A DNA stretch of 64,000 nucleotides. Source: Anaerolineales bacterium (GTDB lineage: Bacteria > Chloroflexota > Anaerolineae > Anaerolineales > Villigracilaceae). The position numbers and the translations under genes were made by a program. This document shows, in pieces, positions 1 to 64,000 of the stretch. Below the pieces are notes generated by a model. That model was not told where the DNA came from. It worked only from the letters and a program-made list of their open reading frames with translations, and ran no database searches. Within the stretch, counting starts at the first letter, position 1; every line of letters starts with the position of its first letter. The stretch covers positions 1-64,000 of the forward strand of contig JAGNWT010000003.1 in NCBI GenBank assembly GCA_017985935.1. Reading direction: 5' to 3'.

Positions 1-334
1 GCAGGTTCATCTGCCAGAGTGTGCCGCAAATTTCGTAACTGGGCTTGGGAGTTGAAAGCATGATGACGCCCTGATCGTTCGCTTTGGCAATGGTTGCGGA
101 GTCCGGTTGGGCGTTCTCGGTGATGATAATGGCGGCGACATCCAACATGGATGCTACTGCGACGATGTTCAGGTGTGCCTGCAGTGTGACCCAGATGTTC
201 CCGCTTTTTGCGCCAGCCATAACGCAAGAGAGCAGGTCTGAGGTGTAGCCGCCTTTTGGCGTAATGCTTGCAAAGTCTTGGGGTGTGGTCAGGACGGTCA
301 GTTCAAGTTTGTCAATGATGGTTTGCAGGTTCAT
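1..334 (-). CDS. DRTGG-domain protein (C-terminus cut by the window edge)
   Basis: The gene starts at the ATG at 334 on the minus strand and runs off the left edge, so only about 111 residues are visible. The protein begins MNLQTIIDKLELTVLT and continues with a hydrophobic alpha/beta pattern typical of the DRTGG domain, a small regulatory fold also found beside HPr kinase and CBS domains. It follows the CBS-HATPase gene by 3 nt and resembles the first gene of the operon (1326-1691). Such DRTGG / CBS-HATPase / DRTGG sets usually precede NADH- or ferredoxin-linked [FeFe]-hydrogenase genes, which would lie beyond position 1. The fold call is by pattern only; its biochemical role is unknown. Confidence 0.7.
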   Translation of the reverse strand, partial: MNLQTIIDKLELTVLTTPQDFASITPKGGYTSDLLSCVMAGAKSGNIWVTLQAHLNIVAVASMLDVAAIIITENAQPDSATIAKANDQGVIMLSTPKPSYEICGTLWQMNL

Positions 335-337
335 GGT

Positions 338-1339
338 CTAGCCTTTTTGAGAGTTAAGGGTTTCAGGCGGCACGACGATACGCATGATGAGTTTGGTGCC
401 TTTGCCGAGGGCGGAGTCCAGTTCCATTTTATCCACGCATTTTTGGATGTTGACCAGACCCATTCCTGCGCCGAATCCCATCTCGCGCACTTTGTCGGTG
501 GCAGTGGAATAGCCGGGCTGTAACACCTGTTCGATGTTCGCGATACCGGGTCCGTCATCGGTGGTAGAGAGGGTGATCTTGTGCGGCTCCACCTCGAGTT
601 TAAGAACCCCGCCTTTGCTGGTGTGGATGATGAGATTCATCTCTGCTTCGTAGGCGGCGATGCCGCAGCGGCGCGCAAGTTTTTGATCTGCACCGAGGCG
701 CAGTAGGGCACGCTTGATATGGCTGGACGCGTTGCCGCCATGTGTAAAATCTCCAGCTTTAATGCTGTAACGCAGGACAAGTGTTGTGCGATCGGAGATG
801 ATGTCTTCAAATAAGTGGCTGACGCGATAGCGACGGACCTCTTCTTCTTTGTAGTCGTGCTGCACTGCCAGCAAAATACCGCGCGTGATATCCCCTTTGG
901 TGATGATGCCCTTGAGTTTGTTTTCCTCATCCACGACCGGCAGGCGTCCCAAGCCTTTTTCTGTGAACGTTTTTATGGATTCCACCACGCTGTCAGTACA
1001 ATGCGCTGTCACCAATTGCGTGGACATGTATTTGTGCACGGGTTCGGAGAGCTCGTTCTTTTGCAAAGCCCGGACAATATCTTCCAGGCTGATGATGCCG
1101 ACAAGCGTTTCTCCATCCACCACAGGCACACCGGAGATGCGGTTTGCCCTCAAAAGCTCCAGCACCCCAGACATGGGCATATTCGGTGAAGCTGTGATGA
1201 CATTTGCCGCCATTACTTCGCGAACCTTCAAGTCGTATGAAAGTTCCTCCACACGGTTGATCTCGTGTGCGTCGCGGTCGGTCAGGGGGCGGTGCCTTCC
1301 GAACTTTTCCTGTTCGGTGGGCGGTCTAATCGGATCCAT
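338..1339 (-). CDS. CBS-domain pair fused to an RsbW-type ATPase (anti-sigma/histidine kinase-like)
   Basis: The 333-residue protein has two CBS motifs at about residues 35-150 (KVREVMAANVITASPN and VHKYMSTQLVTAHCTD), each followed by a GI(I/V)-type strand. A GHKL ATPase domain follows at about 195-325, with the N box around EAEMNLIIHT, the G1 box DDGPGI and the G2 box GFGAGMGL. It resembles serine-protein kinases of the RsbW class and lacks a phospho-acceptor histidine region. CBS pairs usually bind adenine nucleotides, so it may tie a phosphorylation event to energy state. It overlaps the upstream DRTGG gene by 14 nt and is followed 3 nt later by a second DRTGG gene, so the three are translationally coupled. 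Confidence 0.85.
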   Translation of the reverse strand: MDPIRPPTEQEKFGRHRPLTDRDAHEINRVEELSYDLKVREVMAANVITASPNMPMSGVLELLRANRISGVPVVDGETLVGIISLEDIVRALQKNELSEPVHKYMSTQLVTAHCTDSVVESIKTFTEKGLGRLPVVDEENKLKGIITKGDITRGILLAVQHDYKEEEVRRYRVSHLFEDIISDRTTLVLRYSIKAGDFTHGGNASSHIKRALLRLGADQKLARRCGIAAYEAEMNLIIHTSKGGVLKLEVEPHKITLSTTDDGPGIANIEQVLQPGYSTATDKVREMGFGAGMGLVNIQKCVDKMELDSALGKGTKLIMRIVVPPETLNSQKG

Positions 1340-1691
1340 TGTTCTCGTAACTTTTTAGTCCGGCATCGTGCAGTCTGCCGCTCAACTCGAACATTCCAAG
1401 CGGGCTGGAGATCAGCGGAATGTTTTCCTGCACGGCGATCTCTATGGTTTCTGTCTGCGGTTTCTTCCCGCGGATAAAAACGATGGCGCGGAAGTCTGCC
1501 ATTTGAGCGGTTCGCACCACCTGGGGGTTGGTCAGCCCGGTCAACAACACCGCACGCGGGCGGCTGTACGCCAATACATCACTCATCAGGTCAGCGCAGC
1601 AGCCGCCATGAATGTTCACATCTGTGTTCAATTCCGGAGTGAGCACTTCGCCCTCAGAAAGGGAAATGATCTCGTTCAGATTCATATGCAT
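1326..1691 (-). CDS. DRTGG-domain protein, first gene of the operon
   Basis: This 121-residue protein begins MHMNLNEIISLSEGEV. It has the compact alternating fold of the DRTGG family, with GGCCADLMSDVLAY near residue 30 and TIEIAVQENIPLISS near residue 85. A second ATG lies two codons in. The first is preferred because AAAGGA lies 11 nt upstream of it. The reading frame overlaps the CBS-HATPase gene. The promoter and a Rex-like operator lie at 1813-1839. The domain is associated with regulatory or hydrogenase-accessory loci, but no biochemical activity is established. Confidence 0.8.
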   Translation of the reverse strand: MHMNLNEIISLSEGEVLTPELNTDVNIHGGCCADLMSDVLAYSRPRAVLLTGLTNPQVVRTAQMADFRAIVFIRGKKPQTETIEIAVQENIPLISSPLGMFELSGRLHDAGLKSYENNGSD

Positions 1692-1812
1692 TTAAAGGGG
1701 AGTCCTTTCAGCGATCCACTCATTAAAGTTGTGATGCTCAGATTATTCTCCATCCTGTATCTTTGGGTAAGTTTCATTGTTCATGCTTTGGGTGGATGAT
1801 TATCCCTGAATA

Positions 1813-1830
1813 TCGTGACAAATTTCACAA
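1813..1830 (-). promoter_or_regulatory. Candidate Rex operator (NADH/NAD+ sensor site)
   Basis: The minus strand reads TTGTGAAATTTGTCACGA, close to the Rex palindrome TTGTGAA-N4-TTCACAA: seven of seven bases match in the first half-site and five of seven in the second. It begins 3 nt after the -10 hexamer and covers the expected transcription start, an ideal place for repression. It also fits the CRP-type pattern TGTGA-N6-TCAC(G), so a CRP/FNR-family regulator is the main alternative. Confidence 0.45.
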
Positions 1831-1833
1831 TCA

Positions 1834-1839
1834 ATTATA
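1834..1839 (-). promoter_or_regulatory. Extended -10 promoter of the DRTGG/CBS operon
   Basis: On the minus strand the sequence reads TGTTATAAT, a perfect -10 hexamer with the TGn extension. It lies about 145 nt upstream of the first DRTGG gene and just past the fdhD terminator. No good -35 hexamer is seen 17 nt further up, which fits an extended -10 promoter. Confidence 0.6.
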
Positions 1840-1841
1840 AC

Positions 1842-1867
1842 AAAAAAGAGCGGCTTTACGCCGCTTT
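1842..1867 (-). terminator. Intrinsic terminator after fdhD
   Basis: On the minus strand AAAGCGGC, a GTAAA loop and GCCGCT are followed by a run of T residues. It lies directly after the fdhD stop codon and just upstream of the next promoter. Confidence 0.85.
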
Positions 1868-1873
1868 GATCCT

Positions 1874-2647
1874 TTATAGCCCCACACGGTCTCCATTTGA
1901 ATAAACATTGAAGCGGTGTTTCCTCGCGTACCCGATCAGGGTGATGCCGTATCGCTCCGCCATCTCAATGGAAAGCGACGATGGGGAGGTGCGCGAGATG
2001 AGAATGGGCGCACTGAGCCGCGCCGCTTTTTGCAGCATCTCTGAGCTGATGCGACCGGTGGTGATCAATATCCTGTTCTCAGGAAAGATCTTATTCATCA
2101 CACATAAGCCTGCGATCTTGTCGAGTGTATTGTGCCTGCCAATATCTTCTGCCGACAAAATGATCTTCTCGCCGTCACTTAATGCGGATGTGTGGACTCC
2201 GCCGGTCTCTTTATAAAGCGACTGAGATTCAAAGAGCTGCTCCACCAGACCGCAGATCGCCTCAGGCTGGACCTTGAGCCTGTTCATTCCAAAATTGACA
2301 TTCGGCTTCGCGAGCAGATCCACCGCCGTCACCCCGCCTGTGCAGCCGGATGTACGCCGCCAGTTGGCGGGCTGTTCTGCGGGATGATTAAGCCAGACAT
2401 CCACATTGTCGCCATGCTCGCACACTCGTACATCCGCGACCTCGTCCATGCTTTCGATGATGCCTTCGTTGTAGAGAAACCCAACGGACAACGCTTCCAA
2501 ATTGATCGGCGTGCACATGAAGGTGATCCAAACCTTGCCGTTGACAGTAAGCGAAACAGGCATTTCCACAATGGTTTCGGCATGGTGGTGTTCCCATTTT
2601 TTGAATTCATATTGCTCGAATTGAATTGATTTTTGCGGGGTATTCAT
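1874..2647 (-). CDS. fdhD: Formate dehydrogenase accessory sulfurtransferase FdhD
   Basis: FdhD moves sulfur from a cysteine desulfurase to the molybdenum or tungsten bis-MGD cofactor, which formate dehydrogenase needs for activity. The 257-residue protein has the usual length and the family signature DIGRHNTLDKIAG near residue 165. The central loop reads SGCTGG, with Cys102 as the only cysteine there. E. coli FdhD has a CxxC in this loop, and many other members have the single-cysteine GCxGG form seen here. No formate dehydrogenase subunit is in this window. The gene ends in its own terminator, and the DUF402 gene lies 8 nt upstream in the same direction. Confidence 0.93.
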   Translation of the reverse strand: MNTPQKSIQFEQYEFKKWEHHHAETIVEMPVSLTVNGKVWITFMCTPINLEALSVGFLYNEGIIESMDEVADVRVCEHGDNVDVWLNHPAEQPANWRRTSGCTGGVTAVDLLAKPNVNFGMNRLKVQPEAICGLVEQLFESQSLYKETGGVHTSALSDGEKIILSAEDIGRHNTLDKIAGLCVMNKIFPENRILITTGRISSEMLQKAARLSAPILISRTSPSSLSIEMAERYGITLIGYARKHRFNVYSNGDRVGL

Positions 2648-2655
2648 GTTTGCCT

Positions 2656-3276
2656 CTAAAGTTCATCCCAGTTAGCCGGAAGGCGGTAGTTGGAATGTTG
2701 TGGGTCGGGTTTCCAGTCGAGCCAAGCACCGTTAAACGGATACGCACGCTTCTCCAGATTTTCAAAAACCTCGGTTTTAGCATCCTCGATGCCGTTGATC
2801 CATTCTTTGGATATCAAGCCGTGATCGATCGCAGCTTGATAATCATCCTCGTCCTTCCATTTGAAGGAAAGGTCTGGGTCGATGATCAAGTCAAGATCCA
2901 GGTCCAATGAATCGACCCCGCAATGACTTCTTGTGAATGGTTGCTGGAAGTTGACATAATATCCTAAAAACTCAGCGGACTTGTGATCCCAGAAGTGCAT
3001 GACGGAATAATAATTTTCGGGTTCAATGACGGATAGCACCCGGTTCGTATGCCACGAAAATTCTGCAAGCTGCCAGTCATCGTCAGTGAAGTCCCAGCGT
3101 CTCTTTCCGCTTTTCTTGCCTTCCGGGTAGGTTACTTCAAACATGCAAGCAGCCCCTGGTAGGATCGCGAATGCTAACTCCTGTGCCGTGTCTTTAACGA
3201 CCAATGCAGGGAGAGCGTGCCAGATGCGATTCCGGTAAACCCCTCTCCAAGCGATGATGTCGCCCGCCTGCCACAT
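2656..3276 (-). CDS. DUF402-family protein
   Basis: The 206-residue protein carries the DUF402 pattern: an N-terminal WQAGDIIAWRGVYRNRIW strand set, YYVNFQQPF in the core, then acidic DLDLDLIIDPDLSFKWKDEDD, which supplies metal-binding carboxylates in the family. Characterised relatives hydrolyse nucleoside di- or triphosphates or act in phosphonate antibiotic pathways, so a phosphatase on an unknown substrate is plausible. I chose the ATG at 3276 over an in-frame start at 3363. It follows GGAG by 10 nt, and the longer form would overlap the upstream gene by about 80 nt with an unconvincing basic tail. Confidence 0.75.
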   Translation of the reverse strand: MWQAGDIIAWRGVYRNRIWHALPALVVKDTAQELAFAILPGAACMFEVTYPEGKKSGKRRWDFTDDDWQLAEFSWHTNRVLSVIEPENYYSVMHFWDHKSAEFLGYYVNFQQPFTRSHCGVDSLDLDLDLIIDPDLSFKWKDEDDYQAAIDHGLISKEWINGIEDAKTEVFENLEKRAYPFNGAWLDWKPDPQHSNYRLPANWDEL

Positions 3277-3281
3277 GCGGA

Positions 3282-3617
3282 TCAGGCTCCACGAGATAGT
3301 TCTGCGACCATTGCGGCGAGAAACATGCCCAGAGAGATTGCGATACTGCCGAAAAAGGTGCACCCGATCACTGCCAACGACACTATGATCCAGGAGCTAA
3401 TATTTTCCAGTTTGGCAGATGCCCGTTGGGCAACGAACCCGCTGCCGGCGGTGAAAAGAACGATCATGAGTAATGCCCATCCTCCATAGGCTGCCAGTCC
3501 CCAACCTCCATCGGTACCTGAAAATCCGTTCAGCAAGATCAGGATCATGAATCCCCAAAGGATGCTGAAAAGCAAGAGAAAAATGCCGGTGATGGTGGAA
3601 GGTATCGCGCTTTTCAT
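3282..3617 (-). CDS. Small integral membrane protein, unknown function
   Basis: The 111-residue protein has three clear hydrophobic segments at about residues 8-30, 44-63 and 75-103, separated by a Gly-rich loop (SGTDGGWGLAAYGG) and a short basic stretch. I do not recognise the family. It lies 5 nt before the DUF402 gene and 4 nt after the YHS-domain gene, so it is probably cotranscribed with both. Confidence 0.65.
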   Translation of the reverse strand: MKSAIPSTITGIFLLLFSILWGFMILILLNGFSGTDGGWGLAAYGGWALLMIVLFTAGSGFVAQRASAKLENISSWIIVSLAVIGCTFFGSIAISLGMFLAAMVAELSRGA

Positions 3618-3621
3618 GATC

Positions 3622-3861
3622 TTATTGTTCGATCTTTCGTGAGGATGAATCGGTTTTGCCTTTTTCAGAATTTCGATGTGCTTTATAAAAACGATCGGGG
3701 TCAGAGAGGAATGCGCCGAGGCAGGAGTCTGTGCAAAGGTAGATCGTTCGTCCGCGATATTGTGCCCGCGGAAAGTATTGCGGGTCGGTGTTGTTAAAGA
3801 TCCGTCCGCATAAGGTGACGAATTGGCGAACGGTTCCCGTTCCTTGCTCAGCGCTGCTCAT
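3622..3861 (-). CDS. YHS-domain protein (metal-binding, small)
   Basis: The 79-residue protein matches the YHS/TRASH-like pattern, with LCGRIFNNTDPQYFP, then RGRTIYLCTDSCLGAFLSDPDRFYKAH. The Cys residues at about 18, 48 and 52 could bind a metal ion. YHS domains occur as small standalone proteins or fused to copper-transport ATPases. Here the gene overlaps the upstream glycoside hydrolase gene by ATGA, which implies translational coupling. The link between a sugar hydrolase and a metal-binding protein is not obvious. Confidence 0.7.
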   Translation of the reverse strand: MSSAEQGTGTVRQFVTLCGRIFNNTDPQYFPRAQYRGRTIYLCTDSCLGAFLSDPDRFYKAHRNSEKGKTDSSSRKIEQ

Positions 3862-5591
3862 GAACTGGGTTTGATCTCCGCGATCAGAACTTCAAATGGA
3901 TTGACGATCAGGGATTTCAGGTTGAGATCTTTGTGCCCGTGGTCTGCGCTTGAAAATAAACTGCGGACCGTGTGAGACTTGAGCTCTTTGATCTTTGAAA
4001 GGTTAAGATCAAGATGGTTATTGGAGTAATTCAGGATCACCAGAACTTTTTGCTCTTCGAAGGTGCGAAGGAATGCAAAATAGTCTTTGGCGGTGGTTTG
4101 GATCGGAGTGAAATCACCCTGCAAGAGCGCCGGCGTGTTTTTGCGAACCTGCAGCAGGTGTTTGTAATAGTTCAGCAAAGAATAAGGACTGCGTTCCTGC
4201 TCTTTGACGTTGATGCCTTCTTTGTAGTTCGGGTTTACTGGCAGCCATGTGGAGACATCAATGGGTGAAAACCCTGCGTTCGGCAAATTGGACCATTGCA
4301 TGGGGGTCCGGTTTTTGTCGCGGGTCATTGCGGCGGTGCGGATCATGGCTTCTTCGGGACTCACTCCCAGGTTCGCGACGCTGGCTTGGTAATACCAGGT
4401 ACCCATCGTGTCTTTGACCTGTGAAATTTTGGTGAGCATATAATCGGTCATCCCTATTTCTTCGCCATTGTAGAGGAAGGGGGTGCCTTTCAGTGTCAAC
4501 ACAAGCGCGGCATTCAGGCGAGCCATTTCAGCGTCGTTGATTTTATCGCTATAGCGGGTATGTATGCGCGAGCAGTCATGATTGCCCAGGGTGTTGCAGG
4601 CCCATTTCGGTCCGCGGGTGAGTTTTTCCAACCTTCCCAATCTTTCCTTTTGATTTTTGCGAATATGAGTCGGCGTGATGCGATCCGTGCGCATGAGCGG
4701 GAAGTTGAATACGAGCTGCAGCTCATCATCTCCATTTCCCATGTAGTCGATGTTGTCATCTTCCCCGACCAGCATCCTGTCACCTTCGTATTCATCCAGA
4801 ACGGAGCGCAGTTCTTTCATCAGCTCGTGAAGCCCGTCTTGCCCCCATTGATTTTTGAACATGTCGTGCCAATATTTATCTTTGAGTTTGGTTTCTTCGG
4901 CGGTCTTTGCGAGATCTGAAAAGCGGCGAAGTTCTGCCAGATTCATGGGAACCTTGTGCGGAGTCAGGTTCGGGTCTTCGTAGATCGTGCCGATCGCATC
5001 CAGACGATAGCCGTCCACGCCCAGGTCAAGCCAGAAACGAACTGCATCCCACATGGCATTTTTAACTTCCGGGTTGTGCCAGTTAAGATCTGGCTGCTGC
5101 TTCATGAAATAATGATAATAGTACTGGTCACGCTCTGGTGCGTAGGTCCAGGCTTCGCCATCAAAACAGGATTGCCAGTTATTTGGCGGAGTATCTACCC
5201 AGACATACCAATCCGCTTTGGGATTGGTTCGGCTCGATTTCGATTCAACGAACCAGGCGTGCTCGTCGGATGTGTGATTGAGTACGAGGTCCAGAATGAC
5301 ACGAATATTTCGTTTGTGTGATTCTGCCAGAAAGAGTTTGAAATCCTCGAGGGTTCCATATTCCGGGGCGACATTACAGTAGTCCGAGATGTCGTAGCCG
5401 CAATCCCAGTTGGGGGACGGGAAGTGAGGCGAGAGCCAGAGGGCGTCGACGCCCAGATCGGACAGGTAGTCCAATTTCTCAATGATGCCTTTGAAGTCGC
5501 CAATGCCATCTCCATTTCCGTCGGCGAAAGAGCGCGGGTAGATCTGGTAGAAGACGGCGGTTTGCCACCATTTTGGAGTTGTGTTTTTCAT
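3858..5591 (-). CDS. GH13 alpha-glucosidase / oligo-1,6-glucosidase type
   Basis: The 577-residue cytoplasmic enzyme should release glucose from short alpha-glucans or isomaltose-type oligosaccharides. The four GH13 regions are visible: DLVLNH near 101-106, GYRLDA with nucleophile Asp198, VGEDDN with acid/base Glu277, and GNHD with Asp339. The calcium-site loop DGNGDGIGDFKG lies near residue 24, and an all-beta C-terminal domain follows from about 495. There is no signal peptide. Exact specificity, including trehalose synthase or sucrose-acting relatives, cannot be read from motifs. It overlaps the genes on both sides by 4 nt. The plus-strand genes glgA and malQ elsewhere in the window suggest a wider alpha-glucan economy. 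Confidence 0.9.
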   Translation of the reverse strand: MKNTTPKWWQTAVFYQIYPRSFADGNGDGIGDFKGIIEKLDYLSDLGVDALWLSPHFPSPNWDCGYDISDYCNVAPEYGTLEDFKLFLAESHKRNIRVILDLVLNHTSDEHAWFVESKSSRTNPKADWYVWVDTPPNNWQSCFDGEAWTYAPERDQYYYHYFMKQQPDLNWHNPEVKNAMWDAVRFWLDLGVDGYRLDAIGTIYEDPNLTPHKVPMNLAELRRFSDLAKTAEETKLKDKYWHDMFKNQWGQDGLHELMKELRSVLDEYEGDRMLVGEDDNIDYMGNGDDELQLVFNFPLMRTDRITPTHIRKNQKERLGRLEKLTRGPKWACNTLGNHDCSRIHTRYSDKINDAEMARLNAALVLTLKGTPFLYNGEEIGMTDYMLTKISQVKDTMGTWYYQASVANLGVSPEEAMIRTAAMTRDKNRTPMQWSNLPNAGFSPIDVSTWLPVNPNYKEGINVKEQERSPYSLLNYYKHLLQVRKNTPALLQGDFTPIQTTAKDYFAFLRTFEEQKVLVILNYSNNHLDLNLSKIKELKSHTVRSLFSSADHGHKDLNLKSLIVNPFEVLIAEIKPSS

Positions 5592-5842
5592 GATTGTATG
5601 AGCCTTCCGATAATGATTATGCAGTCGTGCTTGAAAACTTCATCCTGATGAGGAGCGTCAGGCAGCTCGCTAGTGAGGTCCTGCCCGGGGAAGTGTAAAA
5701 ATTCATGCATACCGGTGCGCCACTTGGGGCAGTCGGTGACATCGTAAACGATGCCTTCGTGAGCGATCCACATCCGAGTTCCGCGCTCACCTGTGTTGCG
5801 TTTAAGTTCCATCATGGAAATGAGCTTGTCTGGGATATTCAT
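5588..5842 (-). CDS. Cytochrome b5-like heme-binding domain protein
   Basis: The 84-residue protein follows the cytochrome b5 fold: a strand MWIAHEGIVYDVTDCPKW, then GMHEFLHFPGQDLTSELPDAPHQDEVF. The His residues in the GMHEF and DAPH segments are the expected pair of heme ligands. It has no membrane anchor, unlike many b5 proteins. The gene shares ATGA junctions with the multi-spanning membrane protein upstream and the glycoside hydrolase downstream, so a partnership with the membrane protein at 5839-6573 is plausible but unproven. Confidence 0.75.
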   Translation of the reverse strand: MNIPDKLISMMELKRNTGERGTRMWIAHEGIVYDVTDCPKWRTGMHEFLHFPGQDLTSELPDAPHQDEVFKHDCIIIIGRLIQS

Positions 5843-6573
5843 GTTGTGATTTTGAATCCCTGGGGCAGAAAGTCTTTCAAGTATGAAAGCAACGAATAAA
5901 TGAGCAGCGAGCAGCCAAAGTATTCAAGTGATTCTTCAAGACTGGTAAACAACGAGTATTTAAAATTGTCGAGCCCTGTGCTTTGCGCGAAATAGCCGCT
6001 CAGCATTTCTCCGCCAATAATGCCGCCAACGTAGATCACCAACGAGAATAGAAATAGTATTTTATATTTATTCTCCAGATTGAGGAAGAAGCGAAGGAAC
6101 GACAACGCGAAAACGCCGACCATGATCATTCCAGGGATGATCCATGCAAAGTAGAACCATCCGCCATCAATGTTTAAGTAGGCACGCACAGGTTTGATGA
6201 ACTGCTCGTGCAGCGCTGCCGCTTCATCCAATGAAAGGTAGAGAAAGATGATCGAAAGTGCGACCCAGTGAAGTTTGAACTTATCCCTGACCGAATTCTT
6301 CCAGAATGCGATCGCCGCGAAAAGGACGGAAGGGATAAACAAGATCATGGTGTTGAAATAGGTCGGGATGTTGGCTTCCTGATCGACGTAAAAATCGCGC
6401 CGCAGAAGGTTGAAGATCAGTTCGTCAATGGGCGTGTCAATGGGAAATTTTTCCGGGTTGAACCTTAGGTATTGTCCCCAGATGCTCAATGCGATCAGTA
6501 AGGCAATGATGACCACGAGCCCGATGAAGACCTTTTTGGGGTTAACCTGGATGATTGGTGTTGTGTTTTGCAT
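5839..6573 (-). CDS. Multi-spanning membrane protein, unknown function
   Basis: The 244-residue protein has about six hydrophobic segments, near residues 14-34, 68-88, 101-116, 142-165, 174-193 and 217-235. A conserved-looking polar patch LSLDEAAALHEQF sits between the third and fourth. His and Glu residues in that patch and in GGEMLSGYF could bind a cofactor or ions. I do not recognise the family. It overlaps the cytochrome b5-like gene by 4 nt, so the pair may form a membrane redox unit. Confidence 0.65.
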   Translation of the reverse strand: MQNTTPIIQVNPKKVFIGLVVIIALLIALSIWGQYLRFNPEKFPIDTPIDELIFNLLRRDFYVDQEANIPTYFNTMILFIPSVLFAAIAFWKNSVRDKFKLHWVALSIIFLYLSLDEAAALHEQFIKPVRAYLNIDGGWFYFAWIIPGMIMVGVFALSFLRFFLNLENKYKILFLFSLVIYVGGIIGGEMLSGYFAQSTGLDNFKYSLFTSLEESLEYFGCSLLIYSLLSYLKDFLPQGFKITT

Positions 6574-6645
6574 TAATTTCTTATCCTGAAGAAAAATTTA
6601 AGTACTTGAGATCCAACCGATTTTACTGTAGAAAAAAAACGGTGA

Positions 6646-7752
6646 TCAGCGGCTCGAAATGTTTTTTATTATCTTTTTTCCCAGTTCAATGCCGGGCAGC
6701 TCGATCATCTTGTAAGTTATGAAGGATACAGCTACGGAAACAGAAGTGACCAGAAGGAATGCGACGAAAAAACCGCTATTTCCCTGCAGGGTGTAGCGGT
6801 CCGCGACAAAGCCGCCAACGACCTTTAAGACCAGGAAGTGCACCAAATATATACTAAAACTAAGCTTTCCGATCCAGGTGGTGAGTTTGTTCACCAATAA
6901 CTTGTGTGGATGGAAATGCAGGGATAAAGCAAAAAGGAAGAATGCTGCTCCGAAAAGAAATTGCTGGCTGAGCAAGTTTGCGAAGACTTCCACTTTGATA
7001 AAAGCTGTAAATAAAAATGCAGATAAGAGGATCAAAGGAGTCGCGATATCCTTGTTCGGGGCTGGAAAGTAGCTCACGATGTGATAAAGCAAAATACCCA
7101 AAGTGAATATTGGTATCTGAGCGAAGAACCAAAAATTTGAAAAATAGCTGACCAGATATTGCTGATCTTCAGCAAAGTATGGAGAGTAGAAGTTGACGAT
7201 CAGAACCGCGGATATTTTTGCCGCGATCAGTGAAAAAAATAAAAACCAAAGTGTGGAGCGGATGTCTTTGAGGCGGGAGAACAGAAAAGGAACCGTAAGG
7301 TAGAAGATCATTTCGACGGCAATGGACCATCCCCCGGGTACGACCGAGTTGATCGTTTCTGGCAGCCATCCATTCATAAATACTGCTGTCAGGGGAATGA
7401 ACCACCATTGAATGCCGTTCGGCGCAAAGAAGCGCGGACCCAACCCGTCGTAAATTAAATAAACACCCATCGCGACGTAGAAAAGTGGAGCGATCCTGAA
7501 AAAACGTCTGATAAAAAAACTGAGGATGGGTTTTTCTTCCACTTTATTCCGCGTTCCCAGAGACAGGAAAAGGGTCAACGCGCTGGCAATGTAAAAGAAC
7601 TGCACGCCCCTTGCCCCTTGCTCCGCAATATCTGATAGCAGGGCTGAAGTGGGAATCACCCATTGCTTGGAGTGATAAAAAACGACCGCCAGGATCGCGA
7701 AGCCTCTAAGCGCATCGATATAATCGTATTTTGTGATCTGAATTTCTTTCAT
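6646..7752 (-). CDS. Acyltransferase family 3 (OafA/YrhL-like)
   Basis: The 368-residue integral membrane protein begins MKEIQITKYDYIDALRGFAIL, the classic opening of acyltransferase-3 proteins. The catalytic-type His follows in VVFYHSK. Roughly ten transmembrane segments follow, ending in VAVSFITYKMIELPGI, also typical. These enzymes move acetyl or other acyl groups onto sugars of surface polysaccharides or antibiotics. I placed the start at the ATG at 7752. A longer in-frame form to 7902 would overlap the cupin gene and adds an unrelated tail. No clear ribosome binding site is seen. Confidence 0.88.
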   Translation of the reverse strand: MKEIQITKYDYIDALRGFAILAVVFYHSKQWVIPTSALLSDIAEQGARGVQFFYIASALTLFLSLGTRNKVEEKPILSFFIRRFFRIAPLFYVAMGVYLIYDGLGPRFFAPNGIQWWFIPLTAVFMNGWLPETINSVVPGGWSIAVEMIFYLTVPFLFSRLKDIRSTLWFLFFSLIAAKISAVLIVNFYSPYFAEDQQYLVSYFSNFWFFAQIPIFTLGILLYHIVSYFPAPNKDIATPLILLSAFLFTAFIKVEVFANLLSQQFLFGAAFFLFALSLHFHPHKLLVNKLTTWIGKLSFSIYLVHFLVLKVVGGFVADRYTLQGNSGFFVAFLLVTSVSVAVSFITYKMIELPGIELGKKIIKNISSR

Positions 7753-7840
7753 GTGCACAAAAAGGTTCGGGAATGCTTTCCAAGTGAAATGGATTTCAAG
7801 AAAATTATAGCATACGCGATCTGACCGCTTTTCGGGCAGA

Positions 7841-8170
7841 TCAATCGACAATGAACAGTTTTGCTCCGCTTTCGGTCCATGAACGGTGCGGCTCCGCATC
7901 ATCTGCGACCTGATAACTGGTCCTTGGAGTCAAGAGGAATTTTCTGCCGTCGGCTAATTCCGTGTGCAGTTCGCCTTCGATGCAGAGCAAAATGTGACCT
8001 TTTTTGCACCAATGGTCGGCTAGATAGCCTGCGCTGTACTCCACCATGCGAACCCGGATCGGACCGAACTGTTGTGTACGCCAAAGGGCAAATCCGCTTT
8101 CACCTTTGTGTTCAGTCGAAGCGATCTCAGACCAGTTTGTGATTCCGAAGGGAATATCTTTAATTTCCAT
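7841..8170 (-). CDS. DHCW-motif-type cupin protein
   Basis: The 109-residue single-domain cupin begins MEIKDIPFGITNWSEI. The core reads GYLADHWCKKGHILLCIEGELHTELADGR, where DHWC and the following GH supply the likely metal ligands. ADDAEPHRSWTESGAKLFIVD closes the barrel. Small cupins of this kind have no assigned reaction. The ATG at 8170 is preceded by GAGG at 6 nt, and an upstream in-frame ATG would overlap that site. A TATAAT hexamer lies upstream on the minus strand near 8207-8212. Confidence 0.8.
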   Translation of the reverse strand: MEIKDIPFGITNWSEIASTEHKGESGFALWRTQQFGPIRVRMVEYSAGYLADHWCKKGHILLCIEGELHTELADGRKFLLTPRTSYQVADDAEPHRSWTESGAKLFIVD

Positions 8171-8254
8171 TGTGGACCTCATTTTTGAATTTGATGTAAG
8201 CATATTATAGTTACAGAATCATTGAATAGGATTTCTACAAATAGAGCTATTAAG

Positions 8255-8288
8255 AAAAAACAGCCACCTTTTGAAGTGACTGTTTTTT
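8255..8288 (-). terminator. Terminator after the STAND ATPase gene
   Basis: On the minus strand AAACAGTCACTT and AGGTGGCTGTTT flank a CAAA loop and are followed by six T residues. It lies about 20 nt past the stop codon at 8309. Confidence 0.85.
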
Positions 8289-8308
8289 TTCTTTACTTGG
8301 AATTTAAC

Positions 8309-10606
8309 TCATTTGGGCTTTCTATCCCAAATTTTTACGACTGCCCATATCGGATAATCTTGATTGTTGACAATATCCTGTGCATTCAATTCAAGCTGAA
8401 TGATATTCGCGCCTTCAGATAAAGAGATCGGGATCGCAGTTTCCTTGATCGTTGGATTCTCCTTCGGATGACTTGAACGGTCGAATACTTTTTTCTCATT
8501 CACATACACGGTGAATATCGATCCTACAGCTTCGTTGCTTGGCACATTCTTGTACCCGACCATAATCTCAAGATACGGTGACCCGGGGTCGACCGGCAGG
8601 AAGATGGAATAATTACCAACGATCCGTGTGTACGTGTAATATGGATAGGTCAACAGGACCTGCTTTTGATTCTTTTCGCCAACCATCGGGGCGTTGAAAT
8701 CCCAGCCTGCGTAGGCGTACCCTTCAACCAGATTGAAAATGTAGTCTTCAGGGCTTGGAGACTGCGGCACTTCGAAGAAATCTAAAACCTCAACTTCATT
8801 GAATTCCGAGTTGAAATAAGGCTGGATCCACTCTGCTTCGTTGGCATTTTGTACCAGGTCGTACAGTAGAACAGGAGCTGGCGTGGATGTAGGCGTTGTG
8901 GTCGGGACTCGCGTTCTAGTGGCGGTAGGTGTCGGCGTTTTTGTGAGTGTTTGGGTGGGGGTATGGGTAAAGGTGGCTGCCAATGGCGGCTCGGTTGGCG
9001 GAGGAATGTAAGGTGGAGCAGGCCAGAACGCGATGGCAAGAATCACGATCAAGCCCAGAATCCCTGCGCCTGCGGCTGTTCCGCATCCGCAATTGAGGTA
9101 TCTCCTGCACCCTGTTGAGTTGCCCTTTACCGGGGTGATAATGCCATTTAGTGCGTTGATGTTGTTTTGGGTGATCGCGAGTCCGGCTTTATCGCCGATC
9201 GCCTGACGGATATTCAGAGCCTGCCCCAGAAAAGTTTTTGCCTGAGCGGAGTACCCAAGATACAAGGCGCGGCTTCCAAGTTGGTGTAAGGCCCAAGCCT
9301 GTAGTTTTGCATCCTTCAACGCTTTGGCCGCGGTAAGGATCAGATTCAAAATATCAGACCAGGTCTGCCAGCGTTTGTAATAAACCATGAACTTTTCCAG
9401 CGACCGCCCAAGTTTTACCACCTCCGGCCATTTTTTTCTTTCCCCCGCGCTCTTGATCGTATGGATCAACATACCGCTGGATTGTTCCACAAGCATCGAG
9501 GCGGGTTGCTGACTCAACCAATTAATGGAGTGATTGAGCAGAATGTCCTGCCACGAAGTGATGTCCCATGTGGCGGCGATCGCAGAGACCATCGTGTCGG
9601 CGATACTGAACTTGGGGCTGTGCGACTGCACCAATCCCAAATTTACCAAACGTTGAATATCTTTTTGGGCGGCGCCTTTGAATATTTCATTGAGATGTTC
9701 GATTGGAACAATGTTCCCGCCTGCCGCAGCGAGCAACGCCAGCACCTGTTTTTCCGAGTCGCTGAGATAAGCCATGTTCATATAAGCCAGGGCTTTTTCT
9801 TCGGCAGATTCAACGGCGGTTTCCTTTAGGAGTTGTTCCACGGGACTTCCGCTGTCTCTTGCAAGGGCAGCGGCTTGCAGGATCTGAAGTGGATGTCCCT
9901 CCAGCGCCGAGCAGATCTTTGAAACAGAATCCTTTTCCGGTTCGGTCAGTGACCGTGATAATTCCTTCTCGAAAAGTTTAACAGCTTCCGCTTCTGGCAG
10001 TCCACGCAGGGCGACGACTTCCCCTTCTCCCCAAAGACTGCGTTCTTTGGATGCGAGGATGAAGAGCGAGTGAGGTGCGGCATCCAAAATGGACGGAACT
10101 TCATCCCGCCCGATGTGGATGTCATCCAGAAAGATCACGGCTTTGATGTTTTGCAGTGATTTGCTGATCTCTGCAAGATTTGGTTTGAAGGTTGGGTCGC
10201 TGTCGTAGAAGAGATCGAACAAGGCTTGAAGCAGGTCTTCGTAACCGAGCCCGGAGACGTCGAGAAAAACGATTCCGTTCGTGAAGTTCCCAGCGTCTAA
10301 TGTGTGCGCCAGGTGCCGGAGGAATGAGGTCTTGCCCACGCCGTCTCGTCCCCAGATCGAGACCGGAATGGAATTTTGCGCGGCTTTCTTAACCGAGTCA
10401 GATTCCTGGTCTCGACCCAGCAGCCCACGGAAGGTGCGCGGCTTCACGACCACAGGCGCAGGGCGCGCAGAAAACTTTGGTTTGTCTGAAGGTTTTACAA
10501 TGTTGACGACGCCGCCATTTACATCCCCGATCTTGACGACAAAATTATCATTCCCATAAACCAAAACACTATCTGTAATATTCCCATTAACGGTGATATT
10601 GGACAT
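8309..10606 (-). CDS. Membrane-anchored STAND/NB-ARC-type ATPase with extracytoplasmic domain
   Basis: The 765-residue protein opens with an Asn/Gly-rich strand segment (MSNITVNGNITDSVLVYGND). A P-loop ATPase follows with Walker A GRDGVGKT (86-93) and Walker B VIFLDDIH (about 157-164), then a predicted winged helix near 280-345 and a short TPR-like helical region near 400-480. A Cys-rich patch and one transmembrane segment (about 510-528) lead into a Thr/Pro-rich linker (530-578). The all-beta C-terminal domain of about 185 residues should lie outside the cell. STAND proteins are switch ATPases in signalling and immunity. The start at 10606 has GAGG at 5 nt. A consensus promoter lies at 10703-10732. 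Confidence 0.8.
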   Translation of the reverse strand: MSNITVNGNITDSVLVYGNDNFVVKIGDVNGGVVNIVKPSDKPKFSARPAPVVVKPRTFRGLLGRDQESDSVKKAAQNSIPVSIWGRDGVGKTSFLRHLAHTLDAGNFTNGIVFLDVSGLGYEDLLQALFDLFYDSDPTFKPNLAEISKSLQNIKAVIFLDDIHIGRDEVPSILDAAPHSLFILASKERSLWGEGEVVALRGLPEAEAVKLFEKELSRSLTEPEKDSVSKICSALEGHPLQILQAAALARDSGSPVEQLLKETAVESAEEKALAYMNMAYLSDSEKQVLALLAAAGGNIVPIEHLNEIFKGAAQKDIQRLVNLGLVQSHSPKFSIADTMVSAIAATWDITSWQDILLNHSINWLSQQPASMLVEQSSGMLIHTIKSAGERKKWPEVVKLGRSLEKFMVYYKRWQTWSDILNLILTAAKALKDAKLQAWALHQLGSRALYLGYSAQAKTFLGQALNIRQAIGDKAGLAITQNNINALNGIITPVKGNSTGCRRYLNCGCGTAAGAGILGLIVILAIAFWPAPPYIPPPTEPPLAATFTHTPTQTLTKTPTPTATRTRVPTTTPTSTPAPVLLYDLVQNANEAEWIQPYFNSEFNEVEVLDFFEVPQSPSPEDYIFNLVEGYAYAGWDFNAPMVGEKNQKQVLLTYPYYTYTRIVGNYSIFLPVDPGSPYLEIMVGYKNVPSNEAVGSIFTVYVNEKKVFDRSSHPKENPTIKETAIPISLSEGANIIQLELNAQDIVNNQDYPIWAVVKIWDRKPK

Positions 10607-10702
10607 GGCAGCCTCAGATAAATAGCGATAAATAATTGCTGGTAGTGCCCGGGTAGACGTCAATAAAAGTCTGTTTAATTCTTTTTATTATTTGGTAATT
10701 TG

Positions 10703-10732
10703 ATTATAGGGTTTTGAGGACCCCTTTGTCAA
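10703..10732 (-). promoter_or_regulatory. Sigma70-type promoter of the STAND ATPase gene
   Basis: On the minus strand TTGACA (10727-10732) and TATAAT (10703-10708) are both perfect, with an 18-nt spacer. The predicted 5' untranslated region is about 90 nt, and I see no recognised riboswitch in it. Confidence 0.85.
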
Positions 10733-10742
10733 TGAGATAATT

Positions 10743-10776
10743 AAAAAGCAGCGGAGCATAAGCTCCGCTGCTTTTT
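10743..10776 (-). terminator. Terminator of the methyltransferase/PIG-L/DinB operon
   Basis: AAAAAGCAGCGGAGC and GCTCCGCTGCTTTTT form a perfect 15-bp stem with an ATAA loop, 14 nt past the DinB stop codon. It has T-tracts in both orientations. Confidence 0.9.
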
Positions 10777-10790
10777 CGATCGAGACTTGG

Positions 10791-11300
10791 CTACCAGTCG
10801 CCCGCGTATTGAATATCAAAGGGGTGGGTGATGTGTTCGATCCTCGCGCGTCTTAATTCCACCAATTGGCGGATGTGCAGGTTGTCGTGGGCGACCCAGC
10901 AAGAGAACATCTCGCCAGCAGATACACTGCCATACTCCGAAGAGTAGGTTGTCTGCCAATCGACCATGGATAACCCCTTCAACCAGTCCAAAGACTTTGT
11001 GCGTTCTGCAAAGAATTTCGCCTGCATTTCGTTGAAATTCTGCTCGTTGTATTTTCTGCCTGCTATCCATTCTTGCGGGTCGATGGCATGATATTCTTCG
11101 CTTTGACGATACAGGATGAAATCGAGGTGTTCGCGGAAATCCTCGATCTCCACATCGTGCAGGTGACAGGTAACTTCAAGAAGTGACCAGGACTCAGGGC
11201 TTGGCTTGACTTGCGCCTCCTCCTGTGTAATGCCAGAAAGAAGTGCACGGATCATTTCAGTGCTATTCGTCAGTTCTTGAAAAAGCTGGAAAAAATTCAT
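10791..11300 (-). CDS. DinB-superfamily protein (putative metal-dependent transferase or hydrolase)
   Basis: The 169-residue four-helix-bundle protein shows the spaced His ligands of the DinB/YfiT fold: HLHDVE near residue 46 and HDNLHIRQ near residue 138. Characterised members include bacillithiol- and mycothiol-dependent S-transferases, and many others have no known function. It is the last gene of a three-gene operon with a PIG-L deacetylase and a methyltransferase, 18 nt downstream of the former. That grouping hints at thiol or sugar-amine chemistry but does not prove it. Confidence 0.82.
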   Translation of the reverse strand: MNFFQLFQELTNSTEMIRALLSGITQEEAQVKPSPESWSLLEVTCHLHDVEIEDFREHLDFILYRQSEEYHAIDPQEWIAGRKYNEQNFNEMQAKFFAERTKSLDWLKGLSMVDWQTTYSSEYGSVSAGEMFSCWVAHDNLHIRQLVELRRARIEHITHPFDIQYAGDW

Positions 11301-11318
11301 GCTGCCTCTACTGTTATT

Positions 11319-11951
11319 TCAGCGTTCAAACTTCCCAACGATCCTTAGAATATCGAACCCCTCGGCGAAGGGAACCTCTGCCAGCGCGCCGTGACGAACC
11401 ATGATCGAGCGGGTCAATTCGCTGTTGAAGTAATACCGGTCTCTGTAGGTCTCGTACTCCGCCAGCGCTTCGATCTTTTTGTTCACATCGGTTTCAGAAA
11501 CTTCCACTAAAAAGTGCGGAAAGAATCCATAAGAAGAACGCACCACATCAAAACCGAGCACGGTGATGCCGCGAAAAGCACGCAAGGCTTCATCCGTCAT
11601 GGTGAGATGGTCTTGATGGACATCTTTATTGCTGTGGGTGAAGATCAGGTCAGGTTGAAATTCCTTGCGGAGCTTTAGAAAATATTCCAGGATCTCCTGC
11701 CGGGCATTCGGGAAGATGCGGGTAACGAAAGGTCCAAAGATCACCTTTTGCTCTGGAACTCCCAATATTTTCATCGACTTGAGGTGTTCACCTTTTACAT
11801 TTTTCAGGTCTGGATTTTTTTGGTTATCCGACAGGGTGACACACAGCACTTCGGTCTGATCGACGATGTGGTGTAGTAACGCGCCGCATCCCAGCTCGAT
11901 ATCGTCAGGGTGCGCGCCAAGAAAAAGGACTCGTTTGCCGAAAAAGTTCAT
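11319..11951 (-). CDS. PIG-L/LmbE-family zinc deacetylase
   Basis: The 210-residue enzyme has the zinc-binding AHPDDIELG motif at about residues 13-21 and the second ligand in HQDHLTM near 112. These motifs define the PIG-L family, which removes acetyl groups from GlcNAc-containing substrates (GlcNAc-malate in bacillithiol synthesis, GlcNAc-inositol in mycothiol synthesis, various glycans). The substrate cannot be told from sequence alone. It lies 3 nt after the methyltransferase gene and 18 nt before the DinB gene. Confidence 0.88.
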   Translation of the reverse strand: MNFFGKRVLFLGAHPDDIELGCGALLHHIVDQTEVLCVTLSDNQKNPDLKNVKGEHLKSMKILGVPEQKVIFGPFVTRIFPNARQEILEYFLKLRKEFQPDLIFTHSNKDVHQDHLTMTDEALRAFRGITVLGFDVVRSSYGFFPHFLVEVSETDVNKKIEALAEYETYRDRYYFNSELTRSIMVRHGALAEVPFAEGFDILRIVGKFER

Positions 11952-11954
11952 TCT

Positions 11955-12755
11955 TTATTTGGTCGCCAGAATTCCGCCGACAACCTTGGTCATCACCAGT
12001 TTGCCGTCACGGTCAAACCACTTCTTCGCGACTGTTTCGATCTTTCCGATCAGGGCTTCGTATTCCGCTGCGCCGTTGAACATGGAAGTCCACAATTTGC
12101 GGTCTTCGCCAAGCGAAGCGCGGACGTAGTCAATGAACGGGGCGACCTCGGGGAAGGTCAGGTGATTCTCGAACTTGTGCAGCTCGGTCTTGGCGAATAT
12201 CTTGTCAATGGTGTTGAAGATGTCACCCTTGAAGCGGGACGAACCCGGCATGGGGGGAATGGTGGCGTTGGTGGCTTCCTTGATAATGTCGTAGAACATT
12301 TGCTTGTTCTCGGGCAGCGGACCAGACACAAAGAGCCGACCGCCGGGCTTCAGCACCCGATGAGCCTCACCGAATGTAAAGTCAAGGTCTGACGCGTAAT
12401 AAATGGCAAATGCGCTTGTGCACAGATCAAAGGTATTGTCCGCGAACTTGAAGGGCTGGTTGAAATCCAAAAATTGGAAGTCAATTTCCGCGCCGACCGT
12501 TTTGTTCTTTTCACGAGCCTTATCTAGCAACTCTTCCGAGAAGTCACCGCCTGTGATCTTCGCGCCGCCTTTGGTGTATTCGTTAAAAAGAAAGGACAGT
12601 TTGCCTGCGCCGCAGCCAACATCGAGAATGCTCATTCCTGCCTGCGGCTTGAGCAGTTCGTTGGTCCACACATCAATGTTGGCGGAGCCGTATTTCTCGT
12701 GGATGTCGATCCGCATGAGCAGGTCTTTGCTGGGTTCCTGATAGTCGATTTTCAT
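11955..12755 (-). CDS. Class I SAM-dependent methyltransferase
   Basis: The 266-residue protein carries the SAM-binding motif I SILDVGCGAGKLSFLF near residues 43-58. Acidic motif II lies in ITGGDFSEELLDKA, and the motif IV-like segment is NTFDLCTSAFAIYY. The VLKPGGRLFVSGPL segment is typical of UbiE/MenG-like small-molecule methyltransferases. The ATG at 12755 follows AAGGAG by 7 nt, and a longer in-frame extension to 12803 has no such signal. A TATAAT hexamer lies upstream on this strand at 12783-12788. It heads the operon with the PIG-L and DinB genes. Confidence 0.85.
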   Translation of the reverse strand: MKIDYQEPSKDLLMRIDIHEKYGSANIDVWTNELLKPQAGMSILDVGCGAGKLSFLFNEYTKGGAKITGGDFSEELLDKAREKNKTVGAEIDFQFLDFNQPFKFADNTFDLCTSAFAIYYASDLDFTFGEAHRVLKPGGRLFVSGPLPENKQMFYDIIKEATNATIPPMPGSSRFKGDIFNTIDKIFAKTELHKFENHLTFPEVAPFIDYVRASLGEDRKLWTSMFNGAAEYEALIGKIETVAKKWFDRDGKLVMTKVVGGILATK

Positions 12756-12873
12756 TTGTCTCTCCTTGAATATAATGCGGGGATTATACCAAAGGCTAAT
12801 CAAAATTCATCCGCTGAATTTTGGAGGATACTCTCAAATCTCATGATAAAATTCGCGCACTGGAGTCAAGAAA

Positions 12874-14148
12874 ATGGCAAGCAAAATACAATCTGTAAAA
12901 GGCACGCGAGAATTTTATCCTGAGCAAATGTACCTGCGGAACTTCATTTATGAAAAAGTTCGCAATGCATCTCAGGCTTTTGGCTATCAGGAGTGGGACG
13001 CGCCATTTATTGAGTCCATTGACCTGTATGCGGCGAAGTCGGGCGAGGAGCTGGTTAAGAAGCAGTCCTTCACGTTCACCGATCGCGGCGGCGATTCTGT
13101 TACTTTGCGCCCCGAACTCACACCCAGCCTTGCGCGGATGATCGCTGCCAAACAAGGTGAGTTAACATTCCCTCTGCGTTGGTGGTCATTTGGCCCGTTC
13201 TGGCGTTACGAGCAGCCCCAAAAAGGACGCAGCCGCGAATTCTTCCAGTGGAATATCGACATGCTGGGAGTCAACTCACCAGAAGCAGATGCGGAATTGA
13301 TCGCTGTTGCCGCCACCTTCTTGCGCTCGGTCGGACTTAACTCTGAGCAGGCTACCATTTATGTGAATAATCGGCGTCTGATGGATTCTGAATTCGACGC
13401 TTTGGGCATTGTGCAAGAGAAGCGGATGGATGTGTCCAATCTCGTGGATCGCCGCACAAAGATGGAACCCGCCAAATGGGACTCCTACGCGCTTGAACTC
13501 GGCTTGACCGATTCCCAGTTAAATGGGTTGAAGGAAATTCTTGGCAATTTTGAATTGTGGAAAAAGAGCGACGAACTCGTCCGTCTCTTTGCCGCGCTCG
13601 AAGCCTTGGGCGTGAAGGACTACGTCAAGTTTGACCCGAACATCATGCGCGGGCTTTTGTATTACACGGGCACAGTCTTTGAAGCCTTCGATACCAGCGG
13701 CTCATTGAAGCGTGCCATCCTCGGCGGCGGGCGTTACGACAACCTGCTTGCCGATGTGGGTGGACAGCCTCTCTCAGGGGTTGGCTTCGCAATGGGGGAT
13801 GTGGTTATCGGGATCATTTTGCAGGAAAAGGGTCTTTTGCCGGAGTTCGTTCCCAGCCCCGCGCCTGTATTGGTTACAGTCTTTGAAGAAAGTCTGTTGC
13901 GTGAATCCTACGCTCTGGCAGCGGAACTGCGTCAGGCGGGGCTTAATGTGCTGTGTTACCCCGAGCCTGCCAAACTGCAAAAGCAGTTCAAATTCGCAGA
14001 CAAGATGAAGGCGAAAGTGGCTGTCACAGTCGGACCGGATGAGGCGGCGAATGCTCAGGTGGCGATCAAAAACCTGACGAACGGCGAGCAGGTGACAGTT
14101 AAGCGCGAAGCGGCGGCTGAATCCATCAAAAAGATACTCGCATCCTGA
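12874..14148 (+). CDS. hisS: Histidyl-tRNA synthetase
   Basis: This class II enzyme charges tRNA-His with histidine. The 424-residue length is standard. Motif 2 is seen in DSVTLRPELTPSLARM near residues 73-88. The histidine-binding segment MRGLLYYTGTVFEAF lies near 260, motif 3 is around SGVGFAMGDVVIG near 305, and the anticodon-binding domain occupies the last 95 residues. GGAG lies 8 nt before the ATG, and TGATAAAAT at 12844-12852 is a plausible extended -10. The cognate tRNA-His gene lies 81 nt downstream. Confidence 0.95.
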   Translation: MASKIQSVKGTREFYPEQMYLRNFIYEKVRNASQAFGYQEWDAPFIESIDLYAAKSGEELVKKQSFTFTDRGGDSVTLRPELTPSLARMIAAKQGELTFPLRWWSFGPFWRYEQPQKGRSREFFQWNIDMLGVNSPEADAELIAVAATFLRSVGLNSEQATIYVNNRRLMDSEFDALGIVQEKRMDVSNLVDRRTKMEPAKWDSYALELGLTDSQLNGLKEILGNFELWKKSDELVRLFAALEALGVKDYVKFDPNIMRGLLYYTGTVFEAFDTSGSLKRAILGGGRYDNLLADVGGQPLSGVGFAMGDVVIGIILQEKGLLPEFVPSPAPVLVTVFEESLLRESYALAAELRQAGLNVLCYPEPAKLQKQFKFADKMKAKVAVTVGPDEAANAQVAIKNLTNGEQVTVKREAAAESIKKILAS

Positions 14149-14183
14149 TCTCACATCCCCGACAAAATCGCGGAAAAAAATCC

Positions 14184-14212
14184 TTGCGAGTGTTATTTCC
14201 TGATGATATAAT
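14184..14212 (+). promoter_or_regulatory. Promoter of tRNA-His
   Basis: TTGCGA (14184-14189) and TATAAT (14207-14212) are separated by 17 nt. The expected start is about 10 nt before the mature tRNA end, so the tRNA can be transcribed independently of hisS. Confidence 0.75.
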
Positions 14213-14229
14213 ACCGCCCGCTTCATTAT

Positions 14230-14302
14230 GGAGCCTGTAGCTCAACGGCAGAGCGCCACACTGTGGATGTGGATGTTGTGGGTTCGAAACCCATCAGGCT
14301 CC
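14230..14302 (+). tRNA. tRNA-His (anticodon GTG)
   Basis: The cloverleaf folds cleanly. The acceptor arm GAGCCTG pairs with CAGGCTC, and the D arm is GCTC/GAGC. The anticodon stem CCACA/TGTGG holds the loop CTGTGGA with anticodon GTG, and the T arm carries GGTTCGAAACC. An extra G at 14230 (G-1) faces C73 at 14302, the hallmark of tRNA-His. A full CCA end is not encoded. Confidence 0.97.
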
Positions 14303-14310
14303 CAATCTCG

Positions 14311-14347
14311 AGACCCTAAAGGTGAAGATAAAAGCCTTTAGGGTCTT
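14311..14347 (+). terminator. Terminator after tRNA-His
   Basis: AGACCCTAAAGG (14311-14322) and CCTTTAGGGTCT (14335-14346) form a perfect 12-bp stem. The following T-tract is short. It ends 20 nt before glgA. Confidence 0.75.
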
Positions 14348-14366
14348 ATGGTAGGAAAATAAGCCA

Positions 14367-15791
14367 ATGCCAAAAACGATCAATGTACTTTTTCTTGCCG
14401 CAGAAGCCGAACCTTATATAAAAGTTGGGGGATTAGGCGATGTGGCTGGCTCTCTTCCACGCGCACTGCGCGCCCTTTCCAATGATGACGTAAAACTTGA
14501 TGTGCGGCTTGCCATTCCGCATCACCCCGCTGTGAAAGCGGATAACCTCAAGCCTGTGGGCATGTTTTCGATCCCCCGTGGAAGCGCTGAGATCCAGGTG
14601 GAGGCATTTGAAACTACACTTGGCGGCATGCCCGTGTATTTGATCGGCGGCGAGCCGATCCGCGCAAATGGTTCGGTCTATTCGCTGGATGCGAATTTGG
14701 ATGCCGAGAAGTACGCCTTCTTCTCTTTTGCCGCCCTCGAACTTTCGCGCCAGATCAACTGGATCCCTGATGTCATTCACGGTAATGACTGGCACACTGC
14801 CTTGAGTAACTACGTTGCATTGACAAAACGTTGGGAGGAAGGGGCTCGTCACATTGCCTCTGTCATTACCCTGCACAACCTTCCATTCATGGGACCCAAT
14901 GTCAGTTCGATCATGGAAAGTTACGGCTTGAAGCTTGCTCAAACCGACCTGCCCGATTGGGCGCGCGTGATGCCCCTGCCTTTGGGCTTGTGGTCTGCGG
15001 ACGCCATCGTGGCGGTCTCGCCGACCTATGGCAAAGAGATCCTCACTGAGGAATACGGCTGCGGCTTGGACGAATTCCTTCGTTCACGCGGAGCAGCTGT
15101 CAGCGGGGTATTGAACGGTCTGGATGTCGCTTCGTTCAATCCTGCGGAAGATACCGCTCTCGGCGTGAACTTCAATGTGGAAATGCTCGAGAAGCGTTCT
15201 TTGAATAAGGGGTTGTTGCAGGAAAGACTTGGTTTGCCTGTCGAACCTGAAACTCCGCTCCTGGCAATGGTCTCCCGCATGGACGTTCAAAAAGGAGTGG
15301 ACCTGGTGTTCAATGCACTCAAGTCCATGAAGCGCACCAATTGGCAGGCGATCTTACTTGGCACGGGTGACCCGAAACTGGAAGAAGAAGCTATGAAGTT
15401 ACAGGCTTTGTATCCAGAGCGGGTAAAGGTGGTGACCCGCTACGACGCCGGTCTTGCGCGTCAGATCTATGCCGGCTCAGATATGTTCCTCATGCCGTCA
15501 CGTTATGAGCCTTGTGGCTTATCGCAAATGATCGCCATGCGTTACGGCTGTGTGCCGATCGTACGCGCTGCGGGCGGTTTGAACGATACCGTGACCCACA
15601 ACAAGACGGGTTTCGTTTTTGAAAAGCCTCATCACATGTCTTTGGTTGCCGCCATCAAGTCCGCGTTCAAAGTGTTCGCAAAACGTGAGCAGTGGCAATC
15701 CATTCAGATCGCCGGCATGTCTCAGGATTTTTCCTGGGAAGCCTCGGCGAAAAAATACCTCGACCTCTATCAATCCATCATCAAACCATGA
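14367..15791 (+). CDS. glgA: Glycogen (starch) synthase, GT5
   Basis: GlgA transfers glucose from ADP-glucose (or UDP-glucose) to the non-reducing end of glycogen. The 474-residue protein has the N-terminal KVGGLGDVAGSLP loop at residues 19-31, which binds the nucleotide sugar. It also has VIHGNDWHTAL near 136, SRMDVQKGVDLVF near 303 and the C-terminal SRYEPCGLSQMIAMRYGCVP motif near 380, which carries the catalytic Glu. The stop overlaps the malQ start as ATGA. GlgA and MalQ together build and reshape alpha-1,4-glucan. No glgC or glgB is in the window. Confidence 0.95.
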   Translation: MPKTINVLFLAAEAEPYIKVGGLGDVAGSLPRALRALSNDDVKLDVRLAIPHHPAVKADNLKPVGMFSIPRGSAEIQVEAFETTLGGMPVYLIGGEPIRANGSVYSLDANLDAEKYAFFSFAALELSRQINWIPDVIHGNDWHTALSNYVALTKRWEEGARHIASVITLHNLPFMGPNVSSIMESYGLKLAQTDLPDWARVMPLPLGLWSADAIVAVSPTYGKEILTEEYGCGLDEFLRSRGAAVSGVLNGLDVASFNPAEDTALGVNFNVEMLEKRSLNKGLLQERLGLPVEPETPLLAMVSRMDVQKGVDLVFNALKSMKRTNWQAILLGTGDPKLEEEAMKLQALYPERVKVVTRYDAGLARQIYAGSDMFLMPSRYEPCGLSQMIAMRYGCVPIVRAAGGLNDTVTHNKTGFVFEKPHHMSLVAAIKSAFKVFAKREQWQSIQIAGMSQDFSWEASAKKYLDLYQSIIKP

Positions 15792-17293
15792 CCTTCAAAC
15801 GCTCTTCCGGAATTCTCCTTCATCCCTCCAGCCTGCCCAGCCCCTACGGCATTGGTGACCTCGGTCCGCAGGCCTTTCAATTCATCAACTGGCTTTCCTC
15901 CACTGGGTGCAAACTCTGGCAGGTGCTTCCGCTGGGTCCCACGGGATACGGCGATTCTCCCTACCAATGTTTCTCTGCCTTTGCAGGAAATCCCTATTTG
16001 ATCAGTCCCGATGAATTGGTAGCAGACGGGCTCTTGACTCAGGATGACCTGAACAAGATGAAAGACCTGCCCGCATCTCACGTGGACTTTGGGCTGGTCA
16101 TCCCTCGCAAGCTGGATCTTTTACAAAAGGCATTTTCCAATTACCAAGCCCACCCCGAGCAGCTTCGCCCAGCCTTTGATTATTTCTGCGCTGAGAACGC
16201 ATCCTGGCTTGACGATTACACCCTTTTCATGGCATTGAAAGAATCCAACGGTGGCGGTTCCTGGAGCGGATGGCCCGAGCCGCTCAAGATGCGTCAGAAG
16301 ACCGCCCTGCGCAAAGCGCAGAGCGAGCTGGCAGAGATCATCATGCGCTTTGCCTTCTATCAGTTTTTGTTCTTCCGCCAGTGGAACAAGGTCCGCGCGT
16401 ACGCGAACGAAAAGGGAATTCAGATCATCGGCGACCTGCCCATCTTTGTTGCCAATGACTCAGCGGATGTTTGGGCGCACCCCGAATTGTTCTTCATGGA
16501 CAAGGCGGGTAACCCCACTGTTGTGGCAGGCGTTCCGCCGGATATTTTCTCGTCTCAAGGACAGTTGTGGGGCAACCCGCTTTACAACTGGAAAATCCAC
16601 AAGAAGGATGGGTACGCGTGGTGGTTGTCCCGCGTGAGCGCATCCCTGAAGATCTTTGATATTTTACGTTTCGATCATTTCCGTGGTTTTGCCGGCTACT
16701 ATGAGATCCCGGCTGATCATAAAACCGCTGAGTTCGGGCGTTGGGTTCCCGGCCCCGGCAAGGACTTGTTCCGCGCCATTGATAAGTACCTTGGCGACGG
16801 TTTGATCACTCCCGGCACCGGGCTGCCTTTTATCGCCGAAGACCTGGGCTTGGTCACGCCGGATGTGATCGAACTACTGGAGGCTTTCAACCTGCCCGGA
16901 ATGAAAGTGATGCAATTCGGTTTTTCTGGTCCTGACAATCCATTTCTGCCGCACAACTATGTCCCCAATTGTGTGGCGTACACCGGCACCCATGACAATG
17001 ACACAGCGTTGGGCTGGTTCGCATCCGCGCCGCAGCACGAGCGTGAATTTGCGCAGCGTTATCTGCGGGTGGATGGAAGAGACTTCGCCTGGGATCTGAT
17101 TCGCGGGGTGTGGGGATCTGTAGCAGATATTGCCATCACGCCCATGCAAGACCTGCTCAATTGTGGCGGTGAAGCCCGCATGAACTTCCCAAGCAAGCTG
17201 GGCGGCAATTGGGAATGGCGTATGAAAGCCGAAGACCTGAACGATGGTCTCGCCGGCCGGCTGCGCGAATTGAATTGGTTGTATCTCAGATAA
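15788..17293 (+). CDS. malQ: 4-alpha-glucanotransferase (amylomaltase), GH77
   Basis: MalQ moves maltodextrin segments between alpha-1,4-glucan chains and releases glucose. The 501-residue protein begins MTFKRSSGILLHPSSLPSPYG, typical of GH77, and has LPLGPTGYGDSPYQ near residue 47. The nucleophile motif is RFDHFRGFAGYYEIP near 295, the acid/base motif AEDLG near 340, and the THDNDT motif near 398. I start it at the ATG at 15788, which overlaps the glgA stop. A longer upstream frame would run 96 nt into glgA. A terminator follows at 17309. Confidence 0.95.
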   Translation: MTFKRSSGILLHPSSLPSPYGIGDLGPQAFQFINWLSSTGCKLWQVLPLGPTGYGDSPYQCFSAFAGNPYLISPDELVADGLLTQDDLNKMKDLPASHVDFGLVIPRKLDLLQKAFSNYQAHPEQLRPAFDYFCAENASWLDDYTLFMALKESNGGGSWSGWPEPLKMRQKTALRKAQSELAEIIMRFAFYQFLFFRQWNKVRAYANEKGIQIIGDLPIFVANDSADVWAHPELFFMDKAGNPTVVAGVPPDIFSSQGQLWGNPLYNWKIHKKDGYAWWLSRVSASLKIFDILRFDHFRGFAGYYEIPADHKTAEFGRWVPGPGKDLFRAIDKYLGDGLITPGTGLPFIAEDLGLVTPDVIELLEAFNLPGMKVMQFGFSGPDNPFLPHNYVPNCVAYTGTHDNDTALGWFASAPQHEREFAQRYLRVDGRDFAWDLIRGVWGSVADIAITPMQDLLNCGGEARMNFPSKLGGNWEWRMKAEDLNDGLAGRLRELNWLYLR

Positions 17294-17308
17294 TTAACGA
17301 AGAGATAA

Positions 17309-17350
17309 AAAACACCTTGAACTTGATCATGTTCAAGGTGTTTTTATTTA
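17309..17350 (+). terminator. Terminator of the glgA-malQ operon
   Basis: AACACCTTGAAC and GTTCAAGGTGTT flank a TTGATCAT loop and are followed by TTTATTT. It also has an A-tract on the other side, so it may serve the convergent ybaK-like gene too. Confidence 0.92.
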
Positions 17351-17363
17351 GATCAAAAATGGA

Positions 17364-17855
17364 CTACTCTGGATAAACCGGCTTTTCACGATCGGTTAGG
17401 TTTACGACAATGGCATTGCTGGCTTTGATCAGATTCTCCGGCGTGATCATGATCTCTTCACCCCATTGACCTCCGCCCGTGCCGAGGATCGGTTCGTTGA
17501 GCAGACTCGCCTCAAGGAAGGATCTGAAATTTTGGGGCTGCCAGCTAAAGGCTGGGATCGACCCGATGATGTATCCCGTGGTTTCCTTCACCACTTCCGG
17601 CGCAGCCATTTGAATGTTGCGTGAGCCGATCGCCTTCTTCAAATTTCCTGAGACCGCGTTTTGGTCGCCGCCCAACATCACAAGCACGCGCTCGCCTGTG
17701 TCTACTTGAAAGATGAGGGTTTTGACGGCCTGCCGTTCAGAGAAGCCCAGAGCGTGCGCCACATTCGCTGCACCTTTTTCTGTTTCAGGTGAGAAGCTGA
17801 GGGCTTCATAAGGGATGTTGCGTTCGTCGAGATAGATGTGTGAAGGAAGTTTCAT
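17364..17855 (-). CDS. YbaK/EbsC-type aminoacyl-tRNA deacylase
   Basis: The 163-residue protein matches the YbaK/ProX fold that clears mischarged tRNAs, typically Cys-tRNA(Pro). Visible features are the N-terminal HIYLDERNIPYEALSF strand-helix, VKTLIFQVDTGERVLVMLGGD with the conserved Lys near residue 45, and TGYIIGSIPAFSW near 92, the substrate-cleft loop. The ATG at 17855 has AAAGG at 8 nt, and an upstream in-frame extension overlaps the transporter gene. It lies 13 nt after that gene and is probably cotranscribed with it. Confidence 0.88.
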   Translation of the reverse strand: MKLPSHIYLDERNIPYEALSFSPETEKGAANVAHALGFSERQAVKTLIFQVDTGERVLVMLGGDQNAVSGNLKKAIGSRNIQMAAPEVVKETTGYIIGSIPAFSWQPQNFRSFLEASLLNEPILGTGGGQWGEEIMITPENLIKASNAIVVNLTDREKPVYPE

Positions 17856-17868
17856 TGGTTGCGCCTTT

Positions 17869-18798
17869 TCAATTTGATGGTCTTTGAGATGAAGCGAGAT
17901 AAATTCCCGCCAGAATAAATCCGCCGCCGAGAATGACCATGCTTGAAGGCATTTCACGCAAAATGAGAAATGCGAGGATCGCTGAGCCAATAGGCTCGCC
18001 AAGAGTGGTCACTGCCACGAAGGAGGCGGGCATATATTTTAATGCCCAATTGAAAGTAGTGTGTCCGATCAATTGTGGAATGGCTGCCAGTAAAAAGATC
18101 CAGCCGTAGGTCTGCGGTGCGTAGCCAAAGGGCGTATTGCCCGAAGCAAGCATGACGATGATCAGAACGACCGCCGCCATTCCATAAACCATGAAGATGT
18201 ACGGAATGATGTCAATGCCTGCTCGTAGTTTTCTTCCAATGATGAGATAACCCGTTATCGCGAACGCTCCAAGCAAAGAGAGGATGTTGCCCCACATTGC
18301 ACGTCCCTGCATTACATCTTGCAGTGCCGGGCAGATCAGCCCATCATTCCAGAGACACGCATCAGACAGGCCGATAATGGCTCCGCCTGCGAAGGACAGG
18401 ATCAACCCGACGATCGCTGTGCGCCCAAGATGTTCCTTTAGCAGGAATGGAGAGAACACTGCCACCCAAAGCGGACCGGTGCTGACGAAGACCGCAGAAC
18501 TTGCCACGCTGGTGTATTCGAGCGAGGAGATCCATGCAGCGAAGTGGGCGGCGAGAAAAATGCCTGAGAAAATTCCGAGCAGGACTTCGGTCCGTGTGAA
18601 GCGCTTGATCTGGTCGCGATGATTTCCAAGCGCGATCGGCGCGAGGATGAGAGTCGCAAAGGTCAATCTCAGTGCGGCGATGACGATCGAAGGAGTGCCA
18701 TCCTCTTGAGCAAAGCGGACCAGAATGCCTGCCGTGGAAACAGCCAGGATGGCGAGTGTGACTGCGAGGGGAAGGATCAGGCGGGTGCGTTGATTCAT
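17869..18798 (-). CDS. EamA-family (drug/metabolite) transporter
   Basis: The protein of about 309 residues has ten hydrophobic helices in two EamA repeats. The first repeat ends near FVSTGPLWVAVFSPFLLKEHLGR and the second near VTTLGEPIGSAILAFLILREMPS, both typical of these exporters of amino acids or metabolites. I use the ATG at 18798. An in-frame TTG at 18846 with AAAGG nearby would add 16 residues and is a real alternative. The substrate is unknown. Confidence 0.85.
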   Translation of the reverse strand: MNQRTRLILPLAVTLAILAVSTAGILVRFAQEDGTPSIVIAALRLTFATLILAPIALGNHRDQIKRFTRTEVLLGIFSGIFLAAHFAAWISSLEYTSVASSAVFVSTGPLWVAVFSPFLLKEHLGRTAIVGLILSFAGGAIIGLSDACLWNDGLICPALQDVMQGRAMWGNILSLLGAFAITGYLIIGRKLRAGIDIIPYIFMVYGMAAVVLIIVMLASGNTPFGYAPQTYGWIFLLAAIPQLIGHTTFNWALKYMPASFVAVTTLGEPIGSAILAFLILREMPSSMVILGGGFILAGIYLASSQRPSN

Positions 18799-18907
18799 GG
18801 TGTTCGAGTTTACCGCATGAGTGGATTGCGCGTGAGCAATTTTCAACTTGCCTTTCGATGTGAGTTATGCTAGGATGTCTGAAAATATTTCCAAAGGAGA
18901 GACAGAG

Positions 18908-19144
18908 ATGTCTAACATCAAAACTGAGATCGCTGAATTGGTTACAAAGAAAGTTGGCATTCCGAAGGATAAGGCTTTGCAGGCTGTGGATGTGGTCTTG
19001 AACTTCATCAAGACCAAACTTCCGCCCGCGGTTGCCTCGCAGGTGGATGTCGTTTTGGCTGGCAATGTGGACTTGAGCGACGGCATTGGGCTCGATGACG
19101 CCGCTGGCTTGCTTGGCGGTTTGCTGGGCGATAAGAAGAAGTAA
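18908..19144 (+). CDS. Small acidic helical protein, unknown function
   Basis: The 78-residue protein begins MSNIKTEIAELVTKKVGI. Its first 50 residues look like two amphipathic helices with a short loop (GIPKDKALQAVDVVLNFIKTKLPP), vaguely like DUF2267/DUF2780 proteins. The second half is Gly/Asp-rich and ends in GGLLGDKKK. I do not recognise it firmly. The start at 18908 is secured by AAAGGAG 8 nt upstream. A separate terminator follows, so it is a single-gene unit on the opposite strand to its left neighbour. Confidence 0.7.
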   Translation: MSNIKTEIAELVTKKVGIPKDKALQAVDVVLNFIKTKLPPAVASQVDVVLAGNVDLSDGIGLDDAAGLLGGLLGDKKK

Positions 19145-19156
19145 GTTACAAGTAGA

Positions 19157-19195
19157 GCGCCGCTGTGTCGGAAAGGCACGGCGGCGTTTTGTTTT
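19157..19195 (+). terminator. Terminator after the small helical protein gene
   Basis: A GC-rich stem (GCGCCGCTGTG with CACGGCGGCG) is followed by TTTTGTTTT. Confidence 0.85.
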
Positions 19196-19243
19196 AGGTC
19201 AAAAATGAATTATATGATATTTGTATAAAAATTATCCAAATTC

Positions 19244-19272
19244 TTGCTTGTATGAGGGGAACAAGGTAAAAT
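19244..19272 (+). promoter_or_regulatory. Promoter of the superoxide dismutase gene
   Basis: TTGCTT (19244-19249) and TAAAAT (19267-19272) are spaced by 17 nt. The expected start gives a leader of about 40 nt with AAGGAG before the ATG. Confidence 0.7.
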
Positions 19273-19320
19273 CGCGCAATTCAAATTTCAGTACTCAGAG
19301 AAAGAATAAGGAGAACCCTA

Positions 19321-19926
19321 ATGGCTTTTGAACTTCCCAAACTTGCATACGCTTATGACGCTTTGGAGCCGCACATTGATGCGCGCACCATGGAGATCCA
19401 CCACACCAAACATCACAACACCTATGTCACCAATCTCAACGGCGCAGTGGACAAGACACCCGAACTCGCTGGAAAATCACTTGAAACATTGCTTGGCGAT
19501 CTGAATGCCGTGCCTGAGGGCGTGCGCAATGTTGTCCGCAACCACGGCGGCGGGACCTACAATCACAACCTGTTCTGGGAAGTGATGGGACCCAACGGTG
19601 GCGGCGCTCCGAAGGGTGAACTCGCCAAAGCGATCGATGCGTCCTTTACTTCATTCGATAACTTCAAGGCGGAATTCACCGCCTCTGCGACCACTCGCTT
19701 CGGATCCGGTTGGGCCTGGCTCGTGAAGAAGGGTAGCGGCTTGGCTGTTGTATCCACCGCCAATCAAGATACTCCGCTTTCCGACGGCTTGACTCCCATC
19801 ATGGGCATTGATGTTTGGGAGCACGCTTACTATCTCAACTATCAGAACCGCCGCCCCGATTACATCACCGCCTGGTGGAATGTGATCAATTGGGATGCGG
19901 TTGCAGCGCGCTACGCAGCGAAATAA
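19321..19926 (+). CDS. sodA: Superoxide dismutase, Mn-type
   Basis: The 201-residue enzyme dismutes superoxide to oxygen and hydrogen peroxide in the cytoplasm. All four metal ligands are visible: His27 in EIHHTKHH, His82 in TYNHNLFW, and Asp164 and His168 in [11 protein letters not shown]. The GGG before TYNH and the Gln in STANQDTPL favour a manganese rather than iron enzyme, though cambialistic forms exist. It has no signal peptide. It is monocistronic, with its own promoter and terminator, and shows tolerance of oxygen in a lineage often thought anaerobic. Confidence 0.94.
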
Positions 19927-19951
19927 TAAATTAGATAAATTTCATCTTGAA

Positions 19952-19996
19952 TTAAGAGAGACCGGCCGTTTGTAAGGTTGGTCTCTCTTCGTTTAA
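19952..19996 (+). terminator. Terminator after sodA
   Basis: AAGAGAGACC and GGTCTCTCTT form a 10-bp stem around a loop of about 20 nt, 30 nt past the stop codon. The T-tract is weak. Confidence 0.65.
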
Positions 19997-20010
19997 TCAT
20001 TTATGCAATG

Positions 20011-20016
20011 TATAAT
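20011..20016 (+). promoter_or_regulatory. Likely -10 element of the signalling cluster
   Basis: A perfect TATAAT lies 71 nt upstream of the first signalling gene. The -35 region is not recognisable. It is the only clear promoter I see before the five-gene plus-strand block. Confidence 0.45.
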
Positions 20017-20087
20017 CTTGCTGTAGAAGCGTGTACGCACCTTGAGTGAATACGATGATGCCGAACACGCATTGCCAGGAGAACATT

Positions 20088-23000
20088 ATGGCTTGTAAAA
20101 AGGGGTCTCCTTCCATCAGTGCCAACTCTGATATAGGAGGTAATGTATTCGATGTATTATTCAGAGAACACGCAGCGATCATGCTGCTGATCGAACCTGA
20201 CACCGGGGAGATTCTCGATGCCAATCAATCTGCTCTGGATTTTTATTGCTATTCAAGGGTGGAGATCACGGGCAAGTTTATTCATGAAATCAATGTTATT
20301 CGGTCAGTAGAGTTGGCAGACGAGCAGAAAAAAGCGTTGAGCGGGGCTAAGGATCGTTTTGTATTCCAACAGAAGATAGCAAATGGGGAAATCAAGACAG
20401 TCGAGATGTGTTCCTCCTTTATAAATATTAACGAAAAAAAATCTCTCTTATCTGTAATTCACGATGTAACCGAGCGCAAAAAAACAGAAGAAGCATTAAA
20501 GCAAAGCGAAACTCATTTTCAACTATTGGCAGATCACATGTCCGATACCTTCTGGCTCATGGACATGGATCTGCGTGTGACCTACGCCAGCCCTTCGGCT
20601 ATGCTCACACGCGGATATTCACTCGCGGAACTTCAAAATATTTCCATGGACAGACTTCTCCTGCCGGGGTCGCTGCAAAAGGTTTTGAAGTTATGTGCCG
20701 AAGAAATTCCAAAGATCAAGGCTGATAAGACCTATTCGCCGGTCACGACCATTGAGCTTGAGGTTCGTAAACGGGATGGCGGCATCGATCTGATGGAGCT
20801 GAAACTCAGCCTCATTCGGGATGAATTCGGCGTTCCTGTTTCGATCCTTGGACAGGGACGAAATATCACGGAACGTAAAAGAGTCGAGGTTGATCTGCGG
20901 CAAAGCGAATCCCGATATCGCGCATTATTTGAGAGCAGTTTGTCTGGTATTCTGATAACGAATCCAATTGGGGCGGTGATCGCAGTAAATCCCGAAGCGT
21001 GTCGTTTGCTTGGCAGAACCGAACTGGAGATCTATCAGGTGGGTCTAAGCAAGATATTTGACTTAACTGATTCGCGCTTTGACCTCGCGATGAAAGAGCG
21101 CGAGAGGACGGGCAGTTTTTGCAGCGAATTGACTTTGATTCGCGGAGATGGGACGGCTTTTCCTGCAGATGTTAAGAGCCGAAGTTTCACGCTGCCTTCG
21201 GGGGATGAATATTCCAACATTTTCTTTCACGATGTTTCCATTCAGAAGCAAGTAAGGGAAAGTTTACGCCGGCGCACCGAGGAGTTGACAGCATTGCAAG
21301 AGACCATCCTTGAGTTGTCCACCCCGCACTCACTTTCTGACCTGTTGAATTTGATCGTGGAGAGGGCGGCTACCTTGCTGGATTCGCCAAGCGGTGGGTT
21401 GTACCTTAATGAGCCCGAGCACCAGAGAGTTCTTTGTGTTGTCAGCTACAAAACCAAAAGGGATTACACAGGCACAACACTCGATTATGGCGTCGGCGCG
21501 GCGGGAATTGTCGCAGCGACTGGTGCTCCGTTGATCGTTGAAGATTATCGAAAATGGGACGGCAGAGCAAGAGTATACGAAGGTGATCAGCCTTTTCAGG
21601 CGGTCATGAGCGCACCGATGTTGTGGCAGGGAAGGGTCAGCGGGGTGATTCATTTATTGCGAGAAGACGACCATAAAAAATTCACCCATGCAGAATTAAG
21701 TCTTTTGCAAATGTTCGCCAATCACGCGGCAGCGGCGGTGGAGAACGCCCGCCTATTGAATTTGCTCGGTCTTGAACTTGCCGAACGAAAGCAGATCGAA
21801 AATGAATTACGCGAAAGCGAAGATCGATACCACACGATCGTCTCCAATTCTCCGTTGATCACTTTTGTTGTCGATGAGTGCGGCGTGGTGTCCCTGGTGG
21901 AAGGGATGGGGTTGGACTTGTTGGGACTTAAGCCCGGGCAGTCTGTTGGGCGATCAGTTTTTGACTTCTCTCCGGAATTCCCAGGATTGATGGTCGCCAT
22001 AAAGGGCGCGCTTGGCGGTCAGGGTCAACGAAATGAGATCAATGTCAGAGGGGCGGTGTTCGATGTTTCGCTGACACCGATCTTCGACGATCAGGGAACG
22101 GTAAAAAAGGTCATCGGGGTGGCGAATGACATCACCAGCCTGAAAAAGACCGAGGAGATCATCCGCCGGAGCGAGGAAAAATACCGAACAGTTGCAGAGT
22201 TCACTTATGACTGGGAGTCCTGGCGCGCGCCAGATGGTTCATATCTTTATGTCTCCCCTTCCTGCGAGCGGATCACCGGTTACACGATGGAAGAATTTCT
22301 AAACGAGCCTGGGTTGATCTATAAGATCACCCACCCGGATGACCGTGACCTGGTTCGTGAACACACCAATCGGGTAATGGGGGATCAGCATTTGAGTAAC
22401 ACGGAATTCGATTTCAGGATCGTGACTCCGACTGGCGAGACCCGCTGGATCAATCATTCCTGCATCTCAGTATTTGGAGCGGATGGGCGCTGGCTGGGCA
22501 GGCGCGAAAGTAATCGTGATGTCAGCGAGCGGGTGCGGATCGCTCAGGAGCTGCAAGCGCAGCGTGATTTTGCTACTCAGGTCATCAACGCCATGGGGCA
22601 GGGGCTCACGGTCACAGATTCCCAAGGTCGGTTTGAGTTTGTCAACGCTGCCTACGCCCGCCTGTTTGGGTATGAAGCAGAAGAGTTGATCGGTAAATAT
22701 CCGAAAGATGTGACGATCCCTGAAGAATGGGGAGCTTTGGAGAATCAGAGAAAACTCAGAGAAGACGGGCAGACCTCAACGTACGAATCACGCATTCAAA
22801 AAGCAGATGGCGGCATGGCGCATGTGTTGATCACGGCGGTTCCAAGAAAATCAGACTCGCAGAATTATGGCGGGGCAATCGCGGTCATAACCGATCTCAC
22901 AGAACAGAAACGCGTCCAGGATGAACTGCGTAAAGCACGTGATGCTTTCGAGATGGCAAATCATCAATTGCAGCAGGCACTTACCCGCGAGCAGGACCTT

Positions 23001-23516
23001 TCACATACCGATGGTTTGACCGGTGTTTATAACCGCCGCTACTTTTTTGAGTTGGCGGAAAAATGGTTTGGGATTTCCATCCGCCATAAGCAGCCACTCT
23101 CTGCATTGATGATCGATATTGACCACTTCAAACAAGTCAATGATGAATTTGGTCACGCGGTGGGAGATGAGGTCATTCGGCTGGTTATCCGCTCTACTCG
23201 CGATGAACTGCGGAGCGAAGATATAGTCGGGCGTTATGGGGGGGAGGAATTTGTTGTAATTCTCCCCATGACGAATCTGGATCAGGCGAAGATTCTGGCT
23301 GAGAGGGTTCGGACATTGGCGGAATCGCTGCATTTCCCAACCGACAAGGGAGAGGCGAGGATCACGCTCAGTATCGGGGCGGCAGAGATGCCTTTCGATC
23401 AGAAACTCGAGTCGGTGGAGTTCCTGATCCGCAATGCGGATAAGGCCATGTATATCGCAAAGCAGGACGGCAGGAATCGAGTACGAGTTTTTACCGCAGC
23501 CGTCGCGGATTCATAA
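20088..23516 (+). CDS. PAS/GAF sensor diguanylate cyclase (GGDEF)
   Basis: This cytoplasmic 1142-residue protein should make cyclic di-GMP from two GTP. I see about six PAS domains (near 20-130, 138-265, 275-395, 585-690, 705-825, 835-950) and one GAF domain (about 410-570). A C-terminal GGDEF domain (about 970-1137) carries the active-site GGEEF and, 5 residues before it, RSED, the RxxD inhibitory I-site. Linkers such as LRQSESRYRALFE are standard PAS-PAS helices. The ATG at 20088 follows AGGAG by 6 nt; an earlier in-frame GTG lacks this. The fourth PAS domain is a close relative of the PAS domain in the histidine kinase downstream. Confidence 0.92.
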   Translation: MACKKGSPSISANSDIGGNVFDVLFREHAAIMLLIEPDTGEILDANQSALDFYCYSRVEITGKFIHEINVIRSVELADEQKKALSGAKDRFVFQQKIANGEIKTVEMCSSFININEKKSLLSVIHDVTERKKTEEALKQSETHFQLLADHMSDTFWLMDMDLRVTYASPSAMLTRGYSLAELQNISMDRLLLPGSLQKVLKLCAEEIPKIKADKTYSPVTTIELEVRKRDGGIDLMELKLSLIRDEFGVPVSILGQGRNITERKRVEVDLRQSESRYRALFESSLSGILITNPIGAVIAVNPEACRLLGRTELEIYQVGLSKIFDLTDSRFDLAMKERERTGSFCSELTLIRGDGTAFPADVKSRSFTLPSGDEYSNIFFHDVSIQKQVRESLRRRTEELTALQETILELSTPHSLSDLLNLIVERAATLLDSPSGGLYLNEPEHQRVLCVVSYKTKRDYTGTTLDYGVGAAGIVAATGAPLIVEDYRKWDGRARVYEGDQPFQAVMSAPMLWQGRVSGVIHLLREDDHKKFTHAELSLLQMFANHAAAAVENARLLNLLGLELAERKQIENELRESEDRYHTIVSNSPLITFVVDECGVVSLVEGMGLDLLGLKPGQSVGRSVFDFSPEFPGLMVAIKGALGGQGQRNEINVRGAVFDVSLTPIFDDQGTVKKVIGVANDITSLKKTEEIIRRSEEKYRTVAEFTYDWESWRAPDGSYLYVSPSCERITGYTMEEFLNEPGLIYKITHPDDRDLVREHTNRVMGDQHLSNTEFDFRIVTPTGETRWINHSCISVFGADGRWLGRRESNRDVSERVRIAQELQAQRDFATQVINAMGQGLTVTDSQGRFEFVNAAYARLFGYEAEELIGKYPKDVTIPEEWGALENQRKLREDGQTSTYESRIQKADGGMAHVLITAVPRKSDSQNYGGAIAVITDLTEQKRVQDELRKARDAFEMANHQLQQALTREQDLSHTDGLTGVYNRRYFFELAEKWFGISIRHKQPLSALMIDIDHFKQVNDEFGHAVGDEVIRLVIRSTRDELRSEDIVGRYGGEEFVVILPMTNLDQAKILAERVRTLAESLHFPTDKGEARITLSIGAAEMPFDQKLESVEFLIRNADKAMYIAKQDGRNRVRVFTAAVADS

Positions 23517-23562
23517 GAAAAGCAAAACAATTATTCCAGAGCATAATTACAAGGAAGAGTCT

Positions 23563-24378
23563 ATGAAGGATTTGAATTTACCCCGAAGGTCAGCGCTTTT
23601 ATCTTTATTAATAGTTTTGGCTATCATCGTATTTGTTGAAGTGATCATTATGGGGATATTCCGCCTTTATGTCGAAACCGAAAATGAATGGCTGGATGTG
23701 ATCATGGATGCCATCCTTCTCGCGGCTTTCACCTTCCCATCCCTGTATTACATGATGCTGCGCCCTTTGGAGCTGCAGGTGATCGAGCGTCAAAAAGCCG
23801 AAGAGGAACTCCGCCGGGCGAAGGAGCAACTTGAGCAGATGTTGATCCGTGAGCAGCAGTTATCTCGTGTGGACGGGATGACGGGATTGTTCAATTACCG
23901 GCATTTCTTTGAATTTGCTACGCATGAGTTCATTCTTGCGCGGCGTTATCAACGTCCTTTGACCGTATTGATGTGCGATACCGATGATTTCAAAAAGATC
24001 AACGACACTCTCGGGCATGCTGCGGGTGATCGAATGTTATCTCTTGTTGCTCAAGCCGCGGGAGCGCACATGCGCGCCGGGGATATGTTGGCGCGTTACG
24101 GCGGTGACGAGTTCATCATCATGCTCTCGCAAACCAATTTGCAGCAGGCTTATCTTGTCGCGGAGCGGATCCGCGAGAAGGTGGCTCTCTTGGGTATGGA
24201 AACTGAAAAGGGGAGATTCTCAGTGACCTTTAGTTTGGGCGTGGCAGATATGCGACAGGAACCCGGGGAGGATTCTGTGGAGGCGATCATTCAACGTGCC
24301 GATCAGGCTTTGTATCTTGCCAAGCAGGGTGGTCGAAACCGGACAGTGCTTTTTTCGGAAGACAACGAGCGGAAATAA
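23563..24378 (+). CDS. Membrane-bound diguanylate cyclase (GGDEF)
   Basis: The 271-residue protein has two transmembrane helices (about 12-34 and 46-67) and a coiled coil (VIERQKAEEELRRAKEQLEQML). The GGDEF domain carries an intact GGDEF motif preceded by RAGD, an I-site for product inhibition. It has essentially no extracytoplasmic sensor, so the signal may come from the membrane or from partner proteins. AAGGAAG lies before the ATG at 23563; a longer in-frame form would overlap the preceding gene. It lies between the first cyclase and the histidine kinase, 9 nt before the latter. Confidence 0.9.
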   Translation: MKDLNLPRRSALLSLLIVLAIIVFVEVIIMGIFRLYVETENEWLDVIMDAILLAAFTFPSLYYMMLRPLELQVIERQKAEEELRRAKEQLEQMLIREQQLSRVDGMTGLFNYRHFFEFATHEFILARRYQRPLTVLMCDTDDFKKINDTLGHAAGDRMLSLVAQAAGAHMRAGDMLARYGGDEFIIMLSQTNLQQAYLVAERIREKVALLGMETEKGRFSVTFSLGVADMRQEPGEDSVEAIIQRADQALYLAKQGGRNRTVLFSEDNERK

Positions 24379-24387
24379 GAGGACTTC

Positions 24388-26499
24388 ATGATGGATCATT
24401 ACGATAAAAAGGGAAGGCGGGATCTTACGGTCTACCTGCTCGTTTTCTTTTTATCGGCGGTCGCGTTGATCGTGGTCGGTGTTCTGTCCTACCGTAATTT
24501 TGAGACCGAATTCCGCAAGCAAGCCGAGCATCAGATCTCTTCTTTTGCCGATCTGAAAGTGAGCGAGTTGGAGGTCTGGCGAAAAGAGCGGATGGTCGAT
24601 GCGGAATTCTTTTTTCACAACCAGGCTTTTTCCGGTTTGGTGGAATTATTTCTTGAAGACCCGGACGATGCGGAAGTCCGCGCTCAACTTTTTACATGGC
24701 TTGAACATTATCAAACCTTCGATCAATATGACCAGGTCAGCCTTTTGGACGTGAACGGCGGTGAATTATTTTCTGTCGGCCCTCCAATGTCTGTTAAAGA
24801 CCCCGGCATCGCCGATGATGTGGATGATTGTCTGCGATTCAAAGATATTCAGTTCGGGGATTTCCGGCGCGCATTGGATGGAAAGATCTACCTGAATATT
24901 TCTGTTCCAATCTTCAGAGGGCAGGTGAACGGTAATCCATTGGGTGTGCTCGTACTAAGGGTGGACCCAAAAAAATATCTTTACCCGTACATTCAAACGA
25001 CGATCCTGGACAGCTCCAGCGCAGAGACACTTCTTGTCCGGCAGGATGGGGAAGATGTATTGTTTTTGAATGAACTTCGTTTTATATCCAATGCATCATT
25101 GAATTTGAGAATTCCATTGACCGATCTCGAACATCCCGCTGTTCAGGCTGTACTTGGCAAAGTAGGCTTCGTGGAAGGTTTGGATTACCGCGGAGAGGAA
25201 GTCCTTGCAGACCTTCGACCGGTTCCAAATTCTCCGTGGTACTTGATATCAAAAATGGATGTGGCTGAAATCCACGCGCCATTAAGAATCCGGCTCAGGC
25301 AGACGGTCACCTTATTCGGGCTGGCGATCTTTTCCTCCGGCGCGCTCCTTATCACCTTTTGGCGTCAACAGCGTATACGTTTTTATAGATCGCAAGCTGA
25401 GTCTGCTTTGGCTTTACACGAGAGCGAAGAACGTTATCGATGGGTGATCTCCAATATTCCGGTGGTTACTTTTGCCACCGACGAAAAGGGCATATTCACT
25501 TTGTCTGAAGGCAAGGGATTGGACAAACTGGGACTTCGCCCCGGTCAGATCGTGGGCGAATCGATCTTTGACCTTTACCGGGATTCTCCGGGCATCATGG
25601 ATGCGATGCGGTCTGCGCTCGCGGGGCAGGAAGCAAGAGATGAGGTAACGATCAAGGATGTTCATTTTGATGTCTTTTACACACCCTTGTTCGATCAAAA
25701 TGGAAAAGTTGTGCGGGTGATCGGTTTGGCGAATGATGTGACCTCACACAAGATCTCCGAAGATAATATTCGTCAGCTAAACCTTGAACTCGAACATCGG
25801 GTGCGGGAGCGTACCGCCCAATTCGAAGCGGCAAATAAGGAATTGGAGGCGTTTAGTTACTCCGTTTCTCATGACCTGCGAGCTCCTTTGCGTGGAATTA
25901 ACGGCTGGAGCCAGGCGTTGTTGGAAGATTATCAAGACAAGCTTGACGAGCAGGGAGTGCAATATATTCAGCGTGTGCTTTCTGAGACGAGGCGCATGGG
26001 CAATTTGATCGATGGCATGCTCAACCTCTCGCGGTTGACGCGGACCGAAATGGTCAAAAAGGATGTGAATCTCAGCGTGATTGCCGAATCGATCGTGGAG
26101 CGCTTGAAGAGGGATATCTCTTCCCGTGAGGTTGAATTTATGATCGAGCCGGGACTCATGGCGCGGGGGGATCCGAACTTATTGGAAGTTGTTCTGGCAA
26201 ATCTGCTGGAAAATGCTTTCAAGTTCACATCAAAGAAAGCGCGTTCGCGCATCGAATTTGGGCGCACCGAAATTCAAGGTAGCCCCACCTTTTATGTGAA
26301 GGATAACGGCGCAGGTTTTGACTCAGCGTATGCTCAAAAACTTTTTGGCGCGTTTCAACGCATGCACAAGAATTCTGAATTTCCCGGCACCGGAATTGGG
26401 CTGGCTACCGTTCAAAGGATCATCCATCGCCACGGTGGGGCGGTTTGGGCTGAAGCCAAAGTTGAAGAGGGAGCAACTTTCTACTTCACGCTTGAATAG
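24388..26499 (+). CDS. Sensor histidine kinase with extracytoplasmic sensor and PAS domain
   Basis: The 703-residue kinase has transmembrane helices at about 13-34 and 305-325 around an extracytoplasmic sensor region resembling a double-Cache domain. A cytoplasmic PAS domain lies at about 345-455 and a coiled coil at 460-488. The HisKA domain has the phospho-accepting His495 in SYSVSHDLRAPLRG. The HATPase domain follows, with N box NLLENAFKFT, G1 DNGAGF and G2 GTGIGLA. The HisKA form resembles phytochrome-type kinases, which often pair with Rcp1-like regulators, and such a gene follows 39 nt later. Confidence 0.93.
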   Translation: MMDHYDKKGRRDLTVYLLVFFLSAVALIVVGVLSYRNFETEFRKQAEHQISSFADLKVSELEVWRKERMVDAEFFFHNQAFSGLVELFLEDPDDAEVRAQLFTWLEHYQTFDQYDQVSLLDVNGGELFSVGPPMSVKDPGIADDVDDCLRFKDIQFGDFRRALDGKIYLNISVPIFRGQVNGNPLGVLVLRVDPKKYLYPYIQTTILDSSSAETLLVRQDGEDVLFLNELRFISNASLNLRIPLTDLEHPAVQAVLGKVGFVEGLDYRGEEVLADLRPVPNSPWYLISKMDVAEIHAPLRIRLRQTVTLFGLAIFSSGALLITFWRQQRIRFYRSQAESALALHESEERYRWVISNIPVVTFATDEKGIFTLSEGKGLDKLGLRPGQIVGESIFDLYRDSPGIMDAMRSALAGQEARDEVTIKDVHFDVFYTPLFDQNGKVVRVIGLANDVTSHKISEDNIRQLNLELEHRVRERTAQFEAANKELEAFSYSVSHDLRAPLRGINGWSQALLEDYQDKLDEQGVQYIQRVLSETRRMGNLIDGMLNLSRLTRTEMVKKDVNLSVIAESIVERLKRDISSREVEFMIEPGLMARGDPNLLEVVLANLLENAFKFTSKKARSRIEFGRTEIQGSPTFYVKDNGAGFDSAYAQKLFGAFQRMHKNSEFPGTGIGLATVQRIIHRHGGAVWAEAKVEEGATFYFTLE

Positions 26500-26538
26500 T
26501 ATGGAAAGTGATTTTGTTTTTATTATTGAGGAGGCGTT

Positions 26539-26991
26539 ATGAAAATAAAAAAGATTTTGTTGGTGGAGGACAATCCAAGTGATATTGGGTTGACACGTCG
26601 TGCACTTGAGAAAAGCCATGTGGCGAATGATCTGGTGGTGGTGGAGGATGGGCAGGAGGCTTTGGATTATTTGTTTGGGGCAAGCCAGTCTGCAGGTCCG
26701 CAGGTGACCGAATTGCCAGCGTTGATCCTGCTCGATCTTAAACTTCCAAAGGTGGATGGTTTGGAAGTACTGCGCCGCATTCGGTCTGACCCGAACCTCT
26801 ATCGGCTTCCAGTGGTCGTGCTGACCACTTCCACTGAAGAACAGGACATCGTCCAAAGTTACCACCTGGGAGCGAATAGTTATATCCGAAAGCCGGTGGA
26901 TTTCACGCAATTTGTGGAAGCAATTCAGCACCTGGGGCTATATTGGTTGTTGTTGAATGAGCCGGCGCCTCGTGTTACGCAGGGAAGTTGA
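26539..26991 (+). CDS. Single-domain response regulator (Rcp1/CheY-like)
   Basis: The 150-residue receiver protein has the acidic pair Glu10-Asp11 in LLVEDN, phospho-acceptor Asp66 in LILLDLKLP, a Thr in VVLTTST and Lys in IRKPVD. It has no output domain, so it likely relays phosphate or binds a target. The inserted loop after the third strand is typical of Rcp1-like partners of phytochrome-type kinases. It is probably phosphorylated by the upstream kinase. A GAGG site lies upstream of its ATG. Confidence 0.93.
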   Translation: MKIKKILLVEDNPSDIGLTRRALEKSHVANDLVVVEDGQEALDYLFGASQSAGPQVTELPALILLDLKLPKVDGLEVLRRIRSDPNLYRLPVVVLTTSTEEQDIVQSYHLGANSYIRKPVDFTQFVEAIQHLGLYWLLLNEPAPRVTQGS

Positions 26992-27056
26992 TTGGATTTT
27001 CGAATAAAAGTTCGAATTGGGATGACGGCAGTGTGATCGGGTAAAGCGAGGATCGT

Positions 27057-30000
27057 ATGACAATACCTCTTTCAGTTTTGATCGTGGAAGATGTGGAGAG
27101 CGACGCGGAGTTGCTGGTGCGCGCTTTAAAAAAAGCGGGCTACGACCCTGTGTACGAGCAGGTCGATACCGACGAAGCTTTTAGATCTGCCCTGAATAAA
27201 CAGAGTTGGGAAATTGTCATTTCAGATTATCGAATGCCGCAGTTTGATGGTTTTGCCGCCTTGAAGATCTTGCGTGAGATGGATCTGGATGTTCCTTTCA
27301 TTGTTGTCTCTGGAACGATCGGTGAAGAGACCGCGGTCTCCATGATGCGCGCAGGCGCGCAGGATTATTTGGTAAAGGGAGACCTCGCGCGTCTGTCCCC
27401 GGCTGTTGAGAGGGAATTGAATCAGGCGTCCCTTCGCCGTGACCGCCGGAGGGCAGAAGACGCGCAAAGGAAGAGTGAGGCTAGTTATCAGGCTTTGGTC
27501 AACTCCATCAACGACGCGATCATCAGTACCGATGAGGCGGGTGTTATCACGGGCTGGAATCCGGCCGCCGAAAGGATCTTTGGGTACGCCGCTGATGAGA
27601 TCGTTGGTGAGTCTTTCATTTCTTTGATTTCGGCTCACGGACATCAAGCGTACGAAGCAGGGATTCGAGATATCCTGGAGTTTGACAGCAAATCTACATC
27701 GGGCAGCGTGATCCGGTTAAGAGGGATGCGAAAGAACGGCATGGAATTTCCCCTCGAACTTTCCTTGTCTTTTTGGTTCGCTGGTCAGGATGTTTTTTAT
27801 ACGGCTGTCATTCGAGATATTACGGACCGTCTTAAGGTGGAGGAATCTCTTCGGAATAGCCAGGAGAAGATCCGGGATGTGTTTAATGCCATGGAAGAGG
27901 GGATGGCGTTGAACGAATTGGTGTTCGATGAAAAGGGGGAAGTTATTGATTATCGCATTCTGGAAGTGAACCCGGCGTATGAAGATATTGCCATGTTGAA
28001 GCGTGAAGATGTAGTGGGGAAATTAGCCACCGAGGTCTACGGGATGTCCGCCGAATACATCACCGACTTTTGGAAAGAGCATATTCACGATACCCACTCG
28101 ATCAAGACCGATTATTTTGTCGAAGAGACCGGTCAATGGAGACATGTATCCACATCCCGACCGATCGGCAATCGGTTTGCGACCGTTTTTTTTGATATTA
28201 CAGAACAAAAGAGTATTGAACTTGCTTTACGCGCGAGCGAGAAAAAATTACGCACCATCACCGAGAACGCGGCAGAGATCATCGTTGAGTTGGACAGACA
28301 GGGGCAAATGGTTTACATCAGCCGCGTGCTCCCCGGGTATAAACTGGAAGATGTTGTGGGGAAAAACTTTATCGATTGGGTTGAGCCGCAGTTCCACGCT
28401 GAGATGCAAGACTGTTTAACAAAGGTCTTTACCGAAGGAACCATGCAGACTTACGAGGCATGCGGTTATGGAGAAAACGGAGAATTGCGTTGGTATCTCT
28501 CCCGGCTTAATCCGGTCATTAATGATGGGCGAGTCGTGCGTGCCATTTTGGTCTCAGGTGATATTACAGAAAGAAAACAAGCAGAGCAGAACCTGCGTGA
28601 AAGTGAAGAATGGCATCGGGCGATCATTCAAACAGCCATGGATGGCTTCTGTGTTGTGGATATGCAAGGGAAATTCGTTGAGGTAAATGAGACTTACTGT
28701 CGAATAACAGGTTATTCGGCTGAGGAACTCCTGTCTTTGTCTGTCCCGGATCTTGAGTACAACGAATCTAAGAGCGAAGTCCGCGCTCGAATCGAACGGG
28801 TCGTGAGCCGCGGTGAAGACCGTTTCGAGTCAAAACATCGGCGCAAAGATGGCAGCATCATCGATTTTGAAGTCAGCATTCAATATCGCCCCTTTAATGG
28901 CGGGAGACTGATCGCCTTCCTCAAGGATATTACCGATCGCAAACAAGCCGATGAAGCCCTTCGGGCGAGCGAGCAGAGATTCCGTTCCATCTTTGAACAA
29001 TCACCGATCGGCATGGGTGTGATGGAATCGGCCAGCGGGCGATTTTTGGAGGTCAACCCCAAATATTGTGAGATCGTCGGTCGAACCGCGACCGAAATGC
29101 TTTCCCTTGATTTCAAGAGCATCACTCATCCCGACGATCAAGGAATCGACGACGAGAATCGCTGGCGCATGCTGCACGACGAGATACACTCATTTAATTT
29201 TGAGAAGCGTTATATCCGCCCGGATAATTCCATCGTTTGGGTGCATCTGACCGTTGTCGCGTTGTGGGTCGGACCGGAAGACCGCCGAGTCAACCTCACC
29301 ATGGTGGAGGACATCAGCGAACGCAAACAGGCCGAGCTGAAATTACGGGAGAGCGAAGAAAGATTCCGCAAGATCTTCCAAACTATTTCGGTCTCGATCT
29401 GGGAGGAGGATTTCACTGAAGCCAAAGCCATGGTGGATGACCTGCTTGTTCAAGGCGTTACAGATTTCCCTGCCTACTTTGATACGCACCCTGAATTCGT
29501 TGAACGCGCTTTGCATCATACCCAGGTCGTGGATGTCAACGAGACCACCCTACGCCTGTATGGGGCGGATGATAAATCTGAATTGTTGGGCAGCCTTGAA
29601 AACATTGTGACGCCGCAGAACTTCCTGCAGGAATTGGGTGTACTTTCTCAAGGCTTACCTCATCTTGAAATAGAAACCGTGAATACCAACCTGCGGGGCG
29701 AAAGAATTATATTTTGGATGACGCTGACATTCTTCAGAGATTCGCGCGGCAGATATAAGGCGCTGGTGAGTCTTGCCGATATTACCGCTCGAAAACGCGC
29801 AGAGGAATCCCTGCGTATCAGCGAGAAGCGGTATCACGAACTGTTTAACAGCATGATCGACGGCTTCGCCTTGCACGAAGTGATCAGTGATGAAAGCGGC
29901 ACGCCGGTCGATTATCGATTCCTGGAAGTAAACCCCGCTTACGAGCGATTGACCGGACTTCACGCGGAGGCGATCCTTGGGCGGACCGCTCGCGAAGTTT

Positions 30001-32297
30001 TGCCTGCCGCCGACCCCTATTGGGTTGAAGTTTACGCGAATGTTGCAATGACTGGTCGCTCGACCTTTTTTGAAAATTATTCCAGTGATCTGGATCGCTA
30101 CTTTGAGGTATCTGCCTACTGTCCGCGCCCCGGGCAATTCGCAGTGATCATGGTGGATATTACCGAACGCAAGCGCGCCGAAGAAGGACTGCTTCAACAT
30201 CTGACGGAGTTGGAGCTGCTCTATCAAAGCGGATTGGGACTGGGGCAATCTCTCGACCCCAAGCCCATCGGTCGGAAGATATTAAACCTCCTTCGCGAGA
30301 AACTGAATTGGCACTTCACGAGTATTCATATTTATCATCCGCAGGATGACAGCCTTGAACTGCTTGATGTAAATCAGCCAGGGTATGACGAAGAACTGGC
30401 TCGTGACCGGGCAGTGAATCAATATCGTCCGCTGGTAACACGACCAGATCAAGGCTTGTGCGGATGGGTGGTCTTGCATGGGGATGTGGTCCGCTCTGGG
30501 GATGTGAGCAAGGACCCAAGATATATCGAAGCCTACTCCGGCATTAATTCAGGTTTGTATGTCCCCATGAAAGTTGGCGACCGGGTCATTGGAGTGATCT
30601 CGGTCGAGGATCAAAGACCGAACGCCTTTACAGAAGCCGACGAGCGCCTGGTGGTGACACTTGCCAATCAGGCTCAAAGCGCTTTTGAAAATGCGCGACT
30701 GTTCGGCGAATTACGCAAACGCGCAGTGGAATTGGAAACTCTCAACCGCATCTCGCTCGCATTGCGGACGGCTTCCCGTCAGGACGAAATGCTCTCGATC
30801 GTTTTGGAAGAAGCGCTTGGCATCCTGAATACTTTACATGGCTCGATCGTTTTGTACAACAAAGCAACTGACAAACTGGAGAAGGTCCTTTCGCGCGGGT
30901 GGACGTCACTGATCCTTGAAGCGCCGCAAAAATCAGATGAGGGTCTGGCTGGCAGAGTGTTCACCACCGGCGAGATCCATATCTCTCGCGAATTCGCCAG
31001 AGATCCCTTTACCAAAAAAGAGATTCGCAATCAAATGATCGCAGGTTGGGGCGGAGCCTGCCTGCCAATCCGCTCGGCGCAACAAACCATGGGTGTGTTG
31101 ATCGTGTGGATCCCCAGCGAGCGGGAACTCAGCAAGGATGAAATACGCCTGCTTTCCATTTTGTCCGAGATGACAGGCGCAGCCCTGCAGCGCTTGCAGC
31201 TCCACGAACAGACGGTAAGACGCCTCGAGCAGCTTAAGGCGCTGCGTACGGTCGATCAGGCCATCGCAAGCAGCAGGGATATGCACCTCACATTGGGGAT
31301 CCTGTTGGCGAATACAGCCACCCAGCTTGGGGTGAGTGCGGCTGATGTGCTTTTGCTGCATCCCTCTTCAAATCAACTGGAACTGGTGGCGAATTATGGG
31401 TTCCGCACCTTGCTGGTCACAGACACAACTCTGGGGGAAAGTTTTGCCGGACGGGCCATCATTGAGCATCGCCCAATGATGATGGTGGATTACGAGACCG
31501 TGAAGCAACATTCGAGATTTGGCAAGTTATGGCGGGAGGAAGGTTTTTCGTGTTATTGGGTTGTGCCGCTGATCGTGAAGGGCGAAGTAAAAGGAGCGTT
31601 GGAAGTCTACTGCCGCGATCAATTCACACCCGATGCCGATTGGCTGGAATTCCTTGAAGCCATGGCCGGGCAGGCTGCGATCGCCATCGATAACACGCAG
31701 CTTTTCGAGAACCTTCAACGCGCGAATCTTGATCTCAACCTGGCTTACGATGCGACGATCGAGGGGTGGTCACGGGCAATGGACTTGCGCGACCATGAGA
31801 CGGAAGGCCATACTTTACGTGTCACAGACCTGACCTTGAAACTGGCTCGAGCCATGCGAGTTTCAGATTCCCGTCTGATGGCTTACCGCCGCGGCGCGCT
31901 TTTGCACGATATTGGCAAGATGGGCGTTCCTGATTCGATCTTGCTGAAAGAAGGACCTCTGACCGAAGAAGAATGGATCGTCATGCGGAAACACCCGCAG
32001 CTGGCTCGTGAAATGCTTTCTCCGATCACCTACTTGAAAGACTCTCTGGACATCCCGTACGCGCACCACGAACGATGGGATGGCACTGGGTACCCGCATG
32101 GGTTGACCGGAGAGTCCATTCCATTGGCGGCGAGGATCTTTGCCATTGTAGATGTTTGGGACGCTCTGACGAATGACCGCACCTATCGCAAGAAGTGGGG
32201 CAAGAAGAAGGCGCGCCAATATATCAAAGAGCAAAGCGGCAAGCACTTTGACCCGCAGGTTGTTGAAGTCTTCCTGCAGCTCATTGAAAATACCTGA
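27057..32297 (+). CDS. REC-PAS(7)-GAF(3)-HD-GYP c-di-GMP phosphodiesterase
   Basis: This very large 1746-residue protein begins with a receiver domain (phospho-acceptor Asp57 in VISDYRMP). Seven PAS domains follow (about 140-1050), each introduced by LR(x)SE(x)-type helices, and then three GAF domains (about 1055-1535). The HD-GYP domain (about 1545-1740) has HDIGKMG and HHERWDGTGYPHGL, the metal-binding signatures of active cyclic di-GMP phosphodiesterases. The second and seventh PAS domains share an unusual pattern (VDYRxLEVNPAYE) and look like an internal duplication. It would counteract the two cyclases upstream and could be phosphorylated by the local kinase. Confidence 0.93.
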   Translation: MTIPLSVLIVEDVESDAELLVRALKKAGYDPVYEQVDTDEAFRSALNKQSWEIVISDYRMPQFDGFAALKILREMDLDVPFIVVSGTIGEETAVSMMRAGAQDYLVKGDLARLSPAVERELNQASLRRDRRRAEDAQRKSEASYQALVNSINDAIISTDEAGVITGWNPAAERIFGYAADEIVGESFISLISAHGHQAYEAGIRDILEFDSKSTSGSVIRLRGMRKNGMEFPLELSLSFWFAGQDVFYTAVIRDITDRLKVEESLRNSQEKIRDVFNAMEEGMALNELVFDEKGEVIDYRILEVNPAYEDIAMLKREDVVGKLATEVYGMSAEYITDFWKEHIHDTHSIKTDYFVEETGQWRHVSTSRPIGNRFATVFFDITEQKSIELALRASEKKLRTITENAAEIIVELDRQGQMVYISRVLPGYKLEDVVGKNFIDWVEPQFHAEMQDCLTKVFTEGTMQTYEACGYGENGELRWYLSRLNPVINDGRVVRAILVSGDITERKQAEQNLRESEEWHRAIIQTAMDGFCVVDMQGKFVEVNETYCRITGYSAEELLSLSVPDLEYNESKSEVRARIERVVSRGEDRFESKHRRKDGSIIDFEVSIQYRPFNGGRLIAFLKDITDRKQADEALRASEQRFRSIFEQSPIGMGVMESASGRFLEVNPKYCEIVGRTATEMLSLDFKSITHPDDQGIDDENRWRMLHDEIHSFNFEKRYIRPDNSIVWVHLTVVALWVGPEDRRVNLTMVEDISERKQAELKLRESEERFRKIFQTISVSIWEEDFTEAKAMVDDLLVQGVTDFPAYFDTHPEFVERALHHTQVVDVNETTLRLYGADDKSELLGSLENIVTPQNFLQELGVLSQGLPHLEIETVNTNLRGERIIFWMTLTFFRDSRGRYKALVSLADITARKRAEESLRISEKRYHELFNSMIDGFALHEVISDESGTPVDYRFLEVNPAYERLTGLHAEAILGRTAREVLPAADPYWVEVYANVAMTGRSTFFENYSSDLDRYFEVSAYCPRPGQFAVIMVDITERKRAEEGLLQHLTELELLYQSGLGLGQSLDPKPIGRKILNLLREKLNWHFTSIHIYHPQDDSLELLDVNQPGYDEELARDRAVNQYRPLVTRPDQGLCGWVVLHGDVVRSGDVSKDPRYIEAYSGINSGLYVPMKVGDRVIGVISVEDQRPNAFTEADERLVVTLANQAQSAFENARLFGELRKRAVELETLNRISLALRTASRQDEMLSIVLEEALGILNTLHGSIVLYNKATDKLEKVLSRGWTSLILEAPQKSDEGLAGRVFTTGEIHISREFARDPFTKKEIRNQMIAGWGGACLPIRSAQQTMGVLIVWIPSERELSKDEIRLLSILSEMTGAALQRLQLHEQTVRRLEQLKALRTVDQAIASSRDMHLTLGILLANTATQLGVSAADVLLLHPSSNQLELVANYGFRTLLVTDTTLGESFAGRAIIEHRPMMMVDYETVKQHSRFGKLWREEGFSCYWVVPLIVKGEVKGALEVYCRDQFTPDADWLEFLEAMAGQAAIAIDNTQLFENLQRANLDLNLAYDATIEGWSRAMDLRDHETEGHTLRVTDLTLKLARAMRVSDSRLMAYRRGALLHDIGKMGVPDSILLKEGPLTEEEWIVMRKHPQLAREMLSPITYLKDSLDIPYAHHERWDGTGYPHGLTGESIPLAARIFAIVDVWDALTNDRTYRKKWGKKKARQYIKEQSGKHFDPQVVEVFLQLIENT

Positions 32298-32298
32298 T

Positions 32299-32345
32299 GT
32301 TTCAAAAAGAGGACACGCCCAATAAGCGTGTCCTCTTTTTGAAAC
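32299..32345 (+). terminator. Strong bidirectional terminator
   Basis: GTTTCAAAAAGAGGACACGC and GCGTGTCCTCTTTTTGAAAC form a perfect 20-bp stem around a CCAATAA loop. It separates the signalling cluster from the convergent minus-strand genes. Confidence 0.92.
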
Positions 32346-32363
32346 TGACCTAAGGGTGTTGCC

Positions 32364-32816
32364 TCAAGTTAATATTTTTATCTGCTGCGGGTCAACTTCC
32401 AGTTTCAGTGCATCTCCGTAATTTATGAATTCGATCTTGTAGGTGATCACTTCGATCAGCGAGGAGTTTTGGAAATGGGTCTTTTTGGTTTCAGGGTGTG
32501 GATAATAAACCCAGCCGTCGCAGGTTTGTCCTTTGAAGATCACCCTGCATTTTGCAAATGAAAATGTTTCAGGCGGGTGAAGGTCGGTCCACTCGACCAG
32601 TGGAAAAGTGAACTCTGGATTAATGATTTTGAATTCGTGCGGAGCAATGGAGATGTTCAGGGTTCCATTGAAATAAGGGTCGAGGTCGAGACCCAAAGAT
32701 CTGAAGTACGGTTTTTGTTTTTCAAGTGAACTGTACGGGTAGTCCTTTGATGGACGCGATGCGACCTGATGTCCTTTTACCACCCTGCCATTGATCCGTG
32801 CCCATGAGTTAGTCAT
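32364..32816 (-). CDS. Putative CTP-dependent riboflavin kinase-like (DUF120-type) protein
   Basis: The 150-residue protein resembles the archaeal riboflavin kinase fold by pattern: an N-terminal GRVVKGHQVASR strand-loop, LGLDLDPYFNGTLNISI (compare the PGTLNV motif), FAKCRVIFKG, GWVYYPHPETKKTHF, and a terminal IEVI...GDALKLEV segment. Archaeal enzymes phosphorylate riboflavin to FMN using CTP. This call rests on motif order only and is uncertain. The ATG at 32816 lacks a clear ribosome binding site. It follows the DUF6295-like gene by 25 nt. Confidence 0.45.
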   Translation of the reverse strand: MTNSWARINGRVVKGHQVASRPSKDYPYSSLEKQKPYFRSLGLDLDPYFNGTLNISIAPHEFKIINPEFTFPLVEWTDLHPPETFSFAKCRVIFKGQTCDGWVYYPHPETKKTHFQNSSLIEVITYKIEFINYGDALKLEVDPQQIKILT

Positions 32817-32841
32817 GACCGAAAGAATTCCCGCGTAATCA

Positions 32842-33111
32842 TTACCCGCGGAGATGGCCGCCCGCCTCGGCTTGATCGAGCACGGCGAGAATGGTTTTGA
32901 CCAATTCACGCGCCGCGGATTCACTTAGTTCCACGGCCACGCGGGCGGAGGGTCCCTGCGTTTCATTTACGAAATCGATGTTGAGGGCGTGTTCGTAGGG
33001 GGCGTTAAACGGGTGATCGTAAGAGACATTCGCTTGCTGAAGTTGGAACCAGCCTTGCGTCCCTTTGCCGCTTCCATCCACTTTAACTTTTTCAACGATC
33101 ATTGTGCACAT
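32842..33111 (-). CDS. DUF6295-like small protein
   Basis: The 89-residue protein begins MCTMIVEKVKVDGSGKGTQGWFQL and continues with VSYDHPFNAPYEHALNIDF, a pattern I associate with the DUF6295 family. It ends in an amphipathic helix rich in Ala, Glu and Leu. No function is known. It lies between the putative riboflavin kinase-like gene and the dienelactone hydrolase-like gene, on the same strand as both. Confidence 0.65.
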   Translation of the reverse strand: MCTMIVEKVKVDGSGKGTQGWFQLQQANVSYDHPFNAPYEHALNIDFVNETQGPSARVAVELSESAARELVKTILAVLDQAEAGGHLRG

Positions 33112-33156
33112 AATTAATTCCTTTTATTACCGCTTGTATTGGAAATGACTTTAATT

Positions 33157-33912
33157 TTACGCCAGGTGTTTTTCCAAGAACGCAAAGGTTTTCTTCCAGC
33201 CGTCCACGGCTTGCTCCTGCCTGTAGTTGGGTCGGTCATAGTAGAAAAATCCATGACCCGCTTTGGGGTACATATGAAATTCGTAGTCCTTGCCAAACTT
33301 TTTGAGCTCTTCTTCATGGGTTTTGACCTGCTCGGGAGTGGGGCTGGAATCTTCCTCGCCAAATAAACCTAAAATGGGGCAGGGCAGGTCGCGGGTGTAG
33401 TCGAGCGGAGAAACGGGGAAGTTGGCAGTGAGCTGATCTGCGGTCATCACGACCCGTCCGCCCCAGCAATCCACAAGGGCGTCGAATCCGGTTGTGCGGC
33501 AGGCTGTGAGATAGGCGTGACGTCCGCCGGAGCATGTACCAAAGATGCCGACTTTGCCGTTCACGTAGTCCAACCCGCGCAGGTGTTTCATCGCGCCTCC
33601 AAGATCGCCCACAGCCTGATCGTCGGGGATACCTCCGTCTGCTCTGACCTTTGCTGCCACATCTTCCGGTGTGCCGTGACCCGAGCGGAAGTAGAGGTTT
33701 GGAGAAATGGTCACAAAACCATGATGCGCAAATTTGAAGGTTGCCTCACGATACCATTGATCCCAGCCGGGCATGTGATGAGCGAGAACCATGGCGGGAA
33801 ACTTCCCTTCACCTAAAGGGCGGGCCATGTAAGCGTTGATGGTATCTCCATTCGCGCCTTTCATTGTGATCGTTTCAGCCAGAACGCCTTCGTATTGGTC
33901 GGTCGTGTACAT
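33157..33912 (-). CDS. Dienelactone hydrolase-family alpha/beta hydrolase
   Basis: The 251-residue cytoplasmic hydrolase has a nucleophile elbow GTCSGG with Cys127, the cysteine typical of dienelactone hydrolases. Asp188 lies in FGEEDSSPTP and His220 in KAGHGFF, completing a Cys-Asp-His triad. Family members open lactones or cleave small esters, and the natural substrate here is unknown. The ATG at 33912 follows AAAGGAG by 7 nt. It sits 15 nt after the hemolysin III-like gene. Confidence 0.9.
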   Translation of the reverse strand: MYTTDQYEGVLAETITMKGANGDTINAYMARPLGEGKFPAMVLAHHMPGWDQWYREATFKFAHHGFVTISPNLYFRSGHGTPEDVAAKVRADGGIPDDQAVGDLGGAMKHLRGLDYVNGKVGIFGTCSGGRHAYLTACRTTGFDALVDCWGGRVVMTADQLTANFPVSPLDYTRDLPCPILGLFGEEDSSPTPEQVKTHEEELKKFGKDYEFHMYPKAGHGFFYYDRPNYRQEQAVDGWKKTFAFLEKHLA

Positions 33913-33927
33913 GTAAGATCTCCTTTA

Positions 33928-34626
33928 TTAATTGGGTGGATAAGGAAGTACGTAAAATAACATGGTAAGGAACATGAAGGTATTGCCAGCCAGCACACAA
34001 ATATGCCAGATCTCATGGTTGCCAAAGTAGGGCGGAAAGGGATTTGGTTTTCCGTGCCCAAAGATGAGCGCGCCGATGGTGTAGCTCAGTCCGCCCGCGA
34101 TCAGTAGGGACAGCGCTCCCATTCCGAGTTGGGTGTAGATGGGTCCAATCAGGAACACGATGATCCAGCCCATGAGCAGAAAACTGATGTTGGACATCAG
34201 CACCGAGATCTTGGTGAAGAAAATGGATTTTATGGTAATGAAAAATACTGCCAGACTCCAGATGACCCCGAAGAGAACCCAGCCGGTCGCGCCGCTGAAG
34301 ATGGTCAGACAGAATGGAGTGTAGGTTCCTGCGATGAGGATGTAAATGGCATTGTGATCCAGAATGCCAAAGACCCGCAGGTATTTGTTGAAGAGCAGGA
34401 AGAAATGCAGCAGGCAGCTGAATAAGAATGAAAGAAAGAGACTGACACCATAGATCGTGAACCCGACCACGTGGGCGGGTTTGTCTGCGATCGCCGCCAG
34501 TGACACGAGTACCGCCAGCGCCGATATGGACAGGATCGCCCCGATCAGGTGACTGATGGCGTTGAAGTATTCATTGCTATCTGGCGACGAGATAAGCGGG
34601 TCCAGGTCTGGCTTTTGCAGGGTCAT
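33928..34626 (-). CDS. Hemolysin III / PAQR-family membrane protein
   Basis: The 232-residue protein has seven transmembrane helices. It shows the family metal-site residues: SNEYFNAISHLIGA near residue 20, a buried Ser-His pair in SFLFSCLLHFFLL near 75, ILDHNAIYILIAGTYTP near 95, and the C-terminal NHEIWHICVLAGN. These proteins are related to adiponectin receptors, and some hydrolyse lipids with zinc. Despite the name, haemolysis is rarely their role. The start at 34626 lies just past the stop of the upstream TIM-barrel gene. Confidence 0.9.
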   Translation of the reverse strand: MTLQKPDLDPLISSPDSNEYFNAISHLIGAILSISALAVLVSLAAIADKPAHVVGFTIYGVSLFLSFLFSCLLHFFLLFNKYLRVFGILDHNAIYILIAGTYTPFCLTIFSGATGWVLFGVIWSLAVFFITIKSIFFTKISVLMSNISFLLMGWIIVFLIGPIYTQLGMGALSLLIAGGLSYTIGALIFGHGKPNPFPPYFGNHEIWHICVLAGNTFMFLTMLFYVLPYPPN

Positions 34627-34630
34627 GGAT

Positions 34631-35464
34631 CTACAACTCAATGCCTTCGGCTTTTGCCACTGCGCGAACGTGAGCCGCCGCCGCAAGGTAATCTTCTGCG
34701 TTGGGGAGGTGCTCCAGCATGAGTGGAGTATCGGGGTCAAGCTTTTTCATTTCACGCAGGAAGGTTGCGTAATTCAGCCTGCCTAAGCCAATACGAACCT
34801 CTGAAAGATGGACGGTTAATTGCTCGGCAAGGGTGATATCTTTGGCGTGGCAGCTTTTTATGTGTGGACCTAGCCGTTCAAAGCAGTTGTGCAGGAAGCG
34901 GCTGTTTCCAAAATATATGCGCGGGTTGGTGATAATGTTCACCGGGTCAAGGTGCGCCGCAAACCTTGTCCTGTCTATGGCTTGGATCAAGTCAAGATAA
35001 CTGTCTACGGAGTCGGGCAGCATCCACGGCATGGGCTCAAGCGTAAAAAAAGTGCGGGTCGGCTGGACAGTGTCGATGATGTGCCTGGTGGTCTCCACGA
35101 TCATCTCAAATGTTTCGGTCGAATAATTGTCGGGATGCGGTCCGTCCCACAAGGTTCCGCGTGACCCGCTGATGTTTACGCAACAGCGCGCACCGATCTC
35201 ATCTGCCAGCGCAAGCCGCTTTATGCACAGGTCTATGGCACGGCTGCGTTCTTCCATGTCTGGGCTGAGCGGATTGTTCCACACACCCACCTCGGCAATG
35301 AGTATGTCGGCTTCATTGGCGGACTGCTCAAAAGCGCGGATCGTGGCTTGGTCTGCGGTTTCATCCACTGGGCAGTACGCGGCGCGATAGCCGAGTTGTT
35401 TTAGTTCAGCGACCCAACCTGCCGGGTCTGGATTTTTTTGAAATGTGGGTCCGCCGAGTCGCAT
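34631..35464 (-). CDS. Xylose isomerase-like TIM-barrel protein (sugar epimerase/isomerase type)
   Basis: The 277-residue protein follows the AP endonuclease 2-type TIM barrel. It has metal-binding candidates in TFFTLEPMPWM (Glu near 150), AHLDPVN (Asp near 177), SCHAKDI (His near 210) and LMLEHLP (Glu near 253). Such proteins isomerise or epimerise sugars or inositols, and the substrate is unknown. AGGAG lies upstream of the ATG at 35464. The gene heads the minus-strand run that continues through hemolysin III, dienelactone hydrolase and the small genes. Confidence 0.82.
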   Translation of the reverse strand: MRLGGPTFQKNPDPAGWVAELKQLGYRAAYCPVDETADQATIRAFEQSANEADILIAEVGVWNNPLSPDMEERSRAIDLCIKRLALADEIGARCCVNISGSRGTLWDGPHPDNYSTETFEMIVETTRHIIDTVQPTRTFFTLEPMPWMLPDSVDSYLDLIQAIDRTRFAAHLDPVNIITNPRIYFGNSRFLHNCFERLGPHIKSCHAKDITLAEQLTVHLSEVRIGLGRLNYATFLREMKKLDPDTPLMLEHLPNAEDYLAAAAHVRAVAKAEGIEL

Positions 35465-35529
35465 GAGAATCTCCTGTTGAGTTGCTCAAAATAAATGATA
35501 CCCAATTCTACCTGCGTTAGCATTTCTGG

Positions 35530-36393
35530 TTAGGTGGTGGAAGAAAATCGTTTGGTCGCCTGCTCACTTAGCTCCCAAAGTTTTTTTGCGTTTTCGTCAC
35601 TCACCAGCCCATTGGTTTTGCGGATCTTGCGCTTGACCCAAAATTTTCCGTTCGGTTGCTTTTCGGTCAGTTCATCCGCGAGGAAAACAGCGGTATCTGC
35701 TCCCGCCTGAGGGCTGAACCAATAAATTTTGTCCAGCCAGCTTGAGCGGCTTGAGTTGGCAGATACTCCACGCTGCGCTTTCCCGAAATCTGAACGGATG
35801 AATCCCGGGTGATAGCAGTGAGCAGTGATGCCTTTTGCTTCCACTTGGCGGGCAAGTTCATGCGTGAAAAGGATATTTGCGAGTTTGCTCTTGCTGTATG
35901 CTTTGAAAGAGGTGTATCTGGATCCTTCGTCCATCCAGTCAGTCCAGTCGAACCTGCCCATGAGATACGCGCCCGATGACGTGGTGATGATCCGGCCTTG
36001 AGTCTGTTCAATGAGCGGGAGCAGTTCGCGGGTCAGCAAGAACGATGAGAGATGGTTGATCGTCATGGTCATTTCCCATCCGTCTGTTCCGATCTTGCGC
36101 TCGTTCAGCATCAGCCCCGCGTTATTCCAAAGCACATCCAGTTTTTGAACTTGTGATTTTACCTGCCCGGCAAGAGTGTTGACTTCAGCCAGCGATGCGA
36201 AGTCCCCTGTAACAAGAGACAGGTCTGCGTCTGGCAGAAGGGATTGTAACTCGGCAAGCACGGGGGCGCCGCGTGCTGCGCTGCGGGCATGGAGGAGGAC
36301 TTTCCATCCGCGCCGTGCAAGTTCAATCGCGCCAGCTTTGCCTATCCCTGTGGTCGAACCTGTGATCAAAATTGTTCTTTTTTCGTTTTTCAT
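35530..36393 (-). CDS. Short-chain dehydrogenase/reductase
   Basis: The 287-residue protein has the NAD(P)-binding TGSTTGIGKAGA motif near residue 10, NNAG near 85, and the catalytic Ser in ITTSSGAYL with YSKSK (Tyr and Lys) about 25 residues later. The length and HPGFIRSDFGK segment resemble retinol dehydrogenase-like members. Arg/Lys after the glycine motif suggests NADPH use. The ATG at 36393 has AAAGGA just upstream; an in-frame GTG at 36417 has no such site. The substrate cannot be inferred. Confidence 0.9.
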   Translation of the reverse strand: MKNEKRTILITGSTTGIGKAGAIELARRGWKVLLHARSAARGAPVLAELQSLLPDADLSLVTGDFASLAEVNTLAGQVKSQVQKLDVLWNNAGLMLNERKIGTDGWEMTMTINHLSSFLLTRELLPLIEQTQGRIITTSSGAYLMGRFDWTDWMDEGSRYTSFKAYSKSKLANILFTHELARQVEAKGITAHCYHPGFIRSDFGKAQRGVSANSSRSSWLDKIYWFSPQAGADTAVFLADELTEKQPNGKFWVKRKIRKTNGLVSDENAKKLWELSEQATKRFSSTT

Positions 36394-36485
36394 ATTTTCC
36401 TTTGAATTTGTTTCCACCTAGGGCTTGATGAGTCAAAGTGGGCTGCTCTTACTCAATGAAGCTCTGGAAGGCGGGAATTTTGCTC

Positions 36486-36514
36486 TTGATAAATCGTCCT
36501 GATTCATCTATAAT
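36486..36514 (+). promoter_or_regulatory. Promoter of the alaS leader
   Basis: TTGATA (36486-36491) and TATAAT (36509-36514) are separated by exactly 17 nt. The best purine start is A36523, the first base of the leader ATG, so the transcript is probably leaderless or has only a few extra bases. Confidence 0.85.
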
Positions 36515-36522
36515 GCCGACCC

Positions 36523-36600
36523 ATGCAACAAAACCTCACGTCCTTCGCCGCTCAAGCCGCCGCCGCTACATGCGCGTTATTTGAACCTGCCACGGCTTGA
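36523..36600 (+). CDS. Alanine-rich leader peptide of alaS
   Basis: This 25-codon frame encodes MQQNLTSFAAQAAAATCAL followed by FEPATA and ends at TGA. Nine codons are alanine, including a GCC GCC GCC GCT run at 36556-36567. No ribosome binding site precedes it, but the promoter -10 ends only 8 nt upstream, so leaderless initiation is likely. Its alanine run overlaps one arm of a protector hairpin, and its stop codon overlaps a second arm that can also pair with the terminator. It immediately precedes alaS. This is the expected design of a peptide whose translation senses charged tRNA-Ala. It is likely regulatory rather than functional as a protein. Confidence 0.8.
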   Translation: MQQNLTSFAAQAAAATCALFEPATA

Positions 36601-36646
36601 GACTGAAATTAGAAACAAAAGTCCCGAACCCGACAGGTTCGGGACT
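36551..36646 (+). promoter_or_regulatory. Transcription attenuator (three alternative hairpins) controlling alaS
   Basis: Arm 1 CTCAAGCCG (36551-36559) pairs perfectly with arm 2 CGGCTTGAG (36593-36601). Arm 2 extended, GGCTTGAGACT (36594-36604), can instead pair with arm 3 AGTCCCGAACC (36620-36630), 9 of 11 positions including one G-U. Arm 3 pairs with arm 4 GGTTCGGGACT (36636-36646) as the terminator. A further GAACCTG (36583-36589) is complementary to CAGGTTC (36634-36640). Stalling in the alanine run would hide arm 1, free arm 2 and prevent termination. Fluent translation to the stop would hide arm 2 and allow it. Confidence 0.75.
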
Positions 36647-36653
36647 TTTTATT
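36617..36653 (+). terminator. Intrinsic terminator in front of alaS
   Basis: An 11-bp perfect stem with a CGACA loop is followed by TTTTTATT, ending 52 nt before the alaS start codon. It has A residues on the 5' flank that extend the pairing to 14 bp. Confidence 0.92.
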
Positions 36654-36661
36654 ACCTGGCT

Positions 36662-36670
36662 TGGTATAAT
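36662..36670 (+). promoter_or_regulatory. Possible second, extended -10 promoter of alaS
   Basis: TGGTATAAT lies downstream of the attenuator, 35 nt before the alaS ATG, with no recognisable -35 hexamer. If active it would give a basal, unattenuated transcript. Confidence 0.45.
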
Positions 36671-36705
36671 TCGCCAGTCATTATCATCTTTTGGGAGCAA
36701 TTCGT

Positions 36706-39411
36706 ATGAGCAAAAAACTTTCAGGCAACCAGATCCGCCAGACCTTCATCGACTTCTTCGTTGAGCATGGGCATACGGCAGTCCCGTCCATGTCTCTTGT
36801 TCCGGGCGGTGACGGCACGCTTCTTTTTACCAACTCGGGCATGGTGCAGTTCAAGGATGTCTTCATTGGCACCGACAAGAAGCCCTACACCCGCGCCGTG
36901 GATTCGCAGAAGTGCATGCGTGTGGCTGGCAAGCATAATGACCTTGAAGATGTCGGTCGTGACGATACTCACCACACCTTCTTTGAAATGTTGGGGAACT
37001 GGTCTTTTGGAGATTATTACAAAAAGGAAGCCATTGCCTGGTCGTGGCAATTACTCACCGAAGTGTGGGGACTCCCCAAAGACAAGTTGTACGCGACCTG
37101 CTTTGAAGATGATAAAGGCAATGTTCCGCGTGATGACGAAGCCGCCGATATTTGGAAGGAACAACCCGGCTTTGACCCTTCTCACGTCCTCTTCTTTGGG
37201 CGCAAGGAGAATTTCTGGCAAATGGCGGAGGTCGGTCCCTGCGGACCCTGTTCCGAAATCCACATTGATCTCGGCGAAGAACGCGACAACATGCGCGGCA
37301 AGGAACACCGCTGCGGCGTGAATGGCGAATGCACACGTTACCTCGAGCTTTGGAACAACGTGTTCATCCAATATAACCTGTTCGATGACGGGCGGCTTGA
37401 GTCGCTGCCTGCCAAGCATGTCGACACCGGCATGGGTTTCGAGCGCATTGTCTCTGTTTTGCAGGGCGTGGACTCGAACTACAAGACCGATCTCTTCGCA
37501 GGTTCTTTGGAAGTGCTGCGCTCCCTCACCGGTCACAGCGAAAAAGAGATGCTCGAAAACTTCACTCCATATCGTGTGATCTGCGACCATGCCCGCTCTG
37601 CGGCATTCCTGATCGCGGATGGGGTTGTGCCCGGCAATGGTGGACGAAATTACGTCACCCGCATGATCATTCGCCGCGCGGCGCGTTTTGGCACCAAGAT
37701 CGGTCTGACCGAGCCTTTCCTCGCCAGGGTTGCAGAAGCGGTCATTGCGGAATACGGTGATTTTTATCCCGAGCTCGAAAAGAACAAGGCGACCATTTTA
37801 GATAACCTGACTCGTGAAGAAGTGCGTTTCGCGCGGACCGTGGAAGCGGGTACGGCTCACTTGCAGAATCAACTCGATGAGTTGCGCGCCTCGAACAAGA
37901 CCACCCTCAGCGGTCACAACGCATTTGACCTGTACGCCACGTACGGTCTGCCGTTTGAGATCAGCCGCGACATTGCCCGTGAGCAGGGACTTGATATTGA
38001 CGAAGCCGGTTTCACTGAAGCCAAGAATGAACACGCCAAGGCATCCGGCGGCGGTAAAGCCATGGGTAAACTGGGCGGCGAAGATTCTGAATACTTTGCA
38101 AATATCCTGAAGGATCTGCAAGCGAAAAATAAACTTGGCAAAGACGGCGTGGAGTACGATCCTTACAACAGCCCCAAAGTGGATGGCGAAGTGCTTGCGC
38201 TGGTCGTCAACGGCGAATCCGTTCCCTCCGCCGCGCTCGATGATGTGGTTGAGGTGATTCTGCCCAAGACCGGTTTCTACATTGAGTCGGGCGGTCAGGT
38301 GAATGACGAAGGGTATATCCGCGGCAATGGCTGGGAGATCGAGATCACCGCTGTGCGCCGCGCCGCTGCGGGAGTCATTGCTCACATGGGGCAGGTAATC
38401 TCCGGTCAACCCAAAGTGGGTGACATGGCTGTGGCTGAAGTGGATGTGAACCGCCGCCACAACATTATGCGTAACCATACCGCAACGCACTTGCTCCACA
38501 AGGCTTTACATGAGATCCTTGGCGACCATGCCCGTCAGGCCGGTTCGCTCGTCTCACCGAAATATTTGCGCTTTGACTTTACCCAGCCCGACGGCATGAC
38601 CCCCGAGCAGATCGAGCGTGTCGAGAAGATGGTCAATGAAGCCATTGCTGCCGACATGCCTGTTGTAAAGGTTACCAAGTCGCTTGATGAAGCCAAGAAG
38701 GAAGGCGCGATGGCGCTCTTTGGCGAGAAGTACGGTGAGACCGTGCGGACGGTCTCCATCTTTGAGAGCGAGAATGCCAAATATTCCTACGAGCTTTGCG
38801 GCGGCACGCACATTGACCGCACCTCAGACATCGGCGCTTTCCTGATCGTCAGTGAAGGTTCGGCCGCGGCGGGCATCCGCCGTATTGAGGCGGTCACCGG
38901 GCGCGGTGCATACGAGTTGATCAACAAGCGTTTCAAGACTCTCAAGCAGGCTGCCGGTTCTTTGAAATCTTCTGTTGAGGAAGTGCCCGCCAAGGTGGAT
39001 GCCTTGCAGGATGAAGTCTCTGAACTTAAGAAGGAACTTGCGAGTTTACGCACCCAATCGGCTTTGTCGAATTTCAATGCCCAGCTTTCCAATGTTCAAA
39101 CTGTAAAGGATGTCAGTGTGCTCGGCGTGGAGATCCCCAATGCAGACATGGATACCCTGCGTATGCTGGCTGACAAATTCCGCGAAAAATATCCCAAAGC
39201 GGGAGCGGCGGTCCTCGTAACAGGATCAGGCGTCATCGCGGTGGTGACCGAAGACCTCGTCAAGCGCGGAGTCAAGGCTGGCGATCTCATCACCGGCATT
39301 GGCGGTAAAGGAGGCGGACGTCCCAATCTGGCACAGGGCAGTCTGCCTGATGGGAATGTCAAAGATGCGCTGGGCAAGGTGGCAGGCGCGCTCGAAGCGA
39401 AGTTGAAGTAA
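36706..39411 (+). CDS. alaS: Alanyl-tRNA synthetase
   Basis: AlaS charges tRNA-Ala and edits mischarged Ser or Gly. The 901-residue protein has the class II catalytic core (GNQIRQTFIDFFVEHGHTAVPS, then GKHNDLEDVGRDDTHHTFFEMLGNWSFGDYYKKEA near residues 70-105). The editing domain has the zinc site HTATHLLHKALH near 595 and CGGTHI near 700. A coiled-coil linker is followed by the C-Ala domain with GGKGGGRPNLAQG near 875. GGGAG lies 8 nt before the ATG at 36706. Expression appears to be controlled by the attenuator upstream. A terminator follows at 39414. Confidence 0.97.
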   Translation: MSKKLSGNQIRQTFIDFFVEHGHTAVPSMSLVPGGDGTLLFTNSGMVQFKDVFIGTDKKPYTRAVDSQKCMRVAGKHNDLEDVGRDDTHHTFFEMLGNWSFGDYYKKEAIAWSWQLLTEVWGLPKDKLYATCFEDDKGNVPRDDEAADIWKEQPGFDPSHVLFFGRKENFWQMAEVGPCGPCSEIHIDLGEERDNMRGKEHRCGVNGECTRYLELWNNVFIQYNLFDDGRLESLPAKHVDTGMGFERIVSVLQGVDSNYKTDLFAGSLEVLRSLTGHSEKEMLENFTPYRVICDHARSAAFLIADGVVPGNGGRNYVTRMIIRRAARFGTKIGLTEPFLARVAEAVIAEYGDFYPELEKNKATILDNLTREEVRFARTVEAGTAHLQNQLDELRASNKTTLSGHNAFDLYATYGLPFEISRDIAREQGLDIDEAGFTEAKNEHAKASGGGKAMGKLGGEDSEYFANILKDLQAKNKLGKDGVEYDPYNSPKVDGEVLALVVNGESVPSAALDDVVEVILPKTGFYIESGGQVNDEGYIRGNGWEIEITAVRRAAAGVIAHMGQVISGQPKVGDMAVAEVDVNRRHNIMRNHTATHLLHKALHEILGDHARQAGSLVSPKYLRFDFTQPDGMTPEQIERVEKMVNEAIAADMPVVKVTKSLDEAKKEGAMALFGEKYGETVRTVSIFESENAKYSYELCGGTHIDRTSDIGAFLIVSEGSAAAGIRRIEAVTGRGAYELINKRFKTLKQAAGSLKSSVEEVPAKVDALQDEVSELKKELASLRTQSALSNFNAQLSNVQTVKDVSVLGVEIPNADMDTLRMLADKFREKYPKAGAAVLVTGSGVIAVVTEDLVKRGVKAGDLITGIGGKGGGRPNLAQGSLPDGNVKDALGKVAGALEAKLK

Positions 39412-39413
39412 AC

Positions 39414-39447
39414 AAAGAGGCGGACTTAAGTCCGCCTCTTTTCTTTA
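39414..39447 (+). terminator. Terminator after alaS
   Basis: AAAGAGGCGGACTT and AAGTCCGCCTCTTTT form a perfect palindrome with essentially no extra loop, followed by CTTT. It touches the last codon of the convergent oxidoreductase gene and may serve both. Confidence 0.9.
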
Positions 39448-40734
39448 ACCGACCATATCCAAAAACCGGAACCAGACCTTGCCAATGTTCACGAACCATG
39501 GATTGTTCGTGAACGGCAGGGCTTTGGGAATGTTGATATCTGCGAAAGGATTATTGACCGGCTTGCCGAGAATGCCGTTCGCCATCTGCTGCCCGAGGTA
39601 GGTGGCGAGAGTCACGCCGTGCCCCACGTAACACATTGAATACCACATGCCGTCAAACTGTCCCGCGTGGGCGTTCTCGTCCATCGTGATTCCAAGCGTG
39701 CCTTCCCAAAAATAATCGATCTTGTGACCGGCAAGCTCTGGAAAGATTCGGTCCATGCCTTGTTTCAGGGCGTTGATGTTGCTTTGCTGCTTCGCGCCTT
39801 TGAAGGTCAGTTCGCCGCCCCAGGTCATGCGGTTGTCAGGCGAGAGGCGGTAATAGGCAAGCGTTTTGCGGGTGTCGTAGATCATGCGGTTATTGGGGAT
39901 CAGGCGCTGAGCCAGCTCTGCGGTTAACGGCTCGGTGGCAATGACATAACTTTCAGCAGGGAACACACGACCTTTGAACTGCGGGATGATGTTGCCGACC
40001 CAGGCATTGGCTGCGAGCATGATCTCTTTCGCGGCGATGTTTCCACGGTCTGTCTTGACGATGAAGCGGGTTCCGTCATTCGTTGGGGATCTGCCCGCCT
40101 TTTGGATTTCGAGCACACGCGTGCCTTCGAAAATTTCTGCGCCGGCGCGTTCGGCGGCATTCGCTATGCCTCGCACGAATTTGGCTGGTTGCACAGATCC
40201 GCTGCGTGGATTGACAAGCAAGCCGTGATAAGCGTCTGTTCCCAGCTCAGTCCGCAACTCGTTCTTTGGCACAATGCTCACTGGATAGTTTGCAATACGG
40301 AGCAGAGTTTCCTGCTCGCGCTGTAACGCCATGAAGTGCGATTCTTTGTACGCGGCTTCAACATTCCCGCAGCGGGCGTAATCGCAATCGATCTGCTCCT
40401 CGGCAATGATCTGTGCCACAGTATCTGCGGCGTATGTGGCTGCGAGGAACATGTCTTTTGCATGTGCCTCGCCATGTTCCTTGACCGCCGCGGTGAGTGT
40501 GTGGTGCAGGCAGGAGAGAGCCTGTCCGCCGTTACGGGAACTTGCTCCCCAGCCTATGGTCTGTGCTTCGAGCAGGATGACCCGTGCTCCGCCCTTTGCC
40601 AATTGCAAAGCAGCGGAAGTCCCTGTGTAACCGCCGCCGATGACGACCACATCTGCTTTGGATGGCAAGGATTTGTTCGCGTAAGATTTTGGTGCGGGGG
40701 CGGTCTCCCACCAAAGACAGGTATGTTGGGTCAT
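39445..40734 (-). CDS. FAD-dependent amino-acid/amine oxidoreductase (DAO family)
   Basis: The 429-residue flavoprotein has an N-terminal dinucleotide motif VVVIGGGYTGTSAALQLAKGG near residues 29-49. The GWGASSRNGGQ loop near 61 is typical of gamma-glutamylputrescine oxidase and related DAO-family enzymes. It probably oxidises an amine or D-amino acid with FAD. AAGGAAACC lies before the ATG. It neighbours, but is separated by a terminator from, the peptide-type ABC importer and amidohydrolase genes, so a shared role in nitrogen compound use is only a guess. Confidence 0.88.
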   Translation of the reverse strand: MTQHTCLWWETAPAPKSYANKSLPSKADVVVIGGGYTGTSAALQLAKGGARVILLEAQTIGWGASSRNGGQALSCLHHTLTAAVKEHGEAHAKDMFLAATYAADTVAQIIAEEQIDCDYARCGNVEAAYKESHFMALQREQETLLRIANYPVSIVPKNELRTELGTDAYHGLLVNPRSGSVQPAKFVRGIANAAERAGAEIFEGTRVLEIQKAGRSPTNDGTRFIVKTDRGNIAAKEIMLAANAWVGNIIPQFKGRVFPAESYVIATEPLTAELAQRLIPNNRMIYDTRKTLAYYRLSPDNRMTWGGELTFKGAKQQSNINALKQGMDRIFPELAGHKIDYFWEGTLGITMDENAHAGQFDGMWYSMCYVGHGVTLATYLGQQMANGILGKPVNNPFADINIPKALPFTNNPWFVNIGKVWFRFLDMVG

Positions 40735-40770
40735 GCGGTTTCCTTATGAATGAAAGGTTATTGAGGATAC

Positions 40771-40812
40771 CAAAACAGCCACCTTCCTGCGAAGATGGCT
40801 GTTTTATTTTGG
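40771..40812 (-). terminator. Terminator after the ABC solute-binding gene
   Basis: AAAACAGCCA(T/C)CTTC pairs with its complement around a short loop and ends in TTTTGG on the minus strand, 10 nt past the stop codon at 40822. Confidence 0.85.
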
Positions 40813-40821
40813 AACTTTAAT

Positions 40822-42543
40822 TTATTTGTATTTCCAATTTTGTACGCCCCAGCTCATGGAGCCCCAGGTGCTGAGGGTATAGCCGGTGAGCGAATCTGCC
40901 ACGCCGTAGTTATCCTGGAAGAGATACAAGTAGACTTGCGGCAATTCATCGATCACAGCCTGACCGACTGTGCAGTAGGCGTCCTTACGGGTTTGCTGGT
41001 CAAAGCTGGAGCCGGCGGTTTCGAGCGCGGCATCCACTTCTGTGTTCACCCAGCGGAAGTAATTACCGCCAGTTGGATTCTCTGCGGTGGGAATGCGGGA
41101 GGAGTGATAGGCTTCGAAGTTGTAACCCTGCGGCTCGGTGGTGAATCCGCGATCGAAGATCAGCATATCGTAGTCGCCCACGGCACGCGGGGAGTTATCT
41201 TCAAAGGTGCCGAAGATGATCGAGAAGTCGTAGTTTTGGATCCGCGCTTCGATGCCGACCGCTTTCAGGTTTTCGACGAGGAATTCCTCGGTGAGTTGCA
41301 GTGGATCGAAAGCCGTGTAGCCTTGCAATTCGAGCGACAAACGGGTGCCATCCTCAGCGTAGAGCGCGCCCTGCGCCACGCGGATGCCGTCATCACCCAT
41401 CACCCAGCCGGCTTCATCCAGCAGTTGATTGGCTTTTTCAACATCGTATCCAAACTCACGCGGCAAGTCACATTGATACCAGCCGTACGCGAAGGGATTG
41501 GTCGAATCGCTCACACTGCCTTTTAAGACATCCTGCTGCAGGGATCCGTAATTGATGGCGCTGGCGATCGCCTGACGCACGCGGATGTCACCCAAAATGG
41601 GATGCGGTGCAGAGGCGGTCGGGTCTCCATCGAACGGCGCGCTTAAGTTGAAATCAATGGCCATGTTCCAAATGCCCGGGATGAGGTGTTGGGAGGCTTT
41701 GCCCGCCAGCAGTTGATCATAATCGGCTTTGAATTCACTGGGCCACAACTGCATCTGCGCTTCGCCATTCAACATCATCGCGGTTTGGGCGGCAGGTTCG
41801 GGCACAATTCGGAAGACGAGGGACTCAAGATAAGGTTTGCCTTCTTCAAAATAATTCGGGTTGCGGGTCATGGTGATGCTTTCGCCCGATGCCCACTCTG
41901 AAACTATGAACGGACCGGCGACAACCGGGTTGCGATTCCAATCCCAGTTTGACATTTCGGCAGGTTCACCGGTGGCGTGACGCGGGAACAGCCCGTACGC
42001 AAATTGATCAAGATAACCAGGATATGGCGTGGAATATGTCAGAATGGTTGTGAGTTCATCCGGAGTTTCAACACTGGCGATCTGGTCAAAACCACTTGTG
42101 CCAGTCAACGCGCCGGAATCGGGGTTCGATAAAACTTCGATCGTAAATTTCACATCGTCCGAAGTGAGCGGTGCGCCGTCAGACCACTTCAAACCTGAAC
42201 GCAATTTCCATGTCACTGTCAGGTTGTCATCTGAAAGGGTTGGCAGCGCTTCTGCGAGCATCGGCACAAACTCGCCCTTCTCGTTGATGGTAACCAGACC
42301 GGTCATGGATGTGGCTTCAGCCGCCTGACGCACGATGGCTGCGTCCGCGAGGAAGTAGTTGAGGGTGACCGGTTCCTCCGGCAGGATCAGTGTCACCGTT
42401 CCACCACCGCTCCCTTCCTGACCCGCGGCTGGTTCGGCGCTGGCGGCAGGTTCTCCCGCCGCTGGAGCCTGAGTCGCTCCGCCCCCGCAAGCGCTGAGCA
42501 CAAGTCCCAGCAGGACGAGCAAAGTGATCAATTTAATTTTCAT
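40822..42543 (-). CDS. Peptide/nickel-type ABC transporter solute-binding lipoprotein
   Basis: The 573-residue protein has a lipoprotein signal peptide ending LVLSAC, with lipidated Cys19. An Ala/Glu-rich tether and a family 5 solute-binding domain follow (LTVTWKLRSGLKWSDGAPLTSDDVKFTIE near residue 110). Family 5 proteins bind oligopeptides, dipeptides, opines, sugars or nickel. It is the last gene of an operon that begins with an amidohydrolase and two permeases. AAAGGAG precedes its start, and a terminator follows. Confidence 0.92.
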   Translation of the reverse strand: MKIKLITLLVLLGLVLSACGGGATQAPAAGEPAASAEPAAGQEGSGGGTVTLILPEEPVTLNYFLADAAIVRQAAEATSMTGLVTINEKGEFVPMLAEALPTLSDDNLTVTWKLRSGLKWSDGAPLTSDDVKFTIEVLSNPDSGALTGTSGFDQIASVETPDELTTILTYSTPYPGYLDQFAYGLFPRHATGEPAEMSNWDWNRNPVVAGPFIVSEWASGESITMTRNPNYFEEGKPYLESLVFRIVPEPAAQTAMMLNGEAQMQLWPSEFKADYDQLLAGKASQHLIPGIWNMAIDFNLSAPFDGDPTASAPHPILGDIRVRQAIASAINYGSLQQDVLKGSVSDSTNPFAYGWYQCDLPREFGYDVEKANQLLDEAGWVMGDDGIRVAQGALYAEDGTRLSLELQGYTAFDPLQLTEEFLVENLKAVGIEARIQNYDFSIIFGTFEDNSPRAVGDYDMLIFDRGFTTEPQGYNFEAYHSSRIPTAENPTGGNYFRWVNTEVDAALETAGSSFDQQTRKDAYCTVGQAVIDELPQVYLYLFQDNYGVADSLTGYTLSTWGSMSWGVQNWKYK

Positions 42544-42558
42544 TCTCTTCTCCTTTGT

Positions 42559-43437
42559 CTATTTTTCTTTGTGAACTACATAAGGATCAAATGCATCGCG
42601 CAGACCGTCGCCGATGTAATTGATCGTCATAACCGTGATGAAGATCATCAAGCCGGGATAAAACGCCACCCAAGGCGCGCGGAAAACCTGGTTTTGCGCC
42701 GTGGCAAGGATGCTGCCCCAGGTGGGCGTGGGCGGCTGGACTCCGAAGCCCAGATAACTCAAGCCGGATTCCGTGATGATCGCAGAAGCCATTTGCAAAG
42801 TGCCGCTCACAAGGATGGGACCGATGCAATTCGGCAGAATATGTTGGACGATGATCCGCAGGTGATTTCCGCCGAGCGCGCGAGAAGCGGTGACGAACTC
42901 CCTTTCACGCAGCACGAGGAAAAGTCCACGTACCAGACGCGCCGGCCACATCCACGACATGGCGGCGATGATCAGGACCACAATGATCACGCTATTCTTC
43001 AGCCACGGCACCTGCTGTTCGCGCAAGAACGCTCCGAGGATGATCAACACGAAAATGGTGGGGAAGGTCAGGAAGGCATCGGTGATGCGCATGAGGATGG
43101 AGTCGGTCCAGCCGCCAAAGTACCCGCTCAGCGCGCCGACCACCACACCCACAGCGATTGACAGGAAAGTTGAAAGCAGACCCACTGCCAGTGAGACTCG
43201 ACCGCCGTAGAGGATTCGCGTGAAAATGTCGCGTCCCAATTCGTCTGTCCCAAACCAGTGATCGATGCTCGACTTCTGAAAACTGTTGGTGGGTTCCTGG
43301 TCGGTGGGGCTGTAGGGACTTGCAAACGCAAAGACCGATGCCAGCACCATAAGCAGCAACACACCGACAGCGATGCCCGCCAGAGTATGTTTGAAGAAGC
43401 GGCGGGTGATGATCCGCGCCATGCTTTGCTCATTCAT
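42559..43437 (-). CDS. ABC transporter permease (DppC/OppC-type)
   Basis: The 292-residue integral membrane protein has six predicted helices. The permease EAA loop lies near 190 (FVTASRALGGNHLRIIVQHILPN), and the N-terminal segment SIDHWFGTDELGRDIFTRILYGGRVSL is diagnostic of OppC/DppC permeases. It forms the channel with the adjacent DppB-type permease, whose gene it overlaps by 8 nt. No ATPase gene is found in this operon, so the energising subunits must be encoded elsewhere. Confidence 0.93.
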   Translation of the reverse strand: MNEQSMARIITRRFFKHTLAGIAVGVLLLMVLASVFAFASPYSPTDQEPTNSFQKSSIDHWFGTDELGRDIFTRILYGGRVSLAVGLLSTFLSIAVGVVVGALSGYFGGWTDSILMRITDAFLTFPTIFVLIILGAFLREQQVPWLKNSVIIVVLIIAAMSWMWPARLVRGLFLVLREREFVTASRALGGNHLRIIVQHILPNCIGPILVSGTLQMASAIITESGLSYLGFGVQPPTPTWGSILATAQNQVFRAPWVAFYPGLMIFITVMTINYIGDGLRDAFDPYVVHKEK

Positions 43438-44404
43438 ATTTCACCTGCGGGTTGAGCCAGCCGTAGGCAAGGTCAGCGAGGATGTTGCAAAAGATGATCA
43501 GGACGGCGGTGAGCATGACCACGCCCAGCAGAACGGGGTAGTCACGTCCCTTGGCGGCATCCCAAAACAGACGACCCATACCCGGCCATGAAAAGATGGT
43601 CTCCACGAATAACGCGCCCGCGAAGAGACTCGGCAGGTCAAGCGCGATCAATGTGACGAGCGGCAGGATCGCGTTCCGCAATGCGTGCCGGTAATAAACA
43701 ACCGTGTCACGCGCACCCTTGGCTTTCGCAGTGCGGATGTAATCCTCGTGCAGAACGTCCATCATGCTTGAGCGCAGGAAACGTGAATACCAGGCGATCC
43801 AACCGAGGCTCAGGGCTGTGACCGGCAGAACCAGATGCCAGATCGTATCGAGCAGGTCGCCATCCTTGCCTTGTGTGTTCATCCCGCCGACGGGAAAAAT
43901 GGGATTACCAGTGAACGGATTTTTCAAGGTGACGTAAAAGATCACGATCAACCCCAGCCCAAGCCAATAGACTGGGATCGCCTGCCCGATGAATGTGATC
44001 GTGGTCATGGAGTAGTCGAAGAACGAGTAAGGTTTACGCGCTGACCAGACTCCGATCGGCAGGGCGATGAGGAGGGTGACAAAGAAAGAGACGCCAACCA
44101 GCAGCAGCGTGTTGGGAACGCGCTCGTTGATCATTTCGATCACCGGGCGATGGAACTTGATCGATTCGCCCAGGTCGCCTTTGAGCAGCCCGCCCATCCA
44201 GCGCCCGTATTGCACGGGCAAGGGGTCGTTCAAGCCGAGCTTCTCTTCGATGGCTTCGATCTGTTCCTTGGTGATGTTCGGGTTGCGGCGCGCGGAAGTT
44301 AAAGGTCCGCCCGGCGCGGCGCGCACCAACAGAAACAGCAGAATGCTGATGATAAAAAGGATCGGGATGGTTTGCAGGATGCGCCGCAGTGCGTAAGTGG
44401 TCAT
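43430..44404 (-). CDS. ABC transporter permease (DppB/OppB-type)
   Basis: The 324-residue protein begins MTTYALRRILQTIPILF, the standard DppB opening. It has GDLGESIKFHRPVIEMI near residue 76 and the EAA loop YIRTAKAKGARDTVVYYRHALRNAILP near 225. Six transmembrane helices are predicted. Its ATG directly abuts the stop codon of the upstream amidohydrolase gene, so the two are probably translated together. Confidence 0.93.
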   Translation of the reverse strand: MTTYALRRILQTIPILFIISILLFLLVRAAPGGPLTSARRNPNITKEQIEAIEEKLGLNDPLPVQYGRWMGGLLKGDLGESIKFHRPVIEMINERVPNTLLLVGVSFFVTLLIALPIGVWSARKPYSFFDYSMTTITFIGQAIPVYWLGLGLIVIFYVTLKNPFTGNPIFPVGGMNTQGKDGDLLDTIWHLVLPVTALSLGWIAWYSRFLRSSMMDVLHEDYIRTAKAKGARDTVVYYRHALRNAILPLVTLIALDLPSLFAGALFVETIFSWPGMGRLFWDAAKGRDYPVLLGVVMLTAVLIIFCNILADLAYGWLNPQVKYE

Positions 44405-45994
44405 CTATGCCTCGAACACGACCTTCCCATCCACGATCGTCATGACGGCGCTGGCTTCCATGATCTTTTCGCGCGGCACACTGAACAGATCGTGCGAGAA
44501 CAGCACCAGATCGGCAAGATACCCTTCCTTGATCTGTCCCTTTTCATGCTCCTTGAATTCGGCGTAGGCTGCGTCACGGGTGTAACCGAGAAGAACTTCT
44601 TCCAGGGTCAGGGTTTGGTCTGGATCTTCAGGAGACCACTTCTCACGGTTGAACGCGACGTGCATGTTGATCATCGGGTCGAAGGGCGCAACCGTCCAGT
44701 CGCTGCCGAGTGCCAGATGCGCTCCGGCGTTCTTAATGTCACGCCAGGCAAACGATTTGCCCCAGCGTTGACTGCCGGTGCGAGCCGGCCACACATCGCC
44801 TTCACTGATGCTGAAAGGTGCGTGGCTGGTCTGCATGGATGCGATCACGCCGAGTTGTTTGAAGCGCGGCAGATCATCGGGATGGATGACCTCGATGTGC
44901 TCCACGCGGTGACGGCTGTCGCGCTCGCCATTTAACTTTTGAACTGCTTCGTACCCATCGAGAGTGCGCCTCACTGCTCCATCTCCGCAGCAGTGGACGA
45001 AGATCTGCAAGCCGAGCTTGTCACATTCTGCAGCCATGCGGGTGAAATGCTCGGCAGAATAAATGCCATCGGGAGCAGCTTCGGGATTATCGGCATAAGG
45101 CTCAAGGTTCAAAGCGGTATAGGATTCCCAAACACCGTCCATGAAGAATTTTGCGGCACCGCCGCGCGCGAAGTCTCCTTGAATTTTCGCCATCTCTGCG
45201 GCTTCCTTCAGGTCTTCGACTTTTGTTTCCGGCTTGATCCAATACGGAGTGTACACGCGCAAGGTCATTTCGCCCGCGTCTTCGAGAGCTGCGTAGGTCA
45301 TTAACTCGCCCATGTCGCCGTTCATGTTGTGGACGCTGGTCACGCCGGTGGAGTTGATCTTTCGGATCGCCATTTTGAGCAGTTCGCGTTTACGGGCATC
45401 GCTCGCCTCGGGGATCAGATCCGCGACGAGATTCATGGCGGTCTCGCGCAGTTCGCCAGTGGCGATGCCGTTTTCGTCACGGACGATCACACCGACCCCG
45501 GGTGCTTCCACTCCGGGTTGGAGGATGCCCGCCATTTCGAGCGCCTTGGTGTTCGCCCAAGAGGTGTGACCATCGTAAGCGTTGATGTACACAGGGCGGT
45601 CAGAGACCATCTCATCCAGTTCTTGTCTGGTGGAAACGATGTTGTACTTGATGCCGCGTCCGTCCACCCATTCGTTGGTCTTGTTCTGCGCGGCAAAGGA
45701 TCGCAGGGCTTCCTGCACATCTTCGAGTGTCTTCGCTTCGTAGAGTTGAGCGCTTCCCATCCAGATCGAGCCCCACAGCAAATGGAAATGCGAATCGATG
45801 AAGCCGGCAGTGACCGTGTGTCCCTGCCCGTCCACCATCCGGGTTGATGGACCTTGGAAAGCCTTCACTCCTTCATTGCTGCCCACATAAACGATTCGAT
45901 TGCCTTTTACGGCAACCGCTTCTGCGTGTGGATTTTTTTCGTCGCTGGTGAATATCCTGGCGTTGTTTATGATGAATTCTGCCAATTGCGGCAT
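44405..45994 (-). CDS. Amidohydrolase, YtcJ-like
   Basis: The 529-residue metal-dependent hydrolase begins MPQLAEFIINNARIFTSDEK. The metal site HFH lies in FIDSHFHLLWG near residue 68. Later elements are QIFVHCCGDGA (His near 330), RHRVEHIEVI (His near 365) and LALGSDWTVAPFDP (Asp near 423). The layout matches the YtcJ/amidohydrolase 3 group. Substrates in this group are N-acyl or imide compounds and are not predictable here. The start at 45994 follows GAGGAGAG; a much longer in-frame reading to 46813 would be antisense to mnmA and is discarded. It heads the ABC operon. Confidence 0.88.
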   Translation of the reverse strand: MPQLAEFIINNARIFTSDEKNPHAEAVAVKGNRIVYVGSNEGVKAFQGPSTRMVDGQGHTVTAGFIDSHFHLLWGSIWMGSAQLYEAKTLEDVQEALRSFAAQNKTNEWVDGRGIKYNIVSTRQELDEMVSDRPVYINAYDGHTSWANTKALEMAGILQPGVEAPGVGVIVRDENGIATGELRETAMNLVADLIPEASDARKRELLKMAIRKINSTGVTSVHNMNGDMGELMTYAALEDAGEMTLRVYTPYWIKPETKVEDLKEAAEMAKIQGDFARGGAAKFFMDGVWESYTALNLEPYADNPEAAPDGIYSAEHFTRMAAECDKLGLQIFVHCCGDGAVRRTLDGYEAVQKLNGERDSRHRVEHIEVIHPDDLPRFKQLGVIASMQTSHAPFSISEGDVWPARTGSQRWGKSFAWRDIKNAGAHLALGSDWTVAPFDPMINMHVAFNREKWSPEDPDQTLTLEEVLLGYTRDAAYAEFKEHEKGQIKEGYLADLVLFSHDLFSVPREKIMEASAVMTIVDGKVVFEA

Positions 45995-46068
45995 GGCTTC
46001 TCTCCTCAGATTGAAATTTATACGAATATACATAATAAGAGGGGACAGGTCAAGAGAAATCTTTCGTT

Positions 46069-46074
46069 TATAAT
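46069..46074 (+). promoter_or_regulatory. -10 element of mnmA
   Basis: A perfect TATAAT lies only 10 nt before the mnmA ATG, and no ribosome binding site is present between them. The message is therefore probably leaderless or nearly so. No convincing -35 is visible. Confidence 0.6.
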
Positions 46075-46084
46075 CACAAAACCT

Positions 46085-47152
46085 ATGTCCAAAACAAAAG
46101 TGGTTGTCGCCATGTCTGGCGGAGTTGATTCTTCTGTCGCTGCGGCTTTGCTCAAAAAGCAGGGCTATGATGTTACAGGTATGATGCTTCGTTTGTGGAG
46201 CGAGCCAGGCAAGGAAGAGTCCAACCGTTGCTGCACGCCCGACGCGATGGCGCAAGCTCGGCGCGTGGCGGGGCTGCTCGATATTCCCTTTTATGTGATC
46301 GACGCGAAGGATGTTTTCAAGGAAACGGTCGTGCAGTATTTTCTGGATGGGTACGCACGGGGGGAAACTCCCAATCCCTGCCTGCTGTGCAACCGTCAGA
46401 TCCGCTGGACCTTTCTTTTGAATCACGCGCTGGCTCTGGGTGCAGAATTCATGGCAACCGGGCATTATGTTCGACTGCAGGAATCCGATGGCAGGTTTCA
46501 ACTTCTGCGGGCGGTGGATCACTCCAAAGACCAATCTTATGTTTTGCATGTCTTGAAGCAGGAGCAGCTTGCTCACGCGCTTTTTCCTGTGGGTGAGTTT
46601 CCCAAACCCGAGATTCGGCGCATCGCCGCTGACTTTGGGCTGCCGACCGCTTCGAGAGCGGATTCTCAAGACCTGTGTTTTCTGGCTGGCGAAGATTATC
46701 GTAACTTTCTGCAGCGCAACGCGGCAGAGATGCTTAAGCCCGGTGAAATCGTCACCGCTCAGGGACAGGTTATCGGTCAGCACAACGGGTTGGCAAATTA
46801 CACCATTGGTCAACGCAAGGGGCTGGGGGTGGCTTCACCCGTCCCGTTGTATGTCATCACGAAGAACGCTTCAAGCAATGCACTCGTGGTTGGCACGCAT
46901 GAAGAACTTGGTTTCAGCGAATTGACCGCGCGCGATGTCAACTGGACATCGGGGGAAACCCCGCGCGAGCCTTTCCGCGCCGACGTGAAGATCCGCTATT
47001 CGGCAAAGGAAGCTCCGGGGCTGGTGAGCCCGTTGGAAGGGAATCAGGTTTCGGTTAAGTTCGATGCGCCTGCCCGGGATGTGACAGCAGGTCAGGCGGC
47101 GGTGTTCTATCAGGGCGATGTGTTGCTCGGCGGCGGAATCATCTCGCATTAA
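46085..47152 (+). CDS. mnmA: tRNA-specific 2-thiouridylase
   Basis: MnmA makes the 2-thio group of uridine 34 in tRNAs for Glu, Gln and Lys, using sulfur from a desulfurase relay. The 355-residue protein has the PP-loop SGGVDSS near residue 11. The catalytic Cys is in NPCLLCNRQIRW near 97, and the second is in SQDLCFLAG near 198. GQRKGLGV lies near 245, and a C-terminal beta-barrel tRNA-binding domain completes it. I use the ATG at 46085. A longer in-frame form upstream overlaps the divergent amidohydrolase gene and adds no known domain. Confidence 0.95.
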   Translation: MSKTKVVVAMSGGVDSSVAAALLKKQGYDVTGMMLRLWSEPGKEESNRCCTPDAMAQARRVAGLLDIPFYVIDAKDVFKETVVQYFLDGYARGETPNPCLLCNRQIRWTFLLNHALALGAEFMATGHYVRLQESDGRFQLLRAVDHSKDQSYVLHVLKQEQLAHALFPVGEFPKPEIRRIAADFGLPTASRADSQDLCFLAGEDYRNFLQRNAAEMLKPGEIVTAQGQVIGQHNGLANYTIGQRKGLGVASPVPLYVITKNASSNALVVGTHEELGFSELTARDVNWTSGETPREPFRADVKIRYSAKEAPGLVSPLEGNQVSVKFDAPARDVTAGQAAVFYQGDVLLGGGIISH

Positions 47153-47225
47153 AATCTTTCGTATAGTCAATTAATGTTTCGCGTCAGTAGCGCAAATCAT
47201 TTTGTAGATAGCGGTGACCAAACTC

Positions 47226-47504
47226 ATGACCTTGCCCACACTTTCTCTTGCTTTGTTGATCTCATTCCTGATCGGAGCGGCGTATCATTTTTTGCGCGGC
47301 GGTAATGGATGGAAGTTGATCTTGTATTTTGGAATGAGCGCGCTTGGATTTGGCGCGGCGCAATGGTTGGGCAGGTGGCTGGGGTGGAGCATGTATCGGT
47401 TTGGTGCGCTGGAAGTTGGGTTGGGTGTGATCGGAAGTCTTTTGTTCCTTATGTTCGGTGAGTGGTTGAGCCGCATCGAGCCGAACGATAAAAGCGGGGT
47501 ATAA
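47226..47504 (+). CDS. Small membrane protein, unknown function
   Basis: The 92-residue protein has three predicted hydrophobic helices (about 5-22, 32-50 and 60-78) and a short charged tail. I do not recognise it. An in-frame GTG at 47214 is an alternative start, and neither has a strong ribosome binding site. It lies between mnmA and the DedA gene, with a TATAAT at 47500 near its end that probably serves the latter. Confidence 0.55.
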   Translation: MTLPTLSLALLISFLIGAAYHFLRGGNGWKLILYFGMSALGFGAAQWLGRWLGWSMYRFGALEVGLGVIGSLLFLMFGEWLSRIEPNDKSGV

Positions 47505-47548
47505 TCCCCGCCCGTTGTCAAAAATAACGAAAGTGAGTAAATACAGAA

Positions 47549-48184
47549 ATGGAATTTATAAAAAGCGCGATCGATCTTTTTCTTCACCTTGATGAGTATT
47601 TGCAGACCATCATTGCCAATTACGGCGCATGGACCTACGGCATTCTCTTCGCGGTGATCTTTGTGGAAACTGGGCTGGTGGTGATGCCCTTCCTGCCCGG
47701 CGATTCCCTGCTCTTTGCGGCAGGCACTTTCGCGGCGCTGGGTTCTTTGAATGTCTGGTTCCTGATCGGTTTACTGGCGGTGGCTGCCGTGGTCGGTGAT
47801 GCTGTGAACTACTCCATTGGGCATTACCTTGGCGAGCGGGCTTACAGTATTAAGTGGATCAAGAAGGAATACCTCGATAAGACCCACGCCTTTTTTGAAA
47901 AGCATGGCGGCAAGGCGATCTTTTTGGCGCGCTTTGTGCCCATCGTTCGTACCTTCGCTCCGTTCGTGGCGGGCATCGGGCGCATGTCTTATGGTTACTT
48001 CGCAACTTATAACATTGTGGGCGGAATTTCCTGGGTGTTTATTTTTACCCTCCTCGGATATTTCTTCGGTAACATCCCCTTTGTGAAAAAGAACTTTGAA
48101 TTGGTGATCATCGCGATCATCCTGATCTCGGTTTTGCCGATGGTCTACGAGTGGTTGAAAGCAAGACGCGAAGCAAAGAAATAA
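47549..48184 (+). CDS. DedA-family membrane protein
   Basis: The 211-residue protein matches the DedA (SNARE-associated/VTT) family: the N-terminal ETGLVVMPFLPGDSLLFAAG segment near residue 42, GDAVNYSIGHYLGERAY near 85, and the conserved RFVPIVRTFAPFVAGIGRMSY near 130. DedA proteins scramble or move phospholipids and undecaprenyl phosphate and help keep membrane potential. A promoter-like TATAAT lies about 40 nt upstream. A GC-rich terminator follows at 48198. Confidence 0.92.
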   Translation: MEFIKSAIDLFLHLDEYLQTIIANYGAWTYGILFAVIFVETGLVVMPFLPGDSLLFAAGTFAALGSLNVWFLIGLLAVAAVVGDAVNYSIGHYLGERAYSIKWIKKEYLDKTHAFFEKHGGKAIFLARFVPIVRTFAPFVAGIGRMSYGYFATYNIVGGISWVFIFTLLGYFFGNIPFVKKNFELVIIAIILISVLPMVYEWLKARREAKK

Positions 48185-48197
48185 AGCAACTCCAATG

Positions 48198-48228
48198 CGG
48201 GCGGGACAAAACGTCCCGCCCGTTTTAT
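48198..48228 (+). terminator. Terminator after the DedA gene
   Basis: CGGGCGGGAC and GTCCCGCCCG flank an AAAAC loop and are followed by TTTTATTTTTTT. The T-tract ends only a few bases before the VanZ-like start codon. Confidence 0.92.
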
Positions 48229-48237
48229 TTTTTTATT

Positions 48238-48600
48238 ATGAAGTACATTGCCATCGGATTCACGATCTTTATTCTGGTTGTCATTTTGCTCGCAGACCGC
48301 GGGCAGCTTGGCTTTCTTTATTTTATTTATGATTTTCCATATGGGGACAAGCTCGGACACTTTATCCTTTATGGGCTTCTGAACTTTTTCCTCACCCGGG
48401 CATTTCTTTCCTCCGGTCGAACCTCCAGCCGGAACAGGGTCGCGTTTACAACCGGCTTGATCCTGGCTGTATTGATCGGCGCGGAGGAATGGTCGCAGCA
48501 GTTCTTTTCCACCCGCACTTTCAGCCTCATGGACCTGCTCGCAAGTTATCTGGGATTGATCGCCGGCGGCTGGGCGGCACTGAGAATCAAAAGACCTTGA
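48238..48600 (+). CDS. VanZ-like family membrane protein
   Basis: The 120-residue protein has about four hydrophobic helices and the VanZ-type FPYGDKLGHFILYGLLNFFL segment near residue 33. EEWSQQFFSTRTFSLMDLLASYLG near 82 is also family-typical. VanZ gives low-level teicoplanin resistance, but most relatives have no known role. The ATG comes directly after the T-tract of the preceding terminator, and there is no ribosome binding site, so its own promoter or read-through must supply expression. Its last codons are part of a 46-nt palindrome. Confidence 0.8.
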   Translation: MKYIAIGFTIFILVVILLADRGQLGFLYFIYDFPYGDKLGHFILYGLLNFFLTRAFLSSGRTSSRNRVAFTTGLILAVLIGAEEWSQQFFSTRTFSLMDLLASYLGLIAGGWAALRIKRP

Positions 48601-48630
48601 AGGGATCGATCCCTTCAAGGTCTTTTGATT
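48585..48630. terminator. 46-nt perfect palindrome, bidirectional terminator
   Basis: A 23-bp perfect inverted repeat without a loop is centred between 48607 and 48608. It overlaps the end of the VanZ-like gene and precedes the convergent acylase stop codon at 48650. T-tracts occur on both sides. Confidence 0.85.
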
Positions 48631-48649
48631 TATGTAGAAATGATATTGC

Positions 48650-51220
48650 CTACGGCTTTAAAACCAAATGTCCTTCGGCATCCTGAATGATGGAATTCTG
48701 CTCCCACCACATGGGATAGTATTTCACATCTGCCCAGAGCGGTGACATATCGGCGTAGTGCGGGTGATAGGCATGCCCCGACTCGCCTGTGGTGTGGACC
48801 GTGAGCGAATTGTTCAAGTCACTCAAGTCCACGATCATGCGCATGGAGGGGAGCCAGTTGGTATAGTAACCGTCAATGGTGGACCAGCCTGTGGCGTTGA
48901 CCATGATCTTGCCGCCGCCAGTGGGGAAGGGTCCGCGATTGAAGAGGTCTTCGATCAAAAAGATGCCCGATTTGCCAAGGGTTTGATTCTCAAAGGTGGC
49001 GGCGTGCATTTCGCCCCAGGTCCACTTGGACATGTCTTTGCCGTAGGTGTCGGATAATTCCGCGACCGCGTCAGCAAAGGACTTCTTGAGGATGTCGTCC
49101 ATGGTCTCGGTGGCATCGGCGGTTGTCTTGTCATCCCAGAATGAATTGTTGGGATCTTTGGCAAGATTGCGGAAGACCTCACTCCAGCGGGCGCCGCCGG
49201 TGGGATAGTATCGTTCTTCGGGCATGTCGTCATTGAGTGTGCTGCTGTTGAGATGCCGCCAGAAGGCGTTGAAGACCGCGGCAGATGTGGAATCTGCTTT
49301 GGCTTGGTAATCCCAATTCTTTAGCGTATCCTGCGCGGGCTTAAGTTCCGATGCGAGGTCCAGATCCAGAAGCATGGGGACGAAGAGTTCGGCATTCGCA
49401 TCGTAGGAGTCGCCGTGCATTGCTTGGAAGTAGGCGATGTCAAATTTGTCGGGCATGTCCTCGATCATGTTCACGATGCGGTCGGCGCGGAAGCCGGCAT
49501 CCCAATCCTTGGTGATGAGGTAGGGATAATCGCGGGGTGAAGATTGATTGTTGGCAGTGACAATGTATCCCTCGGCGGGGTTGAAGGAGTAAGGAAGGTC
49601 CTCAAAGGGAATGTAGCCCGTCCATTGATATTCATCGGTCCAACCGGGAACAGGCATGGTGCCGTCACCCTTGGAGCGGATGGGGATGTCACCGGGATTC
49701 TGGTAGGCGATATTGCCTTCAACATCGGCATAGATCAGGTTCTGCGAAGGCACATGGAAGTTGCGCGCAGCTTCACGGAACTCTTCCCAATTTTGGGCGC
49801 TGTTGAATCCCCAAATGGCTTCAAAGGGTGTGGAGGGTGTGAGGGCTGTCCATTGCAGGGCGATGACATATTGCTCGGGCAGTTCCACTCCGGTGCGGTC
49901 TTTGTATGGGATGAACTTCTCGTCATCTGGGGCGCCGACGTTCTTGAGCGGCCCGTAATCTTCCGAGATCACAGGTCCATGGCGGGTGGCGCGGACGGTG
50001 ATGTTGATCACTTCGCCGCCGGCGACCTTGATCTGTTCTTCGCGAGTTTCAAAATCCACCCACTCGCCATTCACTTCGTATTGATCGGGATTTTCAGGAT
50101 TGACCTTTTCGATGTAAAGATCCATCACATCGGGACCGTTGTTGGTGAAGCCCCATGCAATTTTTTCGTTGTGACCGATCACCACGCCGGGCACGCTGGC
50201 AAACGAGAAGCCGGTCACATTGAAGGGGCAGGCTTCCGTCTTTTCCACGCAGTGCAAACCGACCTGATACCAAATGGACGGCATTTGAATTCCGAGGTGG
50301 GGGTCATTGGCGAGCAGGGGCATGCCGGTCGTGGTTTTGCTGCCAGAGACCGCCCATGAATTCGAGCCAATGCCATCGCTCCACGGACCGAGCGCAGAAT
50401 CCAGCAAGGTCATGTTATCTGAGAGGACATCGAGAGGAACCCCGGCGTAGTCGAATGCAACGCTCTTATCGGTAGCTGCGGACATTGGAGCCGGACCTTC
50501 GCCGATCTCGTTGACGATGACCGGGTGGTCGCTTGGGTATTCTGGGAAAAGCAACGCCATTTGTTCGGGTGAGAAAGTCTTCGACAAGACCGAGCGCTCG
50601 ATCTCATCGCCCATGTTGCCTCGCAGGTCCCATGCCATGGCTTTGCCCCATGTCAGGCTGTGGATCGGAGTCCACGGTTCGATCTCGTAGTCGGGGCTGA
50701 GCAGGGCAAGAATGGCATACTCGAGACTGAGGGCTGTGCCTTTGTGATCCTTGAGATAAGCGTTCACACCTTCGGCGTACGAATCCACCATGAACTTGGC
50801 TTCGGGGTTAAGCTGCTCGTATTCGGCTTCAGCGGTTTGCCTCCAGCCGAGAGTGCGAAGGAAGGCATCTGTTTCTGCCTGCCCGCTGCCAAACATCTCT
50901 GAGAGACGACCCGAACCTGTGTGCCGCCAGAAATCCATCTGCCAGAAACGATCCTGCGCATGGACATATCCCTGCGCGAAGAATAGATCGTGCGCAGTCG
51001 CGGCGTAAATATGAGGAATGCCCATCGCGTCGCGATACACATCTACTGTGCCATTCAGTCCGCTGACCTGGATCTCGCCATCGATCTGTGGGAAGGATTG
51101 CGGCGCCACGGTGTTGGGTAAATAGCTCTTAAAATAAAAGCCGCCCCCGGCTCCTGCGAGCAGAGCGAGGATGATCACCCCAAGTGAGAACCGACCCAGA
51201 TACTTGCCTGCTTTTTTCAT
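48650..51220 (-). CDS. Penicillin acylase-family N-terminal nucleophile hydrolase
   Basis: The 856-residue protein has one N-terminal hydrophobic anchor (about 10-28), and the enzyme probably faces outward. The alpha-chain part includes DVYRDAMGIPHIYA and AQGYVHAQDRFWQMDFWRH near residue 84. The autocatalytic site is GSNSWAV, where Ser286 should become the N-terminal nucleophile of the beta chain after cleavage. NDPHLGIQMPSIWY follows. Relatives cleave amides such as penicillins or acyl-homoserine lactones. A GGAGGAG ribosome binding site precedes the ATG at 51220. It lies downstream of the lipoprotein gene. Confidence 0.92.
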   Translation of the reverse strand: MKKAGKYLGRFSLGVIILALLAGAGGGFYFKSYLPNTVAPQSFPQIDGEIQVSGLNGTVDVYRDAMGIPHIYAATAHDLFFAQGYVHAQDRFWQMDFWRHTGSGRLSEMFGSGQAETDAFLRTLGWRQTAEAEYEQLNPEAKFMVDSYAEGVNAYLKDHKGTALSLEYAILALLSPDYEIEPWTPIHSLTWGKAMAWDLRGNMGDEIERSVLSKTFSPEQMALLFPEYPSDHPVIVNEIGEGPAPMSAATDKSVAFDYAGVPLDVLSDNMTLLDSALGPWSDGIGSNSWAVSGSKTTTGMPLLANDPHLGIQMPSIWYQVGLHCVEKTEACPFNVTGFSFASVPGVVIGHNEKIAWGFTNNGPDVMDLYIEKVNPENPDQYEVNGEWVDFETREEQIKVAGGEVINITVRATRHGPVISEDYGPLKNVGAPDDEKFIPYKDRTGVELPEQYVIALQWTALTPSTPFEAIWGFNSAQNWEEFREAARNFHVPSQNLIYADVEGNIAYQNPGDIPIRSKGDGTMPVPGWTDEYQWTGYIPFEDLPYSFNPAEGYIVTANNQSSPRDYPYLITKDWDAGFRADRIVNMIEDMPDKFDIAYFQAMHGDSYDANAELFVPMLLDLDLASELKPAQDTLKNWDYQAKADSTSAAVFNAFWRHLNSSTLNDDMPEERYYPTGGARWSEVFRNLAKDPNNSFWDDKTTADATETMDDILKKSFADAVAELSDTYGKDMSKWTWGEMHAATFENQTLGKSGIFLIEDLFNRGPFPTGGGKIMVNATGWSTIDGYYTNWLPSMRMIVDLSDLNNSLTVHTTGESGHAYHPHYADMSPLWADVKYYPMWWEQNSIIQDAEGHLVLKP

Positions 51221-51308
51221 TACTCCTCCAATGGGAAAAATTATTAGCACGACAAGGCAAGTTGGCGGCTCGCATTGTCGTGCTTTTTTCTTTGTTCTTT
51301 TCTTTTGT

Positions 51309-53816
51309 TTATCGTACCGCGCCTGTAAATCTCGGATACCAATACCACAGGATATCTGCGACTGGTTTGTTGTGGATCGACATGGACTTGTCTTGCAGGG
51401 CGGCGGGCAGGTAATATCCGCGGCTGACAAAGCCAGTGATCCAATCGCGGGTATTGACCGAGTTCAGCATGGCTTCGTAAATATCTGCCTGGGTTTGCAG
51501 GCTGAGACTGGCTGAGTTCACATCCGGGTTGGGGCGGCTGAGGGAATTCCAATCGAGGCATCCGCCGGAGCCGTCTGAAATGCATCCCGCCGCAGCGCCT
51601 GCCACGGAGGGGTAGCCCACCGCGAGGATGAGTGGTTTGTTGACCAGATTTTTGAGAGGCAGGACTTCGTTATCCAACAAGCGACCAGCTTCATTAGCGT
51701 AGTCAGTTTTTGTGGCGCTTGGGTTGGTGGAGAGTGTTGCGGACCATAACAGATATATACCGTCCACATCTTGGAGGAAGTTAAGCGGAGTTTCGATGGA
51801 TGCCTTGGTATACGGTAAAGCCCACAGCACCTGTCCCTTAAAATGATTTCGCACTTCAGCGATCACAGATTTCCACTGCGCTTCAACATCCGCAGGCGGG
51901 TTGGATGGAGTGCCATCTGGTAGTTTGCCGCCGGGCAGTGCAGGCGCAACCCACTCACCGCCAAGGATCAGGGTTTGTGAGCCAGATTGAGCGGCGAGAT
52001 CGGCATAGTTGACGGCGAATGCGCGGTAGCGGGTGAACCATGCCTGCCACCATTGAGCATCCCGCGGAGCGCCCTGCCAAAAAGCCGCAGAGGTTGCTGG
52101 AAAGTTCGGCGAAGGGAAGAGTGCGACGTTCAGTCCGAGGGCGCGTGCTTGTGAGATCATGATCGCGGAGTCGATCCACAACGGGTCTTTACCGGGAATG
52201 GACGAAAACTGCAGCGGAGAGACCGTGGTGTATGTCCATGTGGGGGTAAGGATGGTCATGTTCGCGCCAAGTCCCTGCGTGTTGACAAAGGCTTGCGATG
52301 CGTAGTAAGACCAGTTTGGACGGTAGGTAGGCTGGAACTCAATTCCTGCCACAAAGCCGCCCGCGCGCACCGGGATGGTGGCGCCGACCAGAGTGACAGG
52401 TTCGGGATTCTCGAACCACTTCCACGCATTGACCGAGTCTTGAATATCCTGACTGAGGAGAGTGGTTTGGGCGGTACGTCCCGCGGGAGAGATCCCTGCT
52501 GTTTGAGCATCATCCGCGCTTCCGCATTGACCATTACGGCAGTAGCGATAGGCGAAGGCGCCAAGCATGTTGAGCGGTCCGTAAAGTTTATAAGCCCACT
52601 TGTTATTGCCAAGCGGCCACATGGGCAGAGGTTCCATCCAGCCAAATGTACTGAATTGGATGTAGACAATATCCCCGGGCGGTGTGACCGAAGGGACAGT
52701 CACTTCAAAAAGGATGGGAGCAGAGTCACCTGAAGACGACCACGAAGCGACCGTATCTTGAATCTCCACATCCTGGGCAGGGACAATGAATTCGCGCACG
52801 AACCAGTTCCCGTCCGCTTTGCGCTCGGCGTTCCAGAAGCCGTCGCCCAATGTGTATTTGTATTGAATGAAAGTGCCGGCAGGCAGGCTGAGTCGGATCG
52901 AATATCGACCGTCAGCCTGAAGACTCATGATGGGCATGCGGTCCGCGCTGGTATTCACTCCGCCTTGCAGTTGGCTGAATGTGTTGCCGAGCTGCAGTAA
53001 ATTCCCCGCAATGCGGATCGGCACTCCGGGCACGGTGGTGGAAGGCGCAGTTACCCAAAAGGTCACATTGACCAACGGCGTGGGCTTGACCCGCACATCC
53101 ACAATGGTGGTGTTGCCCTGCCCAACGGTCGCTCCCTGTTGAAAGGGCTGATACAAACCATCGAGACTGTAGATCAAAAGATTTTGTGTGCCAACGGGGA
53201 GCCCGTTCAACTCGAACCGTCCGAGTGAATCCGTGATGAATTGCACTCCACCGGCGGTTGCCATTAAGTTGGGTAAGGGTGAACCCGTGTCTGCGTTGAA
53301 TACCTGCCCGGTGATCGTGCCGGTCGGGCGGGTAAAAGCCTTGTCGCCCCAATCTGAAATAATATCCTGCACATCGGCGGGTCCGGCTACGTGATGCATA
53401 CGGTAGCGGATCTCAGTTCCATAGACCGAGTCTTCGAACACCTCAGAAGATCCACGACGAATGTATCGGTACTTCACCACGGATGTGTAAGGCAGGGGAA
53501 GCGTGGCTGTGTAGGTCAGCGAGTCGCGCGGACTCATTGGGTATTGTGTGGCGTTCAAAGACAACCCGGTCACTTCATCCATGACCGCAATTAGCAGTGT
53601 TTCATTGGGCTGCAACGCTTCGGGCAGGGTCACAATAAAATTCACCTGCGCCATTGGCTGCGGTGTTGATGACGCCACAGGAATGGGCGGGCTTTGGGTG
53701 GATGTACCCGGGTTGAATGGATTTTCCAGCAGGGTAAATGTGCAAGCCTGCCCGACAAGGGCAAGTGTAATCGCCGCAATTAACATGCGGCGGAATATGG
53801 ACCTCGAATTTTTCAT
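51309..53816 (-). CDS. Large surface lipoprotein with beta-sandwich domains and a glycoside hydrolase-like C-terminus
   Basis: The 835-residue protein has a lipobox (LVGQAC, Cys25) and then a Pro/Ser-rich tether. Several beta-sandwich modules follow. A starch-binding-type module with a KYRYIRRG pattern lies near residues 55-155, and a carboxypeptidase-regulatory-like domain (ITGQVFNADTGSPLPN) near 165-235. Further CBM20-like modules follow to about 470. The last 340 residues look like a TIM barrel related to GH113-type hydrolases, with LILGGEWVAPALPGG and GQVLWALPYTK. It may bind and cut surface polysaccharides. The catalytic acids are not certain. Confidence 0.6.
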   Translation of the reverse strand: MKNSRSIFRRMLIAAITLALVGQACTFTLLENPFNPGTSTQSPPIPVASSTPQPMAQVNFIVTLPEALQPNETLLIAVMDEVTGLSLNATQYPMSPRDSLTYTATLPLPYTSVVKYRYIRRGSSEVFEDSVYGTEIRYRMHHVAGPADVQDIISDWGDKAFTRPTGTITGQVFNADTGSPLPNLMATAGGVQFITDSLGRFELNGLPVGTQNLLIYSLDGLYQPFQQGATVGQGNTTIVDVRVKPTPLVNVTFWVTAPSTTVPGVPIRIAGNLLQLGNTFSQLQGGVNTSADRMPIMSLQADGRYSIRLSLPAGTFIQYKYTLGDGFWNAERKADGNWFVREFIVPAQDVEIQDTVASWSSSGDSAPILFEVTVPSVTPPGDIVYIQFSTFGWMEPLPMWPLGNNKWAYKLYGPLNMLGAFAYRYCRNGQCGSADDAQTAGISPAGRTAQTTLLSQDIQDSVNAWKWFENPEPVTLVGATIPVRAGGFVAGIEFQPTYRPNWSYYASQAFVNTQGLGANMTILTPTWTYTTVSPLQFSSIPGKDPLWIDSAIMISQARALGLNVALFPSPNFPATSAAFWQGAPRDAQWWQAWFTRYRAFAVNYADLAAQSGSQTLILGGEWVAPALPGGKLPDGTPSNPPADVEAQWKSVIAEVRNHFKGQVLWALPYTKASIETPLNFLQDVDGIYLLWSATLSTNPSATKTDYANEAGRLLDNEVLPLKNLVNKPLILAVGYPSVAGAAAGCISDGSGGCLDWNSLSRPNPDVNSASLSLQTQADIYEAMLNSVNTRDWITGFVSRGYYLPAALQDKSMSIHNKPVADILWYWYPRFTGAVR

Positions 53817-53852
53817 TCTCTCTCCTCGAATAGTAAACGGTCTTTCTACGCT

Positions 53853-54839
53853 TTAGCCTGCTCCTGCCTCTTCGGCTTTTCGCTGCTCTTCATCGCGGAT
53901 CCGCTTTCGCCCGGCGTAGGCGATGTAGCTCAATCCAATACTAATAAAATACAAAAAGATCATCGGCGCCATGACTAGTCCCTGATTGACCGGGTCGATC
54001 GTCGGTGTGACGACCGCCGCCATGATGGCAATGATCACGATCGCGAGTCTCCATTGCTGGGTGAGGACCTGCGGTTGGACAATTCCAACTGCAGAGAGCA
54101 CGTAAATCACAAGCGGGAATTCAAAAGACAAGCCGATCCAAAACATTAGCCCGGTGACGAAAGAAAAATACGATTGCGGTCGGAGTTCCGTTTTTATGCC
54201 CATGAAACTTTCCAGGAACGGCAGTGCTGTGGGCAGCATCAGGAAAAAGGTGAATGCCGCGCCACCGATAAAGAAAATGGATGCCAAGGGAATTCCGACC
54301 AGACTCATTTTTCGTTCGCGGGGTCTCAGCCCTGGCGCGGCAAACAACCAAAACTCGAAGGCGATGTACGGGATGGCGAGCGCGATTCCCGAGAACAGGG
54401 CGACCCGCATAAAAACCCCAATGGTCTCGGTCACTTCAATGGCGACCAGTTTTTCGATCCCGCCGATGGGCTGGGCGAGAAAGTCAATGATCCTTTGAGT
54501 GAAGAAGAATGAGATTCCCACCGTAACGATCACGGAAAGAAGCGCGCGCAAAAGGTGCATGCGCAACTCTTCCACCTGGTCCCACATCATTTGGCGGGTA
54601 TCCTTGCTGGTTGCCAGGTCTGCGAAGACCTCGGTCAGCGGGCGCTCATCCGGTTCGGTGTTGATGAACTTACTGAAACGCTGATACGCCCGAAATGGAA
54701 AGGCGATGACCGCAAAAACAATCCGGAAGGGGAATGAGATTACCTTCCAGATGTTGTTGAATAGTTTTGGATTGGTTTTGTAGATCGCTCGAAATGGAAG
54801 GGTGATGATCTGCCATACCCTCGAAAGGAAGTTACGCAT
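53853..54839 (-). CDS. tatC: Sec-independent translocase subunit TatC with N-terminal extension
   Basis: TatC is the core membrane receptor that exports folded proteins with twin-arginine signals. The TatC domain starts near residue 92 (DQVEELRMHLLRALLS) and has six helices, with family segments FEFWLFAAPGLRPRERK and FGLSFEFPLVIYVL-like helix text. About 90 residues precede it, basic and amphipathic (LPFRAIYKTNPKLFNNIWKVISF), which is unusual for TatC. The ATG at 54839 overlaps tatA by 8 nt; an in-frame GTG at 54854 is an alternative. No tatB is in the operon. Confidence 0.93.
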   Translation of the reverse strand: MRNFLSRVWQIITLPFRAIYKTNPKLFNNIWKVISFPFRIVFAVIAFPFRAYQRFSKFINTEPDERPLTEVFADLATSKDTRQMMWDQVEELRMHLLRALLSVIVTVGISFFFTQRIIDFLAQPIGGIEKLVAIEVTETIGVFMRVALFSGIALAIPYIAFEFWLFAAPGLRPRERKMSLVGIPLASIFFIGGAAFTFFLMLPTALPFLESFMGIKTELRPQSYFSFVTGLMFWIGLSFEFPLVIYVLSAVGIVQPQVLTQQWRLAIVIIAIMAAVVTPTIDPVNQGLVMAPMIFLYFISIGLSYIAYAGRKRIRDEEQRKAEEAGAG

Positions 54840-55266
54840 CTTTGTTCGTTTCACTTTCGCTGGGCGTTGATGTTGAATCTGTTTCAGGAGTTGCAGGCTG
54901 CGACTCGACCGGTTTTGAAGGAACCGGGTAATGAGTGGGTACAGGCTGTGAGCCCTTCAAGATGACAGGCTTCTTCAACTGACTCTGGTCGAATCTTTCC
55001 TTGCCAAGAGCCGGTGAAATGCTGTTGTTGATCTCATTTCCGACCTTGTCCAATTCCTCGTTCGCTTCGCGCATCAGCCGGTTGGGCAGGGTGCGCAGTT
55101 CGCGCGAAGTTTGCTGCCACATTTTCCAGCCGTCTGAGGTGACGATGTTGCGCAAAAACTTGCCAATGGTCCTGCCTGCTTTTTGCATGTCCTTTGGACC
55201 GAGCACGATCAAGGCAATGATGACAATAAAAATCAGTTCGGATGGACCGACGCCGAGAATTTCCAT
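54832..55266 (-). CDS. tatA: TatA/TatB-family translocase subunit
   Basis: The 144-residue protein has the single N-terminal transmembrane helix and hinge (MEILGVGPSELIFIVIIALIVLGPKDM). An amphipathic helix AGRTIGKFLRNIV and a long charged Pro/Ser/Thr-rich tail follow. Glu at position 10 in GPSELIF is a TatB-like hallmark, whereas most TatA proteins have a different residue there, so this may fill both roles. It overlaps tatC by 8 nt and lies 3 nt after nusB. Confidence 0.88.
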   Translation of the reverse strand: MEILGVGPSELIFIVIIALIVLGPKDMQKAGRTIGKFLRNIVTSDGWKMWQQTSRELRTLPNRLMREANEELDKVGNEINNSISPALGKERFDQSQLKKPVILKGSQPVPTHYPVPSKPVESQPATPETDSTSTPSESETNKDA

Positions 55267-55269
55267 GAC

Positions 55270-55731
55270 TTATGATTCCAGTTTTTTTTCTGCAGATAAT
55301 CGATTCTTAATGATCTGATGGATCTCGTTCTCGTGTTCGACCAGCGTTCCCAGCACGCCGTTCACAAAGCGCGGCGCAGAATCTGAGCCGTAGGATTTGG
55401 CCAGTTCCACCGCTTCATTGATGGCGACCTTTACCGGGGTCCCGCGAAAAACGGCAAATTCCCAGAGAGCGATGCGCAGGATGTTTCTGTCGATGGCGGC
55501 AATCTGATCCAACGGCCATTCCGGCGCGTATTTTGCGATCAATTGGTCGAGGTCGTGGGTTAGGGGGAGTACGCCAAAGATGATCTGGCTTGCAAATTCA
55601 GCGAGATCATCGGCGAGCGGAGCCTCCTCCAGACGCGTTTTGAGCACATCGCCTGGAAGGTGGTTGTTGGCTATATCAGTTTCGTAAAGTACTTGCAGAG
55701 CGATGGCGCGCGCTCTGGATCGTTGTTTCAT
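55270..55731 (-). CDS. nusB: Transcription antitermination factor NusB
   Basis: NusB binds boxA RNA with NusE (S10) to support rRNA antitermination. The 153-residue all-helical protein shows the family pattern RARAIALQVLYETDI at its start, VALDRNILRIALWEF-like text near residue 82 (IAAIDRNILRIALWEF) and VKVAINEAVELAKSYGSDSAPRFVNGVLG near 100. It sits 4 nt after the Asp23-like gene and 3 nt before tatA, inside the fabG-to-tatC operon. Confidence 0.95.
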   Translation of the reverse strand: MKQRSRARAIALQVLYETDIANNHLPGDVLKTRLEEAPLADDLAEFASQIIFGVLPLTHDLDQLIAKYAPEWPLDQIAAIDRNILRIALWEFAVFRGTPVKVAINEAVELAKSYGSDSAPRFVNGVLGTLVEHENEIHQIIKNRLSAEKKLES

Positions 55732-55735
55732 GCGT

Positions 55736-56083
55736 TCAGGCCTCGTTATCCTTGTAATCTATATCTTCAATGTGAATGTTGACGTGTCCCACGTCCATAC
55801 CAACCATTTCCTGCACTGAGCGCGCCACATTCTGTTGAACGTTGCGGCTGACCTCGCGGATGTTGACATCTTCAAGCAACACCAGATGAAGATCAACATA
55901 CACGGTGTTCTCTTCCGTTTCAATGCGGATGCCGTCGCCGGCTCCGCGTTTGAAAAGACGGTTCACACCGCCCGATACAGGGGCCAACCGGCTGACGCCG
56001 GGGACGCTAAGCGCAGCGAGGCGTGCGATGGTGGTGAGTACATCGGGTGCAACGGTGGTTTTGCCTTGCGTGTTATCTGACAT
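55736..56083 (-). CDS. Asp23/Gls24-family protein
   Basis: The 115-residue protein matches the Asp23/Gls24 (DUF322) family: VLTTIARLAALSVPGV near residue 15, VYVDLHLVLLEDVNIREVSRNVQQNVARSVQEMVGMDVGHVNIHIEDI near 62-110. These proteins are linked to envelope stress and often sit beside nusB, as here. AGGAG precedes its ATG. It lies 3 nt after a small membrane protein gene, which may be its anchor. Confidence 0.9.
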   Translation of the reverse strand: MSDNTQGKTTVAPDVLTTIARLAALSVPGVSRLAPVSGGVNRLFKRGAGDGIRIETEENTVYVDLHLVLLEDVNIREVSRNVQQNVARSVQEMVGMDVGHVNIHIEDIDYKDNEA

Positions 56084-56086
56084 TTT

Positions 56087-56416
56087 TTATTGCTCCTGAA
56101 TTCCCTGGTTTGGAGCCTGAAGAGGCTGCTCTGGTTTTCGAATATTCTTTAGCGTTACTGTGACAATGATGGCTGCTACGAGGATCATAAATATTTCAAG
56201 CGCGCTGGCAATCCAGACGTAATCTGAATTGATCAGACCAAGGACGAATCCGGCGCAGAACGCTGTCGGCAGCGGGAAGATCATCAATAAAGAGAGCAGA
56301 CGTACAGCACCGCCTTCGGCGATGTATCCCTTGCCAACGAACCAGGAAGGTAGCTTGGCAGTGATCAACCCATAAACGCCCATTCCAAAAAACAAGATCT
56401 CAACGATGAATAACAT
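56087..56416 (-). CDS. Small membrane protein between fabG and the Asp23-like gene
   Basis: The 109-residue protein has three hydrophobic helices (about 2-22, 40-62 and 70-90) and a polar C-terminal tail rich in Pro and Gln. I do not recognise it. Its position directly before the Asp23-like gene recalls Asp23 membrane-anchor partners (AmaP), but sequence similarity is not evident. GAGGAG precedes the ATG. Confidence 0.6.
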   Translation of the reverse strand: MLFIVEILFFGMGVYGLITAKLPSWFVGKGYIAEGGAVRLLSLLMIFPLPTAFCAGFVLGLINSDYVWIASALEIFMILVAAIIVTVTLKNIRKPEQPLQAPNQGIQEQ

Positions 56417-56433
56417 GTTTACGCTCCTCGGTT

Positions 56434-57192
56434 TTACATCATGGCCATGCCGCCGTCCACACCGAGCACCTGCCCGGTGATGTACGCGGCTTCATCGGAT
56501 GCAAGGAAGGATGCGGCAAAGGCGATCTCTTCGGGTTTTCCTTTGCGACCGAGCGGAACCATTTTGAGGGCGGCTTCAAGGATCTCGGGGGTCATGCCGT
56601 CGAGGATCTCGGTATCTACAAAGCCCGGAGCAATGGCATTGACGGTGATGTTGCGCGCTGCAACTTCACGGGCGAGAGCCTTGGTGAAGGCAATTTGTCC
56701 GCCTTTGGATGCAGAGTAGTTCGTCTGCCCGGCGTTGCCCATCTGCCCGGCTACGGAAGCCATGTTGATGATTCGCCCGGTTCGTTTGCGCATCATGTGT
56801 TTGACGGCTGCCTTCGAACAGTTGAATGTGCTCTTCAGGTTGGTATTGATGACTGCGTCCCAATCGCCTTCGGGCATCATCATGATCAATTGGTCGCGGG
56901 TAATGCCGGCGTTATTGACCAAGATGCTCAGGTCGCCGAATGTCTCCACTGCGAACTTGACCAGCGACTCGGCTTGTTTGAAGTCCGCCACGTCCGCTTG
57001 AAATGATGCAGCCTTTCCGCCCGCGGACTTGATCTGGTTTACGACCTCCTCAGCGGCTTCGGGTGACTTGTTGTAATTGACCACGACCGCTGCTCCACGC
57101 GCAGCAAACTCCAACGCGATGGCGCGTCCAATGCCGCGTGAACCGCCGGTGACGAGGGCTACTTTATTCTCTAAGGATAAGGTGGGTGACAT
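56434..57192 (-). CDS. fabG: 3-oxoacyl-ACP reductase
   Basis: FabG reduces 3-oxoacyl-ACP with NADPH in fatty acid elongation. The 252-residue SDR protein has [12 protein letters not shown] near residue 15, NNAG near 92, catalytic Ser in [11 protein letters not shown], and YSASK with Tyr and Lys near 158. [12 protein letters not shown] and the terminal [16 protein letters not shown] are typical of FabG. AGGAG lies 7 nt before the ATG. It is the first gene of the run to tatC, with a TATAAT upstream at 57213-57218 on this strand. PhaB-like acetoacetyl-CoA reductase is an alternative. Confidence 0.92.
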
Positions 57193-57260
57193 CGATAAAC
57201 TCCTGGATTGAAATTATACATCATGTGGAATAACCCACTGTTTTCCATTTGGAAACGAAG

Positions 57261-57938
57261 TTATTTCGCGCTTCGCATCCCGAACGCCAGTCCCGCCCCA
57301 CCGCCCAGAGCAAGGACCGCCGCCCAAAGAAAGGCATCCTGCCAGAATCGGATGGGAAAGAGGCGTATCAGCGTGTCGGAATAATAGAAGAGCCAGGAAT
57401 CCCCTTCGAAGAACACTTGATGGAAGAAAGTAAAGAACTGCCAGAAGACATCGGGATTGAGCGCGATCCCCACGCCGGCTACCAACCCAAGGGCAACTGC
57501 AAGCCCGATCATCCATACGCCGCCACGCCGCAAACCATCCAGATACTCTGCTGTCCATTCTCCGCGTTTGGCAAGAATGGCAAGCCCTGCCAAACCGATC
57601 AATGAGACGTACCAGGCCCGGAGCGCTCCCTGAACCACGCCTTTTACATCCGCCATGTGACTCAGTTCACGATCATTATAGATCGGCGCGCCTCCGTCAA
57701 ACTTGAGATCGCCAAGGTAGGAGATGTCCGCACTGTTGACAAGATACTCCACTGAAGGCTTCGCCCATTGCATGCGATCCTCTTTTGTGAAGCCGTATTC
57801 ATCCGGCGGGAAGTAGGGCATGTTGTACTCGATGGTGTAAAACATCGGCGTGAGCAGAATCCGCAGGGCGGTGCCGATCAGCGCGATGGGGACAAATAAC
57901 GAAACGAAATAAGAAAGAATTACGGAGTTTGATTTCAT
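57261..57938 (-). CDS. TIGR01906/DUF1461-type integral membrane protein
   Basis: The 225-residue protein has about five hydrophobic helices and a soluble loop after the first. The loop has the family-like pattern FYTIEYNMPYF...FGFTKEDR-type text (EYGFTKEDRMQW), AKPSVEYLVNS and NDRELSHMADVKGVVQG, near residues 35-105. The function is unknown, though this family is often found next to lipid or surface genes. AGAGAG precedes the ATG. It lies 48 nt downstream of the spermidine synthase-like gene. Confidence 0.8.
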   Translation of the reverse strand: MKSNSVILSYFVSLFVPIALIGTALRILLTPMFYTIEYNMPYFPPDEYGFTKEDRMQWAKPSVEYLVNSADISYLGDLKFDGGAPIYNDRELSHMADVKGVVQGALRAWYVSLIGLAGLAILAKRGEWTAEYLDGLRRGGVWMIGLAVALGLVAGVGIALNPDVFWQFFTFFHQVFFEGDSWLFYYSDTLIRLFPIRFWQDAFLWAAVLALGGGAGLAFGMRSAK

Positions 57939-57986
57939 GATCTCTCTATAAATGCTCGGAACAAAAATGGGCGCAGCGTGGAGTGT

Positions 57987-59549
57987 CTACTGTAAAAAGT
58001 CCAGTCCGCCTTGCAGAACGAAACTTACCACCATGTCATTTACGATCCATTCGATGGGGGCAAGATCATCCGTGAAGACCGTGGTGGGAGTGTAGCCTTC
58101 TTTGAGGTTGAGGTATGTATTGGACATCGCGGCGATCAATAGCCGATCCACGCTTTCATCCGCCGCGAGGACCATCAGGTTGTTGGAGAAGTCATCTCGA
58201 ACGGTAGGTTGCTTGGTGGCGAAGATCATCGTGTTGAGCGTGCCGGGGATGTCCATGATGTGGATGGATGGGTAAATGGTGGACATGGTCGTGGCAAGAC
58301 CGTCGATCAGCCGTCGATCGCCGGGGACCGATCCAACATTGATGGTCAGCACCCCGTCATCGGTCAGGTGTGATGCGACGATCTGAAAGAATTCCTGCGT
58401 GGTCATGTGCGGAGGAATGTACGGAGGGCGGTAGGCATCCACAGCGATGATGTCATATTTGTACGGGCTGCGCTCCAGATTTAGTCTGCCGTCACCGATG
58501 TGGACGTTGAGGTTGGGCAGGTTCAGCCCGAAATATTTTTTACCGACTTCAACGATCTGCTCGTCGAGTTCGAAACCGTCAATTGGGATTTCCCCATAGA
58601 TCGCCGTCGCCTGCCGCGCGGCCGTCCCTGCAGCAAGACCGATGATCGCCACACGCTCAATATCCTGCGGTTTGCGGTCGGCATAAAAATACGGACCAAC
58701 CATGAACTGTTCCCAGGGACCGCCGTAGTTCAATGTGTCGGGATGATAAATGGAATGCACGCCCTGCCCGTCATTCAACTTCAGGAGCATGAATCCATTT
58801 GACTCGCGCACTTGAATGTAGTTGTAAGCGGATTCGGATTCGTACACTTGCCCTTCGCTGCTTTTGAGCGCCTGCCCCGCAGAAAGTATGGCGACGATGG
58901 CAAGTACCACGGGCATCCATAAAAGTTTCAGCATTTCTTTTCGGTCGGCAAATTTCCCGAGACCGGCGAGCGCGACAAACAACAGAAAAGACCCGAAGAG
59001 CAAAAATGTTTTTGTGGTGCCAATGGTCGGGATGGTGACCAGCGTGGGCAGAAAGGTCCCGATGAATGAGCCCAAGGTTGAGATGGAGTAGATCTGCCCC
59101 GAGGTCTCGCCTGACTTGGTGGTGTCATCCACCGAGAGGCGGATCGCGAAGGGAGAGATCGTCCCGAGCAATGTGATCGGCACACTGAACAAGACCAATA
59201 CGGCGACAAAAGATCCCGCCATGATCCCGACACTCAGCGCCTCGAAAGCGGTCGCTGCGGACCTGAGGACGGGTCCGGCGATATAAGGAACCAGCGCGAT
59301 CGTGAACGCGCCCCAAGCCAGCACGCGATACATTGCGGATGGGGTTGGATTCTTGTCTGCCCATTTGCCGCCAACGGAATATCCCACCGCAAGGTAGATG
59401 AGGATCAGCCCGATGATGCTTGCCCAAACCAGATTGCTTGTTCCAAAAACATTCCCGATCAACCTTCCCGCTGCAAGCTCTGCGGCGAGGGTGGTCATAC
59501 CTGAAGCGAATACTGTAAATTTAAGATAACTTTTCATTGACCATTCCAT
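57987..59549 (-). CDS. Membrane-fused spermidine synthase-like protein
   Basis: The 520-residue protein has an N-terminal membrane part of about seven helices (residues 8-235), which includes GRLIGNVFGTSNLVWASIIGLILIYLAVGYSVGGKWAD. A soluble Rossmann domain follows with IIGLAAGTAARQATAIYG near 300, the SAM-type site of aminopropyltransferases, and DIIAVDAYRPPYIPPH near 365. These fused proteins are widespread, and few have proven polyamine synthase activity. A TATAAT lies 17 nt before the ATG with no ribosome binding site. Its substrate is uncertain. Confidence 0.85.
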   Translation of the reverse strand: MEWSMKSYLKFTVFASGMTTLAAELAAGRLIGNVFGTSNLVWASIIGLILIYLAVGYSVGGKWADKNPTPSAMYRVLAWGAFTIALVPYIAGPVLRSAATAFEALSVGIMAGSFVAVLVLFSVPITLLGTISPFAIRLSVDDTTKSGETSGQIYSISTLGSFIGTFLPTLVTIPTIGTTKTFLLFGSFLLFVALAGLGKFADRKEMLKLLWMPVVLAIVAILSAGQALKSSEGQVYESESAYNYIQVRESNGFMLLKLNDGQGVHSIYHPDTLNYGGPWEQFMVGPYFYADRKPQDIERVAIIGLAAGTAARQATAIYGEIPIDGFELDEQIVEVGKKYFGLNLPNLNVHIGDGRLNLERSPYKYDIIAVDAYRPPYIPPHMTTQEFFQIVASHLTDDGVLTINVGSVPGDRRLIDGLATTMSTIYPSIHIMDIPGTLNTMIFATKQPTVRDDFSNNLMVLAADESVDRLLIAAMSNTYLNLKEGYTPTTVFTDDLAPIEWIVNDMVVSFVLQGGLDFLQ

Positions 59550-59622
59550 AAAATAAGATGGGGCGGATTATACACGGTGGGAAGGAACGCCTTTGAAGGC
59601 AGCGGACTAAAAATGGATACAC

Positions 59623-60309
59623 TCACAAATCACTTTCGCGGGTGCTTGCCAGCCAGTCACAGACCGCGATCACATTTTCGCGAAAAGACCCCTCGGGTGC
59701 AAATTTTTTGTCAAATAACGCGCTGCCGATGGTAAAGCCCCAGGCTCCAGCTTTCCAGACCTCCGCCATGCGATGAGTGGAGTCAATGGAGCCGGCAGAT
59801 ACGATTGGCACTTTTGTGGCTTTCACCACTTCGGTCAGCAAGCGAGGCGCGTCACCGATGAAGCGGTAGGCAAGCAGATCCAAGCCGGGTACTCCCTGGC
59901 TTTCTAAAAATCTGGCGTGCTCCACGACCTCTTCAATGGTTCCGTCCATAATGCTGGGATGACCGAAAATATGCCCGGGGAATGGGTAGTATTTGATTTG
60001 CTGATCCTTGAGGAAATCCATTATGGAATCAAAGAAGACTGTACCCATCAACACATCGAATCCCGCTTCCACTGCGATCCTTGCGCCGCGCAGACCTTCT
60101 TCCTCTGTGAGGCTGACGACTTCAAGGTAGGTGGTTTTTCCCGCTTCCTTCATCTCGCGTACCAGCTCTTTCATTTCTTCGGGAGGCAGCCCTACATCCT
60201 TGAATCCCCAATGGTTAACCGGCGTGTCTTTGCATTCGCGAAAGATCTGTAAAGCATCCACGACGGTTGTGTCGTTGTAGGTCAGCATGAGGATGAATTC
60301 CGGTTTCAT
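59623..60309 (-). CDS. TIM-barrel phosphate-binding protein of unknown function
   Basis: The 228-residue protein begins MKPEFILMLTYNDTTVVDAL and keeps a TIM-barrel rhythm throughout. It ends in KVPIVSAGSIDSTHRMAEVWKAGAWGFTIGSALF, which reads as a phosphate-binding loop pair like those of GGGPS/PcrB and other sugar-phosphate enzymes. I cannot name the reaction. AGGAG lies 9 nt before the ATG at 60309. It diverges from a HAD phosphatase and a glycerol-1-phosphate dehydrogenase. A role with glycerol-1-phosphate or a sugar phosphate is therefore plausible. Confidence 0.7.
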   Translation of the reverse strand: MKPEFILMLTYNDTTVVDALQIFRECKDTPVNHWGFKDVGLPPEEMKELVREMKEAGKTTYLEVVSLTEEEGLRGARIAVEAGFDVLMGTVFFDSIMDFLKDQQIKYYPFPGHIFGHPSIMDGTIEEVVEHARFLESQGVPGLDLLAYRFIGDAPRLLTEVVKATKVPIVSAGSIDSTHRMAEVWKAGAWGFTIGSALFDKKFAPEGSFRENVIAVCDWLASTRESDL

Positions 60310-60386
60310 GGTCTTTGTCTCCTGCGGGACGGAATGATACACCCAAAGAGCGTGATACACTCGATGGCTGAAAAAATGAACGGATT

Positions 60387-61196
60387 ATGCCTATGATAAA
60401 CGAACCTCTTCTGAACGTGAAATGTTTTTTGCTCGATATGGACGGGACCTTTAATCTCGGTGAAGAATTGATCGAAGGGTCTCTGTATTTTATTGAAACC
60501 CTGAAAGAGCTGGGACTGGAATTTTTGTTCCTGACCAATAATTCATCCAAGCATCGCCGGCTGTACGCGGAGAAGATCGCCCGCCTCGGGCTGACCATTC
60601 CCGAAGAGCAGGTCTTTACCAGCGGCGAAGCGACCGCTCTCCACCTGCGGCGAGAATATCCCTCTGCGAAAGTTTATGTGGTTGGCACACCATCTCTGGA
60701 AGAAGAATTTCACCAGCACGGATTTGAACTGGACGAGAATGATCCGCGGCTGGTTGTGCTCGGATTTGATACCACGCTGACCTATCAGAAACTTTGGAAG
60801 TTATGTGATTTCGTCCGCGCGGGGCTTCCTTATGTTGCCACGCATCCCGACTTCAATTGCCCGACCGAAACCGGTTATATGCCCGATATCGGCGCGATGA
60901 TCGCTTTTGTACATGCCGCCACGGGACGTGAGCCAGACCTGGTGGTTGGAAAGCCCAACCGCATGATCGTGGATGCGGTCGCTGAAAAATACGGTTATTC
61001 GATCTCAGAGATGGCAATGGTCGGCGATAGGTTGTACACCGATATTGCACTTGGAAAAACATCAGGCATCACCACTTGTCTTGTATTGAGCGGGGAGACC
61101 CGTGAAGATGAGGTCGCTCATTCTCCGTTTCAACCCACCTATACCTTCAATAATCTCGGTAGCATCGCAGCTTGGCTGCGATCACACAAAGGCTAA
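60387..61196 (+). CDS. HAD-superfamily IIA sugar phosphatase (NagD/AraL-like)
   Basis: The 269-residue phosphatase has the HAD nucleophile motif LLDMDGTFNLG near residue 15, NNSS at motif II near 52, Lys in VVGKPN near 190, and the acidic motif GDRLYTDIALG near 218. An inserted cap domain between about 85 and 175 places it in subfamily IIA, which includes AraL and NagD. It dephosphorylates a small phosphate ester. AraL and glycerol-1-phosphate dehydrogenase (AraM) genes are neighbours in Bacillus, and the same pairing is present here, 4 nt apart. Confidence 0.9.
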   Translation: MPMINEPLLNVKCFLLDMDGTFNLGEELIEGSLYFIETLKELGLEFLFLTNNSSKHRRLYAEKIARLGLTIPEEQVFTSGEATALHLRREYPSAKVYVVGTPSLEEEFHQHGFELDENDPRLVVLGFDTTLTYQKLWKLCDFVRAGLPYVATHPDFNCPTETGYMPDIGAMIAFVHAATGREPDLVVGKPNRMIVDAVAEKYGYSISEMAMVGDRLYTDIALGKTSGITTCLVLSGETREDEVAHSPFQPTYTFNNLGSIAAWLRSHKG

Positions 61197-61200
61197 CCCA

Positions 61201-62634
61201 ATGAGCAGACTACCCTACGATCCTGCGGATGGAGAGAAATTTTGGCTGGCGATCCGTGAACTTCCCGGCTTTCCAAAACATGAGACTATGCCGATCAAAC
61301 ACATGCTCTTTGAGTCTGACGCATTGTTCAAGTTGACCGAGGTGCTCGAGTCTATTGGCGCGCGGCAGGATCAGCCTCTGATCGTGGTCATGGATGAAAC
61401 CCCGATGCGGCGCGCGGGGCAAGACCTCAAGACTCAGATCCGGGCTGTGCTGCGGAGAGATGGCTGGCAGGTGCGAGATTGCATTTTACTGCCCGACGCA
61501 AGCGGGCAAGTCCACACGGACATGCCGCACATTCTTGAAGTGCAAAGGAATCTCAGTGCGGGCTGTGCCGTCCTCTCTGTGGGGTCAGGCGTGGTGACCG
61601 ATATTGCCAAACACGGCTGTTATCTTTTTCAGCAGGAGACGGGCGAGCAGCTTCCTTTTGTGGTGTATCAAACCGCGAACAGTGTCAGCGCCTTCACATC
61701 GAACATGTCGCCGACCTTTGTGGATGGGGTGAAGCGTACGCTTGATTCGCGCTACCCCGATGCGCTGATCTGCGACCTTGAAACTTTGCGAGACGCTCCA
61801 ACGGAAATGACCGTGGGCGGCGTGGGCGATATGCTGGCGGTCTTTGTCAGCTTCCCTGATTGGCTGCTCGCGCATCGCCTTGGCATGGATGATACGTATT
61901 CGGAGCTTGCAAAGAATTTGGTTGGTCCGCTGCGTGAGCTTTTGCTTGAGCACGCCAAAGGCATCCGCACTGGTGAATTGGAAAGCGTTGCGATGCTGGC
62001 GAAGATCATCGCGCTTGGCGGGCTTGCGATGTCCCTTTCTCATGCCACTACACCGATGTCTGGTTTTGAGCATGTCATGTCGCATGTCCTTGATCTGCAG
62101 GCGGAAATGGAACACGCTCCGCTTGCCGTGCATGGATCGCAGGTGGCACTGGCAACACTGGCAGGCGCGGAAATGTACCGCCGCTTCCTTTCTGACTTTG
62201 AGCCGGGTGCGCTCACGATCAGCAACTGCTACCCTTCAGCAGAGTCGATGAAGACCTTGATCGAGAAAAATTTCCTGGTGGTTGACCCCACAGGTAAGGC
62301 AGGTGCGGAGTGCTGGGCAGACTACAGCCAGAAATTGGAGAAATGGCACGCGCACCGCGCTGACTTTGAGTCTGTGCTGAGGAATTGGGATGTGGTCCGC
62401 GCTGAACTCGAAGCAGAGACCTGCTCGCCCGAGGAAATTAGGGAGATCCTGTTGTCGGTGGGCGCTCCTGCCCGTTGGTCATTGCTCCAGCCGCCCGTCG
62501 AAGAGACCGGCGCCAGGTTCGCTTTCATGAATGCGTCTTTGATGCGCAAACGACTGACGCTGGGCGACCTGCTCATCTTCTTTCAATGGGATCGTGAAAG
62601 CATTTGGAAGAAGATCTGGTTTGATTGCGCGTAA
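61201..62634 (+). CDS. sn-glycerol-1-phosphate dehydrogenase-family protein (EgsA/AraM)
   Basis: This family reduces dihydroxyacetone phosphate to sn-glycerol-1-phosphate, the archaeal-type lipid backbone, using NAD(P)H and a divalent metal. The 477-residue protein has LSVGSGVVTDIAKHG near residue 125 (nucleotide loop), YQTANSVSAFTSNMSP near 158, and metal ligands Asp in GGVGDMLA near 205. His is expected in GFEHVMSHVLD and APLAVHGSQVALATL, near 286 and 305. It carries about 80 extra C-terminal residues beyond the usual length of around 390. AAAGG precedes the ATG. Confidence 0.85.
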   Translation: MSRLPYDPADGEKFWLAIRELPGFPKHETMPIKHMLFESDALFKLTEVLESIGARQDQPLIVVMDETPMRRAGQDLKTQIRAVLRRDGWQVRDCILLPDASGQVHTDMPHILEVQRNLSAGCAVLSVGSGVVTDIAKHGCYLFQQETGEQLPFVVYQTANSVSAFTSNMSPTFVDGVKRTLDSRYPDALICDLETLRDAPTEMTVGGVGDMLAVFVSFPDWLLAHRLGMDDTYSELAKNLVGPLRELLLEHAKGIRTGELESVAMLAKIIALGGLAMSLSHATTPMSGFEHVMSHVLDLQAEMEHAPLAVHGSQVALATLAGAEMYRRFLSDFEPGALTISNCYPSAESMKTLIEKNFLVVDPTGKAGAECWADYSQKLEKWHAHRADFESVLRNWDVVRAELEAETCSPEEIREILLSVGAPARWSLLQPPVEETGARFAFMNASLMRKRLTLGDLLIFFQWDRESIWKKIWFDCA

Positions 62635-62668
62635 AAAAAGCCTCGTCAGTAATGACGAGGCTTTTTTA
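62633..62668. terminator. Bidirectional terminator between the dehydrogenase and nirK
   Basis: AAAAAAGCCTCGTCA and TGACGAGGCTTTTTT form a perfect 15-bp stem around a GTAA loop, with a T-tract in each direction. Confidence 0.95.
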
Positions 62669-62676
62669 TTTGTGGA

Positions 62677-64000
62677 TCAGTGTCCGCCGCCGGGCATGGG
62701 GGTGCCGTTGAATATCTCTGGTGCGGCAGGACCTTCCACCACGAGATAACCAGCCAACCCTCTTTGCAACCTGGAAAGGGCGTGGTCAACAAGAATATAA
62801 CGACCCGGGACTTGTAGTTGGAACTCTACCACTGTCGCACCTCCCGGCGGGACCAGCGTTGTTTGCACATCGGTCAACGGGGCAGATGTCAGTGAGGCTT
62901 GGTCGTACACCTTGTCAAAGATCTCGCCGATCACATGGAAGGATGATGTGAGGTTGGGCCCGCCGACGCCGAAGAAAATTCTCACGGTCTCGCCGACATT
63001 TGCAGTGAGTGGTTTCTGGTCTGTGAGCGCGCCTACTGCTCCATTGAAGACAATGTATTCGGGGTCTTCGTTGAGAAGTTTGGTGGTGTCTGTAGTTTGT
63101 TTGCCTGTGTCACCAAATGCACCGGTGGTGTAAATATCGCCTTGCATGACGTAGAACTCACGGTCAACCGGGGAGAGCCCGCCTTCCGGCTCGACCAGGA
63201 TGAGTCCATACATGCCGTTGGAGATATGCTGGGCGACCATGGGTGTTGCGCAGTGGTAGACGAAGAGACCGGGGTTGATGGCTTGGGCGGTGAACATGCT
63301 TTCTTTTCCGGGTTCGGTTTGGGTCATGACCGCGCCGCCGCCGGGACCTGTAACCGCGTGGAAGTCCACGGAATGGTTCATGGTACTGGTGGTGCTGTTC
63401 TTCATGTGGACTTCAATTGTGTCGCCCACTCGCACGCGAATGAAAGGTCCGGGTACTGCGCCGTTGAATGTCCAATACGTGAAGGTTGTACCGTCTGCGA
63501 GTTGTCCTTCCACTTCGATGGCTTCAAGATCAACTCGGACAGTCTGCGGTTCGCGAACCTCGAGCGGAGCAGGCAGGTCCGCAGGATCCCGCACGATGTC
63601 AACGCCTGTGGTGGGCGCTTGAGTATTGGCCGCGGCAACAGATCCGCCGTATGCACTTTCGGGGAGTCCATGCAGATAATTTGTGATCGCATTGATCTCA
63701 TCTGAGGTCAGGATATCCTTGAGAGCGGCGGGCATTACGTTCGGCGCGCATGCTCCGGTGGGGCATTTCGGCGCGATAAAGACATTGGGATCCACGATCG
63801 ATTCGCGAATGTAATCTTTGGCATCAGCGGCTTTTCCGGTAAAGTCTGCGCTCTTGATATGGTCCTCTGCCGTCAGGTTCACATTGGCTAGGCTGGGTGC
63901 GATAACGCCAGAAGCATTCGGCACACCAGGGATCGCGTGGCATGTTCCGCACGCGCCTTTTTCAAACGCGGCGAGGGTTTCGGCTTCGGTGTAGGTTTTG
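62677..64000 (-). CDS. nirK: Copper nitrite reductase fused to an N-terminal cytochrome c domain (5' end off the window)
   Basis: NirK reduces nitrite to nitric oxide. The frame stays open to the right edge, and about 440 residues are visible. Near the edge a heme motif CGTCH is encoded at about 63940-63955, and the axial Met is likely in NVMPAAL, giving a cytochrome c domain that should feed electrons to copper. Two cupredoxin domains follow. The type 2 copper site is in SVDFHAV with catalytic Asp, and type 1 ligands are in LFVYHCATPMVAQHISNGMYG. Catalytic His is in FHVIGEIFD and the last ligand in VDHALSR. A GTG at 63924 is only an internal codon. Confidence 0.9.
   Translation of the reverse strand, partial: KTYTEAETLAAFEKGACGTCHAIPGVPNASGVIAPSLANVNLTAEDHIKSADFTGKAADAKDYIRESIVDPNVFIAPKCPTGACAPNVMPAALKDILTSDEINAITNYLHGLPESAYGGSVAAANTQAPTTGVDIVRDPADLPAPLEVREPQTVRVDLEAIEVEGQLADGTTFTYWTFNGAVPGPFIRVRVGDTIEVHMKNSTTSTMNHSVDFHAVTGPGGGAVMTQTEPGKESMFTAQAINPGLFVYHCATPMVAQHISNGMYGLILVEPEGGLSPVDREFYVMQGDIYTTGAFGDTGKQTTDTTKLLNEDPEYIVFNGAVGALTDQKPLTANVGETVRIFFGVGGPNLTSSFHVIGEIFDKVYDQASLTSAPLTDVQTTLVPPGGATVVEFQLQVPGRYILVDHALSRLQRGLAGYLVVEGPAAPEIFNGTPMPGGGH

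Follow-up and report, generated by a model that had tools for sequence, protein, structure and literature searches.

The window analysed here, a stretch of 64,000 nucleotides, belongs to a metagenome genome (3.8 Mb, 144 contigs) whose named relatives are Anaerolineales, Chloroflexota. It contains alaS, with ATG 36706 as start codon and a product that shares 85%–97% identity over its first 200 aa with AlaS of the same genus, and a short-chain-dehydrogenase (SDR)-like gene that lies upstream of alaS on the opposite strand (35530-36417). The region leading into alaS carries the following features.

36486-36514, plus strand: promoter P1, TTGATA-17-TATAAT, 11/12 matches; -10 kept in relatives
36523-36600, plus strand: leader ORF, MQQNLTSFAAQAAAATCALFEPATA and a stop, 25 codons, 9 Ala; conserved in relatives
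36547-36567, plus strand: alanine codon run GCC GCT CAA GCC GCC GCC GCT, the putative sensor; conserved as A-x-A-Q-A-A-A
36551-36559, plus strand: arm 1, CTCAAGCCG; pairs with arm 2 (36593-36601), replaced on both sides in relative L143
36583-36604, plus strand: antiterminator 5' side, GAACCTG (outer) and GGCTTGAGACT (inner, equal to arm 2); ACCTG and CGGCTTGAGAC invariant
36620-36630, plus strand: arm 3, AGTCCCGAACC; pairs with arm 2 or arm 4
36634-36640, plus strand: outer 3' strand of the antiterminator, CAGGTTC; 5 of its 7 pairs are invariant, CAGGC with GCCTG in L143
36636-36653, plus strand: arm 4, GGTTCGGGACT, and T tract, which with arm 3 make up an intrinsic terminator; predicted energy -20.2 kcal/mol, compensatory changes
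36661-36670, plus strand: P2, TTGGTATAAT, resembling an extended -10, after the terminator and before alaS; TATAAT near alaS in most family loci
36693-36697, plus strand: GGGAG, likely the alaS ribosome-binding site
36706-39411, plus strand: alaS, alanyl-tRNA synthetase, 901 aa, from translation and AlaS identity

P1 is made up of TTGATA (36486-36491) and TATAAT (36509-36514) around a 17-nt spacer, so the promoter of the original prediction stands with its coordinates, and it was the sole promoter-like site found when 36000-37000 was scanned (0.7 expected). The leader ATG comes 8 nt after the -10 box, which leaves no space for a Shine-Dalgarno sequence, and the RNA is expected to start with the start codon or immediately beside it; the leader ORF is probably translated without a 5' UTR, that is, as a leaderless frame. 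The predicted 25-codon frame with its 9 Ala codons is likewise present at 36523-36600. A run of cognate codons thus sits in a short ORF directly upstream of the cognate gene, arm 1 lies over these codons, and the stop codon (36598-36600) falls inside arm 2, as had been claimed.

The three pairings proposed for this RNA were recovered. Arms 1 and 2 (CTCAAGCCG/CGGCTTGAG in the window) pair at 9/9 positions, with a predicted energy of -17.7 kcal/mol for the 1:2 fold. Arms 3 and 4 (36620-36630/36636-36646) pair at 11/11 positions ahead of TTTTATT, and folding lengthens the predicted 11-bp stem to 14 pairs; in every leader scanned except one, an intrinsic terminator is found between ORF and gene. 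Arm 2 and arm 3 (36594-36604/36620-36630) pair at 9/11 positions; one of these is a G-U pair, and the two mismatches, C.A and A.C, are fixed. This last pairing is as originally drawn, but the antiterminator had been made too short: an outer helix, GAACCTG (36583-36589) with CAGGTTC (36634-36640), encloses arm 2:arm 3 from outside and is fully nested with it. Of 22 relatives subjected to free folding, most gave the nested antiterminator. In the segment that a ribosome on the Ala run would leave free, it is the predicted structure of the window RNA (-18.6 kcal/mol, z -3.8 against shuffles), and it has a mean z of -1.75 over 51 leaders. The 1:2 region is on average weakly more stable than shuffles (mean z -1.1).

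Comparison with relatives places the leader firmly beside alaS. A detector for short ORFs with ATG 6–9 nt after a -10 box was applied to 125 alaS upstream regions of the same family and found a leader in 52, with ATG exactly 7 nt after the box in 39 (6–8 nt in genus leaders). All 52 contain at least 4 Ala codons, and Ala makes up 31% of residues overall. By comparison, 1250 dinucleotide shuffles yielded 9 such ORFs and the reverse strands of the alaS upstream regions yielded 1, none with 4 Ala. The -10 of P1 is kept 6–9 nt before the leader ATG in 52/52 leader-bearing relatives, and its -35 is not conserved among them. Loss of the Ala codons or of stem pairing in relatives had been set beforehand as grounds for abandoning the proposal; both are conserved, as seen in the 52 leaders and in the stems of L143.

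The arms themselves point to the same gene. A two-arm pattern search through 57 genus genomes matched in 22, never more than once per genome, and directly upstream of alaS in all of them except one (L042), where inspection revealed a chance match. Across about 85,000 GTDB species genomes the pattern occurred in 25 stretches, and in 22 of them alaS follows 94–274 nt downstream in the same orientation; the others lie at a contig end (L076) or are chance matches in Paenibacillus (L070) and Saganbacteria (L075). The element is therefore nearly always single and adjacent to alaS. A dispersed terminator repeat was considered and rejected, as a DNA search of the genome matched nothing beyond the locus itself and its palindrome; GTCCCGAACC occurs once in the window, at this locus. 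We also observed in genome G050 a second, degenerate leader-terminator copy (L136, G050:C369:30716-30824) that encodes MQQTFTSSRPLYTRSVTA and a stop, lacks an Ala run, and lies approximately 1.5 kb upstream of the alaS leader.

When a covariance model was run against 400 genomes of the order, diverged relatives were recovered in the same family only, upstream of alaS; weak matches in G366, G153, G044, G067, and G001 are terminator look-alikes that are not upstream of alaS. Four further genomes (G313, G334, G327, and G390) carry a similar architecture in unrelated sequence. In G334, for instance, the leader MNPKPALSASATCPAASAGLPSPLQTELAWA precedes the terminator CCCGGCTCAATCCCTGACGCCGGGATTTTT, both entirely different in sequence. 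Direct reading shows that the 3' part of such leaders again matches both the terminator 5' arm and a stretch of the Ala region, as with GAGCCGG, CCGGCTC, and CCGGCT, respectively, in G313. Across genera it is Ala richness that is conserved and not the peptide sequence (e.g., MNPKPALSASATCPAASAGLPSPLQTELAWA and MFRQMIFQAAAASASAAQIGTVL). Conserved Ala codons and stems, together with the same architecture in a sequence-unrelated lineage, support the 1:2, 2:3, and 3:4 logic of attenuation put forward in the original prediction.

All leader-bearing sequences in the AlaS tree fall within a single supported branch (51/87 rows, against 0/32 in the sister branch), and 53 alaS loci belonging to other families of the order and class yielded no leader ORF. 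Inside its branch the distribution is patchy, with 22 label changes, at least 10 of them forced by supported branches, and repeated loss, regain, or transfer of the leader seems likely. At two alaS loci, L134:1-330 (G051) and L130 (G352), the place of the leader is taken by a small protein ending in LLVLHYEPA[TM]A-stop, which we take to be DUF4926-like; the same terminator follows, and the EPATA-stop end of the leader resembles the tail of this protein.

Within the genus, an alignment of 26 sequences has nearly invariant arms, which limits classic covariation, and none was found there for arm 2:arm 3, whose arms do not vary. For 1:2 and 3:4 together, 96.6% of cells pair and two pairs are changed on both sides; compensatory changes in 3:4 were seen in L033 (A-U) and L046 (C-G). 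In G273 (L143), both strands of the 1:2 stem have been exchanged (CCATCACAG/CTGTGATGG), and the outer antiterminator helix reads GCCTG/CAGGC at the cost of one terminator mismatch. The 5-bp core ACCTG:CAGGT of the outer helix is invariant in the genus and includes two bases of the terminator loop, CA, that have no role in the terminator; their invariance is as expected if they pair in the antiterminator. A mutually exclusive antiterminator is thus predicted by folding and maintained, as judged from the loop CA and from the covariation in L143.

Codon usage in the leader follows the RNA arms. Ala codons outside the arms switch synonymously among GCA, GCC, and GCT in relatives; third codon positions inside the arms hardly vary, with Pro always CCT and the last Ala always GCT (29/29). 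The distance between arms changes in 3-nt steps (47, 50, or 53 nt), L060 being the one exception, and the GAC directly after the leader stop codon is invariant in the genus-type alignment. Genus peptides share A-x-A-Q-A-A-A-(A) and mostly end in P-[AV]-T-A-stop. In L057 and L060 an earlier stop, located just upstream of the antiterminator, removes the PVTA coding and leaves ACCTGTCACGGCTTGAGAC intact; ACCTG and CGGCTTGAGAC are kept in both despite the earlier end of the frame. The conserved arm codons, the bases after the stop, and the intact RNA of these two relatives speak for selection at the RNA level.

We consider it very probable that the region is a leaderless, alanine-specific transcription attenuator of the trp type, acting through its leader peptide and responding to Ala-tRNA(Ala). 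RNA polymerase starting from P1 would produce an RNA with its 5' end at the leader AUG or close to it, and a ribosome would follow. When Ala-tRNA(Ala) is plentiful, the ribosome would reach the stop codon in arm 2 and cover the antiterminator 5' side (36583-36604), arm 3 would pair with arm 4, and transcription would end near 36650. When Ala-tRNA(Ala) is short, the ribosome would stall on GCC GCC GCC GCT (36556-36567) and hide arm 1; a ribosome in this position covers roughly to 36580, and the RNA from 36583 onward would be free. In the stalled state, GAACCTG and GGCTTGAGACT would pair with AGTCCCGAACC and CAGGTTC, arms 3 and 4 would both be occupied, and the polymerase would read into alaS. 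If the leader is not translated, arm 2 would be held in the 1:2 stem and the terminator would form. P2 would probably supply a basal, unattenuated level of AlaS, to which P1 would add an attenuated portion.

In the simplest case of attenuation no promoter lies between terminator and gene, a feature that is not strictly defining; here the promoter-like P2, which the original prediction did not mention, occupies that position. Of 51 leader-bearing loci, 49 have TATAAT at most 90 nt from alaS, as do 69 of the 74 other family loci, and in some relatives inserted sequence of up to about 150 nt separates the terminator from P2. As P2 follows the terminator, alaS can be expressed without the switch, and the attenuator probably modulates alaS as a partial rather than sole control. 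P2 weakens the physiological weight of the switch, not its identity. Along with P2, we counted against an attenuator its patchy distribution, the 2:3 mismatches without covariation in the genus, the weak z of 1:2, and the insertions between terminator and P2.

P2 also lends itself to another reading. Here P1 would drive a short transcription unit of its own, made up of the leader and the terminator, that acts in trans as a small RNA or micropeptide and has a terminated RNA of about 130 nt as its product, and alaS would be transcribed from P2. The presence of P2 in 49/51 leader-bearing loci and the tolerance of the terminator-P2 gap for insertions agree with this, and the terminated trpL RNA of S. 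meliloti is known to act in trans (PMC8546594), so that both roles could coexist. However, a conserved alternative antiterminator pairing would be useless without a downstream gene, the element is almost always single-copy and adjoining alaS, and the ORF is Ala-rich exactly before the alanyl-tRNA synthetase gene, as a similar one is Tyr-rich before tyrS. We regard a separate unit as improbable.

Less probable still, to the point of being quite unlikely, is that stalling on the leader peptide senses something other than Ala-tRNA, as an arrest peptide or a drug- or metabolite-responsive stall would. The AQAAA core and the P[AV]TA-stop end conserved in the genus are what an arrest motif might look like, but the conserved core codons sit in pairing arms, the P[AV]TA end is absent from L057 and L060, and beyond the genus only Ala richness persists. 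A chance short ORF beside an ordinary bidirectional terminator, for which one could cite the terminator-like shape of the hairpin on the minus strand where the SDR-type gene is read, is refuted by the conservation in 50-odd genomes, the lack of any Ala-rich ORF among shuffled controls, and the end of the SDR gene at 35530, far from the hairpin.

Known RNA families were also searched for and rejected. No T-box covariance-model match was obtained in the window, nor at a relaxed threshold in 36400-36760, and no known Rfam riboswitch was matched in this region of the window, whether at the gathering or at the relaxed threshold, or in 20 relatives of the leaderless type. Thr_leader (RF00506) scored 28.7 bits against a gathering score of 55; since it also matches weakly on the other strand, the score reflects hairpin resemblance.

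The attenuator preferred here shares with the trp, his, thr, and pheST type a run of cognate codons, a stop in arm 2, mutually exclusive 1:2, 2:3, and 3:4 pairings, and an intrinsic terminator before the cognate gene. It differs in being directed at alanine and alaS, in its occurrence in Chloroflexota, in its probably leaderless frame, and in the basal promoter after the terminator. Leaderless poly-Cys ORF attenuators in mycobacteria were reportedly described by Canestrari in 2020; these are said to be similar in that a leaderless short ORF with a codon run for one amino acid controls downstream genes, with cysteine and mycobacteria in place of alanine and Chloroflexota. Well-known alaS T-boxes in Firmicutes such as Clostridium acetobutylicum (PMC4695836) have in common the gene, the signal (charging of tRNA-Ala), and the output (antitermination), but read uncharged tRNA directly and without a leader peptide. 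In flavobacteria, a conserved structured 5' element before alaS has been mentioned without further analysis (PMC9723704).

The original prediction held that no Ala leader peptide had been described for alaS, a view that is out of date. In Streptomyces lividans TK24, a peptide named AlaL (22 aa, 6 Ala, MNVIGRNIFATARATSSPVAAA and a stop) lies upstream of alaS (SLIV_01315) and was listed as an attenuator by RNA-seq, the authors calling it previously undescribed in bacteria (PMC8079986). The Chloroflexota leader is not the first of its kind, and the Streptomyces peptide is the single earlier candidate. Both are short Ala-rich leader ORFs before an alanyl-tRNA synthetase gene; they belong to different phyla, and by eye the peptides have no evident resemblance beyond Ala content. 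The accessible part of the report contains no comparative or structural analysis of alaL (PMC8079986), whereas the Chloroflexota leader has a defined switch of terminator and antiterminator, conserved in approximately 50 genomes, and a second promoter. As far as that part of the report extends, what is new here is the phylum and the comparative support beyond the Streptomyces candidate. A full-text search of openly available papers found no case of alaS leader attenuation in Chloroflexota. In 2010, leader-peptide attenuation was not known outside Proteobacteria and Actinobacteria, except for hisS of bacilli reported there (PMC2965389). Such attenuation is documented mainly in these two phyla, and the present locus adds a comparative case in Chloroflexota and, to our knowledge, the first set of relatives supporting an alanine-specific attenuator beyond a single Streptomyces annotation.

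Leader elements also precede other genes of the same genome, and those before tyrS are a parallel that favours attenuation at alaS. Outside the window, tyrS (G000:C79, loci L230/L238) is preceded by TATAAT, 6 nt, and ATG, with the leader MFEKVTTNRYYYYTRP and a stop, which includes YYYY, and by an intrinsic terminator. Seventeen of 30 family tyrS loci have a leader with 2–4 Tyr (YY to YYYY) 6–7 nt after the -10 box, and covariation seems to link arm 2 with the terminator loop (GCGGTGG/CCATCGC, GCGGTAG/CTATCGC, and GCGAGGG/CCCTCGC). The pheS gene of the same genome has an Rfam T-box (L236:2632-2881, minus strand), and the thrS (L219, approximately 560-620) and trpE (L232) leaders contain T-box-like sequences (GGTGGTACCGCG/GGTGGCACCACG, GGTGGNACC). 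Given the Ala and Tyr leaders and these T-box and T-box-like sequences, the genome appears to use both leader-peptide and T-box sensors of tRNA charging. Different sequences have come to carry one switch logic at the same gene, with T-boxes present in the same genome, and how bacteria swap tRNA-charging sensors thereby becomes directly testable. We tentatively suggest, while holding it somewhat doubtful, that several aminoacyl-tRNA synthetases of this Anaerolineales family are controlled by leaderless leader-peptide attenuators (alaS, tyrS), with T-boxes at other genes, and that sensor ORFs are rapidly rewritten or even taken over from the 3' ends of genes upstream. Examples of borrowing would be tyrS in L260-L262, after a frame ending in YYYSRP-stop, and alaS in L130/L134, after the gene ending in LHYEPATA-stop.

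Eight tyrS loci (L241, L242, L246, L256, L260, L261, L262, and L266) have no leaderless ORF and instead have an upstream frame with a Tyr-rich tail. A similar terminator directly follows these tails (YYYSRP-stop, TYYARP-stop), an arrangement in which the end of the upstream gene would seem to act as the tyrS leader. An FMN riboswitch (RF00050) was also noted at L223:236-411 (minus strand), near the tRNA-synt_1 locus G000:C128.
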